In this document: positions 1 to 64,000 of the stretch, piece after piece
How the letters are laid out: each line of letters opens with the position of its first letter
Numbering within the stretch: position 1 is the stretch's first letter
DNA from: Synechococcus sp. JA-3-3Ab
GTDB taxonomy: Bacteria; Cyanobacteriota; Cyanobacteriia; Thermostichales; Thermostichaceae
Assembly: GCF_000013205.1 (NCBI RefSeq)
Contig: NC_007775.1
Coordinates: 2,042,501-2,106,500 of the forward strand
Reading direction: 5' to 3'
DNA length: 64,000 nt
The notes under the pieces: generated by a model
Told to the model about the DNA's origin: nothing
Databases searched by the model: none
What the model saw: the letters and a program-made list of their open reading frames with translations, nothing else
Made by a program: the position numbers and the translations under genes

Positions 1-228
1 TTGGCGCAGGGATCCCAAGCTTTCCCTTCCGGTGCCGGGAGCAGGATCGAACCAGCGCACATAGGCCAAGTGATGGTCGAGGGGTTGGGTTTTCCCCCCC
101 AAAAAGGGCACCTCGTTCAACACCAACCGCCACTGCCCCTGGCGCAGCTCGTACTTAATGGCTGCCGCCATGATCCCGGCCTGAACCTGCAGCTCCTCGT
201 CAAAAGCCTGCAACTGGTTCTGATACAT
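1..228 (-). CDS. hypothetical protein, 3' end outside window
   Basis: An open frame starts at an ATG (226-228 on the complement) and runs off the left edge without a stop, giving 76 residues. The protein begins MYQNQLQAFDEELQVQ and continues with a charged/hydrophobic pattern (KYELRQGQWRLVLNEVPF) that looks like real coding sequence. I do not recognise the family. The opposite strand also has a frame here, but its product is low-complexity and has no such pattern. No membrane segment or catalytic motif is visible in the part shown. Confidence 0.6.
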   Translation of the reverse strand, partial: MYQNQLQAFDEELQVQAGIMAAAIKYELRQGQWRLVLNEVPFLGGKTQPLDHHLAYVRWFDPAPGTGRESLGSLRQ

Positions 229-265
229 TCACGCTGAACTCTCCTGAACATGGTTCAGGAAAGAA

Positions 266-273
266 GCGATCGC
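266..273. repeat. HIP1 octamer GCGATCGC
   Basis: This intact GCGATCGC palindrome lies in the gap between the first two minus-strand genes. HIP1 is very frequent in many cyanobacterial genomes. It is rare in this window, where GGGATCCC-like palindromes dominate instead. Confidence 0.6.
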
Positions 274-451
274 ATCCTGCTTATCTCTGAGCAGGAAGGC
301 GGTATCCCGCAAAGCCCTGAGGAATACCCCCCGAGCGCTTTCCCCCTTCACTTCCCGGCAACCGTTGCGGTGGACTCAAGGATCAGGGGGAAACTTGGTC
401 TACTATATCCCTCTCAATGACTTTTGCCAAACCGCCTAAAGCTCAGTAAAT

Positions 452-709
452 TCAGCAAAGTTCAGGGTTTTGGGGGTTAGAGGCATGCTCCACTTCCAAG
501 CGGTAGAAGACGGCGGCAAACACCAGCAGGATCCCCCCCATGACCCCGGCAAAGCTGCGGGCCAAGCGACGGCGGCTGTGCTGAAACAATTCCGCCTCTT
601 TTGTCGCGGCCTTCTGGCTCAGGTGCTGCTGAAAAGTTGGCCTCAGAGAAACCCAGTCCCAGCCCAGCCGCGGGAGAGAATGCTTTGGCCCGGCTCTTTT
701 GGCCTCCAT
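452..709 (-). CDS. small single-pass membrane protein, unknown
   Basis: The 85-residue product has a basic, arginine-rich N-terminal half (RRRLARSF) followed by one hydrophobic helix near residues 54-68 (GVMGGILLVFAAVFY). This suits a small membrane protein with a positive cytoplasmic side. It starts 21 bases after the response regulator stop on the same strand, so the two are probably cotranscribed. I recognise no family. Its position and the clean hydrophobic segment support a real gene, but the short length leaves doubt. Confidence 0.5.
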   Translation of the reverse strand: MEAKRAGPKHSLPRLGWDWVSLRPTFQQHLSQKAATKEAELFQHSRRRLARSFAGVMGGILLVFAAVFYRLEVEHASNPQNPELC

Positions 710-730
710 GCCACCTCTAGGGAACTGCTT

Positions 731-1420
731 CTATGGGTCTGCTTCCGGGGAGGGGATGCGCAGCCGGTACCCCTGGCCGTACACCGACTCCAGCCAATCC
801 TGGGCCTCCACCTCCTTTAACCGTAACCGCAACCGCCGCACCAGCGCCGCCACGGCATTGCTTTCCGGCTCACAGCCCCACTCCCACACCGCCTGCTCGA
901 TCTGGCCCCCACTGAGCACCTGGTGGGGGTGGCGCATCAGGTACTCCATCAACTGAAACTCTTTGCCCGAAAGCTGCACTTGCCGCCCCTGCCGCTCCAG
1001 GGTGAGGCTGGCCAGGTGCAACTGCAGGGATCCGAGGCTGAGGCTGTCGCCTTGCCATTGGGGGGAACGGCGCCCCAACGCCCGCACCCGCGCCAGCAGC
1101 TCTATCAGATCCACCGGCTTGACCAGGTAGTCGTCTGCCCCCGCATCCAACCCCTGTACGATGTCCGACGTGGCATCCTTGGCGGTTAACATCAGCACCG
1201 GTGCGCATCCCCCCGAGCGGCGGTACTGCTGACAGAGTTGGATCCCGCTGATCCCCGGCAGCATCCAATCCAAGATGAGGAGATCATAGGCTTTCTCCTC
1301 CATCAGCCAGGCAGCCGTCTCCCCTTCGCTGGCGCAGTCCACCACATGGCCGCACTTGGCCAGAGCAGCCTGCAAAGGCTCCAACTGCTCCAGGTCGTCT
1401 TCCACCAACAAAATTCGCAT
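731..1420 (-). CDS. OmpR/PhoB-family response regulator
   Basis: This is a two-component response regulator of 229 residues. The receiver domain (about residues 1-120) shows the acidic pocket in RILLVEDD, the phospho-acceptor Asp in LLILDWMLPG and the conserved Lys in DYLVKPVDL. A winged-helix DNA-binding domain follows (about 130-225) and ends in the typical ESVYGQGYRL. I chose the ATG at 1420 because the receiver begins there; a longer frame adds only ten unlikely residues. The overall form resembles cyanobacterial RppA/NrsR-type regulators. No histidine kinase is adjacent, so the partner and target genes are unknown. Confidence 0.88.
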   Translation of the reverse strand: MRILLVEDDLEQLEPLQAALAKCGHVVDCASEGETAAWLMEEKAYDLLILDWMLPGISGIQLCQQYRRSGGCAPVLMLTAKDATSDIVQGLDAGADDYLVKPVDLIELLARVRALGRRSPQWQGDSLSLGSLQLHLASLTLERQGRQVQLSGKEFQLMEYLMRHPHQVLSGGQIEQAVWEWGCEPESNAVAALVRRLRLRLKEVEAQDWLESVYGQGYRLRIPSPEADP

Positions 1421-1498
1421 GTCCCGCTTGCTACCCACCGATCCCACTCTGCCAGGCTAGGATGGCGGAGAAAAGCCATCTCCCGGATCCCTCAAACC

Positions 1499-1891
1499 AT
1501 GGCCAACCCGTTCAAGCTTCTTCAGTCACGTGAGCCCAGCCTGGGGGCCGACTTCTGGCTGGCCTTGCCCCTGGCCGGGATCCTGTTTGGGGTGGGCGGA
1601 GAATGGGTGACCGGCCAAGTGCTGAGCCGTCCCCGCCCGCAGGTCCAGCCTTTGGCCATTCGCAGCCAGCAGGAGGCCATTCTAACTCTGGATATTCTCT
1701 CCATCCAAGCGGAGATCCGCCGCCGCCGCGGCTACACCAAGGTGGAGGTGACGACCACCAATCCCCATTTGCGCAAGCTGGAATTTGAATTTCCGGAGCT
1801 GGATCCGGATCGGGTGGCCGCCCAGATTGCCCAAGAGCTGGGCCTCACCCCCGACCAGGTGCAGCGCCTCACCTGCTACAGCTTGGACTAG
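1499..1891 (+). CDS. conserved cyanobacterial membrane protein, unknown function
   Basis: The 130-residue protein begins MANPFKLLQS and has one hydrophobic segment at about residues 18-36 (ADFWLALPLAGILFGVGGEW). A soluble tail contains EIRRRRGYTKVEVTTT and a helical end (AQELGLTPDQVQRLTCY). It is transcribed divergently from the response regulator, about 80 bases away, and converges on the binding-protein gene. I chose the ATG at 1499 because upstream sequence in the frame reads as noise. The function is unknown. Confidence 0.65.
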   Translation: MANPFKLLQSREPSLGADFWLALPLAGILFGVGGEWVTGQVLSRPRPQVQPLAIRSQQEAILTLDILSIQAEIRRRRGYTKVEVTTTNPHLRKLEFEFPELDPDRVAAQIAQELGLTPDQVQRLTCYSLD

Positions 1892-1945
1892 AAAGATATT
1901 TCAAGATATTTCAAACAGGAAGGCTATCTCCCGCGTTCCCTTGGG

Positions 1946-2818
1946 TCAGCCCTCCGAAAAAATCCGGGCCAACTGCTCGCAGGCCGCTCTAATCTTCTCC
2001 AGGGTGCCGGGGTTGACCAAGCCGTAGTAGTCAAATCCATAGACCCTCTGGGTTTGAACAGCTTGCAGTTGATTCCAAAAGGGGCGGGAACGGAAAAAGG
2101 CCAAGGGATCCGCCGCCTCCGGGTTGACCACCAACAAAACCTCGGGGTTGGCTTCCAGGATGCGCTCTGCCGCAAGGGTGACATAGCCGCGAAATTGCCC
2201 TTGGCTTTGCAGGGCAGCCGTCAGGTTATCGGCGCCAAAGCGCTCCAGCAGATCCCCGGCCCAGCTTTGCCGGTTCGGAGAGAGAATCGGCTGGGTGCCC
2301 ACCAAGAGCAAGGTTTTGGGTCGAACGCGGGGCAGTTCCTGGGGCAAAAGCGATCCGTACTCCCGCAGCAAGGGATCCGGATCCGCCCCCAAGGCAGCAG
2401 CCAGAGTGGCGATGGTTGCTTCCAGGGCAGCCCAACTGTCCACCTGCGTGAGATAGGTGGGGATCCCCAATGCCTGCAATCGTTCTGCCAAAGCCGTGTG
2501 AAAGCCACTGGCCCCCACCACCCAGTCCGGTTGCAGGGCCACGATTTGCTCCAGGTTAGGTTGGTTGCCCAGCCCCAGCCGAGTTATGCCCTGAAAGCGG
2601 GGATCCGCCTCCAACAAGCGCCCGGACGGGATCCCCACCAGCTTGTCCGGAGCCAGGCGATAGAGAATATCGGCTGTCAAGGTGGTGAGGCTGGCCACTC
2701 GCCGAACCGGAGCTGGCGGGATCTGGCTTTGGGCGCGGGCCAAGCGACCCATTCCCCAAACCCCCAGGCTGGCCAGGCCCAAGACAAGGAGTTGACGGCG
2801 AGAAAGACAAGACGGCAT
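1946..2818 (-). CDS. periplasmic metal-chelate/cobalamin-type ABC substrate-binding protein
   Basis: This is a helical-backbone (class III, BtuF/FhuD-like) solute-binding protein of 290 residues, expected to bind an iron chelate, heme or corrinoid and pass it to the FecCD-type permease. The N-terminus carries a twin-arginine signal (SRRQLLVLGLASLG) ending near ARAQ. The mature part shows RRVASLTTLTADILYRL and the family pattern PNLEQIVALQPDWVVG. The ATG at 2818 is preferred because the signal peptide starts there and it clears the tonB stop at 2848 by 29 bases. It is the last gene of the uptake operon. The ligand cannot be read from sequence. Confidence 0.85.
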   Translation of the reverse strand: MPSCLSRRQLLVLGLASLGVWGMGRLARAQSQIPPAPVRRVASLTTLTADILYRLAPDKLVGIPSGRLLEADPRFQGITRLGLGNQPNLEQIVALQPDWVVGASGFHTALAERLQALGIPTYLTQVDSWAALEATIATLAAALGADPDPLLREYGSLLPQELPRVRPKTLLLVGTQPILSPNRQSWAGDLLERFGADNLTAALQSQGQFRGYVTLAAERILEANPEVLLVVNPEAADPLAFFRSRPFWNQLQAVQTQRVYGFDYYGLVNPGTLEKIRAACEQLARIFSEG

Positions 2819-2847
2819 GGACGATCTCCAAAACAGTTCCAAAACAG

Positions 2848-4167
2848 TCAATTGAGGGTGAACTGAATCGGCACCGTTACCCACGACTCAATCGGGGTGT
2901 TGTTCCTCAAGGCGGGGCTAAATTGCCAGCGTTGCACCGCCTCTTGTGCGGCCCTGTCCAGGGCCGGGAAGCCGCTGGAAGAGACAATTTCCACCTGCTG
3001 CACCTGCCCTTGGGCATCCACCTTGACCCGCAACAGCACTTGCCCCTGCTGGTTGAGGCGGCGGGCTTGGGGAGGGTACTGCGGCGGCGGGTTGCGCCCC
3101 GGGATGGGGCGGGCCAGGATGTCCGGCCTGGCAGCCACTGCTGCGGGCGAGGAGGTGGGGGAGGATGCCTCCCCGGCCCCTTCTGCCGCTGTCGGCGCAG
3201 AACCCTGCGCTTGGGATCCACCGAGGCCACCCGTCCCAGGAGCGCTGGATCCAGATCCCTCGCTCCCGCCGGGGGAAGCAGTGCCCCCGCCACCCGAACG
3301 GATCCCTTGGATGAGGGGGGTGAAGCGGGGAATGGGAGCGCTCGTAGCAGCCACGGGGGGCGGCCTGTCGGCCACAGGTGCAGCCGTGGGGGTAGCCACC
3401 GGAGTTGGAGGGGGCTGCTGTGGTGAGGGGGTGACCGTCGGTGTTGGGGAGGGCGGAGGAGGGGTTGGTGCGGCCATCGGCGTGGGTGGAGGGGTCGGCT
3501 CCGGCTTTGCTGTGGGAACAGGCGTAGGGGTGGGGGGCGGCGTTTGCAAAGCCAGCTCAGACTTGGGAACGGCCGTGGTCTCTACTCTCTCCTGAGGCGC
3601 AGGAGCCGGTGGGGGTGGGTTATCCGCGGGAGGTGATTCCGGGGCCGGGTCGCTCGGCTCCCCTGCCGGCTTGGGCAAGGCCGAATCTGCCTCTGCCGCA
3701 AGCTGCGGCGGCAGCGGATCCTCCAGCCACAGCGTGACCGGGATCCGCACTTCGGGCTCCAGCAGAGGTCGAAATCCCCACCCAACCCATCCCAGCAGCC
3801 CCAGCAGATGCAGAAGCAGCGAGAGCAAAGTCTCCCAGCGCAGCGGGCGGGGCTCCCGACTTTGCCCAGGCAACTCAGGGAGATCCTCCAGCGAGGCGCA
3901 GGCAACTGAGAGGGCAAGGGAGCAATAGCCCGCCAGCAGCGCCTCCCTAAGTAGCTTCTCCCCCCAGCCGATCCAACGCAGTCCTCCAGATCTTTGGCGC
4001 CGCCCCATTGCCCACAGCCCCAGCTCCAGCCAGGCCAGACCCACCCCGTAGGCCATGCCTGCCTGCTGCCAATACCCCATCTGCAGGCGCCACAAAAGCC
4101 GAGGGTGGGATCCCCTCCCCGAAGAAGCGGATCCCCGGTTGGTGTGAGTGGGGGGTTCGGCGAGCAT
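2848..4167 (-). CDS. tonB: TonB-family energy transducer with extra N-terminal hydrophobic segments
   Basis: The 439-residue protein ends in a clear TonB C-terminal domain (about residues 345-439): PPQYPPQARRLNQQGQVLLR, then AVQRWQFSPALRNN. A long Pro/Thr/Ala-rich spacer (about 165-290) precedes it, as expected for a protein that crosses the periplasm to contact a receptor. The membrane helix (LLSLLLHLLGLLGWVGWG) is near residue 115, not at the N-terminus. Two more hydrophobic stretches precede it (YGVGLAWLELGLWAMG and EALLAGYCSLALSVACASL). A start at the internal Met near residue 30 is possible. No exbB or exbD is in the window. Confidence 0.88.
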   Translation of the reverse strand: MLAEPPTHTNRGSASSGRGSHPRLLWRLQMGYWQQAGMAYGVGLAWLELGLWAMGRRQRSGGLRWIGWGEKLLREALLAGYCSLALSVACASLEDLPELPGQSREPRPLRWETLLSLLLHLLGLLGWVGWGFRPLLEPEVRIPVTLWLEDPLPPQLAAEADSALPKPAGEPSDPAPESPPADNPPPPAPAPQERVETTAVPKSELALQTPPPTPTPVPTAKPEPTPPPTPMAAPTPPPPSPTPTVTPSPQQPPPTPVATPTAAPVADRPPPVAATSAPIPRFTPLIQGIRSGGGGTASPGGSEGSGSSAPGTGGLGGSQAQGSAPTAAEGAGEASSPTSSPAAVAARPDILARPIPGRNPPPQYPPQARRLNQQGQVLLRVKVDAQGQVQQVEIVSSSGFPALDRAAQEAVQRWQFSPALRNNTPIESWVTVPIQFTLN

Positions 4168-4207
4168 GGCTCGGGGCTATCTCGATGGGCACGGCTGGCG
4201 GGGAGTC

Positions 4208-6628
4208 CTAGAAGCGGCTGGAGAAGCTGAGGGCCACATGGCGCCCCGGCTGGGCCCGCCGCTCCACCTCAGGGCCGACAAAGAGGGTGCGGGTCTCGGA
4301 GTAGAGAAAATACTTCTCGTCGAAGAGGTTGAACACCCCGAAATTGAGCTGCCAGTTGTCGTCCAGGTTGTAGTAGCCCAGCAGATCCACCACCGTATAG
4401 CCGCTGGGCACAAAGGGAATCTGCGGGGGAGCGTTGGGGTTAGTTTGCACCACCTCCCGCTGCGGATCCCGCGGATCCGCCACCAGCGTGGCCACCAGCC
4501 TCGCCCCCCACACCTGGCTGGGATCGTCGTAGTGCAGCCCCAGCACCGCCGTCAGCGGCTCAATCGAAAGCAGGGGCTTGTTTTCTGTAAGATTGTCCCC
4601 CACCGCCCAGGCAAAGCTGCCGTTTAGGCTCCAGCCGGTTAGGTCGGGGCTGAAGAAATATTGCCCTGTCGCTTCCACGCCGTAGATGCGGGCGCGGCTG
4701 ACGTTTTGGCTCTGGAAGAGGATGACCGGCGGGGGCGGCGGGCTGCCGGGGGGGCCGGGGGGCGAGGGCTCAGATCCCACCCGCCGGAACGCCTCGATAA
4801 AGTCGTTGTAGGTGTTGTAGTAGGCGGCCAAACTGAAGCTGGCCTGCAGGTAGATCCCTCGCAAACCCACTTCAAAACCCTGGCTGGTTTCCGGGCGCAA
4901 GTCGGGGTTGGAGAGGGTGCGATAGCGAAAGAAGGGGCTGACCAAGTTGGTGAAGCCGCTGTTGATCTCGTTGTATTGGGGGGCCCGAAAGCCGGTGTTG
5001 TACTGGGCCGTAAAGGTAAGGTTGGGGTTTATCCTCCACACCAGGCCCAGCTTGGGGGAAACGGCATCGGCAAAGAGGCTGGCCGCTTCTGACCCACTTT
5101 TGAGGAAAGCTTCATCGGGACTGGGGGTGAGGTTGTAGGTGTCGTAGCGGATGCCGGGGATCAACGTCAAGTTGCCGCCGCCGAAATCGATCTCATCCTG
5201 CACATACAGCCCAAAACGGACGGTGTCCGAGTCGGGAAAATCTTTGGTGGGAAAGGTGTCTGGGGGAATGTTTTGGGTTACCGCTCCGGTTTGCAGGTTG
5301 GTCTGAAAACGGTTGCGGGGTCGTTCGTTGCGGGTGGTGGAAATCTCCATGCCATACACCAGGCGGTGGGAGAGATCCCCGGTTTGGAAGCGGCTTTGGG
5401 CCTGCAGGCTGGCTCCTAAAATGTTGCTGACCAGCTCGTTGAAGGTATCTCGCCGCACAGGTACGGGTCGGCCCTGCACGGTGATGGTGCGCTCTTCCAC
5501 GCTGGGCTCGCGGGTGCGGGCGGGCTGGTAGTAAATCTGGGCGGTGGCCAACTCAAAAGCGGGATTCTCAGGGTTGGCGTAGCGATACTCCAAACTGAGG
5601 CGGCTGCGCTCGGTGTCGATGGTTTCCCTAAATAAGCTGATGCCGGGATCCAGGTTGCGCCGCGAGAACGTGGTGGTGGTGCGGCTGTTGAAGTACTCGC
5701 CGGTCAGGGTGAGGCTTTCCAAGGGGCTGAAGCGGTAAACCAGCTTGGCCAAAACGTTGTCCCCATCCACCGTTTGTCGATCTTTAAAGCTGGGATCCGC
5801 TTTGATATCCGGCTCCCTGGCGTCGCGGCGGGTGTAGATGAGCAGGGCTTCCAAGTTCCCCTGCCGGCCCGCCAAGCTGAGGGTGTTGACAAAGCCTTGG
5901 TTTTTGCTGTCGTACTGGCTGGAGAGGCCCACATGGCTGTCCCGTTCCCCCAGCAGATCCGCCGGGTCTAGAGTAGTGTAGGTTACCACGCCCCCCAAGG
6001 CATCGCTGCCGTAGAGGGTGGAAGCGGGGCCGCGGATGATCTCCACCGTCTTCAGGGTCTCCAGCTCAAAGGTGTCCCGCCCGATGTTGAAGGGGCCGAA
6101 GGAAAACCGCTCCGGCTGCCGGATCCCGTCCACCTGGATCAGCACCCGGTTGGCGTCGAGGCCGCGGATGTTGAAGTCCTGCAGGCCATAGCGGACATTT
6201 CGCCGCACGCTCACCCCCGGCTCGTAGCGCACCAGATCCTGGATGTTCTGGATAAGCTCCTGCCGCAGCCGCTCCCGGTCGATGACGGTGATGGTGGCCG
6301 GGGAGTCGGCCAGGGTGCGCTCGGTGCGGGTGCCGGTGACCGTAACCTGCTGCAGGTTGAAGACGGGGGTGCCCTGCCGCAGCACTTGCAGATCCGCTTG
6401 CAGCCGCTCCACCTCCGCCTGATCCCCCCGCCGGCGGGCAGCTTCGATCTGGGCTTCTAGCTCGCGAATCTGCTCCTGGATGGTGGTGGCTCCCCGAGGG
6501 GTGGCCTGGGCCAGCAAAGGAGTCTCAGGGATCCGAGCCGCGGGTTGCGCCTGGGCCAGGGATCCCCAACTCAGCCCCAGGCCCAGCCCCAAGCTCACCG
6601 CCTTCCAGCCCCAACCGGTTACTCGCAT
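4208..6628 (-). CDS. TonB-dependent outer-membrane receptor, heme/hemoglobin-receptor-like
   Basis: This 806-residue protein has a signal peptide (ending LAQAQ), a short coiled-coil (about 47-85), a plug domain (about 92-220, QQVTVTGTRTERTLADSPAT, VEIIRGPASTLYGSDALGG) and a 22-strand-type barrel ending in phenylalanine (ALSFSSRF). In the barrel, FRAPQYNEI is followed by NPDLRPETSQGFEVGLRG, a pattern known from heme and hemoglobin receptors (FRAP and NPNL boxes). I therefore favour heme as substrate, but siderophore or corrinoid uptake is not excluded. It lies between the ATPase and tonB in one operon. The N-terminal coiled coil is a common cyanobacterial addition. Confidence 0.87.
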   Translation of the reverse strand: MRVTGWGWKAVSLGLGLGLSWGSLAQAQPAARIPETPLLAQATPRGATTIQEQIRELEAQIEAARRRGDQAEVERLQADLQVLRQGTPVFNLQQVTVTGTRTERTLADSPATITVIDRERLRQELIQNIQDLVRYEPGVSVRRNVRYGLQDFNIRGLDANRVLIQVDGIRQPERFSFGPFNIGRDTFELETLKTVEIIRGPASTLYGSDALGGVVTYTTLDPADLLGERDSHVGLSSQYDSKNQGFVNTLSLAGRQGNLEALLIYTRRDAREPDIKADPSFKDRQTVDGDNVLAKLVYRFSPLESLTLTGEYFNSRTTTTFSRRNLDPGISLFRETIDTERSRLSLEYRYANPENPAFELATAQIYYQPARTREPSVEERTITVQGRPVPVRRDTFNELVSNILGASLQAQSRFQTGDLSHRLVYGMEISTTRNERPRNRFQTNLQTGAVTQNIPPDTFPTKDFPDSDTVRFGLYVQDEIDFGGGNLTLIPGIRYDTYNLTPSPDEAFLKSGSEAASLFADAVSPKLGLVWRINPNLTFTAQYNTGFRAPQYNEINSGFTNLVSPFFRYRTLSNPDLRPETSQGFEVGLRGIYLQASFSLAAYYNTYNDFIEAFRRVGSEPSPPGPPGSPPPPPVILFQSQNVSRARIYGVEATGQYFFSPDLTGWSLNGSFAWAVGDNLTENKPLLSIEPLTAVLGLHYDDPSQVWGARLVATLVADPRDPQREVVQTNPNAPPQIPFVPSGYTVVDLLGYYNLDDNWQLNFGVFNLFDEKYFLYSETRTLFVGPEVERRAQPGRHVALSFSSRF

Positions 6629-6665
6629 AACGTTTCACTCTCCCAAAAACCCACAAAAAACCAAG

Positions 6666-7511
6666 TCAAACCTTCGCCTCAACACCCTTTCCTCCCAGCC
6701 AGAGGGGCCTTGCTGGGTCTGCGCTGCGCAGGGGGCAAAGCTGCGGCCCCACCGGCGTTGGCATCCACTCCACCTCCAGGCCAAACACCTCCTGCACCCT
6801 GCTGGGGGTCAAGACCGCCTGCGGGGATCCCAGGGCCTGCAACTGGCCGGATCCCAGCAGGGCCACCCGCCGGCTGTAGCGAATGGCCAGGTTCAGGTCG
6901 TGCAGCACGGTAATCACCGTCAGCCCTTGCTCCTGCTGCAGCCGTCGCAACAGCTCCAGCAGCTCCAGTTGGTGGCGCAGATCCAAAAACGTGGTGGGCT
7001 CGTCCAACAGCAGCACCTGCGGCTCCTGCACCAGGGCCAGCGCCAGGAAAGCCCGCTGCCGCTCGCCGCCGGAGAGCGTCTCCACCCGCCTCAGGGCCAG
7101 GGATCCCAGTCCCGTCTGCGCCAGCGCCCATTCCACCCGCTGCCGATCTGCCCGCGGCAACTGCCACACCCACCAGGGCTGGTGAGGAGAACGCCCCAAG
7201 CTCACCAATTGCCACACCGTCAGCCCTGCCGGGATCCGCGGCTGCTGGGGCAAAAGGGCCAACTGCCGGGCCACCTGTTGCGGGCTGAGCTGGGTGTGCA
7301 GATCCCAACCGTTCAGGTACACACGCCCCGCCTGCGGGATCAACACTCGGCTCAGCAGCCGCAGCAACGTCGATTTGCCGGAGCCATTGGGGCCGACAAT
7401 GCTCAGCCATTCCCCCGCCTGCAGGCTGAAGCTCACCTGATGGATCACCTGCCGCGAGCCATAGCCCCCGCTCAGCCCCTCGGCCTGCAAAATTGGCCGG
7501 CCCTCCCTCAT
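6666..7511 (-). CDS. FecE/BtuD-type ABC transporter ATPase
   Basis: This ATPase of 281 residues should power import of an iron chelate, heme or cobalamin. It shows Walker A GPNGSGKST near residue 37, the signature LSGGERQRA near 140, Walker B VLLLDEPTTFLD near 160 and the switch His in VLHDLNLAI. The ATG at 7511 overlaps the permease stop in an ATGA arrangement (7508-7511), which implies translational coupling. A longer frame upstream exists only because it reads through the permease gene. It is followed 37 bases later by the receptor gene. Confidence 0.92.
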   Translation of the reverse strand: MREGRPILQAEGLSGGYGSRQVIHQVSFSLQAGEWLSIVGPNGSGKSTLLRLLSRVLIPQAGRVYLNGWDLHTQLSPQQVARQLALLPQQPRIPAGLTVWQLVSLGRSPHQPWWVWQLPRADRQRVEWALAQTGLGSLALRRVETLSGGERQRAFLALALVQEPQVLLLDEPTTFLDLRHQLELLELLRRLQQEQGLTVITVLHDLNLAIRYSRRVALLGSGQLQALGSPQAVLTPSRVQEVFGLEVEWMPTPVGPQLCPLRSADPARPLWLGGKGVEAKV

Positions 7512-8551
7512 CGCTCTGCCCCCTGCTGCCGCAGCAGCCAGCCGAAAAACGGCGCCCCCATCAACGCCGTGACGATCCCCACCGGCAGCTCCACAGCCCC
7601 CAGCCGGGTGAGGAGATCGGCGCCGCTCAACAGAGCTGCCCCCCCGAGGGCCGAAAGGGGCAACAGCCAGCGGTGATCCGATCCCACCCCCTGGCGCACC
7701 ATGTGGGGCACCACCAACCCCACAAAGCCGATCAACCCCCCCACGCTGACGGCTGCCGCCGCCAACAAAGCTGCCACCAGGCCGATGGCCACCCGCGTCC
7801 GCGCCAACGGGATCCCCAAGCTCACCGCCATCTCTTCTCCCAGGCCCAGCAGGTTCAAAGCCCGCGCCTGCGCCCAGCCCAGCCCCAGCCCGACCAGGAT
7901 GTACACCCCGGCCACCCGCACCTCCGGCCAGCCCCGCCCGCTCAGGCTGCCGATCAACCACGTCAGGGCCACCTGCACCCGCTCATCGGCCATCAACAAT
8001 AAGGTGGAGCTAATGGCCCCAAAGAGCGCGCTGACGGCCACCCCCGCCAAGATCAGCCGCTCCACCGCCAGCCCGGAGCGGGTGCGCGCCAGGCCATACA
8101 CCAACACCGTGGTCAGCACCCCGCCCACCCAAGCCGCCAAGGGCACCCAAGCCGTCCACTCCCCCCAGGTGAGCAGCCCCACCGCCGCCAGGCCCGCCCC
8201 CGCCGAGATGCCCAGCAGGTAGGGATCCGCCAGCCCATTGCCCAACATCCCCTGCAGCAGGGCCCCCGCCATCCCCAAGGCCGCCCCCAGCAACTGGGCC
8301 AAAAGTGCCCGCGGCAGCCGCAACTGCCAGACAATGGTCTGCCGGACTGGATCCCCTTGCCCCCACAGGGCCTGCCACAGCTCCGCAAAAGTCATGGGAA
8401 CGGATCCCAAGGCAATCGAGATCCAAAGCAGCAAGAGGATGACACTCAGTAGCAAAACCGCCAAGCCGACCGGGGAGAGGATCCGCCTGGCCTGCCCCCA
8501 GCGTGTCTCCGAGTCAACTCCTGATGACAGACGCCCTTGATTGGCCAGCAT
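7508..8551 (-). CDS. FecCD-family ABC transporter permease
   Basis: The 347-residue polytopic membrane protein carries FecCD hallmarks: LRLPRALLAQLLGAALGMAG near residue 85, GLADPYLLGISAGAG, and VGLVVPHMVRQGVGSDHRW near the end. It should form the inner-membrane channel for the ATPase that overlaps it. I chose the ATG at 8551 (MLANQGRLSSG), preceded by a TGAGG ribosome-binding site. A TTG at 8665 would add 38 residues and leave almost no leader behind the promoter at 8682-8710. It is the first gene of the five-gene uptake operon. Confidence 0.9.
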   Translation of the reverse strand: MLANQGRLSSGVDSETRWGQARRILSPVGLAVLLLSVILLLLWISIALGSVPMTFAELWQALWGQGDPVRQTIVWQLRLPRALLAQLLGAALGMAGALLQGMLGNGLADPYLLGISAGAGLAAVGLLTWGEWTAWVPLAAWVGGVLTTVLVYGLARTRSGLAVERLILAGVAVSALFGAISSTLLLMADERVQVALTWLIGSLSGRGWPEVRVAGVYILVGLGLGWAQARALNLLGLGEEMAVSLGIPLARTRVAIGLVAALLAAAAVSVGGLIGFVGLVVPHMVRQGVGSDHRWLLPLSALGGAALLSGADLLTRLGAVELPVGIVTALMGAPFFGWLLRQQGAER

Positions 8552-8865
8552 CGCAAACCTCAGGACTTTTGAGAGGGGGAGATCCGCAAGACAGCTCCGA
8601 CCGGCTCGCCAGAGCAGCGAGCCCAACCCCGCCAAGCTTTCCAGCTTGTTGAGACTTAGATTCAATAAAGACGTAGCTGCCAGAATAACAGGCTTTCTGG
8701 GTTATTGCAAGTCAGTTCTAATAAGCTTCTGCCCGCGTCCCCCCCTTGAGTGCCAACCCTTTGGCGTGAGATCGGGCAACACCCAACCTACTCAGGCCTA
8801 ACCTGCCAGGGATCCGACTGCCCCGGGTAGGGTCATTCCCAGCAGCCGTGGAATGGGAAGTCCTT
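8552..8865. other. intergenic leader of the uptake operon
   Basis: This stretch separates the permease start from the IS605-type element. On the minus strand it holds the TTGCAA/TATTCT promoter. I saw no convincing Fur box, cobalamin riboswitch or small gene in it. Confidence 0.4.
8682..8710 (-). promoter_or_regulatory. sigma-70-type promoter for the uptake operon
   Basis: On the minus strand, TTGCAA (8705-8710) and TATTCT (8682-8687) are separated by exactly 17 bases. Transcription would begin near 8675 and give a leader of about 120 bases before the ATG at 8551. The match is four of six bases at the -35 box and five of six at the -10 box. No start-site data are available. Confidence 0.45.
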
Positions 8866-8900
8866 GACATACTCCCCTACCTAAAGGCAGGGGATTCTTG
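8866..8900 (-). ncRNA. probable omega-RNA 3' hairpin / right end of TnpB element
   Basis: Read on the minus strand, AATCCCCTGCC, loop TTTA, then GGTAGGGGAGT is followed by ATGTCAA. In IS605-family elements this right-end structure is the 3' part of the omega RNA, and the sequence just outside (here GGACTTCCCATTCC) serves as TnpB guide. The RNA itself is inferred, and its 5' limit inside tnpB is unknown. Confidence 0.5.
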
Positions 8901-8942
8901 TTCTTGGTTCTACGGGCGCACTTACCGTATCGGGTTGCCCCT

Positions 8943-10223
8943 CTACAGCAGCGGTGCATCTCTCCCCAAGCGTTCCCGACCCCCAGGCCCCCCTACATCC
9001 CCCCGTATACGGGGGGACACAGGGGGGCGGGGGGCAGCGGTTCCCTTATGCCCTAAGGTACCGTTTTGCCATTTCAACCCTAAGACGCTTAACTTAAAGA
9101 TGCTGAGCCCCAAAAGGCTTAGCCCCTTCTTCAGGATATTCAGAGCTGCATTCTGATCCCTATCCAGCACAAGCAGACACTTGGGGCAAATATGAGTTCG
9201 CGTAGACAGAGTCTTAACCACTCTATGCCCACAACCACTACAATCCTGCGTGGTGTATTGAGGCGGCACTGCTACGATTGCCTTGCCCCACACCTTGCCG
9301 TAGTAGTCTAGCCAGTGAGTGAATAGCGACCAGCTAGCATCTTGGATCGATTTGGCAAGATGACGATTTTTGACCAAGTTCTTCACCGGCAAGTCCTCAT
9401 ACACCACGATGTCGTTAGACATCACTACGCACCGGGCTAGCTTAATCGCCCAGTCTCTACGCTGGCGCTGGACTTTGAGGTCAATCCTACCTACTCGGTT
9501 CTTCTGTTTGTGGTAGTTGTTTGATTGCGGTTTTCTCCCTTTTGCGAACATCCTGCTCAACTTGCGTTGATGCCTTTTTAGCCGCTTCTCGCTGCGGCGC
9601 AAAAACTTCGGGCAATTCACGGTATTGCCGTTCTGGTCGGTGTAGAAATGCTTGAGCCCAAGATCAATACCGATAACATTGCCTGTGTATTGTCCTTGCT
9701 CCTTGCGGTCTACATCCAGACAGAACTGGGCATAGTACCCATCTGCTCTTCGGATCACCCGCACACGGTTGATTTTGGAGCTCAGGATATCCTGTCTTGC
9801 TTCTCCATTGCAGTACAGCGCAAAGGTCCCTGCTCCAAACCCGTCCGTGAAGGTGATAGACAGGCCATCATCAGATAACTTCCAGCCCGATTGCTTGTAT
9901 TCCACAGACCGGCAATGCTTCTTGAACTGGGGATAGCCTTTCTTCTTTTCGCCCTGCTTGCACCGTCTGTAGAAGTTGGAAATCGATAGCCATGCTCGCT
10001 CCGCACTCGCCTGCCGAGCAGCAGAGTTGAGCTTATTCGCAAATGGGAACTCCTTCGCCAAGTCTTTGCAGAAAGCATACAGATGCTTCTTCCCTACCCC
10101 CCGATTGTCCATCCAATGGCGCAGGCATTTGTTGCGCACAAACTGTGCGGTGCGGATGGCTTCGTCCAAAGCTTGATACTGCTTTGGCGTCCCGTTGAGG
10201 AGTTTGGCTTCCCTGACTAACAT
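8943..10223 (-). CDS. tnpB: RNA-guided nuclease TnpB (IS605 OrfB family)
   Basis: The 426-residue protein has the RuvC-like triad in order: Asp in IGIDLGLKHF, Glu in IVVYEDLPVKN, and Asp in VLDRDQNAALNI. A zinc finger lies between them (CSGCGHR and CPKC). TnpB proteins cut DNA guided by an omega RNA made from the element's right end. All three catalytic residues and four cysteines are intact, so the protein may be active. The last 40 or so residues (after WQNGTLGHKG) are Pro/Arg/Gly-rich and come from a palindromic repeat, so the natural C-terminus was probably shorter. Confidence 0.9.
   Translation of the reverse strand: MLVREAKLLNGTPKQYQALDEAIRTAQFVRNKCLRHWMDNRGVGKKHLYAFCKDLAKEFPFANKLNSAARQASAERAWLSISNFYRRCKQGEKKKGYPQFKKHCRSVEYKQSGWKLSDDGLSITFTDGFGAGTFALYCNGEARQDILSSKINRVRVIRRADGYYAQFCLDVDRKEQGQYTGNVIGIDLGLKHFYTDQNGNTVNCPKFLRRSEKRLKRHQRKLSRMFAKGRKPQSNNYHKQKNRVGRIDLKVQRQRRDWAIKLARCVVMSNDIVVYEDLPVKNLVKNRHLAKSIQDASWSLFTHWLDYYGKVWGKAIVAVPPQYTTQDCSGCGHRVVKTLSTRTHICPKCLLVLDRDQNAALNILKKGLSLLGLSIFKLSVLGLKWQNGTLGHKGTAAPRPPVSPRIRGDVGGPGGRERLGRDAPLL
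8999..9016. repeat. 18-base palindrome CCCCCCGTATACGGGGGG, copy 1
   Basis: This perfect palindrome is followed by a G-rich tail (CAGGGGGG). It lies in the 3' end of the first tnpB. A near-identical copy is at 44812-44830, also preceded by CATC and followed by a run of six G. Both translate to RIRGD on one strand. Confidence 0.7.
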
Positions 10224-10432
10224 GAATCTATTTTATTCTGGGTCTTATCAGATAAAACAATCTGCGCCTTATATCCCTGACCTAAAGGGCGGGGCTTTAT
10301 GGCGCCGCTTGGTAATCTCCTCTCTTCCGGAGGGAGAGGGGGGAAGATCTCAAATCAAATAGAATGGCCCAAGCCGGTTAGCTTGGGTTGGATGGACCCT
10401 GAATTTGGCCCCCTCTTGCAAGCATTGGTGCC

Positions 10433-13120
10433 ATGGCTTCTTCTGCTGAGACCACTTGGGATGCCCTGCAGGTGGATCCCGCCCTGCTCACCCCCATGAT
10501 GCAGCACTACGTGGAGCTGAAGCGGCAATACCCGCACGCCATTCTGCTCTACCGCCTGGGGGATTTCTACGAGATGTTTTTCCAGGACGCGCAACTGGTG
10601 TCGCGGGAGCTGGAGCTGGTGCTCACCGGGCGAGAGGCAGGGGCCATTGGCCGGGTGCCCATGTGCGGGATCCCTTACCACGCCTTCGACCGCTATGCCG
10701 CCCAGTTGGTGGCCAAAGGCTACGCCCTGGCCGTCTGCGACCAGATGGAGCCGGCGGATCAAGCCAAAGGCCTGGTGCGGCGGGAAGTGACGCGGGTGAT
10801 CACACCCGGCACCGTCATCGAAGAGGAGCTGCTGCAGGCGCGGCAAAATAACTACCTGGCGGCCATTGTCCGCCTGAGAGGCTCCAAGCAAACGGTCTGG
10901 GGCCTGGCCTATGCCGACATTTCCACCGGCGAGTTCTGGGTCTGCCAGGGCGAGGGGCAAGAGCAGCTAGAACAGGAGCTGGCGCGGCTGCAGCCGGCGG
11001 AGATCCTGCTGCCCACCGAAGAGGGGCTGGGCCTGGGCCTGATGCGGCCCGGGGATCCCCAAGCCCCCCTGGGCCTGCCCGGCCAGTACACCTATACCCT
11101 GCGGCCAGCCGAACCCTTTGAGCTGGCCACGGCGCGGGAAAACCTGCTGCAGACCTACGGCCTGCGCTCCTTGGAGGGCTTGGGCTGCGAGGGGCTGCCC
11201 CTGGCCATTCGGGCGGCGGGAGGATTGCTCCACTACCTGGAAGAAACTCAAAAAAACCTGGTGCAGCCTTCCCCTCAGGGGGGCCATCCGCTCCTGCGCC
11301 CGCCTCGCACCTACCAGCTCACCGACTACCTGATATTGGACACCCAAACCCGTCGCAACCTGGAGCTGACCCAGACCATCCGCGAGGGGGCCTTTGTCGG
11401 ATCCCTGCTCTGGGTGCTGGATCGCAGCCGCACCGCCATGGGGGGACGCACCCTACGCCGCTGGCTGTTGCAGCCTTTGCGAGATCCAGAGCAAATCCGC
11501 CTCCGCCAAGACACCATCCAGGAGCTCTTGGAAAGCCCCTCCCTGCGCACCCGCCTGGGATCCCTGCTGGACTCTCTCTACGACCTGGAGCGGCTGGCCA
11601 ACCGCGTCGCCTCCGGCACCGCCAACCCGCGCGAGCTGGTGGCCCTGGGATCCTCTTTGGGCAAACTGCCCCAGTTGGCCGAGCTGGTGGCCGAAGCCCA
11701 AACCCCCCTCCTGCAGAGCCTACAACAGGTGGATCCCGCTCTGGTTGACCTGGGCCACCGCATCGAGCACACCCTCCTGCCCTCGCCGCCCCCTGTGCTC
11801 ACCGAAGGGGGGTTGATCCGGCCTGGGGTAGATGCCGAGCTGGACAGGCTGCGGCAGCAGGTGGAGCAAGACCGCCACTGGATTGCCCAGTTGGAGAAAA
11901 CCGAGCGCGAGCGCACCGGCATCCCCACCCTCAAAGTGGGCTTCAACAAGGCCTTTGGCTATTACCTCAGCATCAGCCGCGCCAAGGCCCAGCAGGTGCC
12001 CAAGGAGTACATCCGCAAGCAGACGCTAACCAACGAAGAGCGCTTCATCACCCCTGAGCTCAAAGAAAAAGAGGCCCGCATCCTCACCGCCCAAACCGAG
12101 ATCAACCAGCGGGAGTACGAGCTGTTTGTACAACTGCGCCAGGAGGCGGGATCCCAAGCTGCCGCCATCCGCCAGGTGGCCCAGACCCTGGCTGCTGTCG
12201 ATGCTCTCTTTGGCCTGGCCGAGGTGGCCGTGCAGCAGGGCTACACCCGTCCCGTGATCACCGCCGATCGCCGCCTGATCATCGAAGAGGGGCGCCACCC
12301 CGTGGTGGAGAAATCGTTGCCCCAGGGCCTATTTGTCCCCAACTCGGTGCGCCTGGGATCCCCCCACGGCCCGGATCTCATCGTCCTCACCGGCCCCAAC
12401 ATGTCCGGCAAGTCCACCTACTTGCGGCAGATTGGGCTGATCCAGATCCTGGCCCAGATGGGCAGCTTTGTCCCGGCGCGGCGGGCGGAGCTGGGCCTGT
12501 GCGACCGCGTGTTTACCCGCATCGGCGCCGTCGATGACCTGGCCACGGGACAGTCCACCTTCATGGTGGAGATGAACGAGACGGCCAACATCCTCAACCA
12601 CGCCGGCGAGCGCTCCCTGGTGCTTCTGGACGAGATTGGCCGCGGCACCGCCACCTTCGACGGCCTTTCTATCGCCTGGGCCGTAGCCGAGTACCTGGCC
12701 ACCCAGGTGCGCGCCCGCACGATCTTTGCCACCCACTACCACGAGCTCAACCAACTGGAAACCCTGCTGCCCAACGTGGCCAACTTCCAGGTGGTGGTCA
12801 AAGAGCTCCGGGATCGCATCATCTTTTTGCACCAGGTGCAACCTGGCGGAGCCGACCGCTCCTACGGCATCGAGGTGGGGCGCATGGCCGGCCTGCCCCA
12901 GCCGGTGATCGAGCGGGCCAAACAGGTGCTGGCCCTGGTGGAACAACACAGCCGCATCGGCCTCGGCCTGCGCAGCCAGGGGAAAAGCCGCCCTTCTTCA
13001 AACAACCCCAAGAAACGGTTCAAGCAAGAATCCAATTCCCGCGGGATACCCGACTGCGATGCCAAGGCTGGGGATCAACTATCCCTGATCCCGACCTCCC
13101 TCTACCCCGAGGAGCTCTAG
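10433..13120 (+). CDS. mutS: DNA mismatch repair protein MutS
   Basis: The full-length 895-residue MutS recognises mismatches and small loops. The N-terminal mismatch-binding domain has the key GDFYEMFF near residue 43. The C-terminal ATPase has Walker [11 protein letters not shown] near 655 and Walker [15 protein letters not shown] near 732, followed by ATHYHEL. A short low-complexity tail follows residue 845. The gene stands alone on the plus strand and ends two bases before the stop of the convergent CCB1-like gene, so the two share a 3' end. No mutL is nearby. Confidence 0.97.
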
Positions 13121-13122
13121 GT

Positions 13123-13779
13123 CTATCCTCGCTCCGGATCCCGTTCTTCCAGCCCCAAGGTGGCGGCCAGCACCTCCAGCTCCTCCCGCTGCCCCTCCAC
13201 CCAGAGGTGGGATCCGGGGGGCGGAGCGGCCTCTTGCAGCTTCAGGCGGATCTGCTGCGGGCGGTGGCTGCGCCGCCAGTAGTACCAGCCCGCCCAAGGA
13301 GAGGCCAGCAGCAGCGTCCAAGGCCAGGCTCCCCAAGCCGGCTGCAGCATCTGCAGCACCAGGGCCAAACAGGCCAGCCCTGCCCCCGCCAGCCCCGTCA
13401 AAAAAACAGCCAACCCCACACTGGCCCGCGCCTGACCCACAAAGGTGGCGATCCCCTCCGGGTCAGCAGATTGCAAGCGATAGGCGCGCCCCTCCAGGTG
13501 CTTTCGGAGAAGGGATCCCATTTCTTCCAGGTTGCGACTGCTAAAATAGAGACGAGCTTCGACGCGGTCTTTGCCAGAGGCTCGCAGAAAAAAGAACAGG
13601 CCGATGGCCAGCAAGACCGTAAGCAGTAGCGTTGAAATTGTCTCCCCTTGCAAGGAAGAAGAGGCGGCTACTGCCGCACGTGCCTCGGATAGAGAGCCAA
13701 AGTTGATGGGCAGCGCAACTGCGATCGGGGCTTTCTCTCCTGACCAGAAAGAAGGAGACTTGGCAAGAAAGCAGTTCAT
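13123..13779 (-). CDS. CCB1-like cofactor assembly of complex C (cytochrome b6f) protein
   Basis: This 218-residue membrane protein resembles the cyanobacterial family 'cofactor assembly of complex C subunit B', which helps attach heme ci to cytochrome b6. It has one N-terminal helix (STLLLTVLLAIGLFFFLRAS, residues 49-68), the motif KDRVEARLYF, a pair of helices near 120-160, and a soluble end. The first 45 residues look non-conserved, so the start may lie further in. The assignment rests on remembered family features and is moderately sure. The gene converges on mutS. Confidence 0.6.
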   Translation of the reverse strand: MNCFLAKSPSFWSGEKAPIAVALPINFGSLSEARAAVAASSSLQGETISTLLLTVLLAIGLFFFLRASGKDRVEARLYFSSRNLEEMGSLLRKHLEGRAYRLQSADPEGIATFVGQARASVGLAVFLTGLAGAGLACLALVLQMLQPAWGAWPWTLLLASPWAGWYYWRRSHRPQQIRLKLQEAAPPPGSHLWVEGQREELEVLAATLGLEERDPERG

Positions 13780-14136
13780 GGAATGCTAGTTTACACGCCT
13801 GCTGACCAGTTTAGACTTCTCAGAGGAGCTGGCCGCCCCCTCCTCCAAAGAAAAACCGAGTTGCCACCTCTATCGCTTTGTAGCTCGCATGGGCAAAAAA
13901 CCCCTCGGAGGGCAGTGCGCTTTTCAGCAACCTCAGTGGCAGTTCAAGAGGAGGGGAGGCTACGCCGGATCTCGTGCCTCTCGGCTGGGAAGTGCAACTA
14001 TAATAATAATTAAGTTATGATAAGAGGCTTCTGCTTTACTGACTCTTGTCTCTCTCCCTTTCCAGGGTAGCCTCCTTTAAGAGGGCAGAGCTCTGCAGCG
14101 AGGGTTGAGGAGGAGGGTGCCTGCCCCACTCGAGCG
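13780..14136. other. intergenic region between CCB1-like and sigma factor genes
   Basis: Divergent promoters for both neighbours must lie here. The only clear signal is an AT-rich stretch (13999-14025) with a perfect TATAAT. I found no small gene or RNA. Confidence 0.4.
13999..14004 (+). promoter_or_regulatory. candidate -10 box TATAAT upstream of sigma factor
   Basis: A consensus TATAAT lies in an AT-rich island, about 130 bases before the first ATG of the sigma factor gene. No good -35 hexamer sits 17 bases upstream, so it might depend on an activator or another sigma factor. Confidence 0.35.
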
Positions 14137-15339
14137 ATGACGGCGCAAAGCAACCGCTCCAGGGAGACACCAGCCTTAGAGATTTCCTCCCAGTCCTGCC
14201 CTTTTGGTTTGCCTGCCTCTGTCGCTGTTTCAGCAATACCTTACATGTCTAACTACGAACCTGAGCTCAACGACATTTTGTTGGATGGCGATCTCCTCGA
14301 TCCCGCTGAGGAAGCAGAGGTAGATCTGGCCGAGAGCGAGTTTGCAGAAGAGGAGCCAGCTCGCCGCTCCACCGATCTGGTGCGCCTTTATTTGCAGGAG
14401 ATCGGTCGTGTTCCCCTCCTGGGTCGCGATGAGGAGGTGGCTCTGGCCCAAAGAGTCCAAGACTACATGAAGCTTTTGGATGTGCGCCTGCGCCTGCAGA
14501 AAGAGTTGGGACGGGAGCCAACTCTGGCCGAGTGGGCAGCTAGGGCCAACCAGTACCCCGAATGGGCCAACCTCACCCCCGAGAAGCTACAGCAGATCCA
14601 GCGAATTGGCAAGCGCGCCAAAGAGCACATGATCAAAGCTAACCTGCGCCTGGTGGTGTCGGTGGCGAAAAAATATCAAAATCGCGGCCTGGAGCTGCTG
14701 GACTTGATCCAAGAGGGCACGCTGGGCCTGGAGCGAGCGGTGGAGAAGTTCGATCCCAAGAAGGGCTATCGCTTCAGCACCTACGCCTACTGGTGGATCC
14801 GGCAGGGCATCACCCGCGCCATCGCCACCCAGAGCCGCACTATCCGCTTGCCCGTTCACATCACCGAGAAGCTGAACAAGATCAAAAAAGCCCAGCGCAA
14901 GCTTTCCCAGGAGAAAGGCCGTACCCCCACCATTGAGGATATTGCTTCCGAGCTGGAGATGACGGTGCCCCAGGTCAGGGAGCTGCTGGTGCGGGTGCCG
15001 CGCTCGGTTTCTCTGGAAACCAAGGTGGGCAAAGACAAGGACACTGAGCTGGGGGATCTGCTGGAAACCGACGACATCTCCCCCGAAGAGACGATGATGC
15101 GGGAGGCCCTGCATCGCGATCTACAGCAGTTGCTGGCAGATCTCACCAGCCGCGAGCGGGATGTGATCCGCATGCGCTTTGGGTTGGGGGATGGGCGCAC
15201 CTACTCGCTGGCGGAAATTGGCCGCGCCTTGGATCTGTCGCGGGAGCGGGTACGGCAAATCGAGGCCAAAGCCCTGCAAAAGCTGCGGCAGCCGAAGCGG
15301 CGCAACCGAGTGCGAGACTACCTCGAAGCCATCAGCTAG
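14137..15339 (+). CDS. sigma-70 family RNA polymerase sigma factor, group 2 (SigC-like)
   Basis: The 400-residue sigma factor has region 1.2 (DLVRLYLQEIGRVPLLGRDE, near residue 88), region 2 (LRLVVSVAKKYQNRG through YAYWWIRQGITRAIA), region 3 and region 4.2 (LAEIGRALDLSRERVRQI). There is no long group-1-type N-terminal domain. The LGRDEEVALAQRVQ wording is closer to my memory of SigC than of SigA or SigB, so group 2 is likely but not proven. An alternative start is the ATG at 14245 (MSNYEPELND), which has the better conserved N-terminus. Confidence 0.85.
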   Translation: MTAQSNRSRETPALEISSQSCPFGLPASVAVSAIPYMSNYEPELNDILLDGDLLDPAEEAEVDLAESEFAEEEPARRSTDLVRLYLQEIGRVPLLGRDEEVALAQRVQDYMKLLDVRLRLQKELGREPTLAEWAARANQYPEWANLTPEKLQQIQRIGKRAKEHMIKANLRLVVSVAKKYQNRGLELLDLIQEGTLGLERAVEKFDPKKGYRFSTYAYWWIRQGITRAIATQSRTIRLPVHITEKLNKIKKAQRKLSQEKGRTPTIEDIASELEMTVPQVRELLVRVPRSVSLETKVGKDKDTELGDLLETDDISPEETMMREALHRDLQQLLADLTSRERDVIRMRFGLGDGRTYSLAEIGRALDLSRERVRQIEAKALQKLRQPKRRNRVRDYLEAIS

Positions 15340-15349
15340 TCGGGCCTGC

Positions 15350-16984
15350 CTAGGATCTGGATGGAGATCGCTGGCTGGCAATCTTGCTCAGGCGCGTCTG
15401 GATCTGGGCTGCCAGCCAGTTCACTTCCGGGATCCGCAGATACAGGGCCCCTGCCGCAAACAAGCTGAGACCGATGCCGGCGGCCAGACCGGCCCAGAGG
15501 GCGGCGGTGATTAGAGAAGAGCCGAGAATCTCGTGGGAGCGCAGTTGCGTCCACAGCCAATGGCTGAGGCCCCCGGCCAAGGCGGTGATCCCCAGCAACG
15601 GCAGCAGGGCCTGCCCCATCTCCTGCCAGGGGATCTCCGGCAAGCGCTGGTGGAGGCGGATCCCCAGCCCAATCAGAGCCATCAGGTTAACGCCTGCCGT
15701 GGCCAAGGCAATGCCCGGTGCTCCAAAGGTTGGCAAAAACAGGAAGTCCAGCAGGGCGTTGAGGCCGATGGCCAGGCCGCTGATGTGCAGGGGCGTAGCC
15801 CCATCCTCCAGGGCGTAGAAGATACGCACCAGCACATCCCGCAGCAGGTAACAGGTCATCCCCAGCCCATAAGCCATCAGCAGGGCCGCCACCTCCTGGG
15901 TCACCTCCGGCGTAAAGCGACCGCGCTGGTAGGCTACTTGAACGATAGGTTCGGCCAGGGCCACCAGCACCATCGCCAGGGGCAGGGTGAGGATGGCCGT
16001 CACCATCAGCCCTTGGCGGATACGCTGGCGCAGCTCCGGCCAGCGGGATCCATCCCCCGCCAGCTGGGCGTAGAGAGGCATCAGGGGCACCAGCACCATG
16101 TTGGAGAGGATCCCCAGGGGGGTTTGCACCAAAAGCTGGGCATAGCCCAAGTTGCCGATGGTGCGATCCCCGGGCACGAAGGAGGCAAAAAAGAGATCCA
16201 CATAGACATTGATGTGGATCATGCCGGAGGAGATCACCGCCGGCAACAGCAGCAGGCCCACCGCCCGCACCGGCGGGGATCCCCACTCAAAGCGCAGCCG
16301 CAGCCGCCCCAGCCCCAGCCGCTGCTGCAGCGGCACCTGCGCCAACCACTGGGCGATGGCCCCGATGAGCACCCCCCAGGCCAGCAACGTCGGGATCCCC
16401 GTCCATCCCAACGCGAGCAGGATCCCAATGACTGACAAGCTGGAGATCAACGGGCTAAGGGCGGGCAAGAGGTAGTGCTCGGCCGCATTCAGCGCCCCAA
16501 AGCCAATGCCAATCCAGCCCGAGAGCAAGGCCAGCGGCGCCATGATCCGCAACTGCTCGGCGGCAAGAGCATGCACTTCGGGGCTGGCCCCTGGTGCGCT
16601 CAGGCGCACCACCCAGTCGGCTCCCCACCAGAGGCCCAACGTCACCGCTAAGAGCAGGCAGCCCACCAAGGTAGAAATGGACTCTAGCCAACGGGCCGGA
16701 TCCTCTCTTCCCGGCTGCTGCTTTTTGAGCACGCTGACGATGGCGCTGTGAAAGGGGCCGTTGATCCCGCCCAGCAAGATCAACAAAAAGCCAGGCAGGA
16801 CATAGGCTATGCTAAAGGCGCTGTACTCTGTCCCCGAGCCGTAGACTGCCGCGATTAGGGCCTGACGGATAAACCCCATGCCCTTGCTGAGCAGCGTGGC
16901 CCCTGCCACCAGCCCTGCTACCGAGAGCAAGGAACGGGGTGGAGAAGACGCGGCGGATGGGATTCGCGGGGCAGACTCTTTCAT
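15350..16984 (-). CDS. murJ: MurJ/MviN lipid II flippase
   Basis: This 544-residue polytopic protein of the MOP superfamily flips lipid II across the inner membrane for peptidoglycan synthesis. Diagnostic pieces are LLSKGMGFIRQALIAAVYGSG near the N-terminus, FHSAIVSVL, and YLLRDVLVRIFYALEDGATP in the second half. About 14 helices can be traced. I prefer the ATG at 16984 (MKESAPRIPS) to a start ten residues earlier. It converges on the sigma factor gene, with ten bases between the stops. Confidence 0.93.
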   Translation of the reverse strand: MKESAPRIPSAASSPPRSLLSVAGLVAGATLLSKGMGFIRQALIAAVYGSGTEYSAFSIAYVLPGFLLILLGGINGPFHSAIVSVLKKQQPGREDPARWLESISTLVGCLLLAVTLGLWWGADWVVRLSAPGASPEVHALAAEQLRIMAPLALLSGWIGIGFGALNAAEHYLLPALSPLISSLSVIGILLALGWTGIPTLLAWGVLIGAIAQWLAQVPLQQRLGLGRLRLRFEWGSPPVRAVGLLLLPAVISSGMIHINVYVDLFFASFVPGDRTIGNLGYAQLLVQTPLGILSNMVLVPLMPLYAQLAGDGSRWPELRQRIRQGLMVTAILTLPLAMVLVALAEPIVQVAYQRGRFTPEVTQEVAALLMAYGLGMTCYLLRDVLVRIFYALEDGATPLHISGLAIGLNALLDFLFLPTFGAPGIALATAGVNLMALIGLGIRLHQRLPEIPWQEMGQALLPLLGITALAGGLSHWLWTQLRSHEILGSSLITAALWAGLAAGIGLSLFAAGALYLRIPEVNWLAAQIQTRLSKIASQRSPSRS

Positions 16985-17149
16985 ACCCCTAGCTCCCCAC
17001 CGCCGCCTTGGCAATGGGCAACTGTCGGGATGCCCTAATCTTCCCAGGATTCACCCACAGGCTCACAGCCGCTACCCCCCTCGCTTCGGCATAGGGCAGC
17101 ACCATTATCCCGGATTCTCCCGACCTCTGGAGGGAGGGCAAGGCAGAGC

Positions 17150-17515
17150 TCAGGCCAGCAGTTGTCGCTCCTGCTCCAGTTGCCGCAACAGATGCTCGTC
17201 GCCGCGGGCCTGGGCAGCGCGAATGCGCTCTTGTAGTCGCCGCAGCAGGTTTTGCCGATGGGTTTCTTCGACCAAGGTTATAAAGTCCTTGCGCGGGGAA
17301 ATAGCCGCCGGCACCCTGCTCGCTGCCTTCGCCGCCGGATTGAGGACAAGGCCTCGATACCTCAAGGCAGAAAACTGTGGCAGCGACACAACCGCCGATT
17401 GGGCTGGCCAGCTCCACGCCAGGCCCCGGTAGCGCGTTGGCACCTCCTGCCGCTGGCAGGTTGCGGGGGCAGAAGGGACAAAGTCGTGGGCAATGCCCCG
17501 GTAGGTCAGTTGCAT
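17150..17515 (-). CDS. DUF4278 domain protein
   Basis: The 121-residue protein begins MQLTYRGIAHD, the signature opening of the cyanobacterial DUF4278 family, and has a second YRG motif (RYRGLAW) and a third (RYRGLVL). It ends in a charged helix (NLLRRLQERIRAAQARGDEH). Members are small proteins of unknown function. The gene stands alone between murJ and the end of the phycocyanin operon. Confidence 0.75.
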   Translation of the reverse strand: MQLTYRGIAHDFVPSAPATCQRQEVPTRYRGLAWSWPAQSAVVSLPQFSALRYRGLVLNPAAKAASRVPAAISPRKDFITLVEETHRQNLLRRLQERIRAAQARGDEHLLRQLEQERQLLA

Positions 17516-17728
17516 AGGAAGACTCCCCCAAATAGACTGCGGCGATCTTTAAAGAGCTGAGGAAGAAAGCGACGCCCCTGAGCCAGCTTGTTGAGAGCCG
17601 TTAGACAACAGCTTCGGCTTCCTCGGCGCAGCTCAGAGGGTAAAACCCAATTTTATTCTGTATCGAAATTAACAAAATAAGCAGTTGGGTGTCAACTTTG
17701 GGTCGAGGTCGTCTCCCTATCCAGAGAA

Positions 17729-18556
17729 TTAGAGCAGCTCGTCGATTAGCCGTAGCACCTGGTGCAGGTCGGTGCCGGCCTCTTTTCCCCGTCTGAGGTT
17801 CAGCTCCACCAACTGCTTGAGGGCGAGCAGCTTGATATTGGCCTCCACCGCTGCCGCTGCCATGGCTTGGGCCGCCGGCAGATAGCCGCTGGCCCCCAGA
17901 TCCAGCAGGGCAGCCCGCCGCAGATGGATGTTGGGGTGGCTCAACACCGACAGTAGCGGTTGGACAAAACTGGGATCCCCTGTCAGCCGGTAACAGGCCC
18001 GCGCTGCCGCGCATTGGAGGCGAATTGAGGGGTGCTCTAGGTAAGGGCGGATCTGCCCCAGGGCGGCAGCCACCTGCAACTGTCCAAGCGCCTCGATCAA
18101 AGCCTCCAAGGCGGCAGGCGCTTCTGTCTGCAGACCCTGCTCCACCCAGCGCAGCCCTTCGAGCAACGCCACTCCCAGCTCTTCGGCTTGCCTGGGATCC
18201 CGATCCAGATTATTGGCTAGGGCGATCTCCACCAGCGCCTGGGCTGCTGCTGCCACCACTTGGCCATCGGAGCAGCGTAAAGCCTCTTTCAGAGCCGGGA
18301 TCCCAGCAGGGGAGGCCACCTTGCCCAGGGCACGGGCGGCGTTGCGCCGCAGCGGATATCCCCCCTGCGTGGTGCGATCTGTCTCATCGGCCAAGGCTTC
18401 GATCAGGGCCGGGATCCCTTCGGGGATGCGCATGCGCCCCAGCCACCAAGCCGCGTAGTAACGTTCCCCCGGATCCCCATGGCGCAGCTTGGCGATCTGG
18501 CCAGCGGGGGTGAGGTCGGCGGCCGGAGGGAGATCTGAAGGAACAGCCGTGGTCAT
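17729..18556 (-). CDS. cpcE: phycocyanin alpha-subunit phycocyanobilin lyase subunit CpcE
   Basis: CpcE works with CpcF to attach phycocyanobilin to Cys84 of CpcA. The 275-residue protein consists of HEAT-like repeats, for example YYAAWWLGRMRIPEGIPAL, RRNAARALGKVASPAGIPAL and LQCAAARACYRLTGDPSFV. It follows cpcC by 32 bases if the ATG at 18556 (MTTAVPSDLPP) is used. A TTG at 18592 would overlap cpcC by four bases and add twelve residues. Position at the end of the cpc operon supports CpcE over other HEAT lyases. No cpcF is seen in the window. Confidence 0.88.
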   Translation of the reverse strand: MTTAVPSDLPPAADLTPAGQIAKLRHGDPGERYYAAWWLGRMRIPEGIPALIEALADETDRTTQGGYPLRRNAARALGKVASPAGIPALKEALRCSDGQVVAAAAQALVEIALANNLDRDPRQAEELGVALLEGLRWVEQGLQTEAPAALEALIEALGQLQVAAALGQIRPYLEHPSIRLQCAAARACYRLTGDPSFVQPLLSVLSHPNIHLRRAALLDLGASGYLPAAQAMAAAAVEANIKLLALKQLVELNLRRGKEAGTDLHQVLRLIDELL

Positions 18557-18588
18557 AGCATCAACAGGCCAGAGCGCCTGCAGAGGCC

Positions 18589-19446
18589 TCAAGCGCTGCG
18601 GACGCTGACGATCTTGGCGCCCGACTTGAGCAGCCGCTGCATCGTCGCCGAGAGCTGATCGGCAGAGACAAAGATCTGCTGGTTGGATTTGCGCACCCGG
18701 CTGGAGGTGGCCAGGGCCGAGGGCGGGTTAAGCAGCCGCGTCACCTCAATGCAGAACATGCGATCGGACTGGCCCGTTGGCGGCCCCAAGTGTTTGGTAA
18801 TGGGGCTGGGGGGCAGCAGCCCCCGCACCCCGATGCGGCGGATGGCCGGGGTAAAGCCGGTGGCGAGGGGTACCATCAAGCGCGGCCTGCGCCCCTGGGA
18901 ACGGTCGTTGTTGGCGTAGCCCCCGTAGAGGGCAAAAAGGTTGGTGAAGTCGCGGGTGGTATGGGCCTTGCGATATTCAAACCCGCGCGGATAGGGGACG
19001 ATGTTGTCGCCAAAGGCTTCCAGGTATTCTGGGCTGTCGATGTAGGAATCGATCTCCGCGCTGTGGCCCCCAGCGTGGTAGATGTCCAGGTGTCGGGCAA
19101 TATCCTTAGGGCTGGTGGGAGCTCGCCCCAGCAGGTGCTTGAAGTTGAGCTCGATGGCGCGGGTCTGGGAGTTAGGGTACAAAAACCGCCTCTTGTAGGC
19201 TTCGGACTTGGCGATTAAGCGCACAAACTCCCGCACCGTCAGGCTGCCCCGCCGTAGCAGCGATTCCGCACTGGCCAGCTCCTTCCTGTCTGCGCCAAAC
19301 AGGTGATCGTTGCCCAGCACCTGGCGATAGATGGCCCGCAGGATCGCATTGAGCTGATCCTGGCTGGCATTAGGGCGCAATTCTAAGGGAGTCGTCTCTG
19401 TAATGCCCCGGATCCCCATTCGGCTTGCCGCTGTGATTCCACTCAT
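18589..19446 (-). CDS. cpcC: phycobilisome rod linker polypeptide CpcC
   Basis: This is a rod linker that joins phycocyanin hexamers. The 285-residue protein has a PBS-linker domain (about residues 20-180; [35 protein letters not shown]) and a C-terminal CpcD-like domain (about 230-282; [12 protein letters not shown]). That two-domain form is typical of the 30-33 kDa rod linkers. It lies between cpcA and cpcE. The spacer after cpcA is 274 bases, long for this operon. Only one rod linker gene is present here, and no cpcD is seen. Confidence 0.93.
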
Positions 19447-19720
19447 GTTAATTCCTCATGATGAAACTGGCTGGATTAACTTTGAAAAAAGCTTGAAAAG
19501 GCTGCTTGGGTTCACCTCTCAACTCAACAACCCTCAGCAGCACAAATATGGGGTTGAAGCGAGAGCAACAGCGGCGCTTTTCCCTCTGGGGGAGAGATCC
19601 TCAGACCCAACCGGCCAAAGGGATCCCTTTCTCGCCACCGTTGCCCTCGACAACCTTTCTTCGCTATCCCCCTCAAGCGCCGGGCTGGCCACCTTTTTGG
19701 GGGATCCCAAGCTGCAGAAC

Positions 19721-20203
19721 CTAGCTGAGCGCGTTGATGGCGTAGTCGATGTAGGTGTTGGCTTCGGTGGCCGCTTGCCCCGTCAGGCCATGGTTGGCTT
19801 TGATGTAGCGTAGCGCTTCGATAAACCAACTGGGGGAGAGTTCAAAAGCGGCGTTGATCTCGCGGATCCCGGCCAACTGATACTCGTCCAACGGGCCGGT
19901 GCCACCGGCTACCAAGCAGTAGGTGATGTAGCGCAGGTAGTGGCGCACGTCGCGGGCGCACTTGTCTTTGCCCGCTTGGGTGTGGCATTGTCCCCCAGGC
20001 TGAGTGGTATAGGGGAACTTGGCATAGACGGCCTCGGTGGCGCCGCGCACCAGCTCTTCGGCACGGCTGCTCAGGACACGGGCAGCTTCCATGCTGGCGG
20101 CAGCCCGCTGAAAACGGCCGTTGATGGCCTGCAACTCGCTGTTGCTCAGATAGCGCCCCTGGCTATCCGCGGTAGCAATGGCATCGACAATAGGGGTTTG
20201 CAT
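19721..20203 (-). CDS. cpcA: C-phycocyanin alpha chain
   Basis: The 160-residue light-harvesting subunit has the chromophore cysteine in [20 protein letters not shown] (Cys84 equivalent), the [10 protein letters not shown] loop and the conserved end [15 protein letters not shown]. It pairs with CpcB to form the phycocyanin monomer of the phycobilisome rods. A strong AGGAGCG ribosome-binding site precedes the ATG. It lies 187 bases downstream of cpcB. Confidence 0.97.
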
Positions 20204-20390
20204 GATTCAAAACGCTCCTTTACTTAAGCTCAACGCAAAAATCCAACACTGCAAAAGCGGCTTAACTGCAAAATGACTGCAAAAAAGGTTGTCTTCTCAG
20301 GGATCCCAGGCCAACCCGAGTTGAACTCCACGGCGGCCTTCACCCTAGGATCCGACTGTTCCAGGCAAAGCGATGGAGATTCCGGCCCTA

Positions 20391-20909
20391 TCAGACCACG
20401 GCAGCAGCGGCGCGATCGAAGTAGGACTCGATTTCGGCGATCAAAGCGCTGCAATCACCCCGGGTGATGCCGTTGGGATCGCTCACCACCGCCACCGCAG
20501 CTTTTTTCATTTTTTGAATGCCGTTGGCCACAGAGCTGCCAGGGGTGCCCAGCGCCTGATAGGTTTCCCGCAAGCCGTTCAAGCAGCGCTCGTCCAGCAC
20601 GCTGGGGTCAGCGGCTGCCACCGCATAGGTGATGTAGCGGAGGATGATATCCATATCCCGCATACAGGCGGCCACGTTGCGGCTGGGATAAGCAGGGCCG
20701 CCGGGAGCGTTCAAATTGGGCTCCTCGGCAAACAACTGACGGATGGCATCGGTCACAATTTTAGAAGCGTTGCTGGTGAGGCGGTTCACGGCGTCCAAGC
20801 GCTTGTTCCCCTCGGCAATCACCTGCTGCAGAGCCGCAAACTCGTTTTCTCCCAAGAAAGCGCCTTTGGAATCAGCTTGCGCAACAACTTTGCCAAATAC
20901 ATCGTTCAT
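20391..20909 (-). CDS. cpcB: C-phycocyanin beta chain
   Basis: The 172-residue subunit has both chromophore cysteines: [17 protein letters not shown] (Cys82) and [14 protein letters not shown] (Cys153). [18 protein letters not shown] and LGTPGSSVA are also diagnostic, and the Asn72 region ([11 protein letters not shown]) is normal. A clear AGGAG lies ten bases upstream of the ATG. It is the first gene of the cpc operon, preceded by a 723-base leader/promoter region. CpcT, the lyase for Cys153, is encoded divergently next door. Confidence 0.97.
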
Positions 20910-21293
20910 GGCTTTAAATCTCCTAGCGAAAGCAAAAGAGGTTATGAATCGTCACTCCCTGCCGCGGAAGTGGAAGCTCCCGCCAGCCAGGAATGCAGCA
21001 ATGCCCCGATCCCTGATGCCGACCGGCACCGTTGGCACAGCTCCTTGTCCCAACAGACCTGCCCACGGGATCAAAGCCCGTAGAAACAAGATGGGCAAGC
21101 TAATCCTCGACCCACCTCCAGTCAAACGGCCTCGCAGGCGAAGCCGCTTGCCGACACATGTCAACGGATCCCGCTTCTTAAAGAAAGATCCTCCACTGCC
21201 GACAACCTGAACTGGACAGATGAGGAAAATCTGGCTCGCCTTGTTTCCAGTCTTTTTCTATCGCGAGGACAGGGAGCGATTGAATCAAAAAAT

Positions 21294-21308
21294 GTAAAGG
21301 GACTTTAC
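21294..21308. promoter_or_regulatory. inverted repeat GTAAAG-GGA-CTTTAC
   Basis: A perfect 6-base inverted repeat with a 3-base centre lies in the AT-rich half of the cpc regulatory region. The same CTTTAC word recurs about 100 bases away. It could be an operator, but no cognate regulator is identified. Confidence 0.4.
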
Positions 21309-21403
21309 TTGCCGCAAAAAGTCTTGGATCCTCATCCAGACGGGCAATCCCGCCCTCTTCTCTCCATCCTTCAGGGCCTTAGTTTTTACAGAAAAAAATG
21401 TTA

Positions 21404-21419
21404 CTTTACACAGCTTTAC
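21404..21419. promoter_or_regulatory. direct repeat CTTTAC x2, one helical turn apart
   Basis: CTTTAC occurs at 21404-21409 and 21414-21419, a 10-base period that puts both on one DNA face. With the inverted repeat at 21294 it makes four GTAAAG/CTTTAC words in 126 bases. This suggests binding of a dimeric response regulator, possibly of the RpaB type, although the match to the published HLR1 form is poor. Confidence 0.35.
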
Positions 21420-21632
21420 GACATGAAGAAAAATATAAACCGTGATTGTGGCTTTCGGCCAAGAGGCAAGCCCGCTTCAGTATCCACGCAAACCTTCTCA
21501 TAAAGGATACATAATTTAACATTTGTGGAACCTCCTCGGCAGAGCAGAGGTTAGGGGAAAATCTGAGCAGGTTTTCATCGACCGCCTGGGATTTTCGGTA
21601 TAAGTCCCTACGGTATTTCTGGATGCGTGGTT

Positions 21633-22244
21633 ATGTCGAACTGGTTGGAGTCCACCTCTTCCCCTGAGCTGTTGCAGATGGCACGTTGGCTGGCGGGAGA
21701 CTTCAGCAACCAAGAGCAAGCCTGGGAGAACCCACCTTTTTTTGCCTCGATCCGGGTGGCCTATCGCCCCTTGCCAACTGCTGTGCTGGGGGGAATCGGC
21801 TTTTATGTGGAGCAGGCTTACAGCGGCCATTTGGAGGAGCCCTATCGTCAGGCAGTGGTGGAACTCACTCAAGTGGGGGACGGGATCGTGATCCGCAACT
21901 ACCGTCCTCTGCAGCCGCAGCGGTGGCGGGGGTGTGCTCGGGGGAGGGCGGAGCAACTCAGCCAACTGAGCGCTGCCGATCTGGCCTACCTGCCGGGGTG
22001 TGATGTGCAGGTGAAGAGGCAGGGATCCCTTTTTGTCGGCGTGACGGAGCCGGGTTGCCGCTGTTGCGTGGTGCGCAACGGTCAAACCACCTATTTGCAG
22101 ACCACCTTGCACCTGAGCGAGAACGAGTTTTGCAGCCACGATCGCGGCATGGATCCGGTTACCCACCGCCAGGTGTGGGGAGCTGTGGCCGGCCCTTTTC
22201 GCTTTCGCAAGGTTGTCGATTGGCAGGCGGAGCTGCTGCAGTAG
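21633..22244 (+). CDS. cpcT: CpcT/CpeT-family phycobiliprotein lyase
   Basis: The 203-residue protein belongs to the CpcT/CpeT bilin lyases, which attach phycocyanobilin to Cys153 of CpcB. Seen motifs are LLQMARWLAGDFSNQEQA at the start, FYVEQAY, the Cys-rich GCRCCVVRNGQTTYL and FCSHDRGMDP near the end. I chose the ATG at 21633 (MSNWLES), two codons inside the longest frame. Its head-to-head position with cpcB fits a CpcB-directed lyase. The family also includes CpeT paralogs, so chromophore specificity is inferred. Confidence 0.85.
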   Translation: MSNWLESTSSPELLQMARWLAGDFSNQEQAWENPPFFASIRVAYRPLPTAVLGGIGFYVEQAYSGHLEEPYRQAVVELTQVGDGIVIRNYRPLQPQRWRGCARGRAEQLSQLSAADLAYLPGCDVQVKRQGSLFVGVTEPGCRCCVVRNGQTTYLQTTLHLSENEFCSHDRGMDPVTHRQVWGAVAGPFRFRKVVDWQAELLQ

Positions 22245-22395
22245 GTGGGAAGAGAATCCCTTGCCAATCTCGGCGCCGTCGGTGAAAGATGATACTTTGG
22301 GAGAAAGCAACTGCGGCCCGCTACATGTCCAATAGGGATCCTTGTCTGCCGGCTGCTCGGCAACGCTGACGCGAATGTGCGAATGAACTTTCCCC

Positions 22396-23397
22396 ATGCA
22401 AGACGAACGAGACACGCTTCGCCAACAGCTTCTCACCCTCCAAGGTGAGGCGCTTGCCCAGGTGGCGCAGGCCGCCGATCTGGACGCCTTGGAGCAGATC
22501 CGCATCGACTATCTGGGCAAGAAGGGGAAGCTCTCCAAGATCTTGGGGGGCATGGGGAAGCTGCCCCCGGAAGAACGGCCTGCCATTGGCGCTTTGGCCA
22601 ACACCTTCAAAGAGGCCCTGCAATCTAGGCTGGATGAGCGCAAACGGGCCCTGGCCGAAGCTCAGCTCCAGGCTCGCCTGGAGGCGGAGCGGCTGGACGT
22701 CACTATGCCGGGGCCGCGCCGGCCTCTAGGGCGGATTCACCCTTTGCAGGCCACCATCGACCGCATGCTCGATATCTTTGTGGGGATGGGCTACACGGTG
22801 GTCCACGGCCCGGAGATCGAGACAGAGTACTACAACTTCGAGGCCCTCAACACCCCCGCCGACCACCCGGCGCGGGACATGCAGGATACCCTCTATTTGG
22901 AAAAGGGCTATCTGATGCGCACCCAAACCTCTTCGGTGCAGGTGCGTTATATGGAGCAACACCAGCCGCCCCTGCGCATTGTGCATGCCGGGCGAGTGAT
23001 GCGCCGCGACAGTGTCGATGCCACCCACTCGGCTGTGTTTCACCAAATGGAAATCTTGGCGGTGGGCCAGAACCTCACCTTTTGCGACCTGAAGGGCACC
23101 CTCAAGGAGTTTGTCACTCGCCTGTTGGGCCAGCGAGAAACCCGCTTCCGGCCCAGCTATTTTCCGTTCACGGAGCCTTCTGCCGAGATGGATGTGCGTT
23201 TTGGCTCCAAGTGGCTGGAAATTTTTGGCTGCGGCATGGTGGATCCCAATGTATTTCAGGCGGTCGGCTATGACCCGGAGCGCTACACCGGCTTTGCGGC
23301 AGGGATCGGCGTTGAGCGGGTGGCCATGCTCTTACATGGCATTCAAGATATCCGCCTGTTCTACAGCAGCGACCTGCGCTTTTTGTCGCAATTTTAG
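22396..23397 (+). CDS. pheS: phenylalanyl-tRNA synthetase alpha subunit
   Basis: The 333-residue class II synthetase subunit charges tRNA-Phe together with PheT. It has an N-terminal coiled coil (about residues 1-85, [14 protein letters not shown]), motif 2 ([19 protein letters not shown]), the phenylalanine-site segment [16 protein letters not shown], and motif 3 ([13 protein letters not shown]). The length is normal. It lies 150 bases after cpcT and ends one base before the pipX stop on the other strand. No pheT is in the window. Confidence 0.97.
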
Positions 23398-23398
23398 G

Positions 23399-23692
23399 TC
23401 AAGAGAAGGTGCGTTTGTAAACCAACTGCAGATGTTCCAGCTCGTCTTTGCGATTGGCGCGGCGCAGCAAGCGCATCTGCTCTTCGAGAACTTGGCGGGC
23501 TTCGTTGCGGCTAATCGGATCAAAGACCAATTCTTCCACAGCAGAGGGGTCGTCGTCAGCGGGGGGCTTGAAGTAGACCCGAAAAAACAGCCGTTGGGCA
23601 TAAAGGGTGGTGAAGATGGCCTCACCTTCGTTAACCCGACACAGGCCGTAGAGCAAACCAAATGTAGGGTGATTTAGATAGAGCTCATTCAT
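23399..23692 (-). CDS. pipX: PII-interacting protein X (PipX), co-activator of NtcA
   Basis: PipX binds either the PII protein or NtcA and so couples nitrogen status to transcription. The 97-residue form starting at ATG 23692 shows the family core: YLNHPTFGLLYGLC, FTTLYAQRLFFRV, FDPISRNEARQ and the end LQLVYKRTFS. An upstream ATG at 23878 would add 62 residues with no family match, so I reject it. The loop after FFRVYF (KPPADDDPSAVEELV) is several residues longer than in the PipX sequences I recall. It faces pheS tail to tail. Confidence 0.88.
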   Translation of the reverse strand: MNELYLNHPTFGLLYGLCRVNEGEAIFTTLYAQRLFFRVYFKPPADDDPSAVEELVFDPISRNEARQVLEEQMRLLRRANRKDELEHLQLVYKRTFS

Positions 23693-23889
23693 GCCCAATA
23701 GCGTACCACTCTTGGTGGAGAAGAGGGGCTTTCCTTCTCGTTCGGTGGCCGAGAAAGTTGCCGAAACGATTTCGCTCCGGCTCTTGAGACCGAGAGCGCA
23801 AATCGTAGGTTCCACCCAGCTTGATTTTGGTTCGGCTGTTGCAACTGGATTCGAGGTTAACAGAGTTTTTTTAGACACAGGCCAGGCTG

Positions 23890-24474
23890 CTACCGCCGCT
23901 GCTGTTCCCCCACCTTTTTCTTCATGTCATGCAATTCCTTCTCTACCTCTAGCCGCATCTCCAGCCGGCGAAATTCCTCCTCCAACTTATCTTCCTCAAA
24001 CGGTTTTCCCCAGGGGCTGAAGCCCCAAGCCGGCTCGGCGGCAGTTTTGGCTTGGGCGGCCTTGACTTCTTGCAGCTTGGTTTTCACCTCTTGGCGGCGC
24101 CGGGCAATTTGCGGCAGCAGAGCTTCCAGTTGCTGGATTTTCTCCTCCAGAGCCTTCCCTTGGTTGAACAACCGGCTTCCTTTCTCCAAAAGCTCGGCTT
24201 CCCGTCGACGCGCCCCTTCGGCCAGGTCGGGGCGGTTGGCCCGCTCGGCTTTTTCGATGCGAAAGTGCCAGGTCTTGATCTCCTCGCCCAGCTTGGCGAG
24301 AGCTTCGCTCAGGGCTTGCTTCTGGGCCAAGCTTTCCTGCCGCAGCCGTCGAGTTTCTTCTTCCTGCTGGCGCAACTGCTCGTCGAGGGCTTGCAACTCG
24401 ATCTCTGGGTGGGCTTTGAGGAATTCCTCTAGGCGGGTCTCCAAAAATCGGATGATATCTTCGATCAATTTCAT
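23890..24474 (-). CDS. coiled-coil protein, TIGR04376-like
   Basis: The 194-residue protein is almost entirely a charged coiled coil, with LETRLEEFLKAHPEIELQAL at the start, heptads from about 30 to 130, and a short Pro/Gly break (AAEPAWGFSPWGKPF) before a final helix. This matches a cyanobacterial family named TIGR04376 as I remember it. Its function is unknown. It resembles PspA-type coiled coils only in composition. It lies upstream of pipX on the same strand. A GAGCGCTC palindrome lies 20 bases before its ATG. Confidence 0.7.
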   Translation of the reverse strand: MKLIEDIIRFLETRLEEFLKAHPEIELQALDEQLRQQEEETRRLRQESLAQKQALSEALAKLGEEIKTWHFRIEKAERANRPDLAEGARRREAELLEKGSRLFNQGKALEEKIQQLEALLPQIARRRQEVKTKLQEVKAAQAKTAAEPAWGFSPWGKPFEEDKLEEEFRRLEMRLEVEKELHDMKKKVGEQQRR

Positions 24475-24561
24475 GGGCCGATCCTCACTGGCCGAGCGCT
24501 CAGTTGCGTTTAGGCTAGCGCAAGCCGGCTCGTTCCCGATAGGCCCCCGTTGGATCGCAGC

Positions 24562-25305
24562 CTAGACCAGCAAATGCCCATCGGCAACGCGGATGATGCG
24601 CTGGGCGGCCTGGGCCACTTCCAGGTCATGGGTAACCACGACAAGGGTAATGCCCTGGCGGTGCAGCTCGGCAAAGAGGTTGAGCACTTCCTGGCCGGTG
24701 CGGCTGTCCAGGGCTCCTGTAGGCTCGTCAGCCAACAACAGTTGTGGCCGGTTGACGATGGCACGGGCGATGGCCACCCGCTGCTGCTGGCCGCCGGAGA
24801 GTTGAGCCGGGCGCTGGTGCAGCTTGCTCCCCAAGCCCACTTGTTCTAAAGCTTGCTTGGCCCGCCGGCGTTGCTCTGGCTCCGGGATCCCGGCGTAGGC
24901 CAGGGGCAGCATCACGTTCTCCAGAGCCGTCAAGAGGGGCAGGAGGTGAAACTGCTGGAAGACAAAGCCAATCTTTTGGTTGCGAATCCGGGCCAGCTCC
25001 CGATCCGTCAGAGTAGAGACTTCCACGCCGTCCAGCCAGTAGCGCCCTGAGCTGGGCCGATCCAGGCAGCCCATGAGGTTCATCAGGGTGGACTTGCCGG
25101 AGCCAGAGGGCCCCATGATGGCGCAATACTCCCCTGCCTCGATCGCCAAGTCGATATCGTAGAGGGCCTGAAAGCTGCCTTCCGGCAGTGGGTAGACTTT
25201 GTTCACCCCGACCATTTGCACCACGGGCAGGTGGGGTGTGGTAGGGCGCTCCAGGGATCCGACCAGCCCCTGGCGACGATCTGCCCAGGGTTGTTGCTCA
25301 AGCAT
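24562..25305 (-). CDS. MacB/LolD-type ABC transporter ATPase
   Basis: The 247-residue ATPase belongs to the class that powers MacB/FtsX-fold exporters or lipoprotein release. Motifs are GPSGSGKSTLMNLMGCLDRP (Walker A and after), VFQQFHLLPLLTALENVMLP, LSGGQQQRVAIARAI, LLADEPTGALDS and the His in VVTHDLE. I chose the ATG at 25305 (MLEQQPWADRR); starts further upstream would overlap the next gene. No cognate permease is adjacent, so the substrate is unknown. Confidence 0.88.
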   Translation of the reverse strand: MLEQQPWADRRQGLVGSLERPTTPHLPVVQMVGVNKVYPLPEGSFQALYDIDLAIEAGEYCAIMGPSGSGKSTLMNLMGCLDRPSSGRYWLDGVEVSTLTDRELARIRNQKIGFVFQQFHLLPLLTALENVMLPLAYAGIPEPEQRRRAKQALEQVGLGSKLHQRPAQLSGGQQQRVAIARAIVNRPQLLLADEPTGALDSRTGQEVLNLFAELHRQGITLVVVTHDLEVAQAAQRIIRVADGHLLV

Positions 25306-25364
25306 GGTGGGTACCGCGACTGGCCCCATTCTAGCCTTTGGGCTGCTGGGGCTTCGGGGGCTGA

Positions 25365-27131
25365 CTAACCGGAAGAGCGGATTTCCAGCGGCTGATGGTA
25401 GGGACAGCTTCCTTGCGGATCCACCCGGAGGCGGTAGAGGGGGGAGCGCTCTTGGTCGCAGCGAAAGGCTTGGGCTTGTGAGGTTAAGATCTGGCGGGCA
25501 AAGCGGCAGTTCTGGCACTTTCTGCCACCGTTATCGGTGGAGGCAGAAGGCTGTTTTGGACGCGGCACGATTCCTGCTGGTGCGGGGGCGGCCCCTGCCG
25601 GGCGGATCAGCTCCCGCGGCGAAAGGCCGCGCAACACCAGTTCGGATCCCTGCCAGCGGGCCTCCACCAAGCCAGTCTCAGCCCAGGCGGCCCAGCGGGG
25701 ATCCTGGGCAATCTGAGGGGGCAGCCGTACCTGTACGCCGGCCAAGGCGCGGGGCGAGCCCTGTTCCTGCCAGATCTCTTCCACCTCCCCCTCGTAGCGC
25801 AAGGCGGGATCCCTGGGAAATTCTGACGGCTTGACTTGGGTTTGCAGGCGGCCGTCAGGCAGCTCCAACCAATGGCCGGGTTGGGGGCAGTGGACATGGT
25901 AACGGTTGCACAGCTCCGGCAGATCCGCCAGATCCTGCGCCTGCTGGGGGCTGGCGTGCACCAAGACCACATGTTGGGGGCGAAAGGTGTGGACGATCTG
26001 GGTCAGATGCCCAACGTCGTTGTGGCTGTGCCAGGCCAGCCACTCCACTCCGATGCGGGAGCGCAGCGGCGCTGGCCATTGGTCAAAGGGGGTGGCCAGC
26101 TCCACTTCCGGCAGCCGCACCAGCAGACAGGAGCGCTGCGGCTGGGCCAGCAAGCGCGACCAGATGGGATCCCAGGCTTCAGGCCCGGCATCGGCATCGC
26201 ACAGCAACAGGCCCTGGGGCAGGGGATCCGCCTCCGTGAGGGGCTGCACCCGCGGCTGCAGGCGGTCTTCCCAGAACAAGGGCTGATAGGTGGCGAAATT
26301 GCGCACCGGCTCCGGCAGGTAGGGGAGCAAGCGTTCGTAGAGGTTGCAGCCTGCAGCTAGGCCTGGCGCCACCCACACCGTCAGCTCCTGGGAAGCTTGG
26401 GTAAAGCGGTGGTGAGCTTTGAGGAGGAAAATCAACTCCTGGCCCAACCCTAGCACTGGCAGCGGGAACAGCACCGTCTGGCCTGCAGCCAAGGCGCCAA
26501 GCAGGCGCTCCACCAGGCGGTTTTCCAGATGGCGACGGGGCGGATGGCGAGTGGATCCCAGCGAGGCTTCGATGAGCAGCACGTCCGGCTGCCAATGGCG
26601 CAAAGCGGTGAGATCCAAGCCGGGGGCAAAGCGGGTTGAGGCCAGGGAACAGTCGCCGGTGTAGACGCAGGTTTGGGCCGGAGTGGTCTGGGTATTTTGC
26701 AGCAGGGTTGCCGCTGCTCCCGGCAGGTGCCCGGCTGTGAAAAAGGTGAGCATCAGATGGGGCAGGATCTCTCGTGCCTGGCCAAAGGGCAGTGCCCGAA
26801 AGGGAGGAAAGCGAATTTCCCGGTCGTAGCCCGGCCAAACGCCCCGCTCCCACAGGCCGCCCGCCAAGTGGGCGGTCAGGGGAGTGGCATAGATAGGCAC
26901 CTGCGGGTAGCGACGATAAAAGGCGGGCAGCCCCTGCAGGTGGTCAAAGTGAGCATGGCTGCAGATCACCGCATCCGGGATCCCTGGCAGGGCCTTGAAG
27001 AGGGAGGAAGCAGGCAAACCGCAATCGAGGAGCAAGCGGTGGGATCCCATCTCCAGCCAGTAGGCACAGCCCTGCCGGCGGGGATCCGTGCCCAGGGGAA
27101 ACAGTCGAAGGGGGGGTCTTTCTGACTCCAC
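25365..27131 (-). CDS. metallo-beta-lactamase fold, beta-CASP nuclease-like protein with C-terminal Cys cluster
   Basis: The 588-residue protein has a metallo-beta-lactamase core: HAHFDHLQ near residue 59, GHLPGA near 135, and YTGDCS near 160. A beta-CASP-like segment with LEASLGSTRHPPR and a later HSHNDVGHL follow. This form is typical of RNA-processing nucleases of the CPSF/RNase J superfamily. The last 60 residues add a cysteine cluster (CQNCRFARQ, FRCDQE, GSCPYHQP) that could bind zinc. The substrate is unknown. The start at 27131 gives a good N-terminus (RPPLRLFPLGTDPRRQG). Confidence 0.75.
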   Translation of the reverse strand: MESERPPLRLFPLGTDPRRQGCAYWLEMGSHRLLLDCGLPASSLFKALPGIPDAVICSHAHFDHLQGLPAFYRRYPQVPIYATPLTAHLAGGLWERGVWPGYDREIRFPPFRALPFGQAREILPHLMLTFFTAGHLPGAAATLLQNTQTTPAQTCVYTGDCSLASTRFAPGLDLTALRHWQPDVLLIEASLGSTRHPPRRHLENRLVERLLGALAAGQTVLFPLPVLGLGQELIFLLKAHHRFTQASQELTVWVAPGLAAGCNLYERLLPYLPEPVRNFATYQPLFWEDRLQPRVQPLTEADPLPQGLLLCDADAGPEAWDPIWSRLLAQPQRSCLLVRLPEVELATPFDQWPAPLRSRIGVEWLAWHSHNDVGHLTQIVHTFRPQHVVLVHASPQQAQDLADLPELCNRYHVHCPQPGHWLELPDGRLQTQVKPSEFPRDPALRYEGEVEEIWQEQGSPRALAGVQVRLPPQIAQDPRWAAWAETGLVEARWQGSELVLRGLSPRELIRPAGAAPAPAGIVPRPKQPSASTDNGGRKCQNCRFARQILTSQAQAFRCDQERSPLYRLRVDPQGSCPYHQPLEIRSSG

Positions 27132-27389
27132 AGATGTGTTGTTTTTAAGCTAGAAGACCACGCTCAATCCTGCAAACCACAAGGGCGGCTCGGCCAGGGA
27201 TCGCCCCTCCCCCTCCGTACACCTCCCGGAAAGGCAGGGGCAACCTCTGCCGATCTAGCTATCCTATCCTTCTTCCAGCATAGCTGTTGACCACTTCCGC
27301 CGGGGCAGCCGGCCATTTTCTCTATGCTCTCCATGCAACAGCGGAATAATAGGGGGATTTGGCTTTGCCGTGTGCCTGGCTTGGCAGCC

Positions 27390-29006
27390 CTAGGAGTTGG
27401 AGAGCGCATCTGTTGTTTCTTCCGCTGCCGGGTTGTGGCTACGCAAGGCAAAGCCGGCAAAATCGTGATCGTCCGGGCGCACCGTTAGAACCATCAGGTT
27501 GTAGAAGGCCCAGACTAGGCCAAACAGCAGCTCTGGCCAGGTTGGATCCCAGTTGCCGGCAAAGCGCAGGGATCCCACCCCCATGGCCAACAACGTCAGC
27601 ACAATAGCCAGCGCCTGCGGGCCGAGGGCAAGCTGGGACGGCTGTTCGGGGTAGGGGGGCACCCCCCGCACCGCCTGCACCAGCGCCTGGATGGACTGGA
27701 AAAACTGGCTGCCCGTCTGCCGCTCCGACTGCCACGCCGCTCCCCACAGCGACGGGGGAAAAGCCAACAGCCAGGTGAGGCGCCCCAGCAGGGCGTAGGG
27801 AAGAAACCAGGCAAAGAAGACTCTATCAAAGGCCGGCACCGGCATCCAGCCTGTGCAGAGAAAGAGGATGGGCACCGCTAAATAGGCCAGCTCCGCCACC
27901 CCGCCCGCAGCCCAGAGGGCCAGCCACAGGTACTGAAAGCGCTGCTGCTGCGTGGTGGGCTTGCTCCAGAAGGGGTTTTCCCGCAGGGCAGAAAACACCG
28001 CCAGCAGAGCGACGCGGCGGTTGCGCAACGGCAACAAAATGCCAGTGACCTGGGCTGGGCGCACTAGGTGGGACTGCCAGCCGCGGCAGTGCATCTGACA
28101 CCCCAACTGCACAGGGCGGCGAATGTCGATTTGCGGGATCCCCTCCAAAGCTGCCCGCCGAATGAGACAGCCAGATCCCAGCAGCGGCGCCGCCTGGTAG
28201 CCCTGGGATCCCACCGCCAAAAGCTGCTGCAGCGGGTGAACCGCCCTGGGCTGGCCCAGGGTGCGCAGCGTTGCCTGCACAAAGCCGGTGGCATTGGCAA
28301 TCGGGGCCCGCTCCGGAAAGTCGTAAAACAGGGGCAACGTCTGCCACAAAAAATCCGGCTCGACAAAATGGCCGGGATGCAGCAGGAGCAGATATTCTCC
28401 CTGGAGCTGGCCGGATCCCAGCATGTAGGCTAGGGGATCGGTCGTGGGGCTTGGGCAAGACCAGTACTCGCAGGGGATGGCCCGCGCCACTTTAGCCATC
28501 TCCGCATCTTCCACCCGATCCACAATATGGACAAACAGCCGCTCCCAGGGGTAATCCAGGCGCAGGGCCGAGAGCACCGTCTGCCGGGTCGCTTCCACGG
28601 AATCCCGCTGGCGCAGCACCAGCACGTCCACCCGCGGCAGTTGAAAAAACGCCCGCCGCAGCACCTCGGGCGCGGGCACCCCCTCCTGCGGCACCTGGGG
28701 ATAGCGGCTGAGGATAAAGCCCACCGCCGCCAGCCAAACGTACAGCTCTGCCCCCCAAAACAGAAGGGATCCCAGACCGGTCAGCCCCTCGCTGATGCGC
28801 CAGTAGAGGTACGCCACCCCAGCGATAAGGTGGAGCAACCCCACTCCCCGAAACAAGTACACCTGCACAGCCCTGGATCTCACAGGCGCTCCACACAGGA
28901 TTGGGATTGGGCCAAGCCAGGATCCCCCCTTTGCCCAGCTGCAGGCTGAGGAATGGAACCAGTTGAGCTGTCTTGCCCAGTTGCCCAGCCAGAACGGGAA
29001 GCTCAC
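27390..29006 (-). CDS. degenerate cellulose-synthase-like GT2 membrane protein
   Basis: The 538-residue protein has the layout of a CesA/CelA-type family 2 glycosyltransferase: two N-terminal helices, a GT-A domain (about residues 120-360), then four or five C-terminal helices. VDVLVLRQRDSVEATRQTVL matches the start of the GT domain and LLGSGCLIRRAALEGI the acceptor region. Catalytic landmarks are eroded: LLLHPGHF stands where the DxD should be, no TED is seen, and QQRFQYLW replaces QxxRW. It is probably inactive or altered. It begins three bases after rpmA ends; its N-terminal 45 residues are doubtful. Confidence 0.6.
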   Translation of the reverse strand: MSFPFWLGNWARQLNWFHSSACSWAKGGSWLGPIPILCGAPVRSRAVQVYLFRGVGLLHLIAGVAYLYWRISEGLTGLGSLLFWGAELYVWLAAVGFILSRYPQVPQEGVPAPEVLRRAFFQLPRVDVLVLRQRDSVEATRQTVLSALRLDYPWERLFVHIVDRVEDAEMAKVARAIPCEYWSCPSPTTDPLAYMLGSGQLQGEYLLLLHPGHFVEPDFLWQTLPLFYDFPERAPIANATGFVQATLRTLGQPRAVHPLQQLLAVGSQGYQAAPLLGSGCLIRRAALEGIPQIDIRRPVQLGCQMHCRGWQSHLVRPAQVTGILLPLRNRRVALLAVFSALRENPFWSKPTTQQQRFQYLWLALWAAGGVAELAYLAVPILFLCTGWMPVPAFDRVFFAWFLPYALLGRLTWLLAFPPSLWGAAWQSERQTGSQFFQSIQALVQAVRGVPPYPEQPSQLALGPQALAIVLTLLAMGVGSLRFAGNWDPTWPELLFGLVWAFYNLMVLTVRPDDHDFAGFALRSHNPAAEETTDALSNS

Positions 29007-29009
29007 TGC

Positions 29010-29279
29010 CTATTGGGCAGCCGCCTCAACCGGGTAGACGCTCACCTTTTTCCGCCACTTGCCGTAGCGCTCAAAGGTAACAATGCCGGTGGCCACCGCA
29101 AACAAGGTGTCGTCGCCGCCGCGGCGCACGTTCACCCCTGGATGAAACTTGGTGCCCCGCTGTCTCACCAAAATGTAGCCAGGGTGCACCAGCTCGCCGC
29201 CAAAGCACTTCACCCCCAGCCGCTTGGCATTGGAGTCGCGACCGTTGCGGGTACTGCCGGTTCCTTTCTTGTGAGCCAT
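29010..29279 (-). CDS. rpmA: 50S ribosomal protein L27
   Basis: The 89-residue protein begins [20 protein letters not shown], the highly conserved L27 N-terminus that reaches the peptidyl transferase centre. [17 protein letters not shown] and [17 protein letters not shown] complete the family pattern. No cleavable leader is present. It follows rplU by 60 bases in the usual rplU-rpmA pair. Confidence 0.97.
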
Positions 29280-29339
29280 AACGCCTCCTCTGCAACTGTG
29301 TCGTCGCCAAAGATAAGTTGGGATCCTGGAGTTTAGGAT

Positions 29340-29747
29340 CTATTCCTCCGCCGCTGGGATCCCTGTGGTGTCAGTGGTCGCCTCAGAAGTGGATGGCGGA
29401 GCAGACTGGGCCGTGGCCAGGGTTGTGCCGTTGAGTTCGATGGACTCGATCAGCACGCGGGTGAGCGGCTGCCGGTGTCCTCTCTTTTTGCGGGTTCCCT
29501 TCTTCGGCCTCATCTTGTAGACGATGATTTTGTTGCCGCGGCGGTGCTGCAAGACCCGTGCCCTGACCACTGCCTCGGGAACATACGGATGCCCTAGCGT
29601 CACCTGTCCCTCGTGGTTGATTAACAACACCTGGGACAGGGCCAAGGGGCTGTTTTCCTCTGTGCCGGGCAGGCGATCGACGTCGTAAAAGCGCCCTGGC
29701 TCTACCCAAAGCTGCTTGCCACTGGTTTCCACAATTGCGTAGGTCAT
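29340..29747 (-). CDS. rplU: 50S ribosomal protein L21
   Basis: The 135-residue protein shows the L21 pattern: YAIVETSGKQLWVEPGRFYD, VTLGHPYVPEAVVRARVL, and the basic KMRPKKGTRKKRGHRQPLTR. The C-terminal 30 residues are a Ser/Thr/Ala-rich tail beyond the usual end of about 103 residues. It is the first gene of the rplU-rpmA pair. Confidence 0.96.
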   Translation of the reverse strand: MTYAIVETSGKQLWVEPGRFYDVDRLPGTEENSPLALSQVLLINHEGQVTLGHPYVPEAVVRARVLQHRRGNKIIVYKMRPKKGTRKKRGHRQPLTRVLIESIELNGTTLATAQSAPPSTSEATTDTTGIPAAEE

Positions 29748-29860
29748 GCCTTTTCCTTGCCGTACAGGTGCCCCTAGGGGTCTTGCAACCTGATCCGAGC
29801 ATTGACAGCGATTTTTAATCCTAGCGGAAAAACCTGCCCTCTGTCAGCTAGGGCTATTCC

Positions 29861-29896
29861 CTCACCCCCATCCCCTCTCCCTTTGGGAGAGGGGAG
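29861..29896. repeat. CCCCTCTCCC hairpin repeat, copy 1
   Basis: CTCACCCCCAT is followed by a perfect 10-base stem (29872-29894): CCCCTCTCCC, loop TTT, GGGAGAGGGG. It lies nine bases after the stop of the PRC-barrel gene (29905). Two more copies are at 32987-33054 and 37633-37670, each also at a gene 3' end. It may act as a terminator, although no T-run follows. Confidence 0.75.
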
Positions 29897-29904
29897 TTGG
29901 AGCA

Positions 29905-30654
29905 TCATTCGGTCAGCTTTTCCCAGGCGGCCTGGAGGGCAGCTTGCATGCGCTGGGCGGCGCGGCTAAGGCGCTGCTGCCAGGTTGTCCATTTTTGCTG
30001 CAAAAACTCTGCCGCCTCATCGAGCAGGGAGAGGTCGAACTTGCCCCCTTTGGCCAGCTCGTCCCGCACTTGCTTGACCTTGACGCGCACCACCTCCGGC
30101 GGATCCTGGGGGCCGACCAGGGATTTGAGGCGATCCCCCATGCGCTGGATGAGCTGCTTGACTTGGCGAGACTTTTCGCTCCAAAAGTTCTTTAGGCCCT
30201 CAGTTTCTGATTTGAGGCGCTGCGGCGCATCTTCCTTGACCACCACGGCATCTACGTCGATGGCCTCTACATCCTCCGGCAACAGGACGGCGCGCCCTCC
30301 CCAGGGCTCGGCGATGCTGCCCCCCAGGATGTAGGCGGCAATCGTTCCGGTTTCCCAATCGAAGAGAAAATCCTCGATCCAGCCCACCGGCTGATCCCCA
30401 ATACGCACGGTTCGCCGGTAGAGGGAGCTAAGCGGCGTTGCCGGAGTGGCGAAGACGGTGGAGTAGGTCAGCAGCGCGTCCGGCCCGATGAGAGAGATTT
30501 GCTCCAGGGGGGTGTAGCCCTGCTGGCTGGTGAAGTAGCAGACCCGCCCTTGTCCATCGACCCAGATTTCTTCGACAGTGCCCAGGGCCGTGGCAGTGCT
30601 GCTATCCAGGGCCAGCAGGCCCACCACTTGGCTACGTCGGACGACTTGTTCCAT
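29905..30654 (-). CDS. PRC-barrel domain protein
   Basis: The 249-residue protein has two PRC-barrel-like beta domains (about residues 5-75, VVGLLALDSSTATALGTVEE; and 80-150, VGWIEDFLFDWETGTIAAYIL) followed by a helical, charged C-terminus (about 160-249) with an amphipathic end. PRC barrels often mediate protein or RNA contacts. I chose ATG 30654 (MEQVVRRSQVVG), with an AGGAGAA site upstream. It follows the CbpM-like gene by 52 bases on the same strand and may be cotranscribed with the cbpA-like gene. Confidence 0.78.
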   Translation of the reverse strand: MEQVVRRSQVVGLLALDSSTATALGTVEEIWVDGQGRVCYFTSQQGYTPLEQISLIGPDALLTYSTVFATPATPLSSLYRRTVRIGDQPVGWIEDFLFDWETGTIAAYILGGSIAEPWGGRAVLLPEDVEAIDVDAVVVKEDAPQRLKSETEGLKNFWSEKSRQVKQLIQRMGDRLKSLVGPQDPPEVVRVKVKQVRDELAKGGKFDLSLLDEAAEFLQQKWTTWQQRLSRAAQRMQAALQAAWEKLTE

Positions 30655-30706
30655 AGAGAAGTTCTCCTGACTTGCGGGATTTAAGGGAGATGGAGGCTTG
30701 GGCTGC

Positions 30707-30988
30707 TTAGCCTCCGCGGTAGTAGTGTAGCTGCGCCCTGAGGCGGGCAATTTCCTGGGCCATATCCAAAACCATGGCCGCCCCAACCCAGTTGAGGCCC
30801 AAGTCCCGATGCAGGCGGATCATCTGCAGCAGGCGCCGCAGTTGTTGGGGGGTGAGGTAGCTGCTTTGCGCTTCCACCAGCCCCTGCAACAGCAGCCACT
30901 CCAGCAGGTGGGTCGGGATCCCGGCTACTTCACTGGCCTGCTCAAAGGTGTAGAGCCGTTCTTCTACCCGCACAATGGCCAAGCTCAT
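30707..30988 (-). CDS. CbpM-like chaperone modulator
   Basis: The 93-residue protein resembles CbpM, the inhibitor/partner of the DnaJ-like CbpA. The N-terminal MerR-like part reads [20 protein letters not shown]; the C-terminal part, [20 protein letters not shown] followed by EIARLRAQL, closely follows the CbpM pattern of a helix ending in a leucine coil. It overlaps the cbpA-like gene by four bases (30985-30988), which implies coupled translation. Operon position strongly supports the call. Confidence 0.82.
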
Positions 30989-31917
30989 AGCCTCACCTCC
31001 TGCAAGTAGGCGCGGGGATCCCAGCTCCGATTTTGCCGCAGCTTCTCGTAGAGATCCCGCTCAGTGGGGGAGAGGGATTTGGGCGTGACAACCTTCAGCC
31101 GCACCAGCAGGTCGCCCCGCTGCCCTTGGGGATCCCGCCAGCCCTGGCCGCGCAGCCGCAGGGTCTGGCCGCTATCGACGCCGGCGGGGATCTTCAGTTG
31201 CACCCGACCGGTGGGGGTGGGGACTTCCGCTGTGCCGCCCAAAACCGCCTCGTCAGGGGTGATGGGCAGCTCGCAGAGCAGGTTGTCGCCGTCGAAGCGG
31301 AAGAAGGGGTGCGGGGGCAGCTCCAGGGTGAGGTAGAGATCCCCCCTCGGCCCGCCAAAGGGGCTATATTGGCCTTTACCCTTGACGCGGATGCGGCTGC
31401 CCGGTTTGGCGCCGGGAGGAATGCGGATGGTGAGGGTTTCGCCATCCACGCTCAGCCGCTTTTGGGTGCCGTGGAAGGCCTCTGCCCAGGTGAGGCCCAG
31501 CGTGGCTTCTACGTCTTGCCCTGGCAGATCCACCGAGACAAACGGCCCAAACCCCGTGGTGAAGCCCTGGAAGCCGCCGCGGCGGGATCCCATGCGGCCC
31601 AGCAGCTCGTTGATGAAGTCCTCGAAGCTGGCGTACTGGGCAAATCCCTCCATGCCCGGCCCCGCCGCCGCGCCGCTGCCCACCCGTTGCCAGTACTGGC
31701 CAAACTGGTCGTAGCGCCGCCGCTTGTCGGGATCCGAGAGCACCTCGTAGGCTTCGTTGATCTGCTTGAAGCGCTCCTCGGCCGCCTTGTTGCCGGGGTT
31801 GACGTCGGGGTGATACTGGCGAGCCAGCTTGCGATAGGCGCGCTTGATCTCCTCTAAAGAGGCATCTCGGCTGACGCCCAGGATCTGGTAGTAGTCCTTG
31901 AAATCGCTCGCAGCCAT
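30985..31917 (-). CDS. cbpA: CbpA-type DnaJ (class B J-domain co-chaperone)
   Basis: The 310-residue protein has an N-terminal J domain (residues 6-75; [20 protein letters not shown], with HPD in YHPDVNPGN), a Gly/Phe/Arg linker without zinc-finger cysteines, and two C-terminal substrate-binding domains ([11 protein letters not shown]). The absence of the zinc finger makes it class B, like CbpA, a co-chaperone of DnaK. The four-base overlap with the CbpM-like gene shows the same pair as in enterobacteria. It leads a three-gene group with the PRC-barrel protein. Confidence 0.92.
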
Positions 31918-32038
31918 AAGCTCACCCCTACGAAATCAGGTTAAGGCTTTTAGGATACCTTCAGGCTAGAGGTGCAATCGGAAAACCCAGAGCGAGGGAG
32001 AAACACTTAGCTCTGTCCTTGCCCCTGAGAGCACTCCC

Positions 32039-32800
32039 CTAGGGTTTGCGCCTGGAGAAAATCCCCTTGTCGTCTCTTGTGAAAACTTGTTTGACCTTTT
32101 CCCAAGCCTTGAGCAGCGCCTGGGTGACCGGGCTGCCCTCTGCCTTGGCCTGGTTGTAGGCTTCCACAAAGGTTTGCTGGGCTTCTTCTGAGAGATCGGC
32201 GCGGATCTCGGGGGAGATGGTTTCGGGAGTCAGGGATCCCTCTGGCTCGCTGGGCAAGTTCAAGTCGGCAGTGGCCACCTCTTCGCCGCCGGCACTTTGC
32301 AGCAGCAAGTAGATTTCGCCCGCTTTTTCCTCCGGCACCTGCACCACCAACAGGAATTCGCCCGCCTGCACCCGCGTCTGGTAGATGGCGGCCTTCTCCT
32401 GTGGCATGCCCAGGGCAATGAGGGCGGATCCCAGCCCCGCTCCCAGCGCCCCGTAGAGAGCGCCACCGGTTGCCCCCAGCAGCGCCGCTCCTAGTGGCCC
32501 GGCGGCCACCACCGCCCCCAAAAAGGGAATAAACAGCACCCCTACCCCCGTGAGGAGCCCCAGCAGCGATCCAAACAGGGATCCGTAGATGGCGCCGCTG
32601 GTCAAGCCATCGAGAACCACATCTTTGCGAGTGATAAAGCCACTAATTTTGGCTTCCGTTTGAAAGTTGCGGCCAATGATGGAGATGCGGTCGTTGGGGA
32701 TACCGCGGTTGAGCAGGCGCTGGATGCACTCTTGGACTTTGGCTTCTTCTTTGAAAACGGCAGAGACGCACTTTTTGGGGGCTTGGGCGAAGGTATTCAT
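32039..32800 (-). CDS. Gly/Ala-rich membrane protein with C-terminal ChaB-like domain
   Basis: The 253-residue protein starts at ATG 32800 (MNTFAQAPKKCVSAVF). The first part resembles general-stress proteins that begin with a flexible ferredoxin-like segment (VQECIQRLLNRGIPNDRISI). A Gly/Ala-rich hydrophobic centre follows (about 68-130, LLTGVGVLFIPFLGAVVAA). A second alpha-beta part follows. The last 55 residues (LSEEAQQTFVEAYNQAKAEG, then LLKAWEKVKQVF) match the ChaB pattern. Function is unknown; stress or membrane homeostasis would be a guess. Confidence 0.72.
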   Translation of the reverse strand: MNTFAQAPKKCVSAVFKEEAKVQECIQRLLNRGIPNDRISIIGRNFQTEAKISGFITRKDVVLDGLTSGAIYGSLFGSLLGLLTGVGVLFIPFLGAVVAAGPLGAALLGATGGALYGALGAGLGSALIALGMPQEKAAIYQTRVQAGEFLLVVQVPEEKAGEIYLLLQSAGGEEVATADLNLPSEPEGSLTPETISPEIRADLSEEAQQTFVEAYNQAKAEGSPVTQALLKAWEKVKQVFTRDDKGIFSRRKP

Positions 32801-32986
32801 GAAAAAGGCTCCTGTGAAAGTTTTGACCCAAAAGGCTAAGGGAGGTTTTTTGGCAAACTTTTCCCCTCTTTGCCTATGCCGCCTATTATCTCCCTCTGTC
32901 GCCCAAGCGGGAGTCGAGGGATCGCGAAACTCCTGGAGCGATCTCCGTACTGAGGAGGCCTGCCCAAGCGCCCCGCGCCGCTGGCC

Positions 32987-33054
32987 TTCACCCCCAGCCC
33001 CTCTCCCAGAGGCACCCTCACCCCCAGCCCCTCTCCCAGAGGGAGAGGGGAGTT
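32987..33054. repeat. CCCCTCTCCC hairpin repeat, copy 2 (tandem)
   Basis: Two tandem units of CACCCCCAGCCCCTCTCCCAGA occur; the second continues into GGGAGAGGGG to give a perfect stem (33028-33050). It sits 23-90 bases after the stop of the M28 peptidase gene. The partial first unit suggests duplication or growth of the repeat in place. Confidence 0.7.
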
Positions 33055-33076
33055 GGGAATCGAGGGATCTCACGGC

Positions 33077-33925
33077 CTAGAGGGATCCAAGACCCTGCCT
33101 CAAGCCGCGGCAGACCCCACTCAAAAAGGCAAGATCTAGGGTCTCGAGGGTGTCGCTCAGCTTGTGGTAGTGGGGGTTGCGCAAAAAGGCGGTGTCGGTC
33201 ACCATAGCCGCAGGGTAGCCCGCATCCCAAAAGGGGGAGTGGTCGCTGAGGCGGGTAACCGGCAGGAACAAACCCCGCTGGCCGGCTGGCAGCCAGCAAC
33301 ACGGGATCCCCACCTGCTGAAAACCGCGCTGCAGCCTAAGCAGATCCCCCAGGGCGGGCCAGTTGCCAATGAGACCGATGTAATCTCCCCGGTCGGGGTA
33401 GAGCCGCTCCAGGCCGGCGGGGTAGCGCTGGGATCCGGGCGTGGGATCCCGGTAGCCCAGCATCTCCAGAGAGAGCATCAGCCGCAGGGGTTGGCGCTGT
33501 TGTCTGAGAAAGCGGGCGTAGGCTTTGCTCCCTAGCAGGCCCCGCTCTTCTAGGTCGAAGGCCACTAGCCACAGGGGGGAAGGGGCGGGCTCGGCGGCAA
33601 AATGGCGGGCCAACTCCAGCAACACCGCCACGCCGCTGGCGTTGTCGTCGGCGCCGGGGGTAGCAGGCGCGGCGTCGAAGTGGGCCCCGATTAAAATGGG
33701 CCTGCGGCCAGGCTGGGATCCCGGCAATTTCAAGATCCAGTTGCGGTGCTGGCAGCCATTGGCCTCAAAGGGGAAGGGCTCCACCGGGCCGCACTCGGAA
33801 AGCTGTTTTTGGACATACTGCTCCACCTGCCGGTGGCCCAAAGGCGACCAGTCGGGATCGCGGGGCTGAGCTACTTGCTGCAGGTGCTCCCGGAGGCGCT
33901 GTTGCAGATTGGGCTCTCGGGTCAC
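33077..33925 (-). CDS. M28-family zinc peptidase
   Basis: The 282-residue aminopeptidase-like protein shows the M28 metal-site order: HFD in LIGAHFDAAP, Asp in GADDNASGVAVLLEL, the Glu pair in VAFDLEERGLLGS, and a later His (HYHKLSDT, close to HSxxD). No signal peptide is visible, so it is probably cytoplasmic. It overlaps the phosphatase gene by four bases (33922-33925), so they form an operon. The substrate is unknown. Confidence 0.85.
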   Translation of the reverse strand: MTREPNLQQRLREHLQQVAQPRDPDWSPLGHRQVEQYVQKQLSECGPVEPFPFEANGCQHRNWILKLPGSQPGRRPILIGAHFDAAPATPGADDNASGVAVLLELARHFAAEPAPSPLWLVAFDLEERGLLGSKAYARFLRQQRQPLRLMLSLEMLGYRDPTPGSQRYPAGLERLYPDRGDYIGLIGNWPALGDLLRLQRGFQQVGIPCCWLPAGQRGLFLPVTRLSDHSPFWDAGYPAAMVTDTAFLRNPHYHKLSDTLETLDLAFLSGVCRGLRQGLGSL

Positions 33926-34704
33926 TTTTCTTGTCCGGCGAGGGCTTGAGCGTGGACTTGGCGAGCCAGCTCCAGAGTAAAGTGGCTGTGGGATCCCGCC
34001 CTTCCCGCCAACACCTGAAACGGCAGCCCAGGCTCCCCTAGGTGATCCAACACCAAAGCCGCTCCCGAAAAGTCTTGCTCCCGCGTATAGTTGTTTACTG
34101 TCACCACGGCTGGGACGCCCGCCTGCTGGGCCGAGCGCAGCCCGTTCTCCGAGTCCTCAAAGGCCAGGCACTCCTGGGGGCGCAGCCCCATCTGTTCCAG
34201 CGTGTAGCAGTAGATGTCGGGGGCTGGCTTTTTGGCGGGGACAATATCGCCGGCAGCGATCACCTCAAACCAGCTCAGGCTTTCTGGCAGGGTGTGCTCC
34301 AGAAGGGCCGTCACGTTTTCGGGCGTGGTGGTGGTGGCGATGGCCAGGCGGATCCCGGCGGCTCTGGCTTCCTGTAAGAGGCGCTTGACGCCGGGGCGCA
34401 AAGGGATCCCTCCTTGGGCCAACAGAGCTGTGTAGTGGCGGGTCTTGGCCTGGTGCAGCCGGGCTATTAGACTGGTCAGGTCTTCGCCGGCAGGCAGGGG
34501 CGGCTGGCAGGTCTGGACGAAGTGGCGAATGCGCTCTTTGCCGCCGGTGATGGCCAGGAGCTGGCCGTAGAGCTCCACCGACCAGTGCCAGTCCAACCCT
34601 GCCTCGGCAAAGGCGGCGTTGAAAGCCACGCGGTGCCCATCCCGCTCCGTATCCGCCAGCGTGCCATCCACATCAAAAATGAACGCCTGCAGTTCCATGC
34701 GCAT
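33922..34704 (-). CDS. cbbY: HAD-superfamily phosphatase, CbbY-like
   Basis: The 260-residue HAD hydrolase shows motif I FDVDGTLADTERDGH, motif II IATTTTPENV, motif III KKPAPDIYCYTLEQMG and motif IV AFEDSENGLRSA. The DTERDGHRVAFN cap start is typical of CbbY, which removes the Rubisco inhibitor xylulose-1,5-bisphosphate. That role fits a cyanobacterium but is not proven by context. It is cotranscribed with the M28 peptidase gene. Confidence 0.85.
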   Translation of the reverse strand: MRMELQAFIFDVDGTLADTERDGHRVAFNAAFAEAGLDWHWSVELYGQLLAITGGKERIRHFVQTCQPPLPAGEDLTSLIARLHQAKTRHYTALLAQGGIPLRPGVKRLLQEARAAGIRLAIATTTTPENVTALLEHTLPESLSWFEVIAAGDIVPAKKPAPDIYCYTLEQMGLRPQECLAFEDSENGLRSAQQAGVPAVVTVNNYTREQDFSGAALVLDHLGEPGLPFQVLAGRAGSHSHFTLELARQVHAQALAGQEK

Positions 34705-34842
34705 CCCCCGTTCCCACCCCGCCAGCCTCTTGTCAACTGGGCAAGCGACCCTATGCTACCTCATGGTTTGGATGCTCTCAGCCAGGTTCCTGGGAAGGCC
34801 AACAAGATGAGAAAATGAGGCACCGGTTATCCAAGTCTCGCC

Positions 34843-36225
34843 ATGAGCTTTGATTTTGACTTGATCATCATCGGTGCTGGCGTCGGCGGCCATGGCGCGG
34901 CGCTGCATGCCGTCGAATCCGGCCTCAAAACCGCCATCGTCGAAGGTGCGGAAATGGGCGGCACCTGTATCAACCGCGGCTGCATCCCCTCCAAAGCTCT
35001 CCTGGCCGCCTCCGGACGCCTGCGGGAACTGCAACACACCCCTGAGCTGGGCATCCAAGTGGGATCCGTCCAGGCCGACCGAGGAGCCATTGCTGCCCAC
35101 GCTGCCCAGGTGGTGGAGAAGATCCGCACCGACATGACCCGCTCCCTAGAGAAGCTGGGGGTAACAATCCTGCGGGGGCGGGGCGGGCTGGCGGGGCCAC
35201 AAACGGTCGAAGTCCAGGAAGAGAAGGGATCCCAGACCTACACGGCGCGGGATGTGATCCTGGCCACGGGTTCTCGACCCTTTGTGCCGCCGGGGATCCA
35301 GGTGGATGGCCGCACCGTGTTTACCAGCGACGAGGCGGTGCGGTTGGAGTGGATCCCGGAGCGGCTGGCCATCATCGGCAGCGGCTACATCGGCCAGGAA
35401 TTTGCCGACGTCTACACGGCGCTGGGATCCCAAGTTATTCTCATCGAGGCGCTGGAGACCCTGATGCCGGCCTTTGACCCCGACATTGCCCGCCTGGCCC
35501 AGCGGGTGCTGATTAAACCCCGCCAGATCCAGACCTATGTGGGCGTGCTGGCCAAGCAGGTGATCCCCGGCCAGCCGGTGACGATCCACCTCTCCAACGG
35601 GGAGACGCTGCAGGTGGATGGCTGCCTGGTGGCCGCTGGGCGGATCCCGGTCTCAGAAGGGCTGGGCCTGGCGGAGCTGGGGGTTGTTACGGACAAGCGC
35701 GGCTTTGTGCCGGTGGATAGCCGCATGGCCACCGAATTGCCCCACCTGTGGGCCATTGGGGATGTGACGGGCAAGATGATGCTGGCCCACGCGGCGGCAG
35801 CGCAGGGGCGGGTGGCGGTGGAAAACATCTGTGGCCGCCCTGCCTACATGGATTACCTGAGCATCCCGGCGGCGGTGTTCACCCATCCGGAGATGGGCTT
35901 TGTGGGGCTAACCGAGCCGCAGGCCAAAGCCGAGGGCTATAGCGTAGGCACGGTGCGCACCTACTTTGGCGGCAACTCCAAGGCCATTGCTGCTGGCGAG
36001 ACTGAGGGCATGGTGAAGCTGGTCTTTGATAAAGAGACGGGCCTCTTGCTGGGATCCCACATTTTTGGGCCGCATGCCGCCGATCTCATCCACGAGGCAG
36101 CCCAGGCCATCGCCCGCCGCGCCACGGTGCAAGAGCTGGCCCGCCTGGTGCATGTTCACCCCACCTTGGCAGAGACGCTGGAGGAGGCCTACCGGCGAGC
36201 TGCCCACAGTTTGACGGCGGCCTAG
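34843..36225 (+). CDS. lpdA: dihydrolipoamide dehydrogenase (E3)
   Basis: The 460-residue flavoprotein oxidises dihydrolipoyl groups of pyruvate dehydrogenase or related complexes. The FAD site is IIIGAGVGGHGAALHAVE, the redox disulfide is GTCINRGCIPSKALL, the NAD site is AIIGSGYIGQEFADV, and the catalytic His-Glu lies in VHVHPTLAETLEEAY. All catalytic residues are present. It starts 138 bases from the divergent cbbY operon. Confidence 0.94.
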   Translation: MSFDFDLIIIGAGVGGHGAALHAVESGLKTAIVEGAEMGGTCINRGCIPSKALLAASGRLRELQHTPELGIQVGSVQADRGAIAAHAAQVVEKIRTDMTRSLEKLGVTILRGRGGLAGPQTVEVQEEKGSQTYTARDVILATGSRPFVPPGIQVDGRTVFTSDEAVRLEWIPERLAIIGSGYIGQEFADVYTALGSQVILIEALETLMPAFDPDIARLAQRVLIKPRQIQTYVGVLAKQVIPGQPVTIHLSNGETLQVDGCLVAAGRIPVSEGLGLAELGVVTDKRGFVPVDSRMATELPHLWAIGDVTGKMMLAHAAAAQGRVAVENICGRPAYMDYLSIPAAVFTHPEMGFVGLTEPQAKAEGYSVGTVRTYFGGNSKAIAAGETEGMVKLVFDKETGLLLGSHIFGPHAADLIHEAAQAIARRATVQELARLVHVHPTLAETLEEAYRRAAHSLTAA

Positions 36226-36324
36226 CCCTGCCCTGCTGCCGACCGACACGGGCCGACTTGACGGCCAAAACCGGTCTAAGAATCTACAAAGACTCTTAGG
36301 ATAGGGGGGAAGAGGTGGGAGGAC

Positions 36325-37632
36325 GTGCCTTTGGCAAGCGAAGCGGAGATCACCCAGGCAGTGCAGGCCCAGTACGAGGCGTTTCCCTACCCGCCTGTGC
36401 CTTACGACCAACCCTTTGAGGGCTTCTCCAGCCTGGGCAGCTATACGTTGGCCCAATATGCCCGCACCCGCACCTTACAAGAGCCGACGGGCGCCAGGTT
36501 TTTGGTGGCCGGGTGTGGCACCGGCTGGGAGGTGCACGGCATTGCCGCCAGCAACCCCGGCTATGGCGCCGTGGTCGGGATCGACCTCAGTCGCCCGGCC
36601 CTAGAGATTGCCCAGAAGCGGATCAAGTACCACGGCCTGCGCAACTGCTCGGTGCACTACGGCGATCTCATGGATCCCTCCACCTGGCCGGAGGGAAGCT
36701 TCGACATGATCAGCTCCTACGGGGTAATCCACCACACCGCCGATCCCGTCAAGGCCCTAAAGAACTTGGCCTCGCGCCTGGCTCCCGACGGGGTAATGGC
36801 CCTGATGCTCTACAACCGCTCAGGCCGTTGGCATGTCTACCGCATTCGCCGTGCTTTGGAGCTGCTGGGGATTACTCCACCGGCCACCCGGGAAAAGATC
36901 GAATTTGTGCGGCAACTGCTGAAGGCAGCTCATCCCAACTCCCTTTTGGCCAAGCACGCCAAGGCCCATGAGGAATACTACCTAGCAGACGAGAACATCG
37001 TCGACAACTTCTTCCACGCCAACGACATTCCTTTTGACATCGGCGCAATCCCCGACCTTCTGGCCCAGGCGGGCTTGGAGTTTATCGATGTAGCCCCCTA
37101 CTTGGACTACTGGAACGCCAAGCCTTTAATTGCTGCTACTCACACCGAGTTCCATCGCCGCTACGAGGCCCTTTCTCGCCTCGACCAGCTACGAGTTATC
37201 GAGTATCTGGAGCCTCTTTACCACACGCAAAATCTCTTTTGGTGCTGCCATCAGGGCAAAAAGGTGGCCAGTTGGGATCCTTTTACCCCTGAGTTTTTCC
37301 AAAGCTCCCGTTGGCAGCTCAACCCCCTCTTTGTCCAGCACGGCAAAGTGCGCTACTGGGATCAAACCATCCCCTTTTCGGATCTGCTGGGCAAAGTGGA
37401 TCCGGCCCAGATCGTGACCCAAAAGATGGACATCTTCTGGCCCATCGCCCGCATCCCGGGCAAGATGATCGCTTCTAGCCGCTACCAGGTGGTGGAGCTG
37501 CTGCTGCCATTGGCCAAGCAAGCTCGTTCCGGCGCCGAGATCTTGGCCGACCATCGCGAGAGAGCCGGCCACGTCCTCCGCCTCTTCCAGCAGTGGGAAG
37601 CCGACCGCCTGGTTCTAAGAGTTGCTCCCTAA
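36325..37632 (+). CDS. SAM-dependent class I methyltransferase, target unknown
   Basis: The 435-residue protein starts with GTG at 36325 behind AGGTGGGAGG. Motif I is FLVAGCGTGWEVHGIAA near residue 60, motif II is VVGIDLSRPALEIAQKRIKY, and the post-core motif is FDMISSYGVIHHTADP. The opening (AQYEAFPYPPVPYDQPF) is shared by a group of large cyanobacterial methyltransferases that carry a second, unassigned C-terminal half (about 240-430). The substrate is unknown. Confidence 0.8.
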   Translation: MPLASEAEITQAVQAQYEAFPYPPVPYDQPFEGFSSLGSYTLAQYARTRTLQEPTGARFLVAGCGTGWEVHGIAASNPGYGAVVGIDLSRPALEIAQKRIKYHGLRNCSVHYGDLMDPSTWPEGSFDMISSYGVIHHTADPVKALKNLASRLAPDGVMALMLYNRSGRWHVYRIRRALELLGITPPATREKIEFVRQLLKAAHPNSLLAKHAKAHEEYYLADENIVDNFFHANDIPFDIGAIPDLLAQAGLEFIDVAPYLDYWNAKPLIAATHTEFHRRYEALSRLDQLRVIEYLEPLYHTQNLFWCCHQGKKVASWDPFTPEFFQSSRWQLNPLFVQHGKVRYWDQTIPFSDLLGKVDPAQIVTQKMDIFWPIARIPGKMIASSRYQVVELLLPLAKQARSGAEILADHRERAGHVLRLFQQWEADRLVLRVAP

Positions 37633-37670
37633 CTCCCCTCTCCCTTTGGGAGAGGGGCTGGGGGTGAGGG
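37633..37670. repeat. CCCCTCTCCC hairpin repeat, copy 3
   Basis: This is the same perfect stem (37635-37657) in inverse orientation, followed by GGGGGTGAGGGCT. It fills the 38-base gap between the convergent stops of the methyltransferase and tldD, where a bidirectional terminator would be expected. Confidence 0.75.
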
Positions 37671-39062
37671 CTAAGCAGGCTGGCGGCCACCCACAATGGC
37701 GCGGCAGCGAATGTAGGGCCCGCCGGCATCCACCTTGGCTGGCTGGCCCTTGCCACAGTGGCCGGATCCGAGATCCCAAAGGAAATCTCGCGACACAGCA
37801 TCCACCGACTGCAACACCTCAAAGGCATTGCCAGTGATGGTGACTCCCCGCAATAGCTCCGCCAGCTTGCCATTGCGAATGCGGTAGGCCCGCTCCACGC
37901 CAAACATGAACTCGCCCGTGGAGTCCGCTTGCCCGTTTCTGGCCCCATCCAGGAAGTAGCCGTCGGGAGTGCTGGCGATGATCTCCTCCAATGTCTGGGA
38001 TCCCGGCTCGAGATAGGTGTTGCGCATGCGGATGAGTGGCTCGTCGGCGTACTCCCAGGCGCGGGCATTGCCGGTGGGCTCGACACCGAAGTGGGCGGCA
38101 GTCTCCCGGTTGTGCAGGTAGCTCACCAGGATGCCATTCTGGATGATGGTAGTGGTTTGAGTGGGAACACCTTCATCGTCCACGGGCAGCGTTCCCCCTG
38201 CCCCCGGCATAAATTCAGAACGGCCAGAGTCCTTGAGAGTAACCAGTTCGCTGGCCACCCGCTGCCCTAGCTTGCCAGCCGCCACCGAGCCCGCGAGGAC
38301 GAAATCGGCCTCGACCGTGTGGCCAATGGCTTCATGCACCAGCAGTCCCACGATGGAAGGGGAGAGGATGACCGTGGCCCATCCCCCCTCAGCATAGCCT
38401 GCAGAGAGGAGATCGACGGCTGTGGCAGCCGCCTTCTCCGCCATCTGCAAGGGATCCGCCCGAAAAAGGCAATTCCACCCCCCCGTCACGCCAATGGACT
38501 CAGTACCGCTGCTTAGTTGGCCATCCGCCTCGGCCACCGCCTGGATCCGCAGCTCAGGGCGCACCAGCCGGAAGGCCACATCCGCCCCATCCGTAGTAAC
38601 AATGGCTTTTTCCTCGTAGATCTCGTTGTAAGTGCAACTGGCGGAGGTGATGCGGGCGGAAGACTTGCGCGCCTGGGCTTCTGCTTCCAGAGCCAACTGG
38701 ATCTTGGCCTCCAGGGGTTTGTTGACCACCTCCTCCACGCCGGGCTCGCAGAACTCCCCCTGGGCCAGGGATACGCTGGGCAAAGCCTTCAGCTTCTGCC
38801 TGCGGCAGTCGGCGCTGGCGCGGGCCGCTTGCTGGGCCTCGGAAATGGCCTTGCGAATGGCTGCGGGTGAGAGATCCCCGGTGGCGGCAAAGCCCCAGGT
38901 GCCGGCTTCTAGCACCCGCACCCCCACACCTGAGCGCCGTCGAACCGCTGTGCGCTCAATGCGCCCCTTTTCCGCCGTGACACTGCGAAAGACTTTGCTG
39001 TGGTAGCGCAGTTCCACAAAGCCAGAATAGTCTCGAAGGATGTCGCGCAGCAGATCTCGCAT
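37671..39062 (-). CDS. tldD: TldD-family metalloprotease
   Basis: The 463-residue protein shows the zinc-binding motif HEAIGH (LLVHEAIGHTVEADF) near residue 250 and the downstream Cys/His segment LGSGHCGKGQPAKVDAGGP near the C-terminus. TldD works with TldE/PmbA to degrade unfolded peptides and to mature some microcins. The partner gene is not in the window. It is convergent with the methyltransferase gene and follows glgB by 24 bases on the same strand. Confidence 0.94.
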   Translation of the reverse strand: MRDLLRDILRDYSGFVELRYHSKVFRSVTAEKGRIERTAVRRRSGVGVRVLEAGTWGFAATGDLSPAAIRKAISEAQQAARASADCRRQKLKALPSVSLAQGEFCEPGVEEVVNKPLEAKIQLALEAEAQARKSSARITSASCTYNEIYEEKAIVTTDGADVAFRLVRPELRIQAVAEADGQLSSGTESIGVTGGWNCLFRADPLQMAEKAAATAVDLLSAGYAEGGWATVILSPSIVGLLVHEAIGHTVEADFVLAGSVAAGKLGQRVASELVTLKDSGRSEFMPGAGGTLPVDDEGVPTQTTTIIQNGILVSYLHNRETAAHFGVEPTGNARAWEYADEPLIRMRNTYLEPGSQTLEEIIASTPDGYFLDGARNGQADSTGEFMFGVERAYRIRNGKLAELLRGVTITGNAFEVLQSVDAVSRDFLWDLGSGHCGKGQPAKVDAGGPYIRCRAIVGGRQPA

Positions 39063-39086
39063 GGCAATGAGGCGGGAAGGCCGTAC

Positions 39087-41399
39087 TCACTCCAGCATAG
39101 CTTTGTTTTCGCCTGAATCCTCCGCCAGCTGGGGCGGCTGCCACTTCAGCACCAAGGTTGAAAGAGGGGGCAGGCAGAGCTCAAGCGAGTAGGGCAGGTT
39201 GTGGTAGGGCCAGTCATCCGTCCACTTGCCCCCTAGGTTGCCAACCCCGCTGCCCCAGAACTCTACCGCGTCGCTGTTGAGCAGTTCCCGGTAAAACCCT
39301 CGCTGCGGCACGCCAATGCGGTAATTCGGCCAAACCACCGGCGTAAAGTTACAGACTACCACTAGCCACTCCCTGGGATCCTCCCCATATCGGATAAAGG
39401 AGATAATGCCCCGATGGTCGCTGCAGTCAATCCAGCGGAAGCCTTCTGGCTTGGTGTCTTGGGTGTAGAGAGCCGGTTGCGAGCGCAGCAGCTGGTTGAG
39501 AGTGGCTACGTAGTGGCGCAGCTTGGCGTGGGGCTCATACTGCAGCAGCTCCCAGTCTAGATCTGCCCAAACATTCCACTCGTTCCACTGGCCAAACTCC
39601 ATGCTCATGAACAGGGTTTTCTTGCCAGGGTGAGTGAACATGTAGCCGTAGAGAGCCCGCAAGCTGGCGAACTTGTGCCACAGATCTCCTGGCATTTTGC
39701 CCAGCATGTGGCTTTTGCCGTGCACTACCTCATCGTGGGAAAAAGCCAGCATGTAATTTTCACTGAAGGCATACATGAGGCTGAAAGTCACTAGGTTGTG
39801 ATGGAACTGGCGGAACCAGGGATCCATGCGAAAATAATTCAGCATGTCGTGCATCCAGCCCATGTTCCACTTGAGGTTAAAGCCCAGACCACCCACATGG
39901 GTTGGCCAGGTTACCATTGGCCAGGCAGTGGATTCCTCGGCAATGGAAAGAACGCCAGGGTAGTACTTGAAAATAAGGGTGTTGAGCTGGCGAAAAAAGT
40001 CGATGGCCTCCAGGTGTTCTCGCCCGCCGTAGCAGTTGGGGATCCATTCTTTGCGGTCGTAGTCCAGATAGAGCATTGAGGCCACCGCATCCACCCGAAG
40101 GCCGTCGATGTGGTATTTGTCAAACCAAAAGAGGGCATTGGCTATTAGATAGTTGCGCACCTCGTTGCGGCCGTAGTTGAAAACCAAAGTGCCCCAGCCC
40201 TTGTGCTCGCCCTTGCGGGGGTCGGCATATTCGTAGAGGTGGGTACCGTCAAAAAAGGCCAGCCCATGCCCATCTTTGGGGAAATGCCCCGGCACCCAAT
40301 CGACAATGACGCCGATCCCTTCCTGGTGGGCGCGATCGACAAAGTACATGAAGTCTTGGGGCGAGCCGTAGCGGGAGGTTACCGCGTAGTAGCCAATAAC
40401 CTGGTAGCCCCAGGAGCCGTCGAAGGGGTGCTCGGCCACGGGTAAGAGCTCGATGTGGGTAAAGCCCAGCTCCTTGACATAGGGGATCAATTTGTCCGCC
40501 AGCTCCCGGTAGGTAAGAAAGCGGGTGTTGGGCTTTTGCTCCACCGGCACCAGGTGCCCATCAGCGGGGGGGTCTTCCGTGGAAGCGTGCATCCAGGATC
40601 CCAAATGCACCTCGTACACCGAGATGGGCGAGCGCAGGGGGTCGGTGGCAGCCCGCTTTTCCAGCCACTCCTGGTCGTGCCAGGTATAGGTGTGGAGGTC
40701 GGCTACAATTGAGCCGGTTTTGGGTCGCACCTCCTGCTGAAAGCCATAGGGATCTGACTTTTCGTAGATATCCCCCCAGGCAGTTTTCACCTCGTACTTG
40801 TAGACGGCTCCTGGCCCAACACCAGGGATGAACACCGCCCAGATGCCGCTTTCGCCCAGCCGCTTCATCTGGTGTTGGCGGCCATCCCAGTGGTTGAAGT
40901 CGCCAATGACACTGACATTGCGGGCGTTGGGAGCCCAGACGGCAAAGTGGACTCCCTGAACCCCATCTACGCTGATGGGATGAGCGCCCAACTTCTCGTA
41001 GATGCGGTGGTGGTTGCCCTCGTTGAAGAGGTAGCGATCCAGCTCGCCGATGTGGTTGACCTTCTCCAGGGGAAAGCGATAGGGATCCTCCCACTCTTCC
41101 AAGTGCTGGCCCTCCGGATCCCAGACCCGCTGCGCCCGCAGAAAGTAGTCTGGAACCGGCGTGCCAGGCGCAAAGCACAGCTCAAACAACGTTTCTGGAT
41201 GCAGCGGCTGCATGGGGTAGGCCTGCCCAGTGGCGCGTTCTACCAACCAAACCTGTTTGGCATTGGGCACCAGGGCCCGCACCAGCCAGAAGGACGTCTC
41301 CCCCTGCTCTATCTGCTGCGGCCCCAAAACAGCATAGGGATCCTGCCACTGGTTGGTGACGAACTGAAGCACTTGTTCGGCAGACAGGAGAAAGCCCAT
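39087..41399 (-). CDS. glgB: 1,4-alpha-glucan branching enzyme, GH13
   Basis: The 770-residue GlgB makes alpha-1,6 branches in glycogen. It has an N-terminal CBM48 domain (about residues 115-210, [20 protein letters not shown]) and a GH13 barrel with [16 protein letters not shown] (nucleophile Asp), [10 protein letters not shown] (acid Glu) and [14 protein letters not shown] (stabiliser Asp). I chose ATG 41399 because the next codon upstream that could start is only a TTG. A separate GH57 branching enzyme lies at 48.8 kb, with glycogen synthase between. Confidence 0.96.
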
Positions 41400-41473
41400 C
41401 GGCAAGCTTCAACAAAGCAACAATCTCAGTCTAGCGGTCGTCGGCTGCCGCTTTTGGCAGCTCGTGACATCCT

Positions 41474-41517
41474 CTCCCGCTAAGCCCTGACGGGCTGTAG
41501 ACGGGAGCTTCCGAGAA
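41474..41517 (-). ncRNA. probable omega-RNA 3' hairpin of the complete IS605 element
   Basis: On the minus strand a nested stem (CTCCCG with CGGGAG outside, AGCCC with GGGCT inside, loop GTCA) is followed by AGGATGTCAC. It overlaps the end of tnpB, as known omega RNAs do. The bases just outside (GAGCTGCCAAAAGCGG) would be the guide. Transcription is inferred, not shown. Confidence 0.5.
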
Positions 41518-42751
41518 TCACTTCCCGGAGTTGCTGCTTCAACGGACTGGTAAACCAGGATCCTCCACAGCCAGAGAGCGGCAGTCCCACCGCCCTGAGT
41601 CCTCGCTTCAAAATCTCGATAGCAGCGTTCAAGTCTCTGTCCCACGACCCGCAACGGGGGCAATCATGCACCCGTTCCGACAAGGCCTTGGGAACACGCT
41701 CCTCACAAACACAACAATTTTGGGACGTACCACGGGGAGCCACTCTCAACACCTGTTTGCCGCGTTTGACCGCCACTGCTGTCAGAATGTCAAGAAATCG
41801 TCCCCAAGCCGCATCCAAAATCGATTTAGCCAACCGAGTTCGTGCCAGCCCTCGGACGTTGAGATCCTCCACCACCAACAGGTCGTATTGCCCCACCAGC
41901 CAGTGCGCCACTTGGTAGTGGAACGCTTTGCGTTGTCGGGCAACGTGCAACTGCAAACAAGCAACTTTCGTGGCTTGTCTCTTCCAGTTGGCGGATCCCT
42001 TCACTTTGCGGCTCAGTTGCCGCTGCTGTCGAGCCAAGTGCTTTTGAGCTTGGCGGTAGTGCCGCGGGATAGGCACCACCTCCCCATCGCTGGTGGTGAG
42101 AAACCTATCCAATCCCACATCAATGCCCACCGCCTTTTTGATCGGCACAGGCTCTGGGAGAGGAACGCTTTTGTCTTCCAAGCTGATGCAGACATACCAC
42201 CCATCGGCCTTGCGCACCACTGTGCAGGTTTTGGGCACAAACCCCTCCGGCAAGGGGCGGTGCAGCACCACAGGCATCGAGCCAATCTTGCTCAGCCGCA
42301 GAGTCTCCCCTTCCAGATGCGCTCCCGCCTTGGGGCAATTGATGCGGGGGAATGTGAAGGATCTCAACTCCCCCGCTTTTTTGAAGCGAGGCCGCCCCCG
42401 CCGCTTGCCTGTGCTATCCGGCTCCCGCCACGCTTTCCACGCCTTGTCCAGCCGCATCAAGTTTTGCTGCAGCACCTCGGCGTAAATGCCCCGGTAGGCC
42501 GGGAACAGTTGCTTGATTTGTTTGAGGGATCCCGCCTGCCGATAATAATTCGGCTCCAGCGGAGCTTCTGACACAGGCAACGGACAAGAGACAAGACTGC
42601 AGCGGTCAATTGGGCAACGGGTTGCGGTCAGCCAATCCAGTCTCTGCCCCAGAGCGTCGTTCCACTGCCGCCGCAACAATTCCAGCCACTCGGTCATCAG
42701 AGCGGCTTGGTCGTCGCTGGGCAGGATCCGGTACTCGTGGGTGATAATCAT
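41480..42751 (-). CDS. tnpB: RNA-guided nuclease TnpB of complete IS605 element
   Basis: The 423-residue protein carries the RuvC triad: Asp in VGIDVGLDRFLTT, Glu in LLVVEDLNVRGL, Asp in SWDRDLNAAIEIL. The zinc finger is CCVCEERV and CPRCGS. It is a different branch from the TnpB at 9-10 kb, since they share little outside the motifs. The C-terminal 45 residues after the last Asp (GCGGSWFTSPLKQQLREVIL) overlap the end hairpin. It shares a short promoter region with tnpA. Confidence 0.92.
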   Translation of the reverse strand: MIITHEYRILPSDDQAALMTEWLELLRRQWNDALGQRLDWLTATRCPIDRCSLVSCPLPVSEAPLEPNYYRQAGSLKQIKQLFPAYRGIYAEVLQQNLMRLDKAWKAWREPDSTGKRRGRPRFKKAGELRSFTFPRINCPKAGAHLEGETLRLSKIGSMPVVLHRPLPEGFVPKTCTVVRKADGWYVCISLEDKSVPLPEPVPIKKAVGIDVGLDRFLTTSDGEVVPIPRHYRQAQKHLARQQRQLSRKVKGSANWKRQATKVACLQLHVARQRKAFHYQVAHWLVGQYDLLVVEDLNVRGLARTRLAKSILDAAWGRFLDILTAVAVKRGKQVLRVAPRGTSQNCCVCEERVPKALSERVHDCPRCGSWDRDLNAAIEILKRGLRAVGLPLSGCGGSWFTSPLKQQLREVILGSSRLQPVRA

Positions 42752-42775
42752 GAGACGGTTCTAGCATTTAGCGCA

Positions 42776-43183
42776 ATGAGCTACAACATAAGCCATCGTT
42801 CTGTTTACAGCCTACAAATCCACTTGGTGCTGGTGACAAAGTACCGTCGTCGGGTGATAACTGCTCCAATGTTGCAGAGGCTGGAAGATATATTTCGAGC
42901 GACCTGCCAAAAGTGGCGCAGTTCCTTGGTGGAGTTCAACGGTGAGGCGGATCATGTGCATCTGTTGGTGAGTTTTCCGCCGGATGTTCAGGTCTCGAAG
43001 CTGGTGAACAACCTGAAAACAGTCTCCAGCCGGTTGATTCGCAAAGAGTTCGCCACAGAGGTGGCACGGTTCTACAGCAAGCCTGTATTTTGGACAGGGA
43101 CCTATTTTGTTGCCTCTTGTGGTGGGGTCACCGTTGAGGAGTTGAAGAAGTATGTCGAGCAGCAGGCAACGCCCAGATTGTGA
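42776..43183 (+). CDS. tnpA: IS200/IS605 Y1 transposase TnpA
   Basis: The 135-residue HUH-type single-strand transposase has the metal-binding HVH in EADHVHLLVSF and the catalytic Tyr in ELKKYVEQQ. VYSLQIHLVLVTKYRR is the family opening. The ATG at 42776 (MSYNISHRSVYS) is preferred; the longer frame begins inside tnpB. It moves the element as single-stranded DNA through its end hairpins and could mobilise related TnpB-only elements. Confidence 0.93.
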   Translation: MSYNISHRSVYSLQIHLVLVTKYRRRVITAPMLQRLEDIFRATCQKWRSSLVEFNGEADHVHLLVSFPPDVQVSKLVNNLKTVSSRLIRKEFATEVARFYSKPVFWTGTYFVASCGGVTVEELKKYVEQQATPRL

Positions 43184-43214
43184 GACTCAGGGGCATTGAA
43201 CCCCTTCGTCTCAC
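43180..43214. other. end hairpin of IS605 element
   Basis: GTGAGAC pairs with GTCTCAC, with an inner GGGG/CCCC stem. It overlaps the tnpA stop codon and is the likely TnpA recognition hairpin at the tnpA side. A terminator role is less likely since no T-run follows. Confidence 0.55.
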
Positions 43215-43406
43215 CGCCTATCCTCCAGCCCGCCAAGCTGCGCTGTGGAGGGAGTACCCCGGAGGTTCTCATGGATTCCAGAGCCATGGCAGTAGCAGCC
43301 AAACCTTTCTGCCCCCGGGAAAACCTGCTAGAGTTGGGAGGGGATAATTCCCCTCCTTGCCAGCGAGGTTGGTTGGCTTGTTCTATTTTTGGGGTTTTGG
43401 GGACTT

Positions 43407-43685
43407 ATGGCTATCCTGCTGTCGAGCGAACCTATCCTGGCCGTGAGCATCTTCGGCATGGGCCTGCCAGAGCTGGCCGTGATTGGGATAATTGCAGTGG
43501 TCGTGTTCGGCCCCAAGAAGCTGCCGGAGTTGGGCAGCGCCTTCGGCAAAGCGTTGCGCAGCTTCAAGCAAGAGATGAACAACCCCAGCAGCGATGACGA
43601 GCCCACCGCCGGTGCCGATCGCGTCAGCGGGACGGAGTCCCTGAAGGTAGAAGCGGAGAAGGTGGTCGAGAAAGATGCCGCCTGA
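43407..43685 (+). CDS. tatA: twin-arginine translocase subunit TatA/TatE
   Basis: The 92-residue protein has one membrane helix (MGLPELAVIGIIAVVVFG) followed by the amphipathic signature FGPKKLPELGSAFGKALRSF and an acidic tail. It supplies the pore-forming TatA of the twin-arginine export pathway, which is also needed by the Tat-dependent binding protein at 2 kb. I chose ATG 43407; the upstream alternative is a TTG at 43389. A later ATG directly before the helix (residue 18) is possible. Confidence 0.9.
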   Translation: MAILLSSEPILAVSIFGMGLPELAVIGIIAVVVFGPKKLPELGSAFGKALRSFKQEMNNPSSDDEPTAGADRVSGTESLKVEAEKVVEKDAA

Positions 43686-43923
43686 GGGCATCTGCACTGA
43701 AAAAATGGTGTCTTGGGTCGGCTCCTCGTTTTGTAGGAGATAGGTGCGAGTAAAAGCGGATACCGCAAGTTGCACGGCCGGCATCTGCACCAGCCGCAAC
43801 AAAATGAAGTCGGCTTGCCGGTGAGCTGGATCCAGGGCTGATGTATATTTTTGAAAAAGCTACCGGCCTGGCGCTACCGCTTGACCCAAAGCCGGGCTGG
43901 ACAGGCGCAGCAGATGGGGGGCT

Positions 43924-44757
43924 ATGGCGGAGCCGACCGATTTCGAGCTGATGCGCCAGATCCAACTGCGGGATCGCCGCAGCCACTTTTTACTTAAGGA
44001 TCGCTACCAAAAGCGCCTGCTGGAGATCGCGCTGTCCACTCTCAAGCAGCCTCACCAGGCCGAAGAGGTGGTGCGCCAGGTGTTTGAGTTCTGCTGGAAA
44101 CATGCGGAGGCCTTTGACCTGCAGCGGGATCGCTCGGTGGCCCTGTGGCTTTACGAGTTGACGGCCTTTCAAGCCCAAGAACGCTTGCGGCGCTGGAGCT
44201 GGTTGCCCGCCCCTGCCTCCATCCGGGTCGCACCTCCTTGGTGGCCGCGGCGCCTCCTCTGGGGCAGCTTAGTAGGGTTAGGGATCTACGCAGTGGCCAT
44301 AACAGCGGCCTACTGGCGGCTGCGCTGGCAGGGGGAGTCGGTAGCCATTCAACGGCTCTATCAGGAGTGGCAACGACAACCGCAGGTACGGCGAACCCTT
44401 CTGCGCGACCCCAGCTTCCGCAACCCCCTGTTGGTACAAGCTCTCTGGTCGCCCCGCGCCAAGCAGGTGTTGCTCTTGGCTTCAGAAATGCCCCCTGCCC
44501 CCCCGGGAACCACCTACCAACTGTGGCTGGAGTCGGCTGGGCAGCGCCTGGAAAGCGCCGGCACCTTCACCGTCAACGCCGAGGGATCCCTGCAATGGCT
44601 CAGCCAGCCCACCCATTCACAGCAGCCGACCCGCCTTTGGATTACCCTCGAACCGGCAGGCGGGAGCGAATCCCCCACTGGCGCCCCTCTGCTGCAGAGC
44701 AACTTCTGGATCCCTGCCTCTCAACCTGAGGAGAGCAAAGAGAACCTCTTAAACTAG
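43924..44757 (+). CDS. sigma2-like / membrane / anti-sigma-K-like fusion protein
   Basis: The 277-residue protein has three parts. Residues about 5-95 resemble region 2 of ECF sigma factors (LLKDRYQKRLLEIALSTL, AEEVVRQVFEFCWKHAEAFD, VALWLYELTAFQAQERLRRW). A membrane helix follows at about 110-130 (LLWGSLVGLGIYAVAITAAY). The outer part (about 175-275) resembles the RskA/anti-sigma-K domain: LLLASEMPPAPPGTTYQLWL, SAGTFTVNAEGSL. No sigma region 4 is present, so it cannot be a normal sigma factor. It could be a membrane-held decoy or regulator. The reading is inferential but each part fits well. Confidence 0.65.
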   Translation: MAEPTDFELMRQIQLRDRRSHFLLKDRYQKRLLEIALSTLKQPHQAEEVVRQVFEFCWKHAEAFDLQRDRSVALWLYELTAFQAQERLRRWSWLPAPASIRVAPPWWPRRLLWGSLVGLGIYAVAITAAYWRLRWQGESVAIQRLYQEWQRQPQVRRTLLRDPSFRNPLLVQALWSPRAKQVLLLASEMPPAPPGTTYQLWLESAGQRLESAGTFTVNAEGSLQWLSQPTHSQQPTRLWITLEPAGGSESPTGAPLLQSNFWIPASQPEESKENLLN

Positions 44758-44811
44758 CTTGAAATGACTCCTGAGACCCTGGAAGTTGCCCCGTCAGGTC
44801 AAGGGATTCAT

Positions 44812-44830
44812 CCCCCCGTATACGGCGGGG
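44812..44830. repeat. palindrome CCCCCCGTATACGGCGGGG, copy 2
   Basis: This is a near-perfect copy of the 8999-9016 palindrome with one inserted C, again preceded by CATC and followed by GAGGGGGG. It lies between the fusion gene and the bestrophin gene, and any bestrophin start upstream of it would translate through it. Confidence 0.65.
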
Positions 44831-44950
44831 AAGAGGGGGGCCTGCGCCGCCAAGGTTTCGGTCAACAACCGTTGCCATGACGGTAGTAGGATCAGGGGGC
44901 AGGCTTGCCGACGCCACACCAGGATTCGCCAGTATCTATCGGGAAATGGG

Positions 44951-45811
44951 TTGCGTTGGTTTCGCTTGGCCCTGCAGTTGCACGGATCGGTTGTGCCGGC
45001 AGTGCTGCCTCGCACCCTCATCTGTGGTCTCCTGGGAGTGCTGGTTTCCGTTCTCTACAAGCTGGGGTTGCCCATAGCGCTGTCCTCGTTGGTGGCGTTC
45101 GTGCCCAACATCGTTTTTGGCTTGATGCTGGTGTTTCGGACAAACACTGCCTACGAGCGGTTTTGGGAGGGGCGAAAAGCTTGGGGATGCGGGGTGAGCA
45201 ACGTGCGCAACTTAGCCCGCTTGATTTGGGTAGCCATTGAAGAGAAGCAGCCAGACGATCGGGAAGAAAAAATCAAAATCCTCTATCTCCTGCCTGCTTT
45301 TGCCATCGCCATGAAGCAACATCTGCGCCAAGAATTTTTGCCAGATGAGCTTCAGACCCTCCTCAGCCCAGAGCAGTTGCAACGTCTTAAAAACCTCAAC
45401 CATCCCTCCTTGCAAATTGCCTTTTGGATTGGAGACTACCTACAGCGCCAATACCAAAAAGGCCGCGTTGAAGTCTATCAGCTAACGATCATGGTGGAGC
45501 GGCTCAATAACATGGTCGATGTCCTGGGCGCCTGCGAGCGCATTCTCATGACCCCAACGCCCATGGCCTACGCCTTACATTTGAAGCAGTTGTTGCTGCT
45601 GTATTGTTTGTCTTTGCCTTTTCAGATGGTGGAGGGATTGGGCTGGATGACCGGCCCCATTGTCGGGCTGCTGGCCTTTATGCTGTTTGGCGTCGAGGAG
45701 ATCGGCATTGAAATTGAGAACCCCTTTGGACGGGATCCGAACGACCTGCCCCTTGATGTGATTTGCAGTAGGATGAAGCAGAATATCGCTGATTTGATCC
45801 AGTCTGCCTAG
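44951..45811 (+). CDS. bestrophin-like (UPF0187) chloride-channel family protein
   Basis: The protein shows the bacterial bestrophin pattern: WFRLALQLHGSVVPAVLPRT, VFRTNTAYERFWEGRKAWG, then a C-terminal pair of helices and FGVEEIGIEIENPFGRDPND. Such proteins form anion channels in thylakoid or plasma membrane. The family usually starts just before WFRLALQL, which points to the TTG at 44951. An ATG at 44786 would add 55 residues that cross a palindromic repeat and look non-coding. The start is therefore uncertain but the product is secure. Confidence 0.85.
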   Translation: MRWFRLALQLHGSVVPAVLPRTLICGLLGVLVSVLYKLGLPIALSSLVAFVPNIVFGLMLVFRTNTAYERFWEGRKAWGCGVSNVRNLARLIWVAIEEKQPDDREEKIKILYLLPAFAIAMKQHLRQEFLPDELQTLLSPEQLQRLKNLNHPSLQIAFWIGDYLQRQYQKGRVEVYQLTIMVERLNNMVDVLGACERILMTPTPMAYALHLKQLLLLYCLSLPFQMVEGLGWMTGPIVGLLAFMLFGVEEIGIEIENPFGRDPNDLPLDVICSRMKQNIADLIQSA

Positions 45812-46081
45812 AACAACCATGGGTTATCTCATAAACAAGCTTAGGTTTCCCTGGGGAAGGTAGTCCGGCTTTTTAAATTTTTCCAGTAACACCGGCTACG
45901 CAGCCGACAGCCGTACTTTTAGGCTTCTTCTGTGCCAGAGGGATCCCGCTTCTCCCCAGAATTGTTGGGTGGGGAGATTGGCCTGGGCAACTTTCTGGGA
46001 TCTGGACGACAAGGGATCCCACCTCGGCGCCAGGAATGATACCTTGAACAAAGGCGTAGGATCTCGACCGGAGCGACAGCC

Positions 46082-46447
46082 ATGCTGAAATGCACCACCC
46101 GCCACGTTCACATCTTTGCTGGCGAGGTGACCGCCGATAACCACTTTGTGCCTCGCGACGATCTGCTCACCCTCGATGTGGATCCCGACAACGAGCTGGT
46201 CTGGAACGATGCCGCCTTGCAGAAGGTCTATGCTCGTTTTGAGGAATTGGTAGAAGAGTACAGGGGCCGGGATCTGACTGAGTACAACCTGCGGCGCATC
46301 GGCTCTGACCTGGAACACTTCATTCGCTCTCTCCTCAAGCAAGGGGAAATTGCCTACAACCTGCAGGGGCGTACCCCCAACTACAGCATGGGCTTCCCCC
46401 AGATCCCTGCTGAAGAAATTGTCGGCCAGTACATCCCCAAAGGTTAG
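46082..46447 (+). CDS. ndhM: NAD(P)H-quinone oxidoreductase subunit M
   Basis: NdhM is a peripheral subunit of the photosynthetic NDH-1 complex, used for cyclic electron flow and respiration. The 121-residue protein shows LTLDVDPDNELVWNDAALQK, DLTEYNLRRIGSDLEHFIRS and the end NYSMGFPQIP, all diagnostic. The N-terminus MLKCTTRHVHIFAGEV is typical. It is followed 75 bases later by the DUF2996 gene, and both end before a strong hairpin terminator. Confidence 0.96.
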   Translation: MLKCTTRHVHIFAGEVTADNHFVPRDDLLTLDVDPDNELVWNDAALQKVYARFEELVEEYRGRDLTEYNLRRIGSDLEHFIRSLLKQGEIAYNLQGRTPNYSMGFPQIPAEEIVGQYIPKG

Positions 46448-46521
46448 CCTCTCTTCCATCCCTGACTCTGGGCCTGCCAGCCCGCACGCCAATCGTTGAC
46501 CTGTTATCGGAGTATCAGCCC

Positions 46522-46974
46522 ATGTCTGGAGAACCTACCCCCGCCCAGGAAACCGCTGTCGAAAAGCCGGCCCGGGTTGAGGCCGCCAACCCTGCTCCCA
46601 AGGAGACTGACACTGCCCAAGCCTCGCCCAAAGCCGCAGCAAAAAAACCAGCCAAGGAAGAGAAGCCTTTCGAGCAACTCATTGCAGAAGATGTGATCCC
46701 GGCAACCATCGCCGCTTTTCAGAAACGCGGCGTCACCGATCTGCAACTGCGGCTGGAGGGCAAGACGCTGATTGGCTCGTTTGCCGGCGGCAAAAAGCAG
46801 TTTAGCGTCCTCTTTGCCGAGGGATCCCTCAATGGGCCCAAGTTCTTCCGCTGCGCTATTGAAGGATCCCCGGCCAGCACCATTGAGTCTTTTATGATCG
46901 ACGAGCGTCGCGTCGATGTGCCCCTGTTCGTGTTCTATCTGCTGCAGCGCCTCTATGCCCAGCAGTGGTATTGA
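46522..46974 (+). CDS. DUF2996 family protein
   Basis: The 150-residue protein has a disordered Ala/Pro/Lys-rich N-terminus (about residues 1-50) and a conserved domain: PFEQLIAEDVIPATIAAFQK, LRLEGKTLIGSFAGGKKQF, and the end FYLLQRLYAQQWY. This matches the cyanobacteria/plastid DUF2996 family as I recall it. Its function is unknown. It is probably cotranscribed with ndhM. Confidence 0.78.
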   Translation: MSGEPTPAQETAVEKPARVEAANPAPKETDTAQASPKAAAKKPAKEEKPFEQLIAEDVIPATIAAFQKRGVTDLQLRLEGKTLIGSFAGGKKQFSVLFAEGSLNGPKFFRCAIEGSPASTIESFMIDERRVDVPLFVFYLLQRLYAQQWY

Positions 46975-47058
46975 GCGATCCCAGGCAGATGCCTGAGCCG
47001 CCAGCCAAACCCGTAGGCAGCGCAGCCAGAGATTGAGCTAGCCACCTGTTAGGCAAGG

Positions 47059-47088
47059 AAGGGATCCCCGGACAGGGATCCCTTTTCG
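47059..47088 (+). terminator. hairpin terminator after DUF2996 gene
   Basis: AAGGGATCCC, loop CGGACA, then GGGATCCCTT gives a 10-base stem followed by TTTTC. It lies about 85 bases past the stop at 46974 and before glgA. The stem is built from two GGGATCCC palindromes. Confidence 0.65.
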
Positions 47089-47171
47089 CTGAGGCGGGGG
47101 ATGGGCTGTAGAAGCCAAAAGAGATTATCTTTTGTGAAGAAAAGTAAGGCGGTGCTACGGGAGAGCGCGAA

Positions 47172-48647
47172 ATGTACATCGTGCAGATTGCGTCGGAATG
47201 TGCCCCGGTCATCAAGGCGGGGGGGCTGGGGGATGTGGTGTACGGCCTCAGCCGAGAGCTGGAAGTGCGGGGCCACTGTGTCGAGCTGGTTTTGCCCAAG
47301 TACGACACCATGCGCTACGACCAGATCTGGGGCTTGCACGACGCCTATCGCGACCTCTGGGTGCCCTGGTATGGGGGAGCTATTCACTGCTCGGTGTACT
47401 GCGGCTGGGTACATGGCCGCCTTTGCTTTTTTATTGAGCCCCACTCCGGCGACAACTTTTTTAATCGTGGCTGCTACTACGGCTGCCCGGACGACAACAT
47501 GCGCTTTGCTTTTTTCAGCAAGGCGGCTCTGGAGTTTCTTCTCAAAAGCAATAAGCGCCCCGATATCATTCATTGTCACGATTGGCAGACAGGATTGGTG
47601 CCGGTGCTGCTCTTTGAGATTTACAAGTACCACGGCATGGAAAACCAGCGGGTATGCTACACCATCCACAACTTTAAACACCAAGGCTTTGGCGGCCCGG
47701 AAATCCTCTGGGCCACCGGCCTCAACCGGGAGCCCTATTACTTTCATTACGACCGCCTGCGAGATAACTTTAACCCCTTTGCCCTCAACTTTATGAAGGG
47801 CGGGATCGTCTTTTCCAACTTCGTGACCACCGTTTCCCCCACCCATGCCCTGGAAGCGCGATTTGGTAATTACAACTATGGACTGGGACACACTCTTTAC
47901 TTGCACCAGCACAAGTTTCGCGGCGTCTTGAATGGCATCGACTACGATATTTGGAACCCTGAGATCGATCGCTTTATTCCTTTTCACTACACGGCGCAAA
48001 CTTTGGAAAACAAGGCCAAAAACAAAAAAGCACTGCGGGATCAGCTATGGCTACAAGATGTTGATAAGCCCATTGTGGCCTATATTGGGCGGCTGGACGA
48101 GCAAAAAGGCGTGCATCTGGTGCATCATGCCATCTACCGCTCCCTGTTTAAAAATGCCCAATTCGTGCTGCTGGGATCCGCCACGGAGCCGGGGATCGGC
48201 GCCTGGTTTGCCCATGAGAAACGCTACCTCAACGACAACCCCGATGTTCACATCGAGCTGGGCTTCAACGAAGAACTTTCCCACCTCATCTATGCGGGGG
48301 CAGACATCCTTGTGGTGCCCAGCCACTACGAGCCCTGCGGCCTTACCCAGATGATCGGCCTCAAGTACGGCACGGTTCCGGTGGTGAGGGGCGTGGGCGG
48401 CCTGGTGGATACCGTTTTCGACCGCGATTACGACACTCGCAAATTGCCGGAGCAGCGCAATGGCTACGTGTTCTACCACACGGATCGCGCGGCTCTGGAG
48501 TCGGCGCTGGATCGGGCCATCGACCTGTGGTACACCGCTCCCGACCAGTTTCGCCAACTGCAAGTCCAGGGCATGAGCTACGACTACTCCTGGAACTACC
48601 CCGGCAAAGAATACCTGGAGATCTACGAGTTCATTCGCCACCGCTGA
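47172..48647 (+). CDS. glgA: glycogen synthase
   Basis: The 491-residue GT5 glycogen synthase transfers glucose from ADP-glucose to glycogen. It shows the donor-site KAGGLGDVVYGLSREL at the N-terminus, HCHDWQTGLVPV near residue 135, NGIDYDIWNP and the second-lobe GRLDEQKGVHLV. PSHYEPCGLTQMIGLKYGT carries the C-terminal active-site Glu. It sits with two branching enzymes in this region (glgB at 39 kb, GH57 at 48.8 kb). Confidence 0.95.
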   Translation: MYIVQIASECAPVIKAGGLGDVVYGLSRELEVRGHCVELVLPKYDTMRYDQIWGLHDAYRDLWVPWYGGAIHCSVYCGWVHGRLCFFIEPHSGDNFFNRGCYYGCPDDNMRFAFFSKAALEFLLKSNKRPDIIHCHDWQTGLVPVLLFEIYKYHGMENQRVCYTIHNFKHQGFGGPEILWATGLNREPYYFHYDRLRDNFNPFALNFMKGGIVFSNFVTTVSPTHALEARFGNYNYGLGHTLYLHQHKFRGVLNGIDYDIWNPEIDRFIPFHYTAQTLENKAKNKKALRDQLWLQDVDKPIVAYIGRLDEQKGVHLVHHAIYRSLFKNAQFVLLGSATEPGIGAWFAHEKRYLNDNPDVHIELGFNEELSHLIYAGADILVVPSHYEPCGLTQMIGLKYGTVPVVRGVGGLVDTVFDRDYDTRKLPEQRNGYVFYHTDRAALESALDRAIDLWYTAPDQFRQLQVQGMSYDYSWNYPGKEYLEIYEFIRHR

Positions 48648-48796
48648 GCGATCCCCAGCGATCCCAGCCCTTGACCACAAGGGGGAAATGCTGGACGATA
48701 GGTAGCAATGCCGCTCTTAACCTTCCCTACAGATTTATTGCCGGGGAAGGGGAGCTTGCTCGGTTATCTTCTCCTACCTGAGGATCCCTGGCCGCT

Positions 48797-50407
48797 ATGA
48801 TGGGCTATCTCGCCTTGGTACTCCACGCACACCTGCCCTTTGTGCGCCACCCTGAGCAGGACTTCGTGCTGGAAGAAGAATGGCTCTACGAAGCCATCAC
48901 CGAGACCTATGTCCCGCTGCTGCACATGTTCGAGGGGCTGCGGCGAGATGGCATCGACTTTCGCTTCACCATGTCCCTGACGCCGCCCTTGGTGTCGATG
49001 CTGCGGGATCCCTTGCTGCAGGAGCGCTACGACCACTACCTAACCAAGTTGGAAGAGCTGGCCCAACTGGAATACGACAAGAACGCCACCAACGGCCACA
49101 TTCGCTACCTGGCCGAGCACTACATCAAGCAATTTGCCATGGTGCGCGATCTCTGGGAGCGCTACGACCGGGATCTGGTGCGGGCCTTCAAACAGTTTCA
49201 AGACAGCGGCAACCTGGAGATCATTACCTGCGCGGCTACCCACGGCTACCTGCCCTTGATGCAGATGTACCCGCAGGCGGTATGGGCCCAACTTATCGTG
49301 GCCTGCGAGCACTACAACGAACACTTTGGCCAATGGCCAAGAGGGATCTGGCTGCCGGAGTGCGCCTACTACCAGGGGCTGGAGCGGATGATCGCCGATG
49401 CCGGCCTGCGCTACATGATCACCGACGCCCACGGTTTGCTCTATGCCAAGCCGCGGCCCCGCTACGGCATGTACGCCCCCATCTTCACCGAGACTGGCGT
49501 TGCCGTCTTCGGTCGGGATCACGAGTCTTCGCAGCAGGTGTGGTCAGCGGAGGTGGGCTACCCTGGGGATCCCGTCTATCGCGAGTTCTACAAAGACCTG
49601 GGGTACGAGGCCGACTACGAGTACATCAAGCCCTACATCATGCCCAACGGCCAGCGGAAAAACACCGGCATCAAGTACCACCGCATCACGGGGCGCAACC
49701 TCGATCTGGGACAGAAGCAACTTTACGATCCCTACTGGGCCAGGGAGAAGGCGGCAGAACATGCGGGCAACTTCATGTTCAACCGCCAGCGGCAGATCGA
49801 GTATTTGTACAGCGTCATGGGGCGTCCGCCGCTGGTGGTGGCCCCTTATGATGCCGAGCTGTTCGGCCATTGGTGGTATGAGGGCCCCTGGTTTTTGGAT
49901 TTCCTCATTCGCAAGAGCTACTTCGACCAAAATACCTATCGCATGACTCACCTGGCGGAGTACTTGCGGGAGAACCCCACCCACCAGGTGTGCAAACCTG
50001 CCCAGTCCAGTTGGGGGGCGCGCGGCTTCCACGAGTACTGGCTCAACCCCACCAACGCCTGGATCTACCCCCACCTGCACAAGGCTACCGAGCGGATGAT
50101 CGAGCTGAGCCGCCGCGAGCCTGCCGATGACCTGGAGTGGCGGGCCCTGAACCAGGCGGCGCGGGAATTGCTCCTGGCCCAATCTTCCGACTGGGCCTTC
50201 ATCATGCGCACGGGGACGATGGTTCCCTATGCGGTACGCCGCACCAAATCCCACCTGCTGCGCTTCAATCACCTCTACGAGAAGATCCAAGCCGGCCAGT
50301 TTCGGCGAGAAAAAGCCACCCCTGAAGACGAGCAGTGGCTGGCCAAGGTGGAATACATGGACAACATCTTCCCCAACCTCAACTACCGTGTCTACCGGCC
50401 CCTCTGA
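48797..50407 (+). CDS. GH57 1,4-alpha-glucan branching enzyme
   Basis: The 536-residue protein opens with YLALVLHAHLPFVRHPEQDF, the GH57 signature. The nucleophile Glu is in GIWLPECAYYQGLERM and the acid Asp in VVAPYDAELFGHWWYEG. It ends in a helical C-terminal domain typical of the DUF1957 branching enzymes of thermophiles and cyanobacteria. It starts 149 bases after glgA and is likely linked to glycogen metabolism. The first of two adjacent ATG codons is at 48797 and the second at 48800. Confidence 0.92.
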   Translation: MMGYLALVLHAHLPFVRHPEQDFVLEEEWLYEAITETYVPLLHMFEGLRRDGIDFRFTMSLTPPLVSMLRDPLLQERYDHYLTKLEELAQLEYDKNATNGHIRYLAEHYIKQFAMVRDLWERYDRDLVRAFKQFQDSGNLEIITCAATHGYLPLMQMYPQAVWAQLIVACEHYNEHFGQWPRGIWLPECAYYQGLERMIADAGLRYMITDAHGLLYAKPRPRYGMYAPIFTETGVAVFGRDHESSQQVWSAEVGYPGDPVYREFYKDLGYEADYEYIKPYIMPNGQRKNTGIKYHRITGRNLDLGQKQLYDPYWAREKAAEHAGNFMFNRQRQIEYLYSVMGRPPLVVAPYDAELFGHWWYEGPWFLDFLIRKSYFDQNTYRMTHLAEYLRENPTHQVCKPAQSSWGARGFHEYWLNPTNAWIYPHLHKATERMIELSRREPADDLEWRALNQAARELLLAQSSDWAFIMRTGTMVPYAVRRTKSHLLRFNHLYEKIQAGQFRREKATPEDEQWLAKVEYMDNIFPNLNYRVYRPL

Positions 50408-50689
50408 CCATTGGGTAAGGCCGGAACCTTTTGGCAACTTCCACCCGCACCGCGTGGAAAAAAGAATTTCCGACTACTTGAGCCTCACTCCCCCCCTTCC
50501 TCTTGGACGATGGGCTGGGGTTGGTCGCAGCAGAGGCGCGCTCGGGAAGTGTTTTCTTCAATCGGGTTTGAAACGACTGCAGTTTGAAATAGCCATCATC
50601 GGCATCCCTGCGGACTTTCCGCTGCCGAGGGCGGGCCTTGTTGCGAAGGGATCCCAACTTCCCTGCCCTGATGGCCAGCCCTGCCGGTT

Positions 50690-52486
50690 CTAGAGCTTGG
50701 TGCCGCACTCGGCGCAGAACTTGTGCAGGCTGGGGTTTTTGGTGCCGCAATTGGGGCAGTAAATCAGCTCGGCGGCTTGCTCCAGTTGCCGCTTTTCCGG
50801 CAGGCCGATCATCTGGTAGTTGGCTTTGCCGGCGGGCACCATCGGGTAGCAGTTCTCGTCCCGCTTGACCACAAAATCGACCACCACCGGCCCCTCGTGG
50901 CGCAGCATCTCTTGGATGGCGTCGTCCACTTGATCGGGGTGATCGACGCGCATGCCCTTGACGCCAAAGGCTTCAGCCAGCTTGACGAAATCCGGCATGC
51001 CCGGAGTCATATCCGAGTGGGAGTAGCGCTCGCCGTGGAAAGCCTGCTGCCACTGCCGCACCATGCCCTGCCAGCCGTTGTTGATGATGGCCACCTTGGT
51101 GGCAATGCCGTACTGGGCCACCGTGCCCAGCTCCTGCATGTTCATCTGGAAGCTGGCGTCGCCGCTGATGCAGATCACCTCGGCGTGGGGCAGGGCCACT
51201 TTGACCCCCATGGCCGCCGGGAAACCGTAGCCCATGGTGCCCAGGCCAGAACTGGAGATCCACTGGCGCGGCCCGTTACGCAGAAACTGCGCCGCCCACA
51301 TTTGGTGCTGACCGACATCGGTGGTGTAGTAGGCGTGGGGAGCATGGCGACGAAAGGCATCGATCACCTGCTGCGGGGCGATCACGCCCTCATAGCGGGG
51401 CACCTGCAGGGGGTAGTCCCGTTTCCAGCGCTCGATCCGCTCCAGCCAAGCCTGCGTCTGGCCAGGGGTGTGGGGCATTTTGCTCAGTTGCGCCAACAGC
51501 TCCACCAGGACGGTGCGCACATCTCCCACAATCGGCACGTCCGGAGTGCGGTTTTTGCCCACTTCTGCCGGGTCGATATCAATGTGGATAACCTTGGCGT
51601 GCTTGGCAAATTCGTCCAGCTTGCCGGTTACGCGGTCGTCAAAGCGGGCCCCCACGGCAATCAGCAGGTCGCACTCGGTAACGGCGAAGTTGGCGTAGGC
51701 GGTGCCGTGCATGCCCAGCATCCCCACCGAGAGGGGATCGTTCTCATCGAAGGCCCCTTTGCCCATGAGGGTGGTGGTCACCGGGATCTGATAGGTGTGG
51801 GCCAGCTCGGCAATCTCGGCATGGGCACCCGAGATGATGGCCCCGCCCCCCACGTAGAGCAGGGGCCGCTTGGCCTGCAGGATCAGCTTGGCCGCCGCGT
51901 GGATCTGGCGAGGGTTGCCCCGCACCGTGGGCCGGTAGCCGGGGATATTGACCTCGCTGACCGGCTGGTAGTCGAACTCTTCCAGGCCCACATCTTTGGG
52001 GATGTCGATCAACACTGGACCGGGTCGCCCCGTGCTGGCGATGTGGAAGGCCTCGGCCACAATCCGGGCCATCTGCCGGGGGTCGCGCACCACGTAGGAG
52101 TGTTTGACAATGGGCAGGGTGATGCCAAAAATGTCAGTCTCCTGAAAGCCATCAGTACCAATCAAATGGCGGGGCACCTGGCCAGTAATGGCCACCAGAG
52201 GCACGGAGTCCATTATGGCGTTGGCGATGCCTGTCACCAAATTGGTTGCCCCCGGCCCCGAGGTGGCAAAGCACACCCCCACCTTGCCGGTAGCGCGGGC
52301 GTAGCCATCGGCAGCATGGGCAGCGGCCTGTTCGTGGCGGACTAGGAAATGTTTGAGTAGCCCTTGGGATTCGGCCTTGTACAGCTCGTCGTAGATGGGC
52401 AAGATCGCTCCTCCTGGATAGCCGAAAATGTGCTGCACCCCATGTCGATGCAGGCTATCCACCAGTGCATAGGCCCCTGTTGCCAC
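50690..52486 (-). CDS. ilvB: acetolactate synthase large subunit with C-terminal zinc ribbon
   Basis: The ThDP enzyme condenses pyruvate to acetolactate for branched-chain amino acids. The 598-residue protein shows [15 protein letters not shown], the catalytic Glu in [17 protein letters not shown], and the ThDP/Mg site [20 protein letters not shown]. The normal enzyme ends near QLEQAAEL. Here about 25 residues follow with [20 protein letters not shown], a zinc-ribbon of two CxxC pairs. Such a ribbon is unusual for IlvB. No ilvN is in the window. Confidence 0.95.
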
Positions 52487-52914
52487 GATATCTTCTCCCC
52501 ACTGAAGACGACCGAGCGCTCAACCTGAAGGGTTTGAGCTAGAAGACCAGCCAGCTATTGGCCGGCTTTTTAGGTTGTGTATTTAATTCAACAGTCTAGC
52601 AGGGGTTTGCTCCGCAGGGTTGAGATTTGCCTGGGGGGTGGCAACCGGTTTTTTCCTTCACCCTGCTTTTGCCTTGGAGAGCCCTTTAAGGCTGAGCTGT
52701 CGCATCCCCAGCAGAGGTGGCTCTAGATGAGAAGGGATCCGCTGCCCTGGGGATCCTGCGCTGCAAAACCTGCCCAGGCCGACGTGAGACCATCCGGTTC
52801 TCAGAGGGTTGAACCTGAAATTGATGGCATCCTCCCCTCAATATTTATTGAGGGGATTATTGCCCCTCGAGCTCCCCTACTTCTCTAAAACCTGCTGTTA
52901 TCTATCTAGGTTTG
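52487..52914. other. ilvB upstream region
   Basis: This gap holds the ilvB leader, with the GAGCGCTC palindrome (52514-52521) and a hairpin (52549-52567). I saw no convincing small gene in the rest (52600-52914), which is low in motifs. Confidence 0.4.
52549..52571 (+). terminator. terminator-like hairpin in ilvB upstream region
   Basis: AGCC-A-GC, loop TATTG, GC-C-GGCT followed by TTTTT (52567-52571). As written it would end plus-strand transcription, but no plus-strand gene precedes it closely. On the minus strand it lies 63 bases before the ilvB ATG and could fold in the leader RNA. Confidence 0.4.
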
Positions 52915-53174
52915 ATGATTGCGATGCTGGTCGGCAACCCGCTGGCTGGCCTCAAGACCGGCCCAGAGCCGGTTTTTGCCCAGTCTTCTGTCTCAGCAAT
53001 CGATGAAGAAACTATTGGATTGCTCGCTTAGTTGTTCCCGCTGCTTCCGTTGAAGAAGTCGAACTGGAGCGGGAGAATGGGCGCTGGGTTTGGAAGGTGG
53101 GGTTTGCCAACGACATTGAGGTCAAAATCGATGGCAGAGCCGGGAAAATTCTAGACATCGATGATGACTGGTAG
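52915..53174 (+). pseudogene. frameshifted PepSY-like small protein
   Basis: The 3' half reads SVEEVELERENGRWVWKVGF, then EVKIDGRAGKILDIDDDW and a stop at 53174, which matches the PepSY pattern. It is out of frame with an upstream stretch that begins at ATG 52915 (MIAMLVGNPLAG..FAQSSVSAIDEETIGLLA) and stops at about 53030. The two halves suit a secreted PepSY protein if joined by one frameshift near 53015-53030. A sequencing error or a real frameshift would look the same here. Confidence 0.5.
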
Positions 53175-53213
53175 TTGGGCTGCTGCAAGAGCCCAAGAGA
53201 GGGCTGACGAGTT

Positions 53214-53765
53214 CTATCGGATCCTCGAGCGGCTGCTGCGCAGGATGAGCCATGCCAATTCCAAGGCCGGCCCCAGCACTCGCCAGGCGCGAAAGCAAAG
53301 CAGCAGGGATCCCTGTCCGTGCCAGCCGGTGTGGGCGAAGGTCAAGCGCAGGTGGCAAGCCAGCGAGGGGGGGAGGGTTGCCAAAAGCCCTAGGCACTGC
53401 CCCGTCAAGGCCGGGTCGGCAAAGCCGATTTCCAGGCCGCCTCGCCAGGACTGGATCTGGATCCCCTCGGCCAACCGCCTCAGAAGGGGCCAGAAGCGAG
53501 GCCAGTCGGCAAAGGAGAGACGGCAGCCCACCCAGGCTGGCCAATGCCCGCGAACGTATAGGGACCCGCAGCGCCATTCCCAACCCCGACGGCTGCCCCG
53601 CAGAGCCAAGCCCCTCCACCCGCGCCATTCCCCAACCCAGGCGAGGGGGCCCTGCCAAGGCTTGCGGTAGCGCAGCAGGAGCTGTTGTGGCCAGAACAAA
53701 AACAGCCCCAACCCCGTGACCAGCAACAGCCCTGCCAGGCGCTGGATGACCTCAGGCCAGCCCAT
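53214..53765 (-). CDS. hypothetical protein with N-terminal membrane segment
   Basis: The 183-residue protein has a hydrophobic N-terminus (LAGLLLVTGLGLFLFWPQQLL, about residues 10-30) and a Trp/Arg/Gly-rich soluble part (WVGEWRGWRGLALRGSRRG). Its start overlaps the thioesterase stop by 14 bases, so the two are translationally linked. I do not recognise the family. The high Trp and Arg content is unusual but shows no sign of frame loss. Confidence 0.6.
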   Translation of the reverse strand: MGWPEVIQRLAGLLLVTGLGLFLFWPQQLLLRYRKPWQGPLAWVGEWRGWRGLALRGSRRGWEWRCGSLYVRGHWPAWVGCRLSFADWPRFWPLLRRLAEGIQIQSWRGGLEIGFADPALTGQCLGLLATLPPSLACHLRLTFAHTGWHGQGSLLLCFRAWRVLGPALELAWLILRSSRSRIR

Positions 53766-54171
53766 AGCGAGCCAGAAAACGGGGCAAATCGACCACCTGA
53801 CAGGTATAGGATCCCTGCATGACCAAGCGCCCCTGCTGCGTGATCTTCACCTGAAATTCAATGCGCCTTCCCACCGCTTGCACAACCTCAACCTGAACGT
53901 GTAGAGGATCCCCGACCACGGCTGCCGAGCAGTGTTCCAGGGCAAAGCGGATCCCGACGACGGCTTCTTCCCCCTCGTAGAAGGGCTGCAAGGTGTTGTG
54001 GCCGCACCGCTCGATCAGCGCCAACAGCGCCGGGGATCCGATCACCCTCACGCCGGGGTTGCCCAGGGCCTCTGCCGTTTGCTCGGGGCCGGGGATCCCT
54101 TGCCAGGTGCCGCGGGTGCCGAGAGGAACAGGTTTCACGGTCTGGGAGCCCCAACAGGCGAGGGTGGGCAT
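53752..54171 (-). CDS. thioesterase-like hot-dog protein (FlK-like)
   Basis: The 139-residue protein matches hot-dog thioesterases of the fluoroacetyl-CoA thioesterase type: SPALLALIERCGHNTLQPF, VGIRFALEHCSAAVVGDPLH (the Thr/Glu/His catalytic area) and a beta-rich end. The usual His in the second motif is retained (ALEHCSA). The natural substrate is unknown. It starts directly after the stop of the membrane-protein gene upstream on the same strand. Confidence 0.68.
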   Translation of the reverse strand: MPTLACWGSQTVKPVPLGTRGTWQGIPGPEQTAEALGNPGVRVIGSPALLALIERCGHNTLQPFYEGEEAVVGIRFALEHCSAAVVGDPLHVQVEVVQAVGRRIEFQVKITQQGRLVMQGSYTCQVVDLPRFLARYGLA

Positions 54172-55680
54172 TTAGCGGGATGCAGTCCTGGACTGCCACA
54201 GGCGCCAGCCCTGCCCAAGCAAGAGGCAGAGAACCAGGATCCCGACGAGAACCACCAGCACCAGGGCCCGCTCCAGGCGGGTGGCATAGAACCCCGTCAC
54301 CGTCCAGTTGCGGCTGAGGTTGGAGCCCAAAATGGCAAGCATAGCCAGGCCCAAAGCTTGGGTCCCTGTCCAAGGTGCCCTTCCCCTTTCTTGGTTTAGG
54401 GCTATGGGCTGCAGCGCTGCCAAGATCAAGGCGGTGATCAAGGCTGCCAGCAAGAAGGCCGCCTGCGGCTGGGCGTGGACGAAATAGCCCACCCCCAGCG
54501 GCAGGAGCAGGCTGGCCAGCGTCAGGCCGATCCCCGTCGGCAGCGGCCTGTCTTGCCCGTACACCCAGTGGACAAGCGCTGCCAGCCCCATGCTCGCCAT
54601 GCCCAGGTACAGCGCCGCCGCCACATAGGGCTGGGTGAGGTCGATCCCGGCCACCTGCAGGTTGAACTGGTGCAGCAGGTTTTGCAGCAGGGGTTGGGCC
54701 GACAAAAACAGGGCGGCCATTGCCCCCCAGCGGCTGGGAAAAGCCAGACACCCCAGCCCCAGCAGCGCCGCCCCGTAGGATCCCCCCAGCCGCAGCGCCA
54801 GCAGCGCCCCACCGCCTACCAGCGTCAGGCTCACACAGGCCCGCCAGAGCAAGGCCTCTTTCCCCTCGGGTGCCGGGATCCCGCCCTCCAAAGCCAGCAG
54901 AGCCCACGAGAGCAGCACCCCCGCCCCGTACAGCAGCGCCCAAAAGGGATCCTGGTACAGCCCGTTGCGCACCAGGGCCAAAGCCAGCGCCGTCGCCACC
55001 AGCCATCCCACACCGTGCCCCAGGGCCGACAGCAGCCGGTTGGAGCCCACCTCGCTGTCGCGCGAGGACTCCGTCCCGCTGGCGGGAACGGGGAGGATCA
55101 GCAGGGGCAGCGTGCCCGCCACCAGGCTGAGGGCAGCCAGCCCCACCGGCAGCAGCACCGACCAAGGGAGATCTTGGGGGGAGCCCATCTCCAGCAGGCG
55201 GGATCCCCAGGTCAAGGCGGCGATGCCGCTCCAGCCCTGGCCCAGACCCATCAGCACAGACAGCATCTCCGCCTCGGCCAAGCAGCCCAGCAACGGGATC
55301 CCCACCAAGCCCATCCCCAGGCCGCAGCCCCACAGCAGCAGAGAAAAAGCAGCTCCCGCCTCAGATTCCTCGAAAGCACCGCGGGCTAGGCCCCACACGC
55401 TGGCCAAGCTGAGCAGCAGCACCGCCAGCCCCTGCCCGGCCCGCCCGCAGCCGCTCAAGCCCAGCAGACCCAACCCCACCAGTCCCCCCAGCAACACCGC
55501 TAGCGGGATCGGCTCCGACAACTGTCCCAGCCCTGCCCCCAGCGCCGCCAAGGCTGCCAAGCCCAGCCCCACTGCCGGCTGCCAACGGCGAAGGGATCCC
55601 CAGCGGCGATAGCGAATCGCTTCCAACAGCAAAACCACCAAGCCAATTGCAGCCCCAATCGCCAGCGCTCCGCTTACCAT
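54172..55680 (-). CDS. polytopic membrane protein, unknown function
   Basis: The 502-residue protein is almost wholly hydrophobic, with about 14 helices separated by short loops (LAIGAAIGLVVLLLEAIRY, LLSLASVWGLARGAF, ALFLSAQPLLQNLLHQFNLQ, and so on). The Glu/Asp residues within helices are few. The pattern resembles NDH-type antiporter subunits in length only, and I see none of their motifs. It stops one base before the thioesterase ATG and probably forms an operon with it. Confidence 0.6.
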   Translation of the reverse strand: MVSGALAIGAAIGLVVLLLEAIRYRRWGSLRRWQPAVGLGLAALAALGAGLGQLSEPIPLAVLLGGLVGLGLLGLSGCGRAGQGLAVLLLSLASVWGLARGAFEESEAGAAFSLLLWGCGLGMGLVGIPLLGCLAEAEMLSVLMGLGQGWSGIAALTWGSRLLEMGSPQDLPWSVLLPVGLAALSLVAGTLPLLILPVPASGTESSRDSEVGSNRLLSALGHGVGWLVATALALALVRNGLYQDPFWALLYGAGVLLSWALLALEGGIPAPEGKEALLWRACVSLTLVGGGALLALRLGGSYGAALLGLGCLAFPSRWGAMAALFLSAQPLLQNLLHQFNLQVAGIDLTQPYVAAALYLGMASMGLAALVHWVYGQDRPLPTGIGLTLASLLLPLGVGYFVHAQPQAAFLLAALITALILAALQPIALNQERGRAPWTGTQALGLAMLAILGSNLSRNWTVTGFYATRLERALVLVVLVGILVLCLLLGQGWRLWQSRTASR

Positions 55681-55876
55681 CTCCCCCTCCTGACCAACCC
55701 TTCCTCAACTATCGCCGATCTTGGTCTGGCCATCGAAGGACTCCGTCCCGCTGGCGCAAACGGCAAAAGGGTTGACAGAAACTTGGTGCCTTATCCCCCA
55801 GCCGGGGAAGGGCAATGCCCCAAGCCGCCGAGGCGGTGGCAAAGATAAGCTGGAAAAGAGCAGCGAGCGGGCGTTC

Positions 55877-58045
55877 ATGTCTTCCGAGCATTACAAGTTC
55901 GACCTCTTCTTGCGTTACCACCGGGCCCAGGCCCGTTGGGCGCGGCAGTTGGCGGAGCGGCTGGATCGGGAGGGCTTCAAGGTCTGGTTTGACCGCTGGA
56001 TGCTACAGCCAGGAGACGACCGCCGGCTGGAGCTGCAACTGGCCATCGAACAGTGCCGCTGGGTCGGGGTGGTGGCCTCGCCGGAGTTTGTCGCCAATCC
56101 CTGGCCCAGAGATGAGCTCTACAGCGGCTTCTCCCACGCCCCGCCCCGGCAGAACCAGCGCCTGCTGACGCTGCTGCACACGCCCGCCGAGCTGCCCCGC
56201 CCCCTGGCAGAAGCGCCGCTGCTGGACTTTAGCGGCTCCGATGAGGATCCGGTGCTGTTCGAGTACCGGGCCCGGGAGCTGATGCACTTTTTGGATCCCA
56301 GCTTTCCCGCCCCCGGGGATCTGCAGCGATTTCGGCTGCAATACCGTCGCCGCGAGGAACTCCCTGAAGATGAGGAGGTGCGGGGGTTCCAGGCCTTTTT
56401 GCGGGCCATTCAAATGGCCATCCTGCGCATTGCCACCGGCGAAATGCCCTCTGCCACGCCGGAGGAAGGAGCACGCAAGATTGCCATTTTGCAATTTATT
56501 CAGCGGCTGTTTCAGTGGAACAGCGCCGACATTCAATTTGAGCGGGCCGAGGAGTGGCGCAAGCGGGGCAACCTGAGCGAGGCGCTGGCCGCCTACGACC
56601 GTGCCTTGAACATGGATCCCAACTTTGCCCTGGCCTGGAGCCGGCGCGGCGATGTGCTGGTGCAGTTGGCCCGCTACCGCGAGGCGGTGGACAGCTACAA
56701 CGGATCCCTGAGCATCAACCCCTACGACGAGGAGACGCGGCTGCGCCTGGCCCTGATTTTGGGGCGCCTGGGCCAGTACAAAGCGGCGGTGGTCAACTAC
56801 GACAAGGTGCTGGAGAGCAACCCCGAAGATGCCTTGGCCTGGCACAATCGCGGCATTCGCCTCATGCAACTGAAGCGGCCCAAGCTGGCCCTCAACAGCC
56901 TGAACAAGGCGCTGCGCTACAACCCCCAACAGCCCCGCACCTGGCTGGCGCGTGGGATCGTGCTGCGGCGGCTGCGGCGGCCCAGCTCGGCGGCGGCCAG
57001 CTTTGCCCGCGTCCTGAAGCTCAACCCCAGAAGTGGCCGGGTCTGGCGCTACCAAGGCAATGCCCTGTTCCACTGCCAGCGGCTGCGCTCGGCCATCGAG
57101 TGTTACAAGCGCTCGCTGCGGCTGCGCCGCCGGGATCCCATTACGCTCCACAACCTAGGGGTGGCTCTGCTGCGCCTGGGGCAGTATCGGCTGGCCAGCA
57201 AGGCCCTGGAACGTGCTCTGCGCTACGACGCCGACAACCCCAAAAGCTGGTATGCCCGCGGCGTGGCCTTCCAGAAATTGGGCTACCTGAGGGAGGCTTG
57301 CATTCACTTCGAGGAAGCCCTGAAAATCCGGCCAGAGGACTTCCCGGCTCGCTACGCCCTGGCGGTGGCCCAGCAGGAGCTGGGGCAATACGAAGCCAGC
57401 CTGGAGCAGTTCCGGCGCCTGGTGCAACAGCGTCCCGGCAGCTTTGCCTGCTGGTTTGGCCAGATCACCAGCCTGCGGCGCTTGGGCCGGTTGGAAGAAG
57501 CCCTTGCTGCCGCCCAACAGATGACCCGCCTCAACGAACGGGATCCCTGGGGCTGGTTTGCCTTAGGGCTAGTGTATGGCGACCTGAAAGAGGCAGAAAA
57601 AGCGGTGGAGGCCTACTCGCGGGTTTTGCAGCTCACCCCAGAAGACGCGGTGGCCCTCAACAACCGCGCCTGGGAGGCCCTGAAGCTGGGGAAATTGGAG
57701 CTGGCTCTAGCCGACGCCCAACGGGCCACAGAACTGGAGCCGCAGCGGCCCGCCTTCTGGCATACCTTGGCGCTAATCCAACTACAGGCCGGCCAGCGGG
57801 AGGCGGCCCAGGCCAGTTTGCAGCGCTGCCTGGAACTGGATCCCCAGTTTCAGCCGGCCCAAGCTGCTCTGCAGGAGCTGAACCGCGCCGGCTCCAGCTC
57901 GCCGACACCGTTGCCGGGCAACTTTGCCGAGAGCCCTGCTGCTGACGCGCCGGCAGGAACGGCGCTGCCAGAACTGAAAACCCTCACCCCTCAAGAGGAG
58001 CCGCAACCGGTAGACCGTAGGCCCCTACCGGATCCCTCCGCTTAG
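55877..58045 (+). CDS. TIR domain protein with TPR repeats
   Basis: The 722-residue protein starts at ATG 55877 (MSSEHYKFDLFLRYHRAQ). Residues about 5-105 form a TIR-like domain: FDLFLRYHRAQARWARQLAE, DREGFKVWFDRWMLQPGD, VGVVASPEFVANPWPRDELY. The Glu in WPRDELYSG sits where NAD-hydrolysing TIRs have the catalytic Glu. From about 220 to 650 there are roughly twelve TPR units (for example RGNLSEALAAYDRALNMDPN). The form suits a prokaryotic signalling or defence adaptor. NADase activity is inferred only. No defence genes flank it. Confidence 0.82.
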   Translation: MSSEHYKFDLFLRYHRAQARWARQLAERLDREGFKVWFDRWMLQPGDDRRLELQLAIEQCRWVGVVASPEFVANPWPRDELYSGFSHAPPRQNQRLLTLLHTPAELPRPLAEAPLLDFSGSDEDPVLFEYRARELMHFLDPSFPAPGDLQRFRLQYRRREELPEDEEVRGFQAFLRAIQMAILRIATGEMPSATPEEGARKIAILQFIQRLFQWNSADIQFERAEEWRKRGNLSEALAAYDRALNMDPNFALAWSRRGDVLVQLARYREAVDSYNGSLSINPYDEETRLRLALILGRLGQYKAAVVNYDKVLESNPEDALAWHNRGIRLMQLKRPKLALNSLNKALRYNPQQPRTWLARGIVLRRLRRPSSAAASFARVLKLNPRSGRVWRYQGNALFHCQRLRSAIECYKRSLRLRRRDPITLHNLGVALLRLGQYRLASKALERALRYDADNPKSWYARGVAFQKLGYLREACIHFEEALKIRPEDFPARYALAVAQQELGQYEASLEQFRRLVQQRPGSFACWFGQITSLRRLGRLEEALAAAQQMTRLNERDPWGWFALGLVYGDLKEAEKAVEAYSRVLQLTPEDAVALNNRAWEALKLGKLELALADAQRATELEPQRPAFWHTLALIQLQAGQREAAQASLQRCLELDPQFQPAQAALQELNRAGSSSPTPLPGNFAESPAADAPAGTALPELKTLTPQEEPQPVDRRPLPDPSA

Positions 58046-58255
58046 CCCTTGTCTTGTGCCAATCCCCACAACGCCCTGACTGGATTTATGCCCAGGGACA
58101 GCTTGCCTCCCTGCCTGACAAAACTCCACCGGCTCAGGGCTATGTAGACCATCCGCGAACTGAAGCGCGGAAGCAGGCTACTGAGCAGGGGGAGAACCTC
58201 AGCCTTAGCAATATACAAACTGTGCTGTTCAGAGGGGCCGTCAGCTCTCCCCCGT

Positions 58256-58597
58256 TCACAGCAAGGGCAGGCCGCGCAGTCGTCGCAGTTGGTTGATATG
58301 GGCTGGGCAATCACACCCGAACAGGGCAATGGCGGCGTTGCTCTCTTCGAGGGTGAACTCCAAGAAAAGATGCTCCGCCGCCTCGACCTCAGCTTCAGAT
58401 GGGTTGGGATCCCCTATCTCTGGCCAAGGGAGCGGGTGCCGCCACGGCAAAGAACGAGAGCGGACAACACTCAGATCAAATTGAGGCACCTCCAGAGCAG
58501 AAGCCCAAGCCATAGGAGCAGGCGACAGCAGCAACGCCCACAGAGCCGGTGTAGCCCACCTAGCCCAACGCCAATAGAAATGAGGGATCCCTGCCAT
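58256..58597 (-). CDS. small secreted protein, unknown
   Basis: The 113-residue protein starts at ATG 58597 (MAGIPHFYWRWARW) and has a signal peptide ending near PMAWASA. The mature part ends in ESNAAIALFGCDCPAHINQL. The CDCPAHI motif could bind a metal or form a disulfide. I do not recognise the family. Confidence 0.5.
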   Translation of the reverse strand: MAGIPHFYWRWARWATPALWALLLSPAPMAWASALEVPQFDLSVVRSRSLPWRHPLPWPEIGDPNPSEAEVEAAEHLFLEFTLEESNAAIALFGCDCPAHINQLRRLRGLPLL

Positions 58598-58715
58598 CAA
58601 TCTGACCAACTCACCGTAGCGGTAGTGTACCACTGGTTTTGGCTTCTGTCAGGAAAGAGAAACTCCATCAGCCGAAATGACCGTAAAGTGGTTGAGCTTA
58701 CAGCCTGTTAAGGAC

Positions 58716-59267
58716 TCAAGGGGTACAATAGCAGCACTTAGCAAACCAACTTTGGAAGGAGGATGGATTGATCAGTAGTAAAGAAGTCTTCACTATCTGC
58801 TCCATGCTATATTTCCCAATTCTGCAAAGCTGCCGAATAAAATGCTTCAACACCGACCACATCATCTCAATGGGATTCAACTCCGGCGCATACACAGGTA
58901 GGTATAGGATTCGTGCTCCTGTCCCCCTAATCAATTCCTCAACTTCCCGACTCTTGTGGATATTTAAATCCTTCCTCGCATCTAGCTTCGGACATAGCTC
59001 GCTTCTCAAAAACTCCAAAAAATCTCCTTTCTTCATCCCACCCTTGATGACACGACAGCCAACTACACCTCTCAAGGAAATAGCTCCAATAACCGTATAC
59101 TTTTCACCCTTGTATCTCTGACGATAATGATAAGCCCTTTGACCACGTAAACTCCGAGATACTCTCCGCTCCATTCCCTCCCAGACTCCCGTCTGGTCGA
59201 TGGCAATCAAATCCTCCGCTGGAATATTCCTGACTTCTTGACTATAAGCTAGTCGTTCCCTTTGCAC
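58716..59267 (-). CDS. IS630 transposase, DDE catalytic part (orfB)
   Basis: The 183-residue frame carries the DDE core: Asp in EDLIAIDQTGVWEG, a second Asp region in DARKDLNIHKSREV, and LPVYAPELNPIEMMWSVLKH with the Glu. It lies one frame behind orfA. Upstream of its first ATG the same frame stays open back to the A8 slip site and reads KKTYRSAKVKEEEVQRERLA, which is the expected fusion sequence. It is probably made as an orfA-orfB fusion by -1 frameshifting. Confidence 0.88.
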   Translation of the reverse strand: MQRERLAYSQEVRNIPAEDLIAIDQTGVWEGMERRVSRSLRGQRAYHYRQRYKGEKYTVIGAISLRGVVGCRVIKGGMKKGDFLEFLRSELCPKLDARKDLNIHKSREVEELIRGTGARILYLPVYAPELNPIEMMWSVLKHFIRQLCRIGKYSMEQIVKTSLLLINPSSFQSWFAKCCYCTP

Positions 59268-59647
59268 CTCCTCTTCTTTGACTTTTGCACTGCGGTAGGT
59301 CTTTTTTTTAAAGTCATTCCTTGCTTTTTCAAGAAATTATGTATCGTGACGATGCTTACATTGATTCCTAAGCGCTCGCGCAACAGTTCTTGATACTGCC
59401 ACAGGTAGAAGTCTGGGTGTTCTGTAATAATTGCGATCACTTCCTGCCGATGTTGTTCCAAAATGCCCACTCGCTTGGTGCCTGCTTTCTTAGGGGCTAA
59501 ATCTTGAGTTTGTTGGTACTGACGCACCCAGCGGTGTACTGTTCTTTTGGTAACCATGAAGCGTTTAGCTACCTGGCGGATGGAGGTGCTACCTGCCTGG
59601 TAGGCTGCTACAACTCTTTGCCGCAAATCCAAAGAATGAGTCGGCAT
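59249..59647 (-). CDS. IS630 transposase, helix-turn-helix part (orfA)
   Basis: The 132-residue frame starts MPTHSLDLRQRVVAAYQAG and contains a winged/HTH region (STSIRQVAKRFMVTKRTVHR) and a second helix pair. It binds the element ends. Its frame overlaps orfB at the 3' end. An A8 run on the coding strand (59302-59309 on the plus strand as T8) is a suitable -1 slip site: TTA AAA AAA AGA can be re-read as TTA AAA AAA AAG. Confidence 0.88.
   Translation of the reverse strand: MPTHSLDLRQRVVAAYQAGSTSIRQVAKRFMVTKRTVHRWVRQYQQTQDLAPKKAGTKRVGILEQHRQEVIAIITEHPDFYLWQYQELLRERLGINVSIVTIHNFLKKQGMTLKKRPTAVQKSKKRRCKGND
59302..59309 (-). promoter_or_regulatory. A8 slippery site for -1 frameshift in IS630
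   Basis: Eight adenines on the coding strand lie where the orfB frame can be entered from orfA. The -1 frame then stays open into the DDE domain without a stop. No downstream stimulatory structure was checked. Confidence 0.6.
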
Positions 59648-59710
59648 TCCTTTCTCTCCTTCCTCTTGAATACTTGTACCCTATTTTAAATTAAAAGGCT
59701 GTACCTAATT

Positions 59711-59920
59711 TATGGTGAAAAACCCGACGGGTGGAAACCCTCTGGAAAGCGTGTCAAGCGGGGCCTGTACCAAACGGCAAAGGGGTGGTTGGTTAACGCT
59801 GAGGCAAATGCTGTCGCCAACCTGCTTAAGAAAGTCAGCAGAACCTTGGAGCTTTGCGTGAAGGAACTGTCTAGAGGCGCTTTGACAACGCCGTTACGGG
59901 TTCTTTTGTGGACTGCGTAA
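59711..59920 (+). pseudogene. TnpB C-terminal remnant
   Basis: The frame reads YGEKPDGWKPSGKRVKRGLY, then QTAKGWLVNAEANAVANLLK and SRGALTTPLRVLLWTA with a stop at 59920. This is the C-terminal tail of an IS605 OrfB, including a degenerate version of the final Asp motif (NAEANAVANLL in place of NADxNGAANI). The N-terminal three quarters are missing; the IS630 element lies directly upstream. The sequence before IS630 does not continue the frame. Confidence 0.75.
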
Positions 59921-59951
59921 GAATCCCCCGCCTTCAGGCGGTGGGAGTGTT
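59921..59951 (+). ncRNA. omega-RNA-like right-end hairpin of the TnpB remnant
   Basis: GAATCCCCCGCC, loop TTCA, GGCGGTGGGAGTGTTAA directly follows the remnant stop. It is nearly identical in plan to the end at 8866-8900. The sequence outside it (ATCCAGCTACAATTGCTG) is the sulP gene read in antisense. Without a full tnpB it could act only with another TnpB. Confidence 0.5.
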
Positions 59952-60194
59952 AAATCCAGCTACAATTGCTGTGTAAAGCCCCGCTTTAGGATCAACGCCG
60001 CTGGCAATGGCAAAGGCAAGCGCTAGCGGCAAAGCCACCACTGCTGTGGTCAAGCCGCCCATAAGGTCGCCGCGCCAGCGCGCCAAAAGCTTTTTCCACC
60101 CTTGGCCTGCGTCATCCGTAGCCACAGTTGGCTGACTCACCACAGCTACTCGAACACTCCTCAGTTGCCGATAAGTCCTTTCAAAGGGTAACAC
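59951..60194 (-). pseudogene. SulP-family anion transporter, truncated by insertion
   Basis: The N-terminal 80 residues are clear: LARWRGDLMGGLTTAVVALP followed by LALAFAIASGVDPKAGLYTA and IVAGF, the first helices of SulP proteins such as the bicarbonate transporter BicA. The frame then enters the IS605 right end and stops at 59934. The rest of the gene is not found on the far side of the IS630. The start at 60194 and its promoter region (60195-60442) look intact. Confidence 0.78.
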
Positions 60195-60442
60195 AGTGTT
60201 TACAAATGTGTATACGGACTCAATGGCACCGGGGAAGGTGTAGCGTCGCTGAGTGCCTCAGCGGCAGTTGACGGATAAAGCCAGAGTGTGAGCAGCCGAT
60301 CGTAGGCCCAACGATGGTTTAGAATATTTTTAGAATCTGGTCTGAGGTTGCGGGGATCCTAAAGACGCCCAGCTCGGCGGTTTTATTCCGTCGTTTCTTC
60401 TCCCCTTTCCCTTCAGCTCCCTCTGTAACTTAGGAGATTGCT

Positions 60443-60874
60443 ATGGCCGTTCCTAGTGGTCTTTCCAGCCCGCTGCCGGAGCAAGAAACCTCTACGGGAC
60501 AAGGAAACGGTCTGAACTTGGCTCCTCGGCCTGCCGACCCGATCCTGCCGGCTGCTCTAGGGTCAGGAGAGAGGTCCGGCCCGCCGGTGTTTCCTAGCCC
60601 TGTCAAGTTCAGCAAGATCGAGATCGACAACCGCCCGGTGGGAGCTTCCACCCTGAAGGTAGTGGATTACTTTGCCGATGGCCGTCCGGTTGCTGCTGCC
60701 ACTCTGAAAGTTGTGGATACCTGGGGCGAGGGGCGCCCAACGGTGGCTTCCGGCGTCAAATTTGTCCATGACCCAACCCTCAACCGGCCGGTGATGGCGG
60801 ACGGCCTGAAAATTGCCAAAACTTTCCTGGGAAATCGCCCTATTGAGGCTAGTCCCCTTAAGGTGTTGCGTTAG
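60443..60874 (+). CDS. protein of six 17-residue RPV-x-LKV repeats, unknown
   Basis: The 143-residue protein has a disordered N-terminus (residues 1-46) and then units of exactly 17 residues starting at about 47, 64, 81, 98, 115 and 132. The pattern is RPVxASxLKVVDxxxxG (for example RPVAAATLKVVDTWGEG). The repeated hydrophobic and basic positions suggest a short beta-solenoid. It has no signal peptide or membrane helix. I do not know the family. AGGAG lies six bases before the ATG. Confidence 0.75.
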   Translation: MAVPSGLSSPLPEQETSTGQGNGLNLAPRPADPILPAALGSGERSGPPVFPSPVKFSKIEIDNRPVGASTLKVVDYFADGRPVAAATLKVVDTWGEGRPTVASGVKFVHDPTLNRPVMADGLKIAKTFLGNRPIEASPLKVLR

Positions 60875-60928
60875 CCGGCATCCCTGACGAGGGCCAGGGA
60901 TCCCCCTGCTAACCTGAGTGGGGGAGAC

Positions 60929-61789
60929 GTGACAGCGGCAAATATGGAGATCCTGGCGGCTTTGGTGGGGTTGCTGGCGGGCTTGGGAGGAGGGGCAGGC
61001 TACCTGGCAGATCAGGCGGCTCGGCAGCTTTTGCTCGCTCAGCTCGATGGGGTAGAGGTTTTGGAGGTGCGCATCCAAAGCCGCCCTAACTATCGTTTTT
61101 TGAGCGGCCAGGCGGATCGGTTGTTGGTTGCCGGGCGGGGGCTGTACAGGGCTCCGTTTCCGCGCATAGAGCTGCTGGAGCTGGAAACAGATCCGGTGGC
61201 CATTGACCCCTCTTTTTTCCGCGGGGCTCCTCTGCGGCTGGAGCGTCCTCTGCAGGCGGCGGTGCGGGTGGTGGTGCGGGAAGAAGACTTGAATGCTGCC
61301 CTCAACTCGCCAGAGGTGCTGAGACAGTTTCAGGATATCCGAGCAGATCTGCCCTTTGGCGGGCTTAGGGACGAACCCCGCCGCTTCGATCTGCGCAAAC
61401 CCCGGGTCGAGTTTTTGGCTCCTGACCGCCTTCGACTTTCTGCCCTCTTGGTGGAGCAGGAAGGCGGCAGCGAGCAAAAAGACTCCGTCCCGCTGACGCG
61501 AGCAGTTGATGTAGTGTTCAACGCCGGGATCCAGGTGGAGGAGGGGCGCCGCTTGCAGCTTCAGGATCCGGAGTTTGTCATCGGCTCTGTGCGGGTTCCC
61601 GATGAGATCTCGGCAGCGTTTTTGGGCGGCCTTAACGAGGTGTTTGATCTGCAAGAGCTAGAAGATCTGGGGCTCCTGGTGCGGGTGCTCAGCCTGGAGA
61701 TAGGGTCTGATCAGGTGCAGGTGATCGGCTTTGTGCGGGTCGAGAGCTTGGAGACCCTGATGGGATCCCGGCGAGCCGCCCTTCCCTAG
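60929..61789 (+). CDS. DUF2993 (LmeA-like) envelope protein
   Basis: The 286-residue protein begins with GTG at 60929 (an internal ATG at 60944 is possible). A hydrophobic N-terminus (ILAALVGLLAGLGGGAGYLA) precedes a beta-rich DUF2993 domain: LDGVEVLEVRIQSRPNYRFL, then VVREEDLNAALNSPEVLRQF, and the end QVIGFVRVESLETLMGS. In cyanobacteria this family is linked to cell-envelope lipids. It lies 54 bases after the repeat protein on the same strand. Confidence 0.78.
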   Translation: MTAANMEILAALVGLLAGLGGGAGYLADQAARQLLLAQLDGVEVLEVRIQSRPNYRFLSGQADRLLVAGRGLYRAPFPRIELLELETDPVAIDPSFFRGAPLRLERPLQAAVRVVVREEDLNAALNSPEVLRQFQDIRADLPFGGLRDEPRRFDLRKPRVEFLAPDRLRLSALLVEQEGGSEQKDSVPLTRAVDVVFNAGIQVEEGRRLQLQDPEFVIGSVRVPDEISAAFLGGLNEVFDLQELEDLGLLVRVLSLEIGSDQVQVIGFVRVESLETLMGSRRAALP

Positions 61790-61811
61790 CAGGGATCCCC
61801 GCCCATTGGGG

Positions 61812-61937
61812 CTAAATCTTCTCGTCGATAGGGTCGTCTTCTGCCAGGAGCTTCTCGATGCGGGCCTCGTCCAGGCGGGAGAGCAGCCGCGCCGCCTCTT
61901 GGTTGTCGCGAATGGCTGTGGCCAGCGTGAAGCCAGT
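61812..61937 (-). pseudogene. C-terminal remnant of an unknown protein
   Basis: On the complement, a 41-codon frame reads TLATAIRDNQEAARLLSRLD, then EARIEKLLAEDDPIDEKI and a stop at 61812-61814. It looks like genuine coding sequence, but an in-frame stop lies just upstream and there is no start codon. It is probably the end of a lost gene. Its family is not recognised. Confidence 0.35.
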
Positions 61938-62033
61938 TCAAGCTGGCTTGCGCCTGTGCCGGTTTGGGGATCCCCGGCAGGGTGGGCCTTTCTTCGCTAC
62001 CCTAGAGCTAAGCAAGACAGGGGAATGGCAGCG

Positions 62034-62660
62034 ATGGATCACTACGGAGGGCGTACCGCACAGCTTGGCTCTGGCAAATTGGGGGGGCGACGTTCCCGCC
62101 CACGGCGCGACCAGGCCCTGCCCCTGGGGATCCTGGGCTTTTTGCTGGGGGTGGGGGTGATGGGGGGAGCCTGGTGGTACAGCATTGGGCCGCGGCAAAC
62201 CCTTTCTTTGTACTGGCTGACCACGGCTAACAACTCGATCTACTACGTGCAGCAGGAGCGCTCCGTGCGCGCCTTCGACGCCCAAGAGGCCATCCGTGTG
62301 GCTTTGGAAGAGCTGATCGCCGGGCCCCGGGATCCCCACCTCACCACCGCCATCCCTCCCCAGACACGGCTGCTGGATGTGCGGGTGGAAGGCAACGATA
62401 TTTTCCTCAATTTCTCTTCTGAATTCACGCAAGGGGGGGGATCCACGGCGATGATGAGCCGGATCGCGCAGGTGCTCTACACGGCCACCAGCCAGAACCC
62501 CGGCGCGCGGGTGTGGATCTCCGTCGAGGGGCGTGCCCTCGAGGTATTGGGGGGGGAAGGGCTGATGATCGACCAACCCTTGACGCGGGCCTCGTTTGTC
62601 CCCAGCTTCCAGCTTCCGGCAGAACCTGAGGCGGAGCCGTCAGCCGTATCGGCCTCTTGA
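62034..62660 (+). CDS. GerMN domain lipoprotein-like envelope protein
   Basis: The 208-residue protein has an N-terminal membrane anchor (LPLGILGFLLGVGVMGGAWWY) and a GerMN domain: LSLYWLTTANNSIYYVQQER, then IRVALEELIAGPRDPHLTTA and GNDIFLNFSSEFTQGG. GerMN domains occur in envelope proteins in many bacteria. I prefer the ATG at 62034 since AGGGGA lies nine bases upstream; the ATG at 62025 directly abuts it. It is followed six bases later by the MlaE-type gene. Confidence 0.8.
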   Translation: MDHYGGRTAQLGSGKLGGRRSRPRRDQALPLGILGFLLGVGVMGGAWWYSIGPRQTLSLYWLTTANNSIYYVQQERSVRAFDAQEAIRVALEELIAGPRDPHLTTAIPPQTRLLDVRVEGNDIFLNFSSEFTQGGGSTAMMSRIAQVLYTATSQNPGARVWISVEGRALEVLGGEGLMIDQPLTRASFVPSFQLPAEPEAEPSAVSAS

Positions 62661-62666
62661 GAGATC

Positions 62667-63434
62667 ATGAACTGGTTCCAACGGGTGGGCAGCAGTTTTC
62701 TCCTGGCCGGGCAGGTGACCTTGCACCTGCTGCGGGGCCGCATTCACCGTCGCAACACGCTGGAGCAACTGGCAGCGGTGGGGCTGGAGTCGCTGCTGAT
62801 TGTTTTGATCACAGCGGTGGTGATCAGCGGCGTTTTCACGATTCAGTTGGCGCGCGAGTTCATCAACTTTGGAGCTTCTTCCCTCATCGGCGGGGTTTTG
62901 GCCATTGCCCTGGCCCGCGAGCTGACGCCGGTGGTGACGGCGGTGATCCTGGCTGGACGGGTGGGATCCGCCTTTGCCGCCGAGCTGGGCACCATGAAAG
63001 TCACGGAGCAGATCGACGCCCTTTACCTGTTGCGCACCGATCCGGTGGACTATCTGGTGATCCCACGGGTAGTGGCCGCGGGGCTGATGCTGCCGGTGCT
63101 CACCATCCTCTCCCTGTTGACGGGGTTGGTGGGGGGGATGATCATCTGCGCGTCGGTTTACAACATTCCTTCCACGGTGTTTCTCACCTCGGCTCAGAAT
63201 CTCCTGGCCCCTTGGGACTTGATCGTCTGTTGTTTGAAGGCGATGGTGTTTGGGTCTCTGATCGCCATTGTCGGCTCCAACTGGGGCCTTTCCACCAGCG
63301 GGGGCGCCAAGGGGGTGGGGCGCTCCACCACCGATGCTGTGGTGACGGCGTTGCTGGGGGTGTTTGTTACCAACTTTCTGATCTCTTGGCTGGCGTTTCA
63401 GGGCCCGGGAACTGCCCTCAGCCGCGCCTTCTAG
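62667..63434 (+). CDS. mlaE: MlaE-family ABC transporter permease
   Basis: The 255-residue polytopic protein belongs to the MlaE/YrbE permeases of lipid-transport ABC systems that keep outer-membrane asymmetry. LARELTPVVTAVILAGRVGS is diagnostic, with the AAELGTMKVTEQIDAL helix after it and VPFIVVGSNWGLSTSGGAKG-like C-terminal loop. The matching ATPase and MCE-domain genes are not in the window. It starts six bases after the GerMN gene. Confidence 0.9.
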   Translation: MNWFQRVGSSFLLAGQVTLHLLRGRIHRRNTLEQLAAVGLESLLIVLITAVVISGVFTIQLAREFINFGASSLIGGVLAIALARELTPVVTAVILAGRVGSAFAAELGTMKVTEQIDALYLLRTDPVDYLVIPRVVAAGLMLPVLTILSLLTGLVGGMIICASVYNIPSTVFLTSAQNLLAPWDLIVCCLKAMVFGSLIAIVGSNWGLSTSGGAKGVGRSTTDAVVTALLGVFVTNFLISWLAFQGPGTALSRAF

Positions 63435-63476
63435 CCACTCAAAAGGGCAAAGGTAGGAGATAGTGATGCAAAATCC

Positions 63477-64000
63477 CTACGCCCCATTCCTGAGATTTTC
63501 TTGGCCTGAGATCAGCCGGGCGCTCAGGATCTGATCCCCCAGCTTGATCTTGCGCAGCACCTCGGTGCCCTCGGTAACATAGCCGAACACGGCGTAGCGG
63601 CCATCCATGAGGTTGAGGCCGGCGGGAGTGAGATCCGGCTCGGCCATAAAGATAAAGAACTGAGAAGAGGCGCTGTTGGGATCCTCGGGATAGCGGGCCA
63701 TGGCCACCGTCCCTTCGGCAGCAAAGGGCAGGGCCGGCTCCACATCCCACAGGCCCAGTTGATCGAAGGTTTGGCCGTAGCGGGGCATTACCTCACCCTT
63801 GACCCGGATCTCCATGGGGATGGTGCGGACTCTGCCGGTGGCCGGATCCACATAGCCGTCGGCAGGGCCAGGGGGATCTCCAGCTTGCACTAGGAAGAAT
63901 TTCTCCACTCGGTCAAAGGTCAGGCCATCGTAGAAGCCCCGCTGCACTAGGTCAGCGAAGTTGCCAGCAGTTATTGGAGCACTATAGCCATCCAGGGTGA
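63477..64000 (-). CDS. cyclophilin-type peptidyl-prolyl isomerase, 5' end outside window
   Basis: The frame enters from the right edge (TLDGYSAPITAGNFADLVQR, near 64000) and ends at 63477. Cyclophilin features are LVQRGFYDGLTFDRVEKFFLVQAGDP, then the later SSQFFIFMAEPD and GRYAVFGYVTEG. Between them is an insert (GPADGYVDPATGRVRTIPME) longer than in the minimal fold, as in cyanobacterial and thylakoid-lumen cyclophilins. The N-terminus, and so any export signal, is not visible. Confidence 0.88.
   Translation of the reverse strand, partial: TLDGYSAPITAGNFADLVQRGFYDGLTFDRVEKFFLVQAGDPPGPADGYVDPATGRVRTIPMEIRVKGEVMPRYGQTFDQLGLWDVEPALPFAAEGTVAMARYPEDPNSASSQFFIFMAEPDLTPAGLNLMDGRYAVFGYVTEGTEVLRKIKLGDQILSARLISGQENLRNGA

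Follow-up and report, generated by a model that had tools for sequence, protein, structure and literature searches.

We found that a single open reading frame of Synechococcus sp. JA-3-3Ab joins a degenerate region 2 of an ECF sigma factor to the membrane helix and outer domain of an RskA-type anti-sigma factor. Ordinarily a sigma factor and its anti-sigma factor are two partner proteins; in this fusion, the core-binding domain of the former stands where the inhibitory domain of the anti-sigma receptor was, and it remains under strong constraint after the loss of its transcription residues. The fusion is a real gene. Judging from its sequence, the product probably serves at the membrane as a regulatory binding module, not as a functional sigma factor.

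Architecture of the fusion protein

The gene lies within a 64,000-nucleotide stretch of DNA that was analyzed as a whole (hereafter “the window”). It opens with ATG, and stops interrupt the opposite strand in the same register. The features of the gene and its conserved neighbor are as follows.

43389-43685, + strand: tatA, the conserved upstream neighbor of the fusion gene (Pfam TatA_B_E, E = 5e-18)
43924-44757, + strand: fusion gene (sigma2-like domain, linker, one membrane helix, RskA_C); 277 residues plus stop, orthologs in eight genomes
43936-44199, + strand: degenerate ECF-type sigma region 2 (residues 5-92; Pfam match 26-92)
44200-44253, + strand: poorly conserved linker (residues 93-110; low pLDDT and the highest dN/dS of the protein)
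44254-44310, + strand: single membrane helix (residues ~111-129), prolonged as a long helix to ~151
44290-44682, + strand: RskA_C, the anti-sigma-K C-terminal domain (residues 123-253), presumed to lie outside the cytoplasm

An ECF sigma region 2 at the N-terminus had been recognized in the initial annotation, and Pfam, a profile search of the Protein Data Bank and the fold all bear this out. HMM searches gave significant matches to both expected domains and met no unrelated helical family: Sigma70_r2 covers residues 26-92 (29.6 bits, E = 5.8e-7; Pfam curated cut-off 24 bits), scoring slightly better when residues 1-93 are searched alone (E = 7e-8), and RskA_C covers residues 123-253 (62 bits, E = 9.2e-17; cut-off 29.4 bits). 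Both families match all eight orthologs. When the eight fusions were combined into a profile, its matches in the Protein Data Bank were a sigmaE/SigW chimera (E = 1.8e-7), SigW (5e-6), sigmaE (6e-4) and SigK (7e-4). NCBIfam places an anti-sigma model over residues 98-255 and many ECF models over residues ~5-95, all of them below their whole-protein cut-offs.

The claim that region 4 is missing likewise stands: up to an E-value of 1, Pfam finds neither Sigma70_r4 nor Sigma70_r4_2 in the protein, and no third family. In the structural model, region 2 leads straight into the linker and the membrane helix. Neither region 4 nor an anti-sigma domain was detected by Pfam in the linker, and no receiver domain was detected in the protein. 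Further, the N-terminal anti-sigma domain of the RskA family has no match in the fusion protein, residues 5-92 being sigma2 instead. The initial annotation overlooked this second absence; of the anti-sigma factor, only the membrane helix and the outer domain are kept. That there is one such helix, as had been proposed, is supported by the single hydrophobic segment in the hydropathy profile (peak 1.84 at residues ~111-129) and by a modeled helix spanning residues 108-151. The identification of the outer part with RskA was also correct, but its assigned boundaries (170-277) begin slightly late, given that the Pfam match starts at residue 123 and the beta domain at ~153.

Predicted structure

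An AlphaFold model built from the eight fusion sequences alone was confident in RskA_C only, with a poor sigma2 domain (pLDDT ~55). The addition of ECF and RskA homologs to the alignment raised the mean pLDDT to 89 (sigma2 91-98, outer domain 92-97, linker 53-72). The accompanying pTM of 0.55 indicates that the domains have no fixed arrangement. In this second model, residues 2-97 adopt the sigma2 fold and superimpose (Foldseek, VIA-align) on region 2 of sigmaE (Z = 14.8, 2.2 A over 93 residues) and on SigK (4nqw; Z = 14.8, 1.2 A over 86 residues). Because the ECF sequences in the alignment impose the fold, this agreement confirms it by homology and not independently.

Residues 153-265 (44380-44718) were modeled as a beta sandwich resembling Cu/Zn superoxide dismutase, with a Z-score of 9.9 to metal-free SOD1. 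A metal site in this domain can be rejected, as it has no conserved His or Cys. On the strength of the model, the RskA_C family as a whole may share the SOD-like fold.

Conservation, distribution and selection

The single-frame fusion is present in all eight sampled genomes of the Thermostichaceae, a family of cyanobacteria from hot springs and their relatives, six from the genus and two others from the family, with full-length identities of 46-86% among the orthologs. Frameshifting or misassembly was considered and rejected, as the identical single frame occurs in eight genomes, two of them single-contig. At the level of the order, the fusion was found in eight of nine genomes; the ninth, which belongs to another family, lacks it. 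A full-length profile search of 390 genomes of the class (~380 of them other cyanobacteria) revealed no further fusion; its next-best matches were ECF sigma factors, aligned over residues 5-100 only. A second fusion elsewhere in the cyanobacteria was also sought by reading the RskA and ECF loci in six frames, and none was encountered there. One 402-residue RskA frame (L094) was rejected as a candidate, its sigma gene occupying a different, overlapping frame. Profile scanning of genome contigs reached only close relatives, including a hot-spring Synechococcus (M44_DOE_062), an uncultured cyanobacterium and Synechococcaceae SM2_3_1 and SM2_3_2, and a search of plasmids returned ECF sigma2 matches only. 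The restriction of the fusion to one family is a statement about the sampled cyanobacteria.

Within the genus, dN/dS (Nei-Gojobori) is 0.04-0.085 for sigma2, 0.07-0.18 for RskA_C and 0.14-0.50 for the linker and membrane helix. These values imply that both end domains are under selection, and sigma2 is the most constrained part of the protein. Between genera, synonymous sites are saturated and therefore only identity is usable; it amounts to 51-65% for sigma2, 40-47% for RskA_C and ~30% for the linker and helix. The retention of a single frame in eight genomes, down to 46% identity and under strong purifying selection, makes the fusion more than a chance event. One ortholog (L007, G007:C260) lacks the end of region 2.4, its ERLRR helix end being replaced by ALPTSPRW; this part of the domain may thus be dispensable.

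Gene order and co-resident ECF/RskA pairs

In all eight genomes, tatA lies directly upstream of the fusion gene on the same strand. Downstream are bestrophin, purN-like or mazG-like genes, which differ between genera. It had been suggested that the same gene order be sought in other cyanobacteria: the tatA synteny holds throughout the eight genomes of the family, but none of 22 tatA loci outside it (L130, L132-L152) has a sigma2 or RskA sequence beside tatA. A scan for promoters before the fusion gene gave nothing above shuffled sequences, and Rfam has no match in the window.

Among the loci examined, both domains share one frame only in the fusions; cyanobacterial RskA_C elsewhere has a gene of its own, which adjoins an ECF sigma gene and often overlaps it. 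One or two normal, separate ECF/RskA pairs of this sort accompany the fusion in each of the eight genomes, an example being the full ECF sigma factor and separate RskA_C protein at 2248316/2249191 in genome G000. Among the neighbors of the fusion gene itself, no cognate ECF sigma or anti-sigma gene was found.

Degeneration of the sigma2 domain

The eight fusions were aligned with 72 cyanobacterial ECF sigma2 sequences. Residues of the domain core are kept in the fusions (A36, L40, F54, W58, W75, L76, R27 and Y28), and 13 columns are invariant among them while being rare in ECFs. Several of the residues most typical of ECFs have been replaced. Y25, found in 97% of ECFs, is K in all eight fusions, and in the region 2.2 pair Q/L51 has become R and D/E52 has become Q, again in all eight. 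Toward the end of the domain, R81 (100% of ECFs) is A in six of eight, S82 (94%) is F in seven, R83 (96%) is Q, Y or H in all, and D86 (94%) is E in seven, such that the R-S-R motif of regions 2.3/2.4 gives way to A-F-Q. The paired ECF sigma factors of the same genome retain the usual residues. With the region 2.2 pair, Y25 and the R-S-R residues lost, direct binding of a promoter or of polymerase by this domain is unlikely; the changes suggest, without proving, that RNA polymerase or DNA binding has been lost.

These replacements bear on the proposal, made in the initial annotation, that the protein holds core RNA polymerase. As a membrane tether, the sigma2 domain would retain the polymerase at the membrane, or block its sigma site there, until released. 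The fold is indeed that of region 2, through which sigma factors mainly bind the core enzyme, but the invariant R51-Q52 and K25 all fall on the surface that faces beta' (assignment from PMC7406223), and we regard such a tether as improbable.

Even more doubtful is that the domain is half of a split sigma factor, which would be released by proteolysis and pair with a separate region 4 protein in the manner of RsoA and SigO. Region-2-only sigma subunits do exist (RsoA; PMC8103513). Nonetheless, the promoter-recognition residues of regions 2.3/2.4 are lost, and the strong region 4 matches in genome G000 (>39 bits) coincide with sigma genes already found by the region 2 model. That genome yielded no ECF-type region 4 protein standing alone; the four weak matches that were read are, by sequence, regulators of the NarL/LuxR type. 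The likelihood of this arrangement is therefore very small.

Positions 21, 22, 25, 26, 30, 34, 47, 51, 54 and 58 presumably correspond to the sigmaE residues in contact with helix 4 of the anti-sigma domain. The positions were mapped through the alignment of the fusion profile to the Protein Data Bank and the numbering of sigmaE, with the contact list drawn from PMC7406223. In class I anti-sigma domains, helix 4 binds to sigma regions 2.1 and 2.2, on a surface that also binds beta' (PMC7406223). At the ten contact positions, the identity of fusions to ECFs is 35%, versus 62% among ECFs; the corresponding figures are 38% versus 72% in the 2.3/2.4 helix and 29% versus 41% in the rest of sigma2. 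The contact surface carries the invariant changes L21H, S/G22F, Y25K and Q51R. A concentration of invariant columns on this surface was considered and not claimed, the numbers (three of 10 contact positions versus 10 of ~75 others) being too few. Likewise, a basic patch for membrane or nucleic-acid binding was discarded, since a net charge of +1 to +4 is not striking beside the ECF mean of +0.7.

The decoy function put forward in the initial annotation can be judged against this surface. A membrane-bound counterpart of PhyR would act as an anti-anti-sigma factor: when triggered through RskA_C, its sigma2 domain would take helix 4 of a co-resident RskA and so free the ECF sigma factor. An intact sigma2 fold, a co-resident pair in every fusion genome, the known contact of helix 4 with regions 2.1 and 2.2 and the precedent of degenerate sigma mimics in such a role (PhyR, PMC8103513) keep this mechanism a candidate. 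Yet helix 4 uses the very surface that has been altered in the fusions, which weakens simple mimicry of a sigma factor. Region 4, which makes up the rest of the contact, is missing, and no cognate anti-sigma gene adjoins the fusion. On balance, we find a decoy rather unlikely.

Finally, the gene could be the relic of a deleted operon, kept for its outer RskA_C domain only, with sigma2 as a passive anchor. Lost sigma residues, and an ortholog that dispenses with the end of region 2.4, are what such a relic might display; but a passive anchor would hardly be expected to be the most constrained part of the protein within the genus, or to have 13 fusion-specific invariant residues in eight sequences. 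We give this explanation about as little credence as the polymerase tether.

Proposed origin and mechanism

To our reading of the sequence, the chances are about even that the protein is a single-pass membrane protein whose cytoplasmic pseudo-sigma domain acts via a protein partner and not on promoters. With somewhat less confidence, we propose a fuller scheme: a one-piece membrane receptor of the Thermostichaceae, assembled from the end pieces of a sigma/anti-sigma operon, in which sigma2 serves as the output in the form of a protein-binding module with a remodeled but conserved partner surface. The ancestral locus would have been an ECF sigma-rskA operon, and a deletion that began where sigma region 2 ends and stopped shortly before the membrane helix of RskA would have removed region 4 along with the anti-sigma domain. 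In a tree of sigma2 (84 columns), the fusions form one clade that sits on a long stem and has no obvious parent. They are also one long-stemmed clade in the RskA_C tree, where they join the genus’s own RskA weakly (SH-aLRT 73). As we interpret them, the trees neither prove nor reject an origin by deletion.

The receptor would have its N-terminus inside the cell, as RskA does. The retention of RskA_C implies that the outer domain has probably kept the ability to sense or bind some periplasmic ligand or stimulus. By analogy with RskA-type systems, the membrane helix could relay the signal to the cytoplasm, or regulated proteolysis could release a sigma2 fragment there. In view of the lost residues, the output of the pseudo-sigma domain would be the binding of a protein partner, with no recognition of promoters. 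The most natural first candidate for this partner, itself not a likely one, is the anti-sigma factor of a co-resident ECF/RskA pair; a new partner is as likely. We would rank first a partner within the sigma network that is new or altered, followed by an anti-sigma domain, then core polymerase and then a split-sigma partner.

If the pseudo-sigma interpretation is true, a stress switch of two proteins can turn into a membrane regulator of one, and the sigma mimics, of which few are listed (e.g. PhyR), gain a membrane-bound member. There is also a caution for annotation: genes with the order sigma2, membrane helix and RskA_C may be miscounted as sigma factors.

Relation to known systems

The fusion protein shares with the SigK/RskA system the RskA_C outer domain, one membrane helix and a sigma2 fold like that of SigK. 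It differs in that a sigma2-like domain replaces the cytoplasmic anti-sigma domain and in that no sigma gene adjoins it.

The initial annotation knew of no precedent for the fusion. This must be amended, as ECF sigma/anti-sigma fusions have been described, namely IutY (ECF243), ECF48/52/53 and some ECF36 proteins (PMC8999054); among them, we found none that keeps region 2 alone, and we found no description of the sigma2-membrane helix-RskA_C arrangement in the open literature. Proteins of the IutY/ECF52 kind also have sigma and membrane-bound anti-sigma sequence in one chain, and proteolysis by Prc and RseP turns IutY into an active sigma factor (PMC8999054). However, they are sigma factors with anti-sigma or regulatory extensions, whereas the present protein lacks region 4, the anti-sigma domain and the region 2 motifs. 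The text of a survey that covers the sigma70 architectures of 361 cyanobacteria and distinguishes 59 organizations does not include RskA_C among the commonest accessory domains that it names (PMC11119718).

PhyR, of the alphaproteobacterial general stress response, similarly has a sigma-like domain, whose contacts to polymerase and promoter have degenerated and which serves as an anti-sigma trap (PMC8103513). As a response regulator, PhyR is switched on by phosphorylation, whereas the fusion is a membrane protein with RskA_C and without a receiver domain. RsoA of Bacillus subtilis, the region-2-only subunit that works with SigO (PMC8103513), resembles it in having region 2 without region 4, but RsoA pairs with a separate region 4 protein, while the fusion is membrane-anchored and no such partner was found for it.

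Other features of the window

An IS200/IS605-type element (41480-43183) is inserted between glgB and tatA. Its Y1 transposase gene tnpA (42707-43183, + strand) overlaps tnpB (41480-42751, - strand) head to head, and the latter encodes a Cas12f1-like TNB domain. On the other side of the fusion gene, the spacing to the bestrophin gene is ~115 bases in the window (44757-44870) versus ~700-900 bases in the other five Thermostichus-type genomes. In the two such spacers that were read (L089:5893-6471 and L042:6637-7092), the other strand has a helix-turn-helix transposase-like reading frame that the window’s genome lacks.

A sigma70 region 2 at 14629-14841 (85 bits), within a 422-residue frame, belongs to a normal, non-ECF sigma factor gene. 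By sequence, the surroundings of the fusion gene are a neighborhood of glycogen genes: a glgB-like gene (39087-41405, - strand) precedes the element, and glgA-like and GH57-like genes (47172-48647 and 48797-50407, + strand) follow further downstream. Between these glycogen genes lie NdhM (46082-46447) and DUF2996 (46522-46974).

What the first reader, a model, noticed from the sequence alone, without database searches (positions are those of the whole stretch)
55877..58045. TIR-TPR protein with a candidate catalytic Glu, outside any visible defence island
The TIR-like N-terminus keeps a Glu in WPRDELYSG at the position used by NAD-cleaving TIRs. About a dozen TPR units follow. Bacterial TIR proteins often act in anti-phage defence or as signalling scaffolds. 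None of the neighbours is a known defence gene, and the gene is isolated by divergent metabolic/membrane genes.
Basis: partly seen in the sequence, partly recalled or inferred. Interest (0 to 1): 0.55.

Follow-up and report, generated by a model that had tools for sequence, protein, structure and literature searches.

The report
Core TIR-TPR protein of hot-spring cyanobacteria
A protein that joins an immune-type TIR domain, with the amino acids such enzymes use to cut NAD, to thirteen TPR repeats is carried by every genome we could check in one order of cyanobacteria, which suggests a resident signalling switch rather than a mobile anti-virus gene; its activity has not been tested.

Summary
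55877-58045 (+) encodes 722 aa: a TIR domain (Pfam TIR_2, residues 11-123, E 7e-20), a conserved linker and 13 TPRs. E80 aligns with the catalytic Glu of AbTIR, and W76 lies four residues before it as in AbTIR W204/E208. Glu alone is weak proof: over 70% of all TIRs keep it, some without reported activity.

It is not a patchy defence gene. A copy is present in 9 of 9 genomes of the order held here (4 genera) and is the only TIR_2 in 8 of those 9. The linker was found in 0 of 379 and 0 of 383 other genomes sampled. Selection is purifying. Conservation is concentrated in TIR, linker and TPR1-4; TPR5-13 drift. Flanks are not conserved between genera.

An unusual trait: the Ser of TIR Box 1 is Arg or His here, against Ser, Ala or Cys in 48 of 48 comparison stretches.

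Best reading: a TPR-gated NAD-cleaving TIR with a resident, perhaps stress-related role (0.4). Scaffold (0.3) and resident anti-phage sensor (0.2) remain open. The TIR fold could not be modelled.

The parts
55877..58045 (+). TIR-linker-TPR gene, 722 aa
   Evidence: orthologues
55892..56251 (+). TIR domain, residues 6-125
   Evidence: Pfam TIR_2 residues 11-123; PDB matches
55913..55924 (+). Altered Box 1 / AA loop, R13-Y14-H15-R16
   Evidence: alignment A1; comparison with 50 TIR stretches
56102..56116 (+). W76 to E80, candidate cyclisation Trp and catalytic Glu
   Evidence: AbTIR W204/E208 from PMC10022894 and PMC10937652
56252..56530 (+). Order-specific linker, residues 126-218
56531..56938 (+). 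TPR1-4, conserved proximal arm, residues 219-354
   Evidence: 55% invariant
56939..57856 (+). TPR5-13, diverging distal arm, residues 355-660
   Evidence: 25% invariant; confident helical repeats in model
57857..58042 (+). Unconserved, mostly low-confidence tail, residues 661-722

Best explanation
It is a resident TIR switch. The TPR solenoid senses or binds a cellular partner, and the TIR, linker and TPR1-4 form a conserved signalling module. On release or clustering, the TIR cleaves NAD+ or a related nucleotide using E80 and W76, giving NAD loss or a cyclic-ADP-ribose-type signal in a standing, perhaps stress-related role of the order. Shown here: domain order, position and invariance of W76/E80, universal presence in the order sample, purifying selection. 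Inferred: catalysis, gating by the TPRs, the product and the trigger.
For: W76 and E80 have the spacing of AbTIR W204/E208 and align with them and with 7uxr and 3h16. Both are invariant in 8 of 8 intact orthologues and readable in the ninth. Omega in the TIR is 0.07-0.11 in three within-genus pairs, 0 in the closest pair and 0.10 against G007. Gene present in 9 of 9 genomes of the order and the only TIR_2 in 8 of 9. TIR 52%, linker 44% and TPR1-4 55% invariant against 25% for TPR5-13. A review proposes repeat domains, TPR among them, as sensors that tune fused TIR NADases (PMC8494770, passage seen).
Against: The Glu is kept in over 70% of all TIRs, including some with no reported activity. Box 1 Ser is Arg or His here, so the pocket may be altered. 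The GDS motif seen in AbTIR, 7uxr and 3h16 is GDD or GDN. No confident TIR model. No biochemical evidence. No direct evidence of a stress role.
Confidence: 0.4

Rival explanations
1. Non-enzymatic scaffold: the TIR only self-associates or recruits partners, and E80 is kept for structural or surface reasons.
For: E75-type Glu is conserved beyond catalysis, for example in TLR1/2/6/10 (PMC7075850). Box 1 Arg/His is unlike 48 of 48 comparison stretches. TPR arrays are classical scaffolds (general knowledge).
Against: Trp four residues before the Glu, as in AbTIR, is kept in all 8 intact orthologues though only 7 of 50 comparison TIR stretches have it. The NADase AbTIR scores within 0.1 bit of the best solved match of the profile.
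Confidence: 0.3
2. Resident anti-phage sensor: TPRs recognise a phage product and the TIR then depletes NAD or makes a signal, as in Thoeris-like abortive infection.
For: Weak TIR-only matches to PADLOC PDC-S66 (E 3e-12) and ThsB models and to ThcB4 and retron-TIR. The distal TPRs diverge faster.
Against: Matches to ThcB4 and retron-TIR are far under their cut-offs, 27.1 of 220 and 25.6 of 600 bits. No defence neighbour among 10 scanned. Universal in 9 of 9 genomes, omega well under 1 in every region where it could be computed. Search for the STALD partner domain of ThsA found 0 of 9, but no control rang, so this is inconclusive.
Confidence: 0.2
3. The gene is a relic or recent acquisition without function.
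For: Copy in G006 is split over frames; flanks differ between genera.
Against: 8 of 9 copies are open over 695-722 aa, omega 0.09-0.18 overall. In G006 the acetolactate-synthase-like gene is also split and the record title gives 3.2x coverage, so sequencing error is likely.
Confidence: 0.03

Closest known systems
Bacterial TIR NADase AbTIR (and 7uxr, 3h16)
   Same: TIR with W-x3-E at the same place; best solved sequence relatives
   Different: No TPR arm in those matched chains; Box 1 FISH where this protein has FLRY; GDS where this has GDD/GDN
Group 6 bacterial TIRs of the Toshchakov and Neuwald survey (PMC7075850, passages)
   Same: [quoted passage not shown] the first of two signature Trp seems matched by W21
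   Different: Mostly actinobacterial; second signature Trp is Q24; Box 1 Ser absent; BB loop is W-M-L-Q-P-G rather than W-D-x-x-P-G
TIR-TPR protein on IMG/VR contig L055
   Same: TIR_2 plus TPR repeats, W and E both kept
   Different: TPR_12/TPR_10 type repeats; about 35% identity, matched over query residues 4-100 only
SARM1
   Same: Idea of a helical repeat arm that restrains a TIR NADase (PMC8494770)
   Different: ARM and SAM domains, eukaryotic (general knowledge); SARM1 was not among the sequence hits
Thoeris ThsB / ThcB4
   Same: TIR fold family
   Different: ThcB4 score far below its cut-off, ThsB models weak; no partner gene seen

Membership tests
TIR domain superfamily (Pfam TIR_2) | Score over the curated cut-off | tested here: met
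   72 bits vs 28; 4 of 4 orthologues scanned match
Catalytic TIR NADases | Catalytic Glu at the AbTIR E208 position | tested here: met
   Sequence alignments; numbering from PMC10022894
Catalytic TIR NADases | Trp four residues before the Glu (AbTIR W204) | tested here: met
   W76
Catalytic TIR NADases | Box 1 Ser (F-I-S-Y/H) | tested here: not met
   Arg in 8 of 9, His in 1 of 9 orthologues. Whether Box 1 Ser is required for activity is not established here, so I do not treat it as excluding
Catalytic TIR NADases | NAD+ cleavage | not testable with these tools
   Needs an enzyme assay
Catalytic TIR NADases | Glu placed in the active site of the 3D fold | tested here: inconclusive
   AlphaFold2 models of the TIR failed, mean pLDDT 54.9 for the TIR-only job
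Thoeris (ThsB/ThcB4) | Score over family cut-off | tested here: not met
   ThcB4 27.1 of 220 bits; ThsB models weak, no cut-off given
Thoeris (ThsB/ThcB4) | Partner effector ThsA in the genome | tested here: inconclusive
   STALD 0 of 9 genomes but no control rang
Survey group 6 TIR-TPR | N-terminal TIR plus C-terminal TPRs, over 700 aa | tested here: met
Survey group 6 TIR-TPR | Signature residues W15 and W18 | tested here: not met
   By eye against L031 (sequence), which I take for group-6-like: W21 matches the first Trp, Q24 stands at the second
Mobile or island-borne defence gene | Patchy presence among close relatives | tested here: not met
   9 of 9 genomes of the order

The most novel reading that the evidence does not exclude
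A TIR enzyme has become a vertically inherited core gene of an order of cyanobacteria with a non-defence role. Its pocket is retuned: Arg or His replaces the Box 1 Ser next to an otherwise intact W/E pair, perhaps shifting preference toward NADP+ or another phosphorylated NAD-type substrate. The distal TPRs act as a metabolic or stress sensor. The NADP+ idea is pure inference.
Probability: 0.2. Interest if true: 0.75.

Novelty: new variant of a known kind. Interest (0 to 1): 0.42.

Why it matters
Bacterial TIR enzymes are mostly studied as accessory immune or virulence factors (general knowledge). In 8 of the 9 genomes checked here the only TIR_2 match is this single-copy gene, shared by the whole order sample and under purifying selection, so there are no paralogues to confuse a knock-out. 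It would let one ask directly whether a bacterial TIR can have a standing physiological role, and whether a TPR arm gates it as ARM repeats gate SARM1.

Tried and rejected
Defence-island reading: PADLOC scan of 10 neighbours found nothing; the universal presence speaks against it.

Conserved partner gene: the divergent 502-aa protein lies beside the gene in the window genome and the 5 other same-genus genomes. In G006 its relative is on a different contig, and it was not found in G007 or G008, so it is not an obligate partner. A downstream co-directional gene that I recognise as aroB (no family search was run on it) follows in 4 of 5 other same-genus genomes and is absent from the window; it too is not obligate.

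Phage origin: one viral-contig scan gave a single TIR-level relative, L055, not an orthologue.

Structure: the TIR-only model came out all-helical at mean pLDDT 54.9. The full-length model is confident for the TPRs but not for residues 1-123. I therefore ran no fold search.

ThsA partner search by STALD is uninformative because no control rang.

Literature: searches showed no paper describing this protein. I read only listings and, for PMC7075850, PMC10022894, PMC10937652, PMC8195603, PMC2823733 and PMC8494770, matched passages (plus section 10 of PMC7075850). The library lacks most subscription papers.

One search was a first attempt to extract comparison TIRs; it misread the orientation of some loci and was replaced.

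Full report
What is there. The gene at 55877-58045 (+) encodes 722 aa. Pfam gives TIR_2 at residues 11-123 (E 7e-20, 72 bits, cut-off 28) followed by strong TPR matches. I count 13 TPRs of 34 residues from 219 to 660, with a linker at 126-218 and an unconserved tail. AlphaFold2 on four orthologues models the repeats with confidence (block means 78-96 between residues 221 and 670) but not the TIR. A TIR-only job failed (mean pLDDT 54.9, all helical). The TIR assignment therefore rests on sequence, not on a model. The window lies in a single-contig genome of 2,932,766 bases; that size suggests Synechococcus sp. JA-3-3Ab, which is recall, not a tool result.

The Glu. phmmer and profile searches of PDB sequences put E80 on the Glu of the W-x-x-x-E-L stretch of AbTIR (8g83, 7uwg), 7uxr and 3h16. 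PMC10022894 names AbTir E208 as catalytic, and PMC10937652 reports that W204 affects the nature of the product; here W76 and E80 have the same spacing. Both are invariant in 8 of 8 intact orthologues, and the broken G006 copy still reads PWPGDEL. Against over-reading this, the TIR survey PMC7075850 states that this Glu is kept in more than 70% of all TIRs and in some TLRs, and does not necessarily track reported activity.

The altered loop. The Box 1 Ser of TIRs is Arg in 8 of 9 orthologues and His in one (G004), followed by Tyr-His. Among 50 distinct TIR stretches that I extracted from 22 loci (21 from other cyanobacterial genomes or from G008, one viral), the same column is Ser 35, Ala 7, Cys 6, gap 2, so 0 of 48 are Arg or His; the position two further on is never His (0 of 48). 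The Glu column is Glu in 45 of the 49 with a residue, and the Trp column is Trp in 7 of 50. These stretches were chosen by similarity to this TIR, and several come from one protein, so they are not independent.

Distribution. A match to TIR plus linker is found in 9 of 9 genomes of the order, in 4 genera and 2 families. In 8 of the 9 it is the only TIR_2; G008 has 9 TIR_2 matches. In a class sample of 388 genomes, 11 matched at 1e-15: the 9 of the order and 2 with the TIR part alone. With the linker alone, 3 of 386 phylum genomes matched, all from this genus. In both searches only the best candidates per genome were scored. A pattern-based scan of genome contigs found 4 loci, all titled Synechococcus, Synechococcaceae or uncultured cyanobacterium. 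G006 carries the gene over several frames; its acetolactate-synthase-like gene is split too, so I think this is sequencing error in a low-coverage MAG, but did not prove it.

Evolution. Identity to the window over the whole protein is 91, 90, 83, 84, 84, 57 and 53%; for the acetolactate-synthase-like gene 50690-52486 it is 96, 99, 93, 94, 94, 84 and 78% in the same genomes, ordered G003, G004, G002, G005, G001, G007, G008. So the gene is kept, but evolves faster than that metabolic enzyme. NG86 omega over the whole gene is 0.09-0.18 in the five pairs run; dS is saturated in parts of the pair with G007. Invariant columns over 8 orthologues: TIR 62 of 120, linker 41 of 93, TPR1-4 55%, TPR5-13 25%; the TPR difference was reached in 0 of 20000 residue shuffles, which ignore the dependence between neighbouring sites. 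TPR2 is the peak, 25 of 34. I built no gene tree, so vertical descent is inferred from universal presence and from identities that fall with relatedness.

Surroundings. The divergent 502-aa protein and a FlK-type thioesterase lie next door in the window and the 5 same-genus relatives, but not beside the gene in G006, G007 or G008. In G007 the neighbours include a ferredoxin-like protein, in G008 small proteins that look like microcompartment shell proteins, in G006 a pyrH-like gene; these names are by eye. So the gene is conserved while its place is not.

Mechanism. I favour a TPR-gated TIR whose conserved half (TIR, linker, TPR1-4) is the signalling module and whose distal repeats meet a changing partner. 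Gating and catalysis are inferences; a review suggests repeats including TPR as sensors for fused TIR NADases (PMC8494770, passage). The altered Box 1 could mean a changed substrate or a lost activity; the data do not decide.

Known context. TIR followed by TPRs is a known architecture (survey group 6), and TIR proteins with NB-ARC, WD40, GUN4 or TPR partners appear among the other hits (8 ORFs scanned). This family lacks a group 6 signature residue and has its own linker, so I file it as a new variant of a known kind. Eight literature searches found no description of it.

Noticed in passing
window 55839-55876: The leader just before the ATG is strongly conserved in the six same-genus genomes (GCAAAGATAAGCTG identical in all six). 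In L034 and L035 an in-frame stop lies within it, so it is probably a promoter or ribosome-binding element rather than coding.
   Followed up: partly
window 58716-59647: IS630-type transposase in two overlapping frames (58716-59267 DDE_3, 59249-59647 HTH) downstream of the gene; programmed frameshift or decay.
   Followed up: no
L032, L033, L034, L035: A co-directional gene that looks like 3-dehydroquinate synthase (by eye) follows the TIR-TPR gene closely in 4 of 5 other same-genus genomes but not in the window.
   Followed up: partly
window 54172-55680: 502-aa hydrophobic protein with no Pfam or NCBIfam match, found in 7 of 9 genomes of the order.
   Followed up: partly
window 50690-52486: TPP-dependent acetolactate-synthase-like enzyme carries a C-terminal zinc ribbon (about residues 574-598), which I believe is unusual for this enzyme (recalled).
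   Followed up: no
L012, L013, L020, L024, L026, L053: Other cyanobacteria encode single proteins with three to five tandem TIR domains; the similar L011 protein has WD40 repeats after them.
   Followed up: no
L027 1462-2457: TIR fused to the tetrapyrrole-binding GUN4 domain in another cyanobacterium.
   Followed up: no
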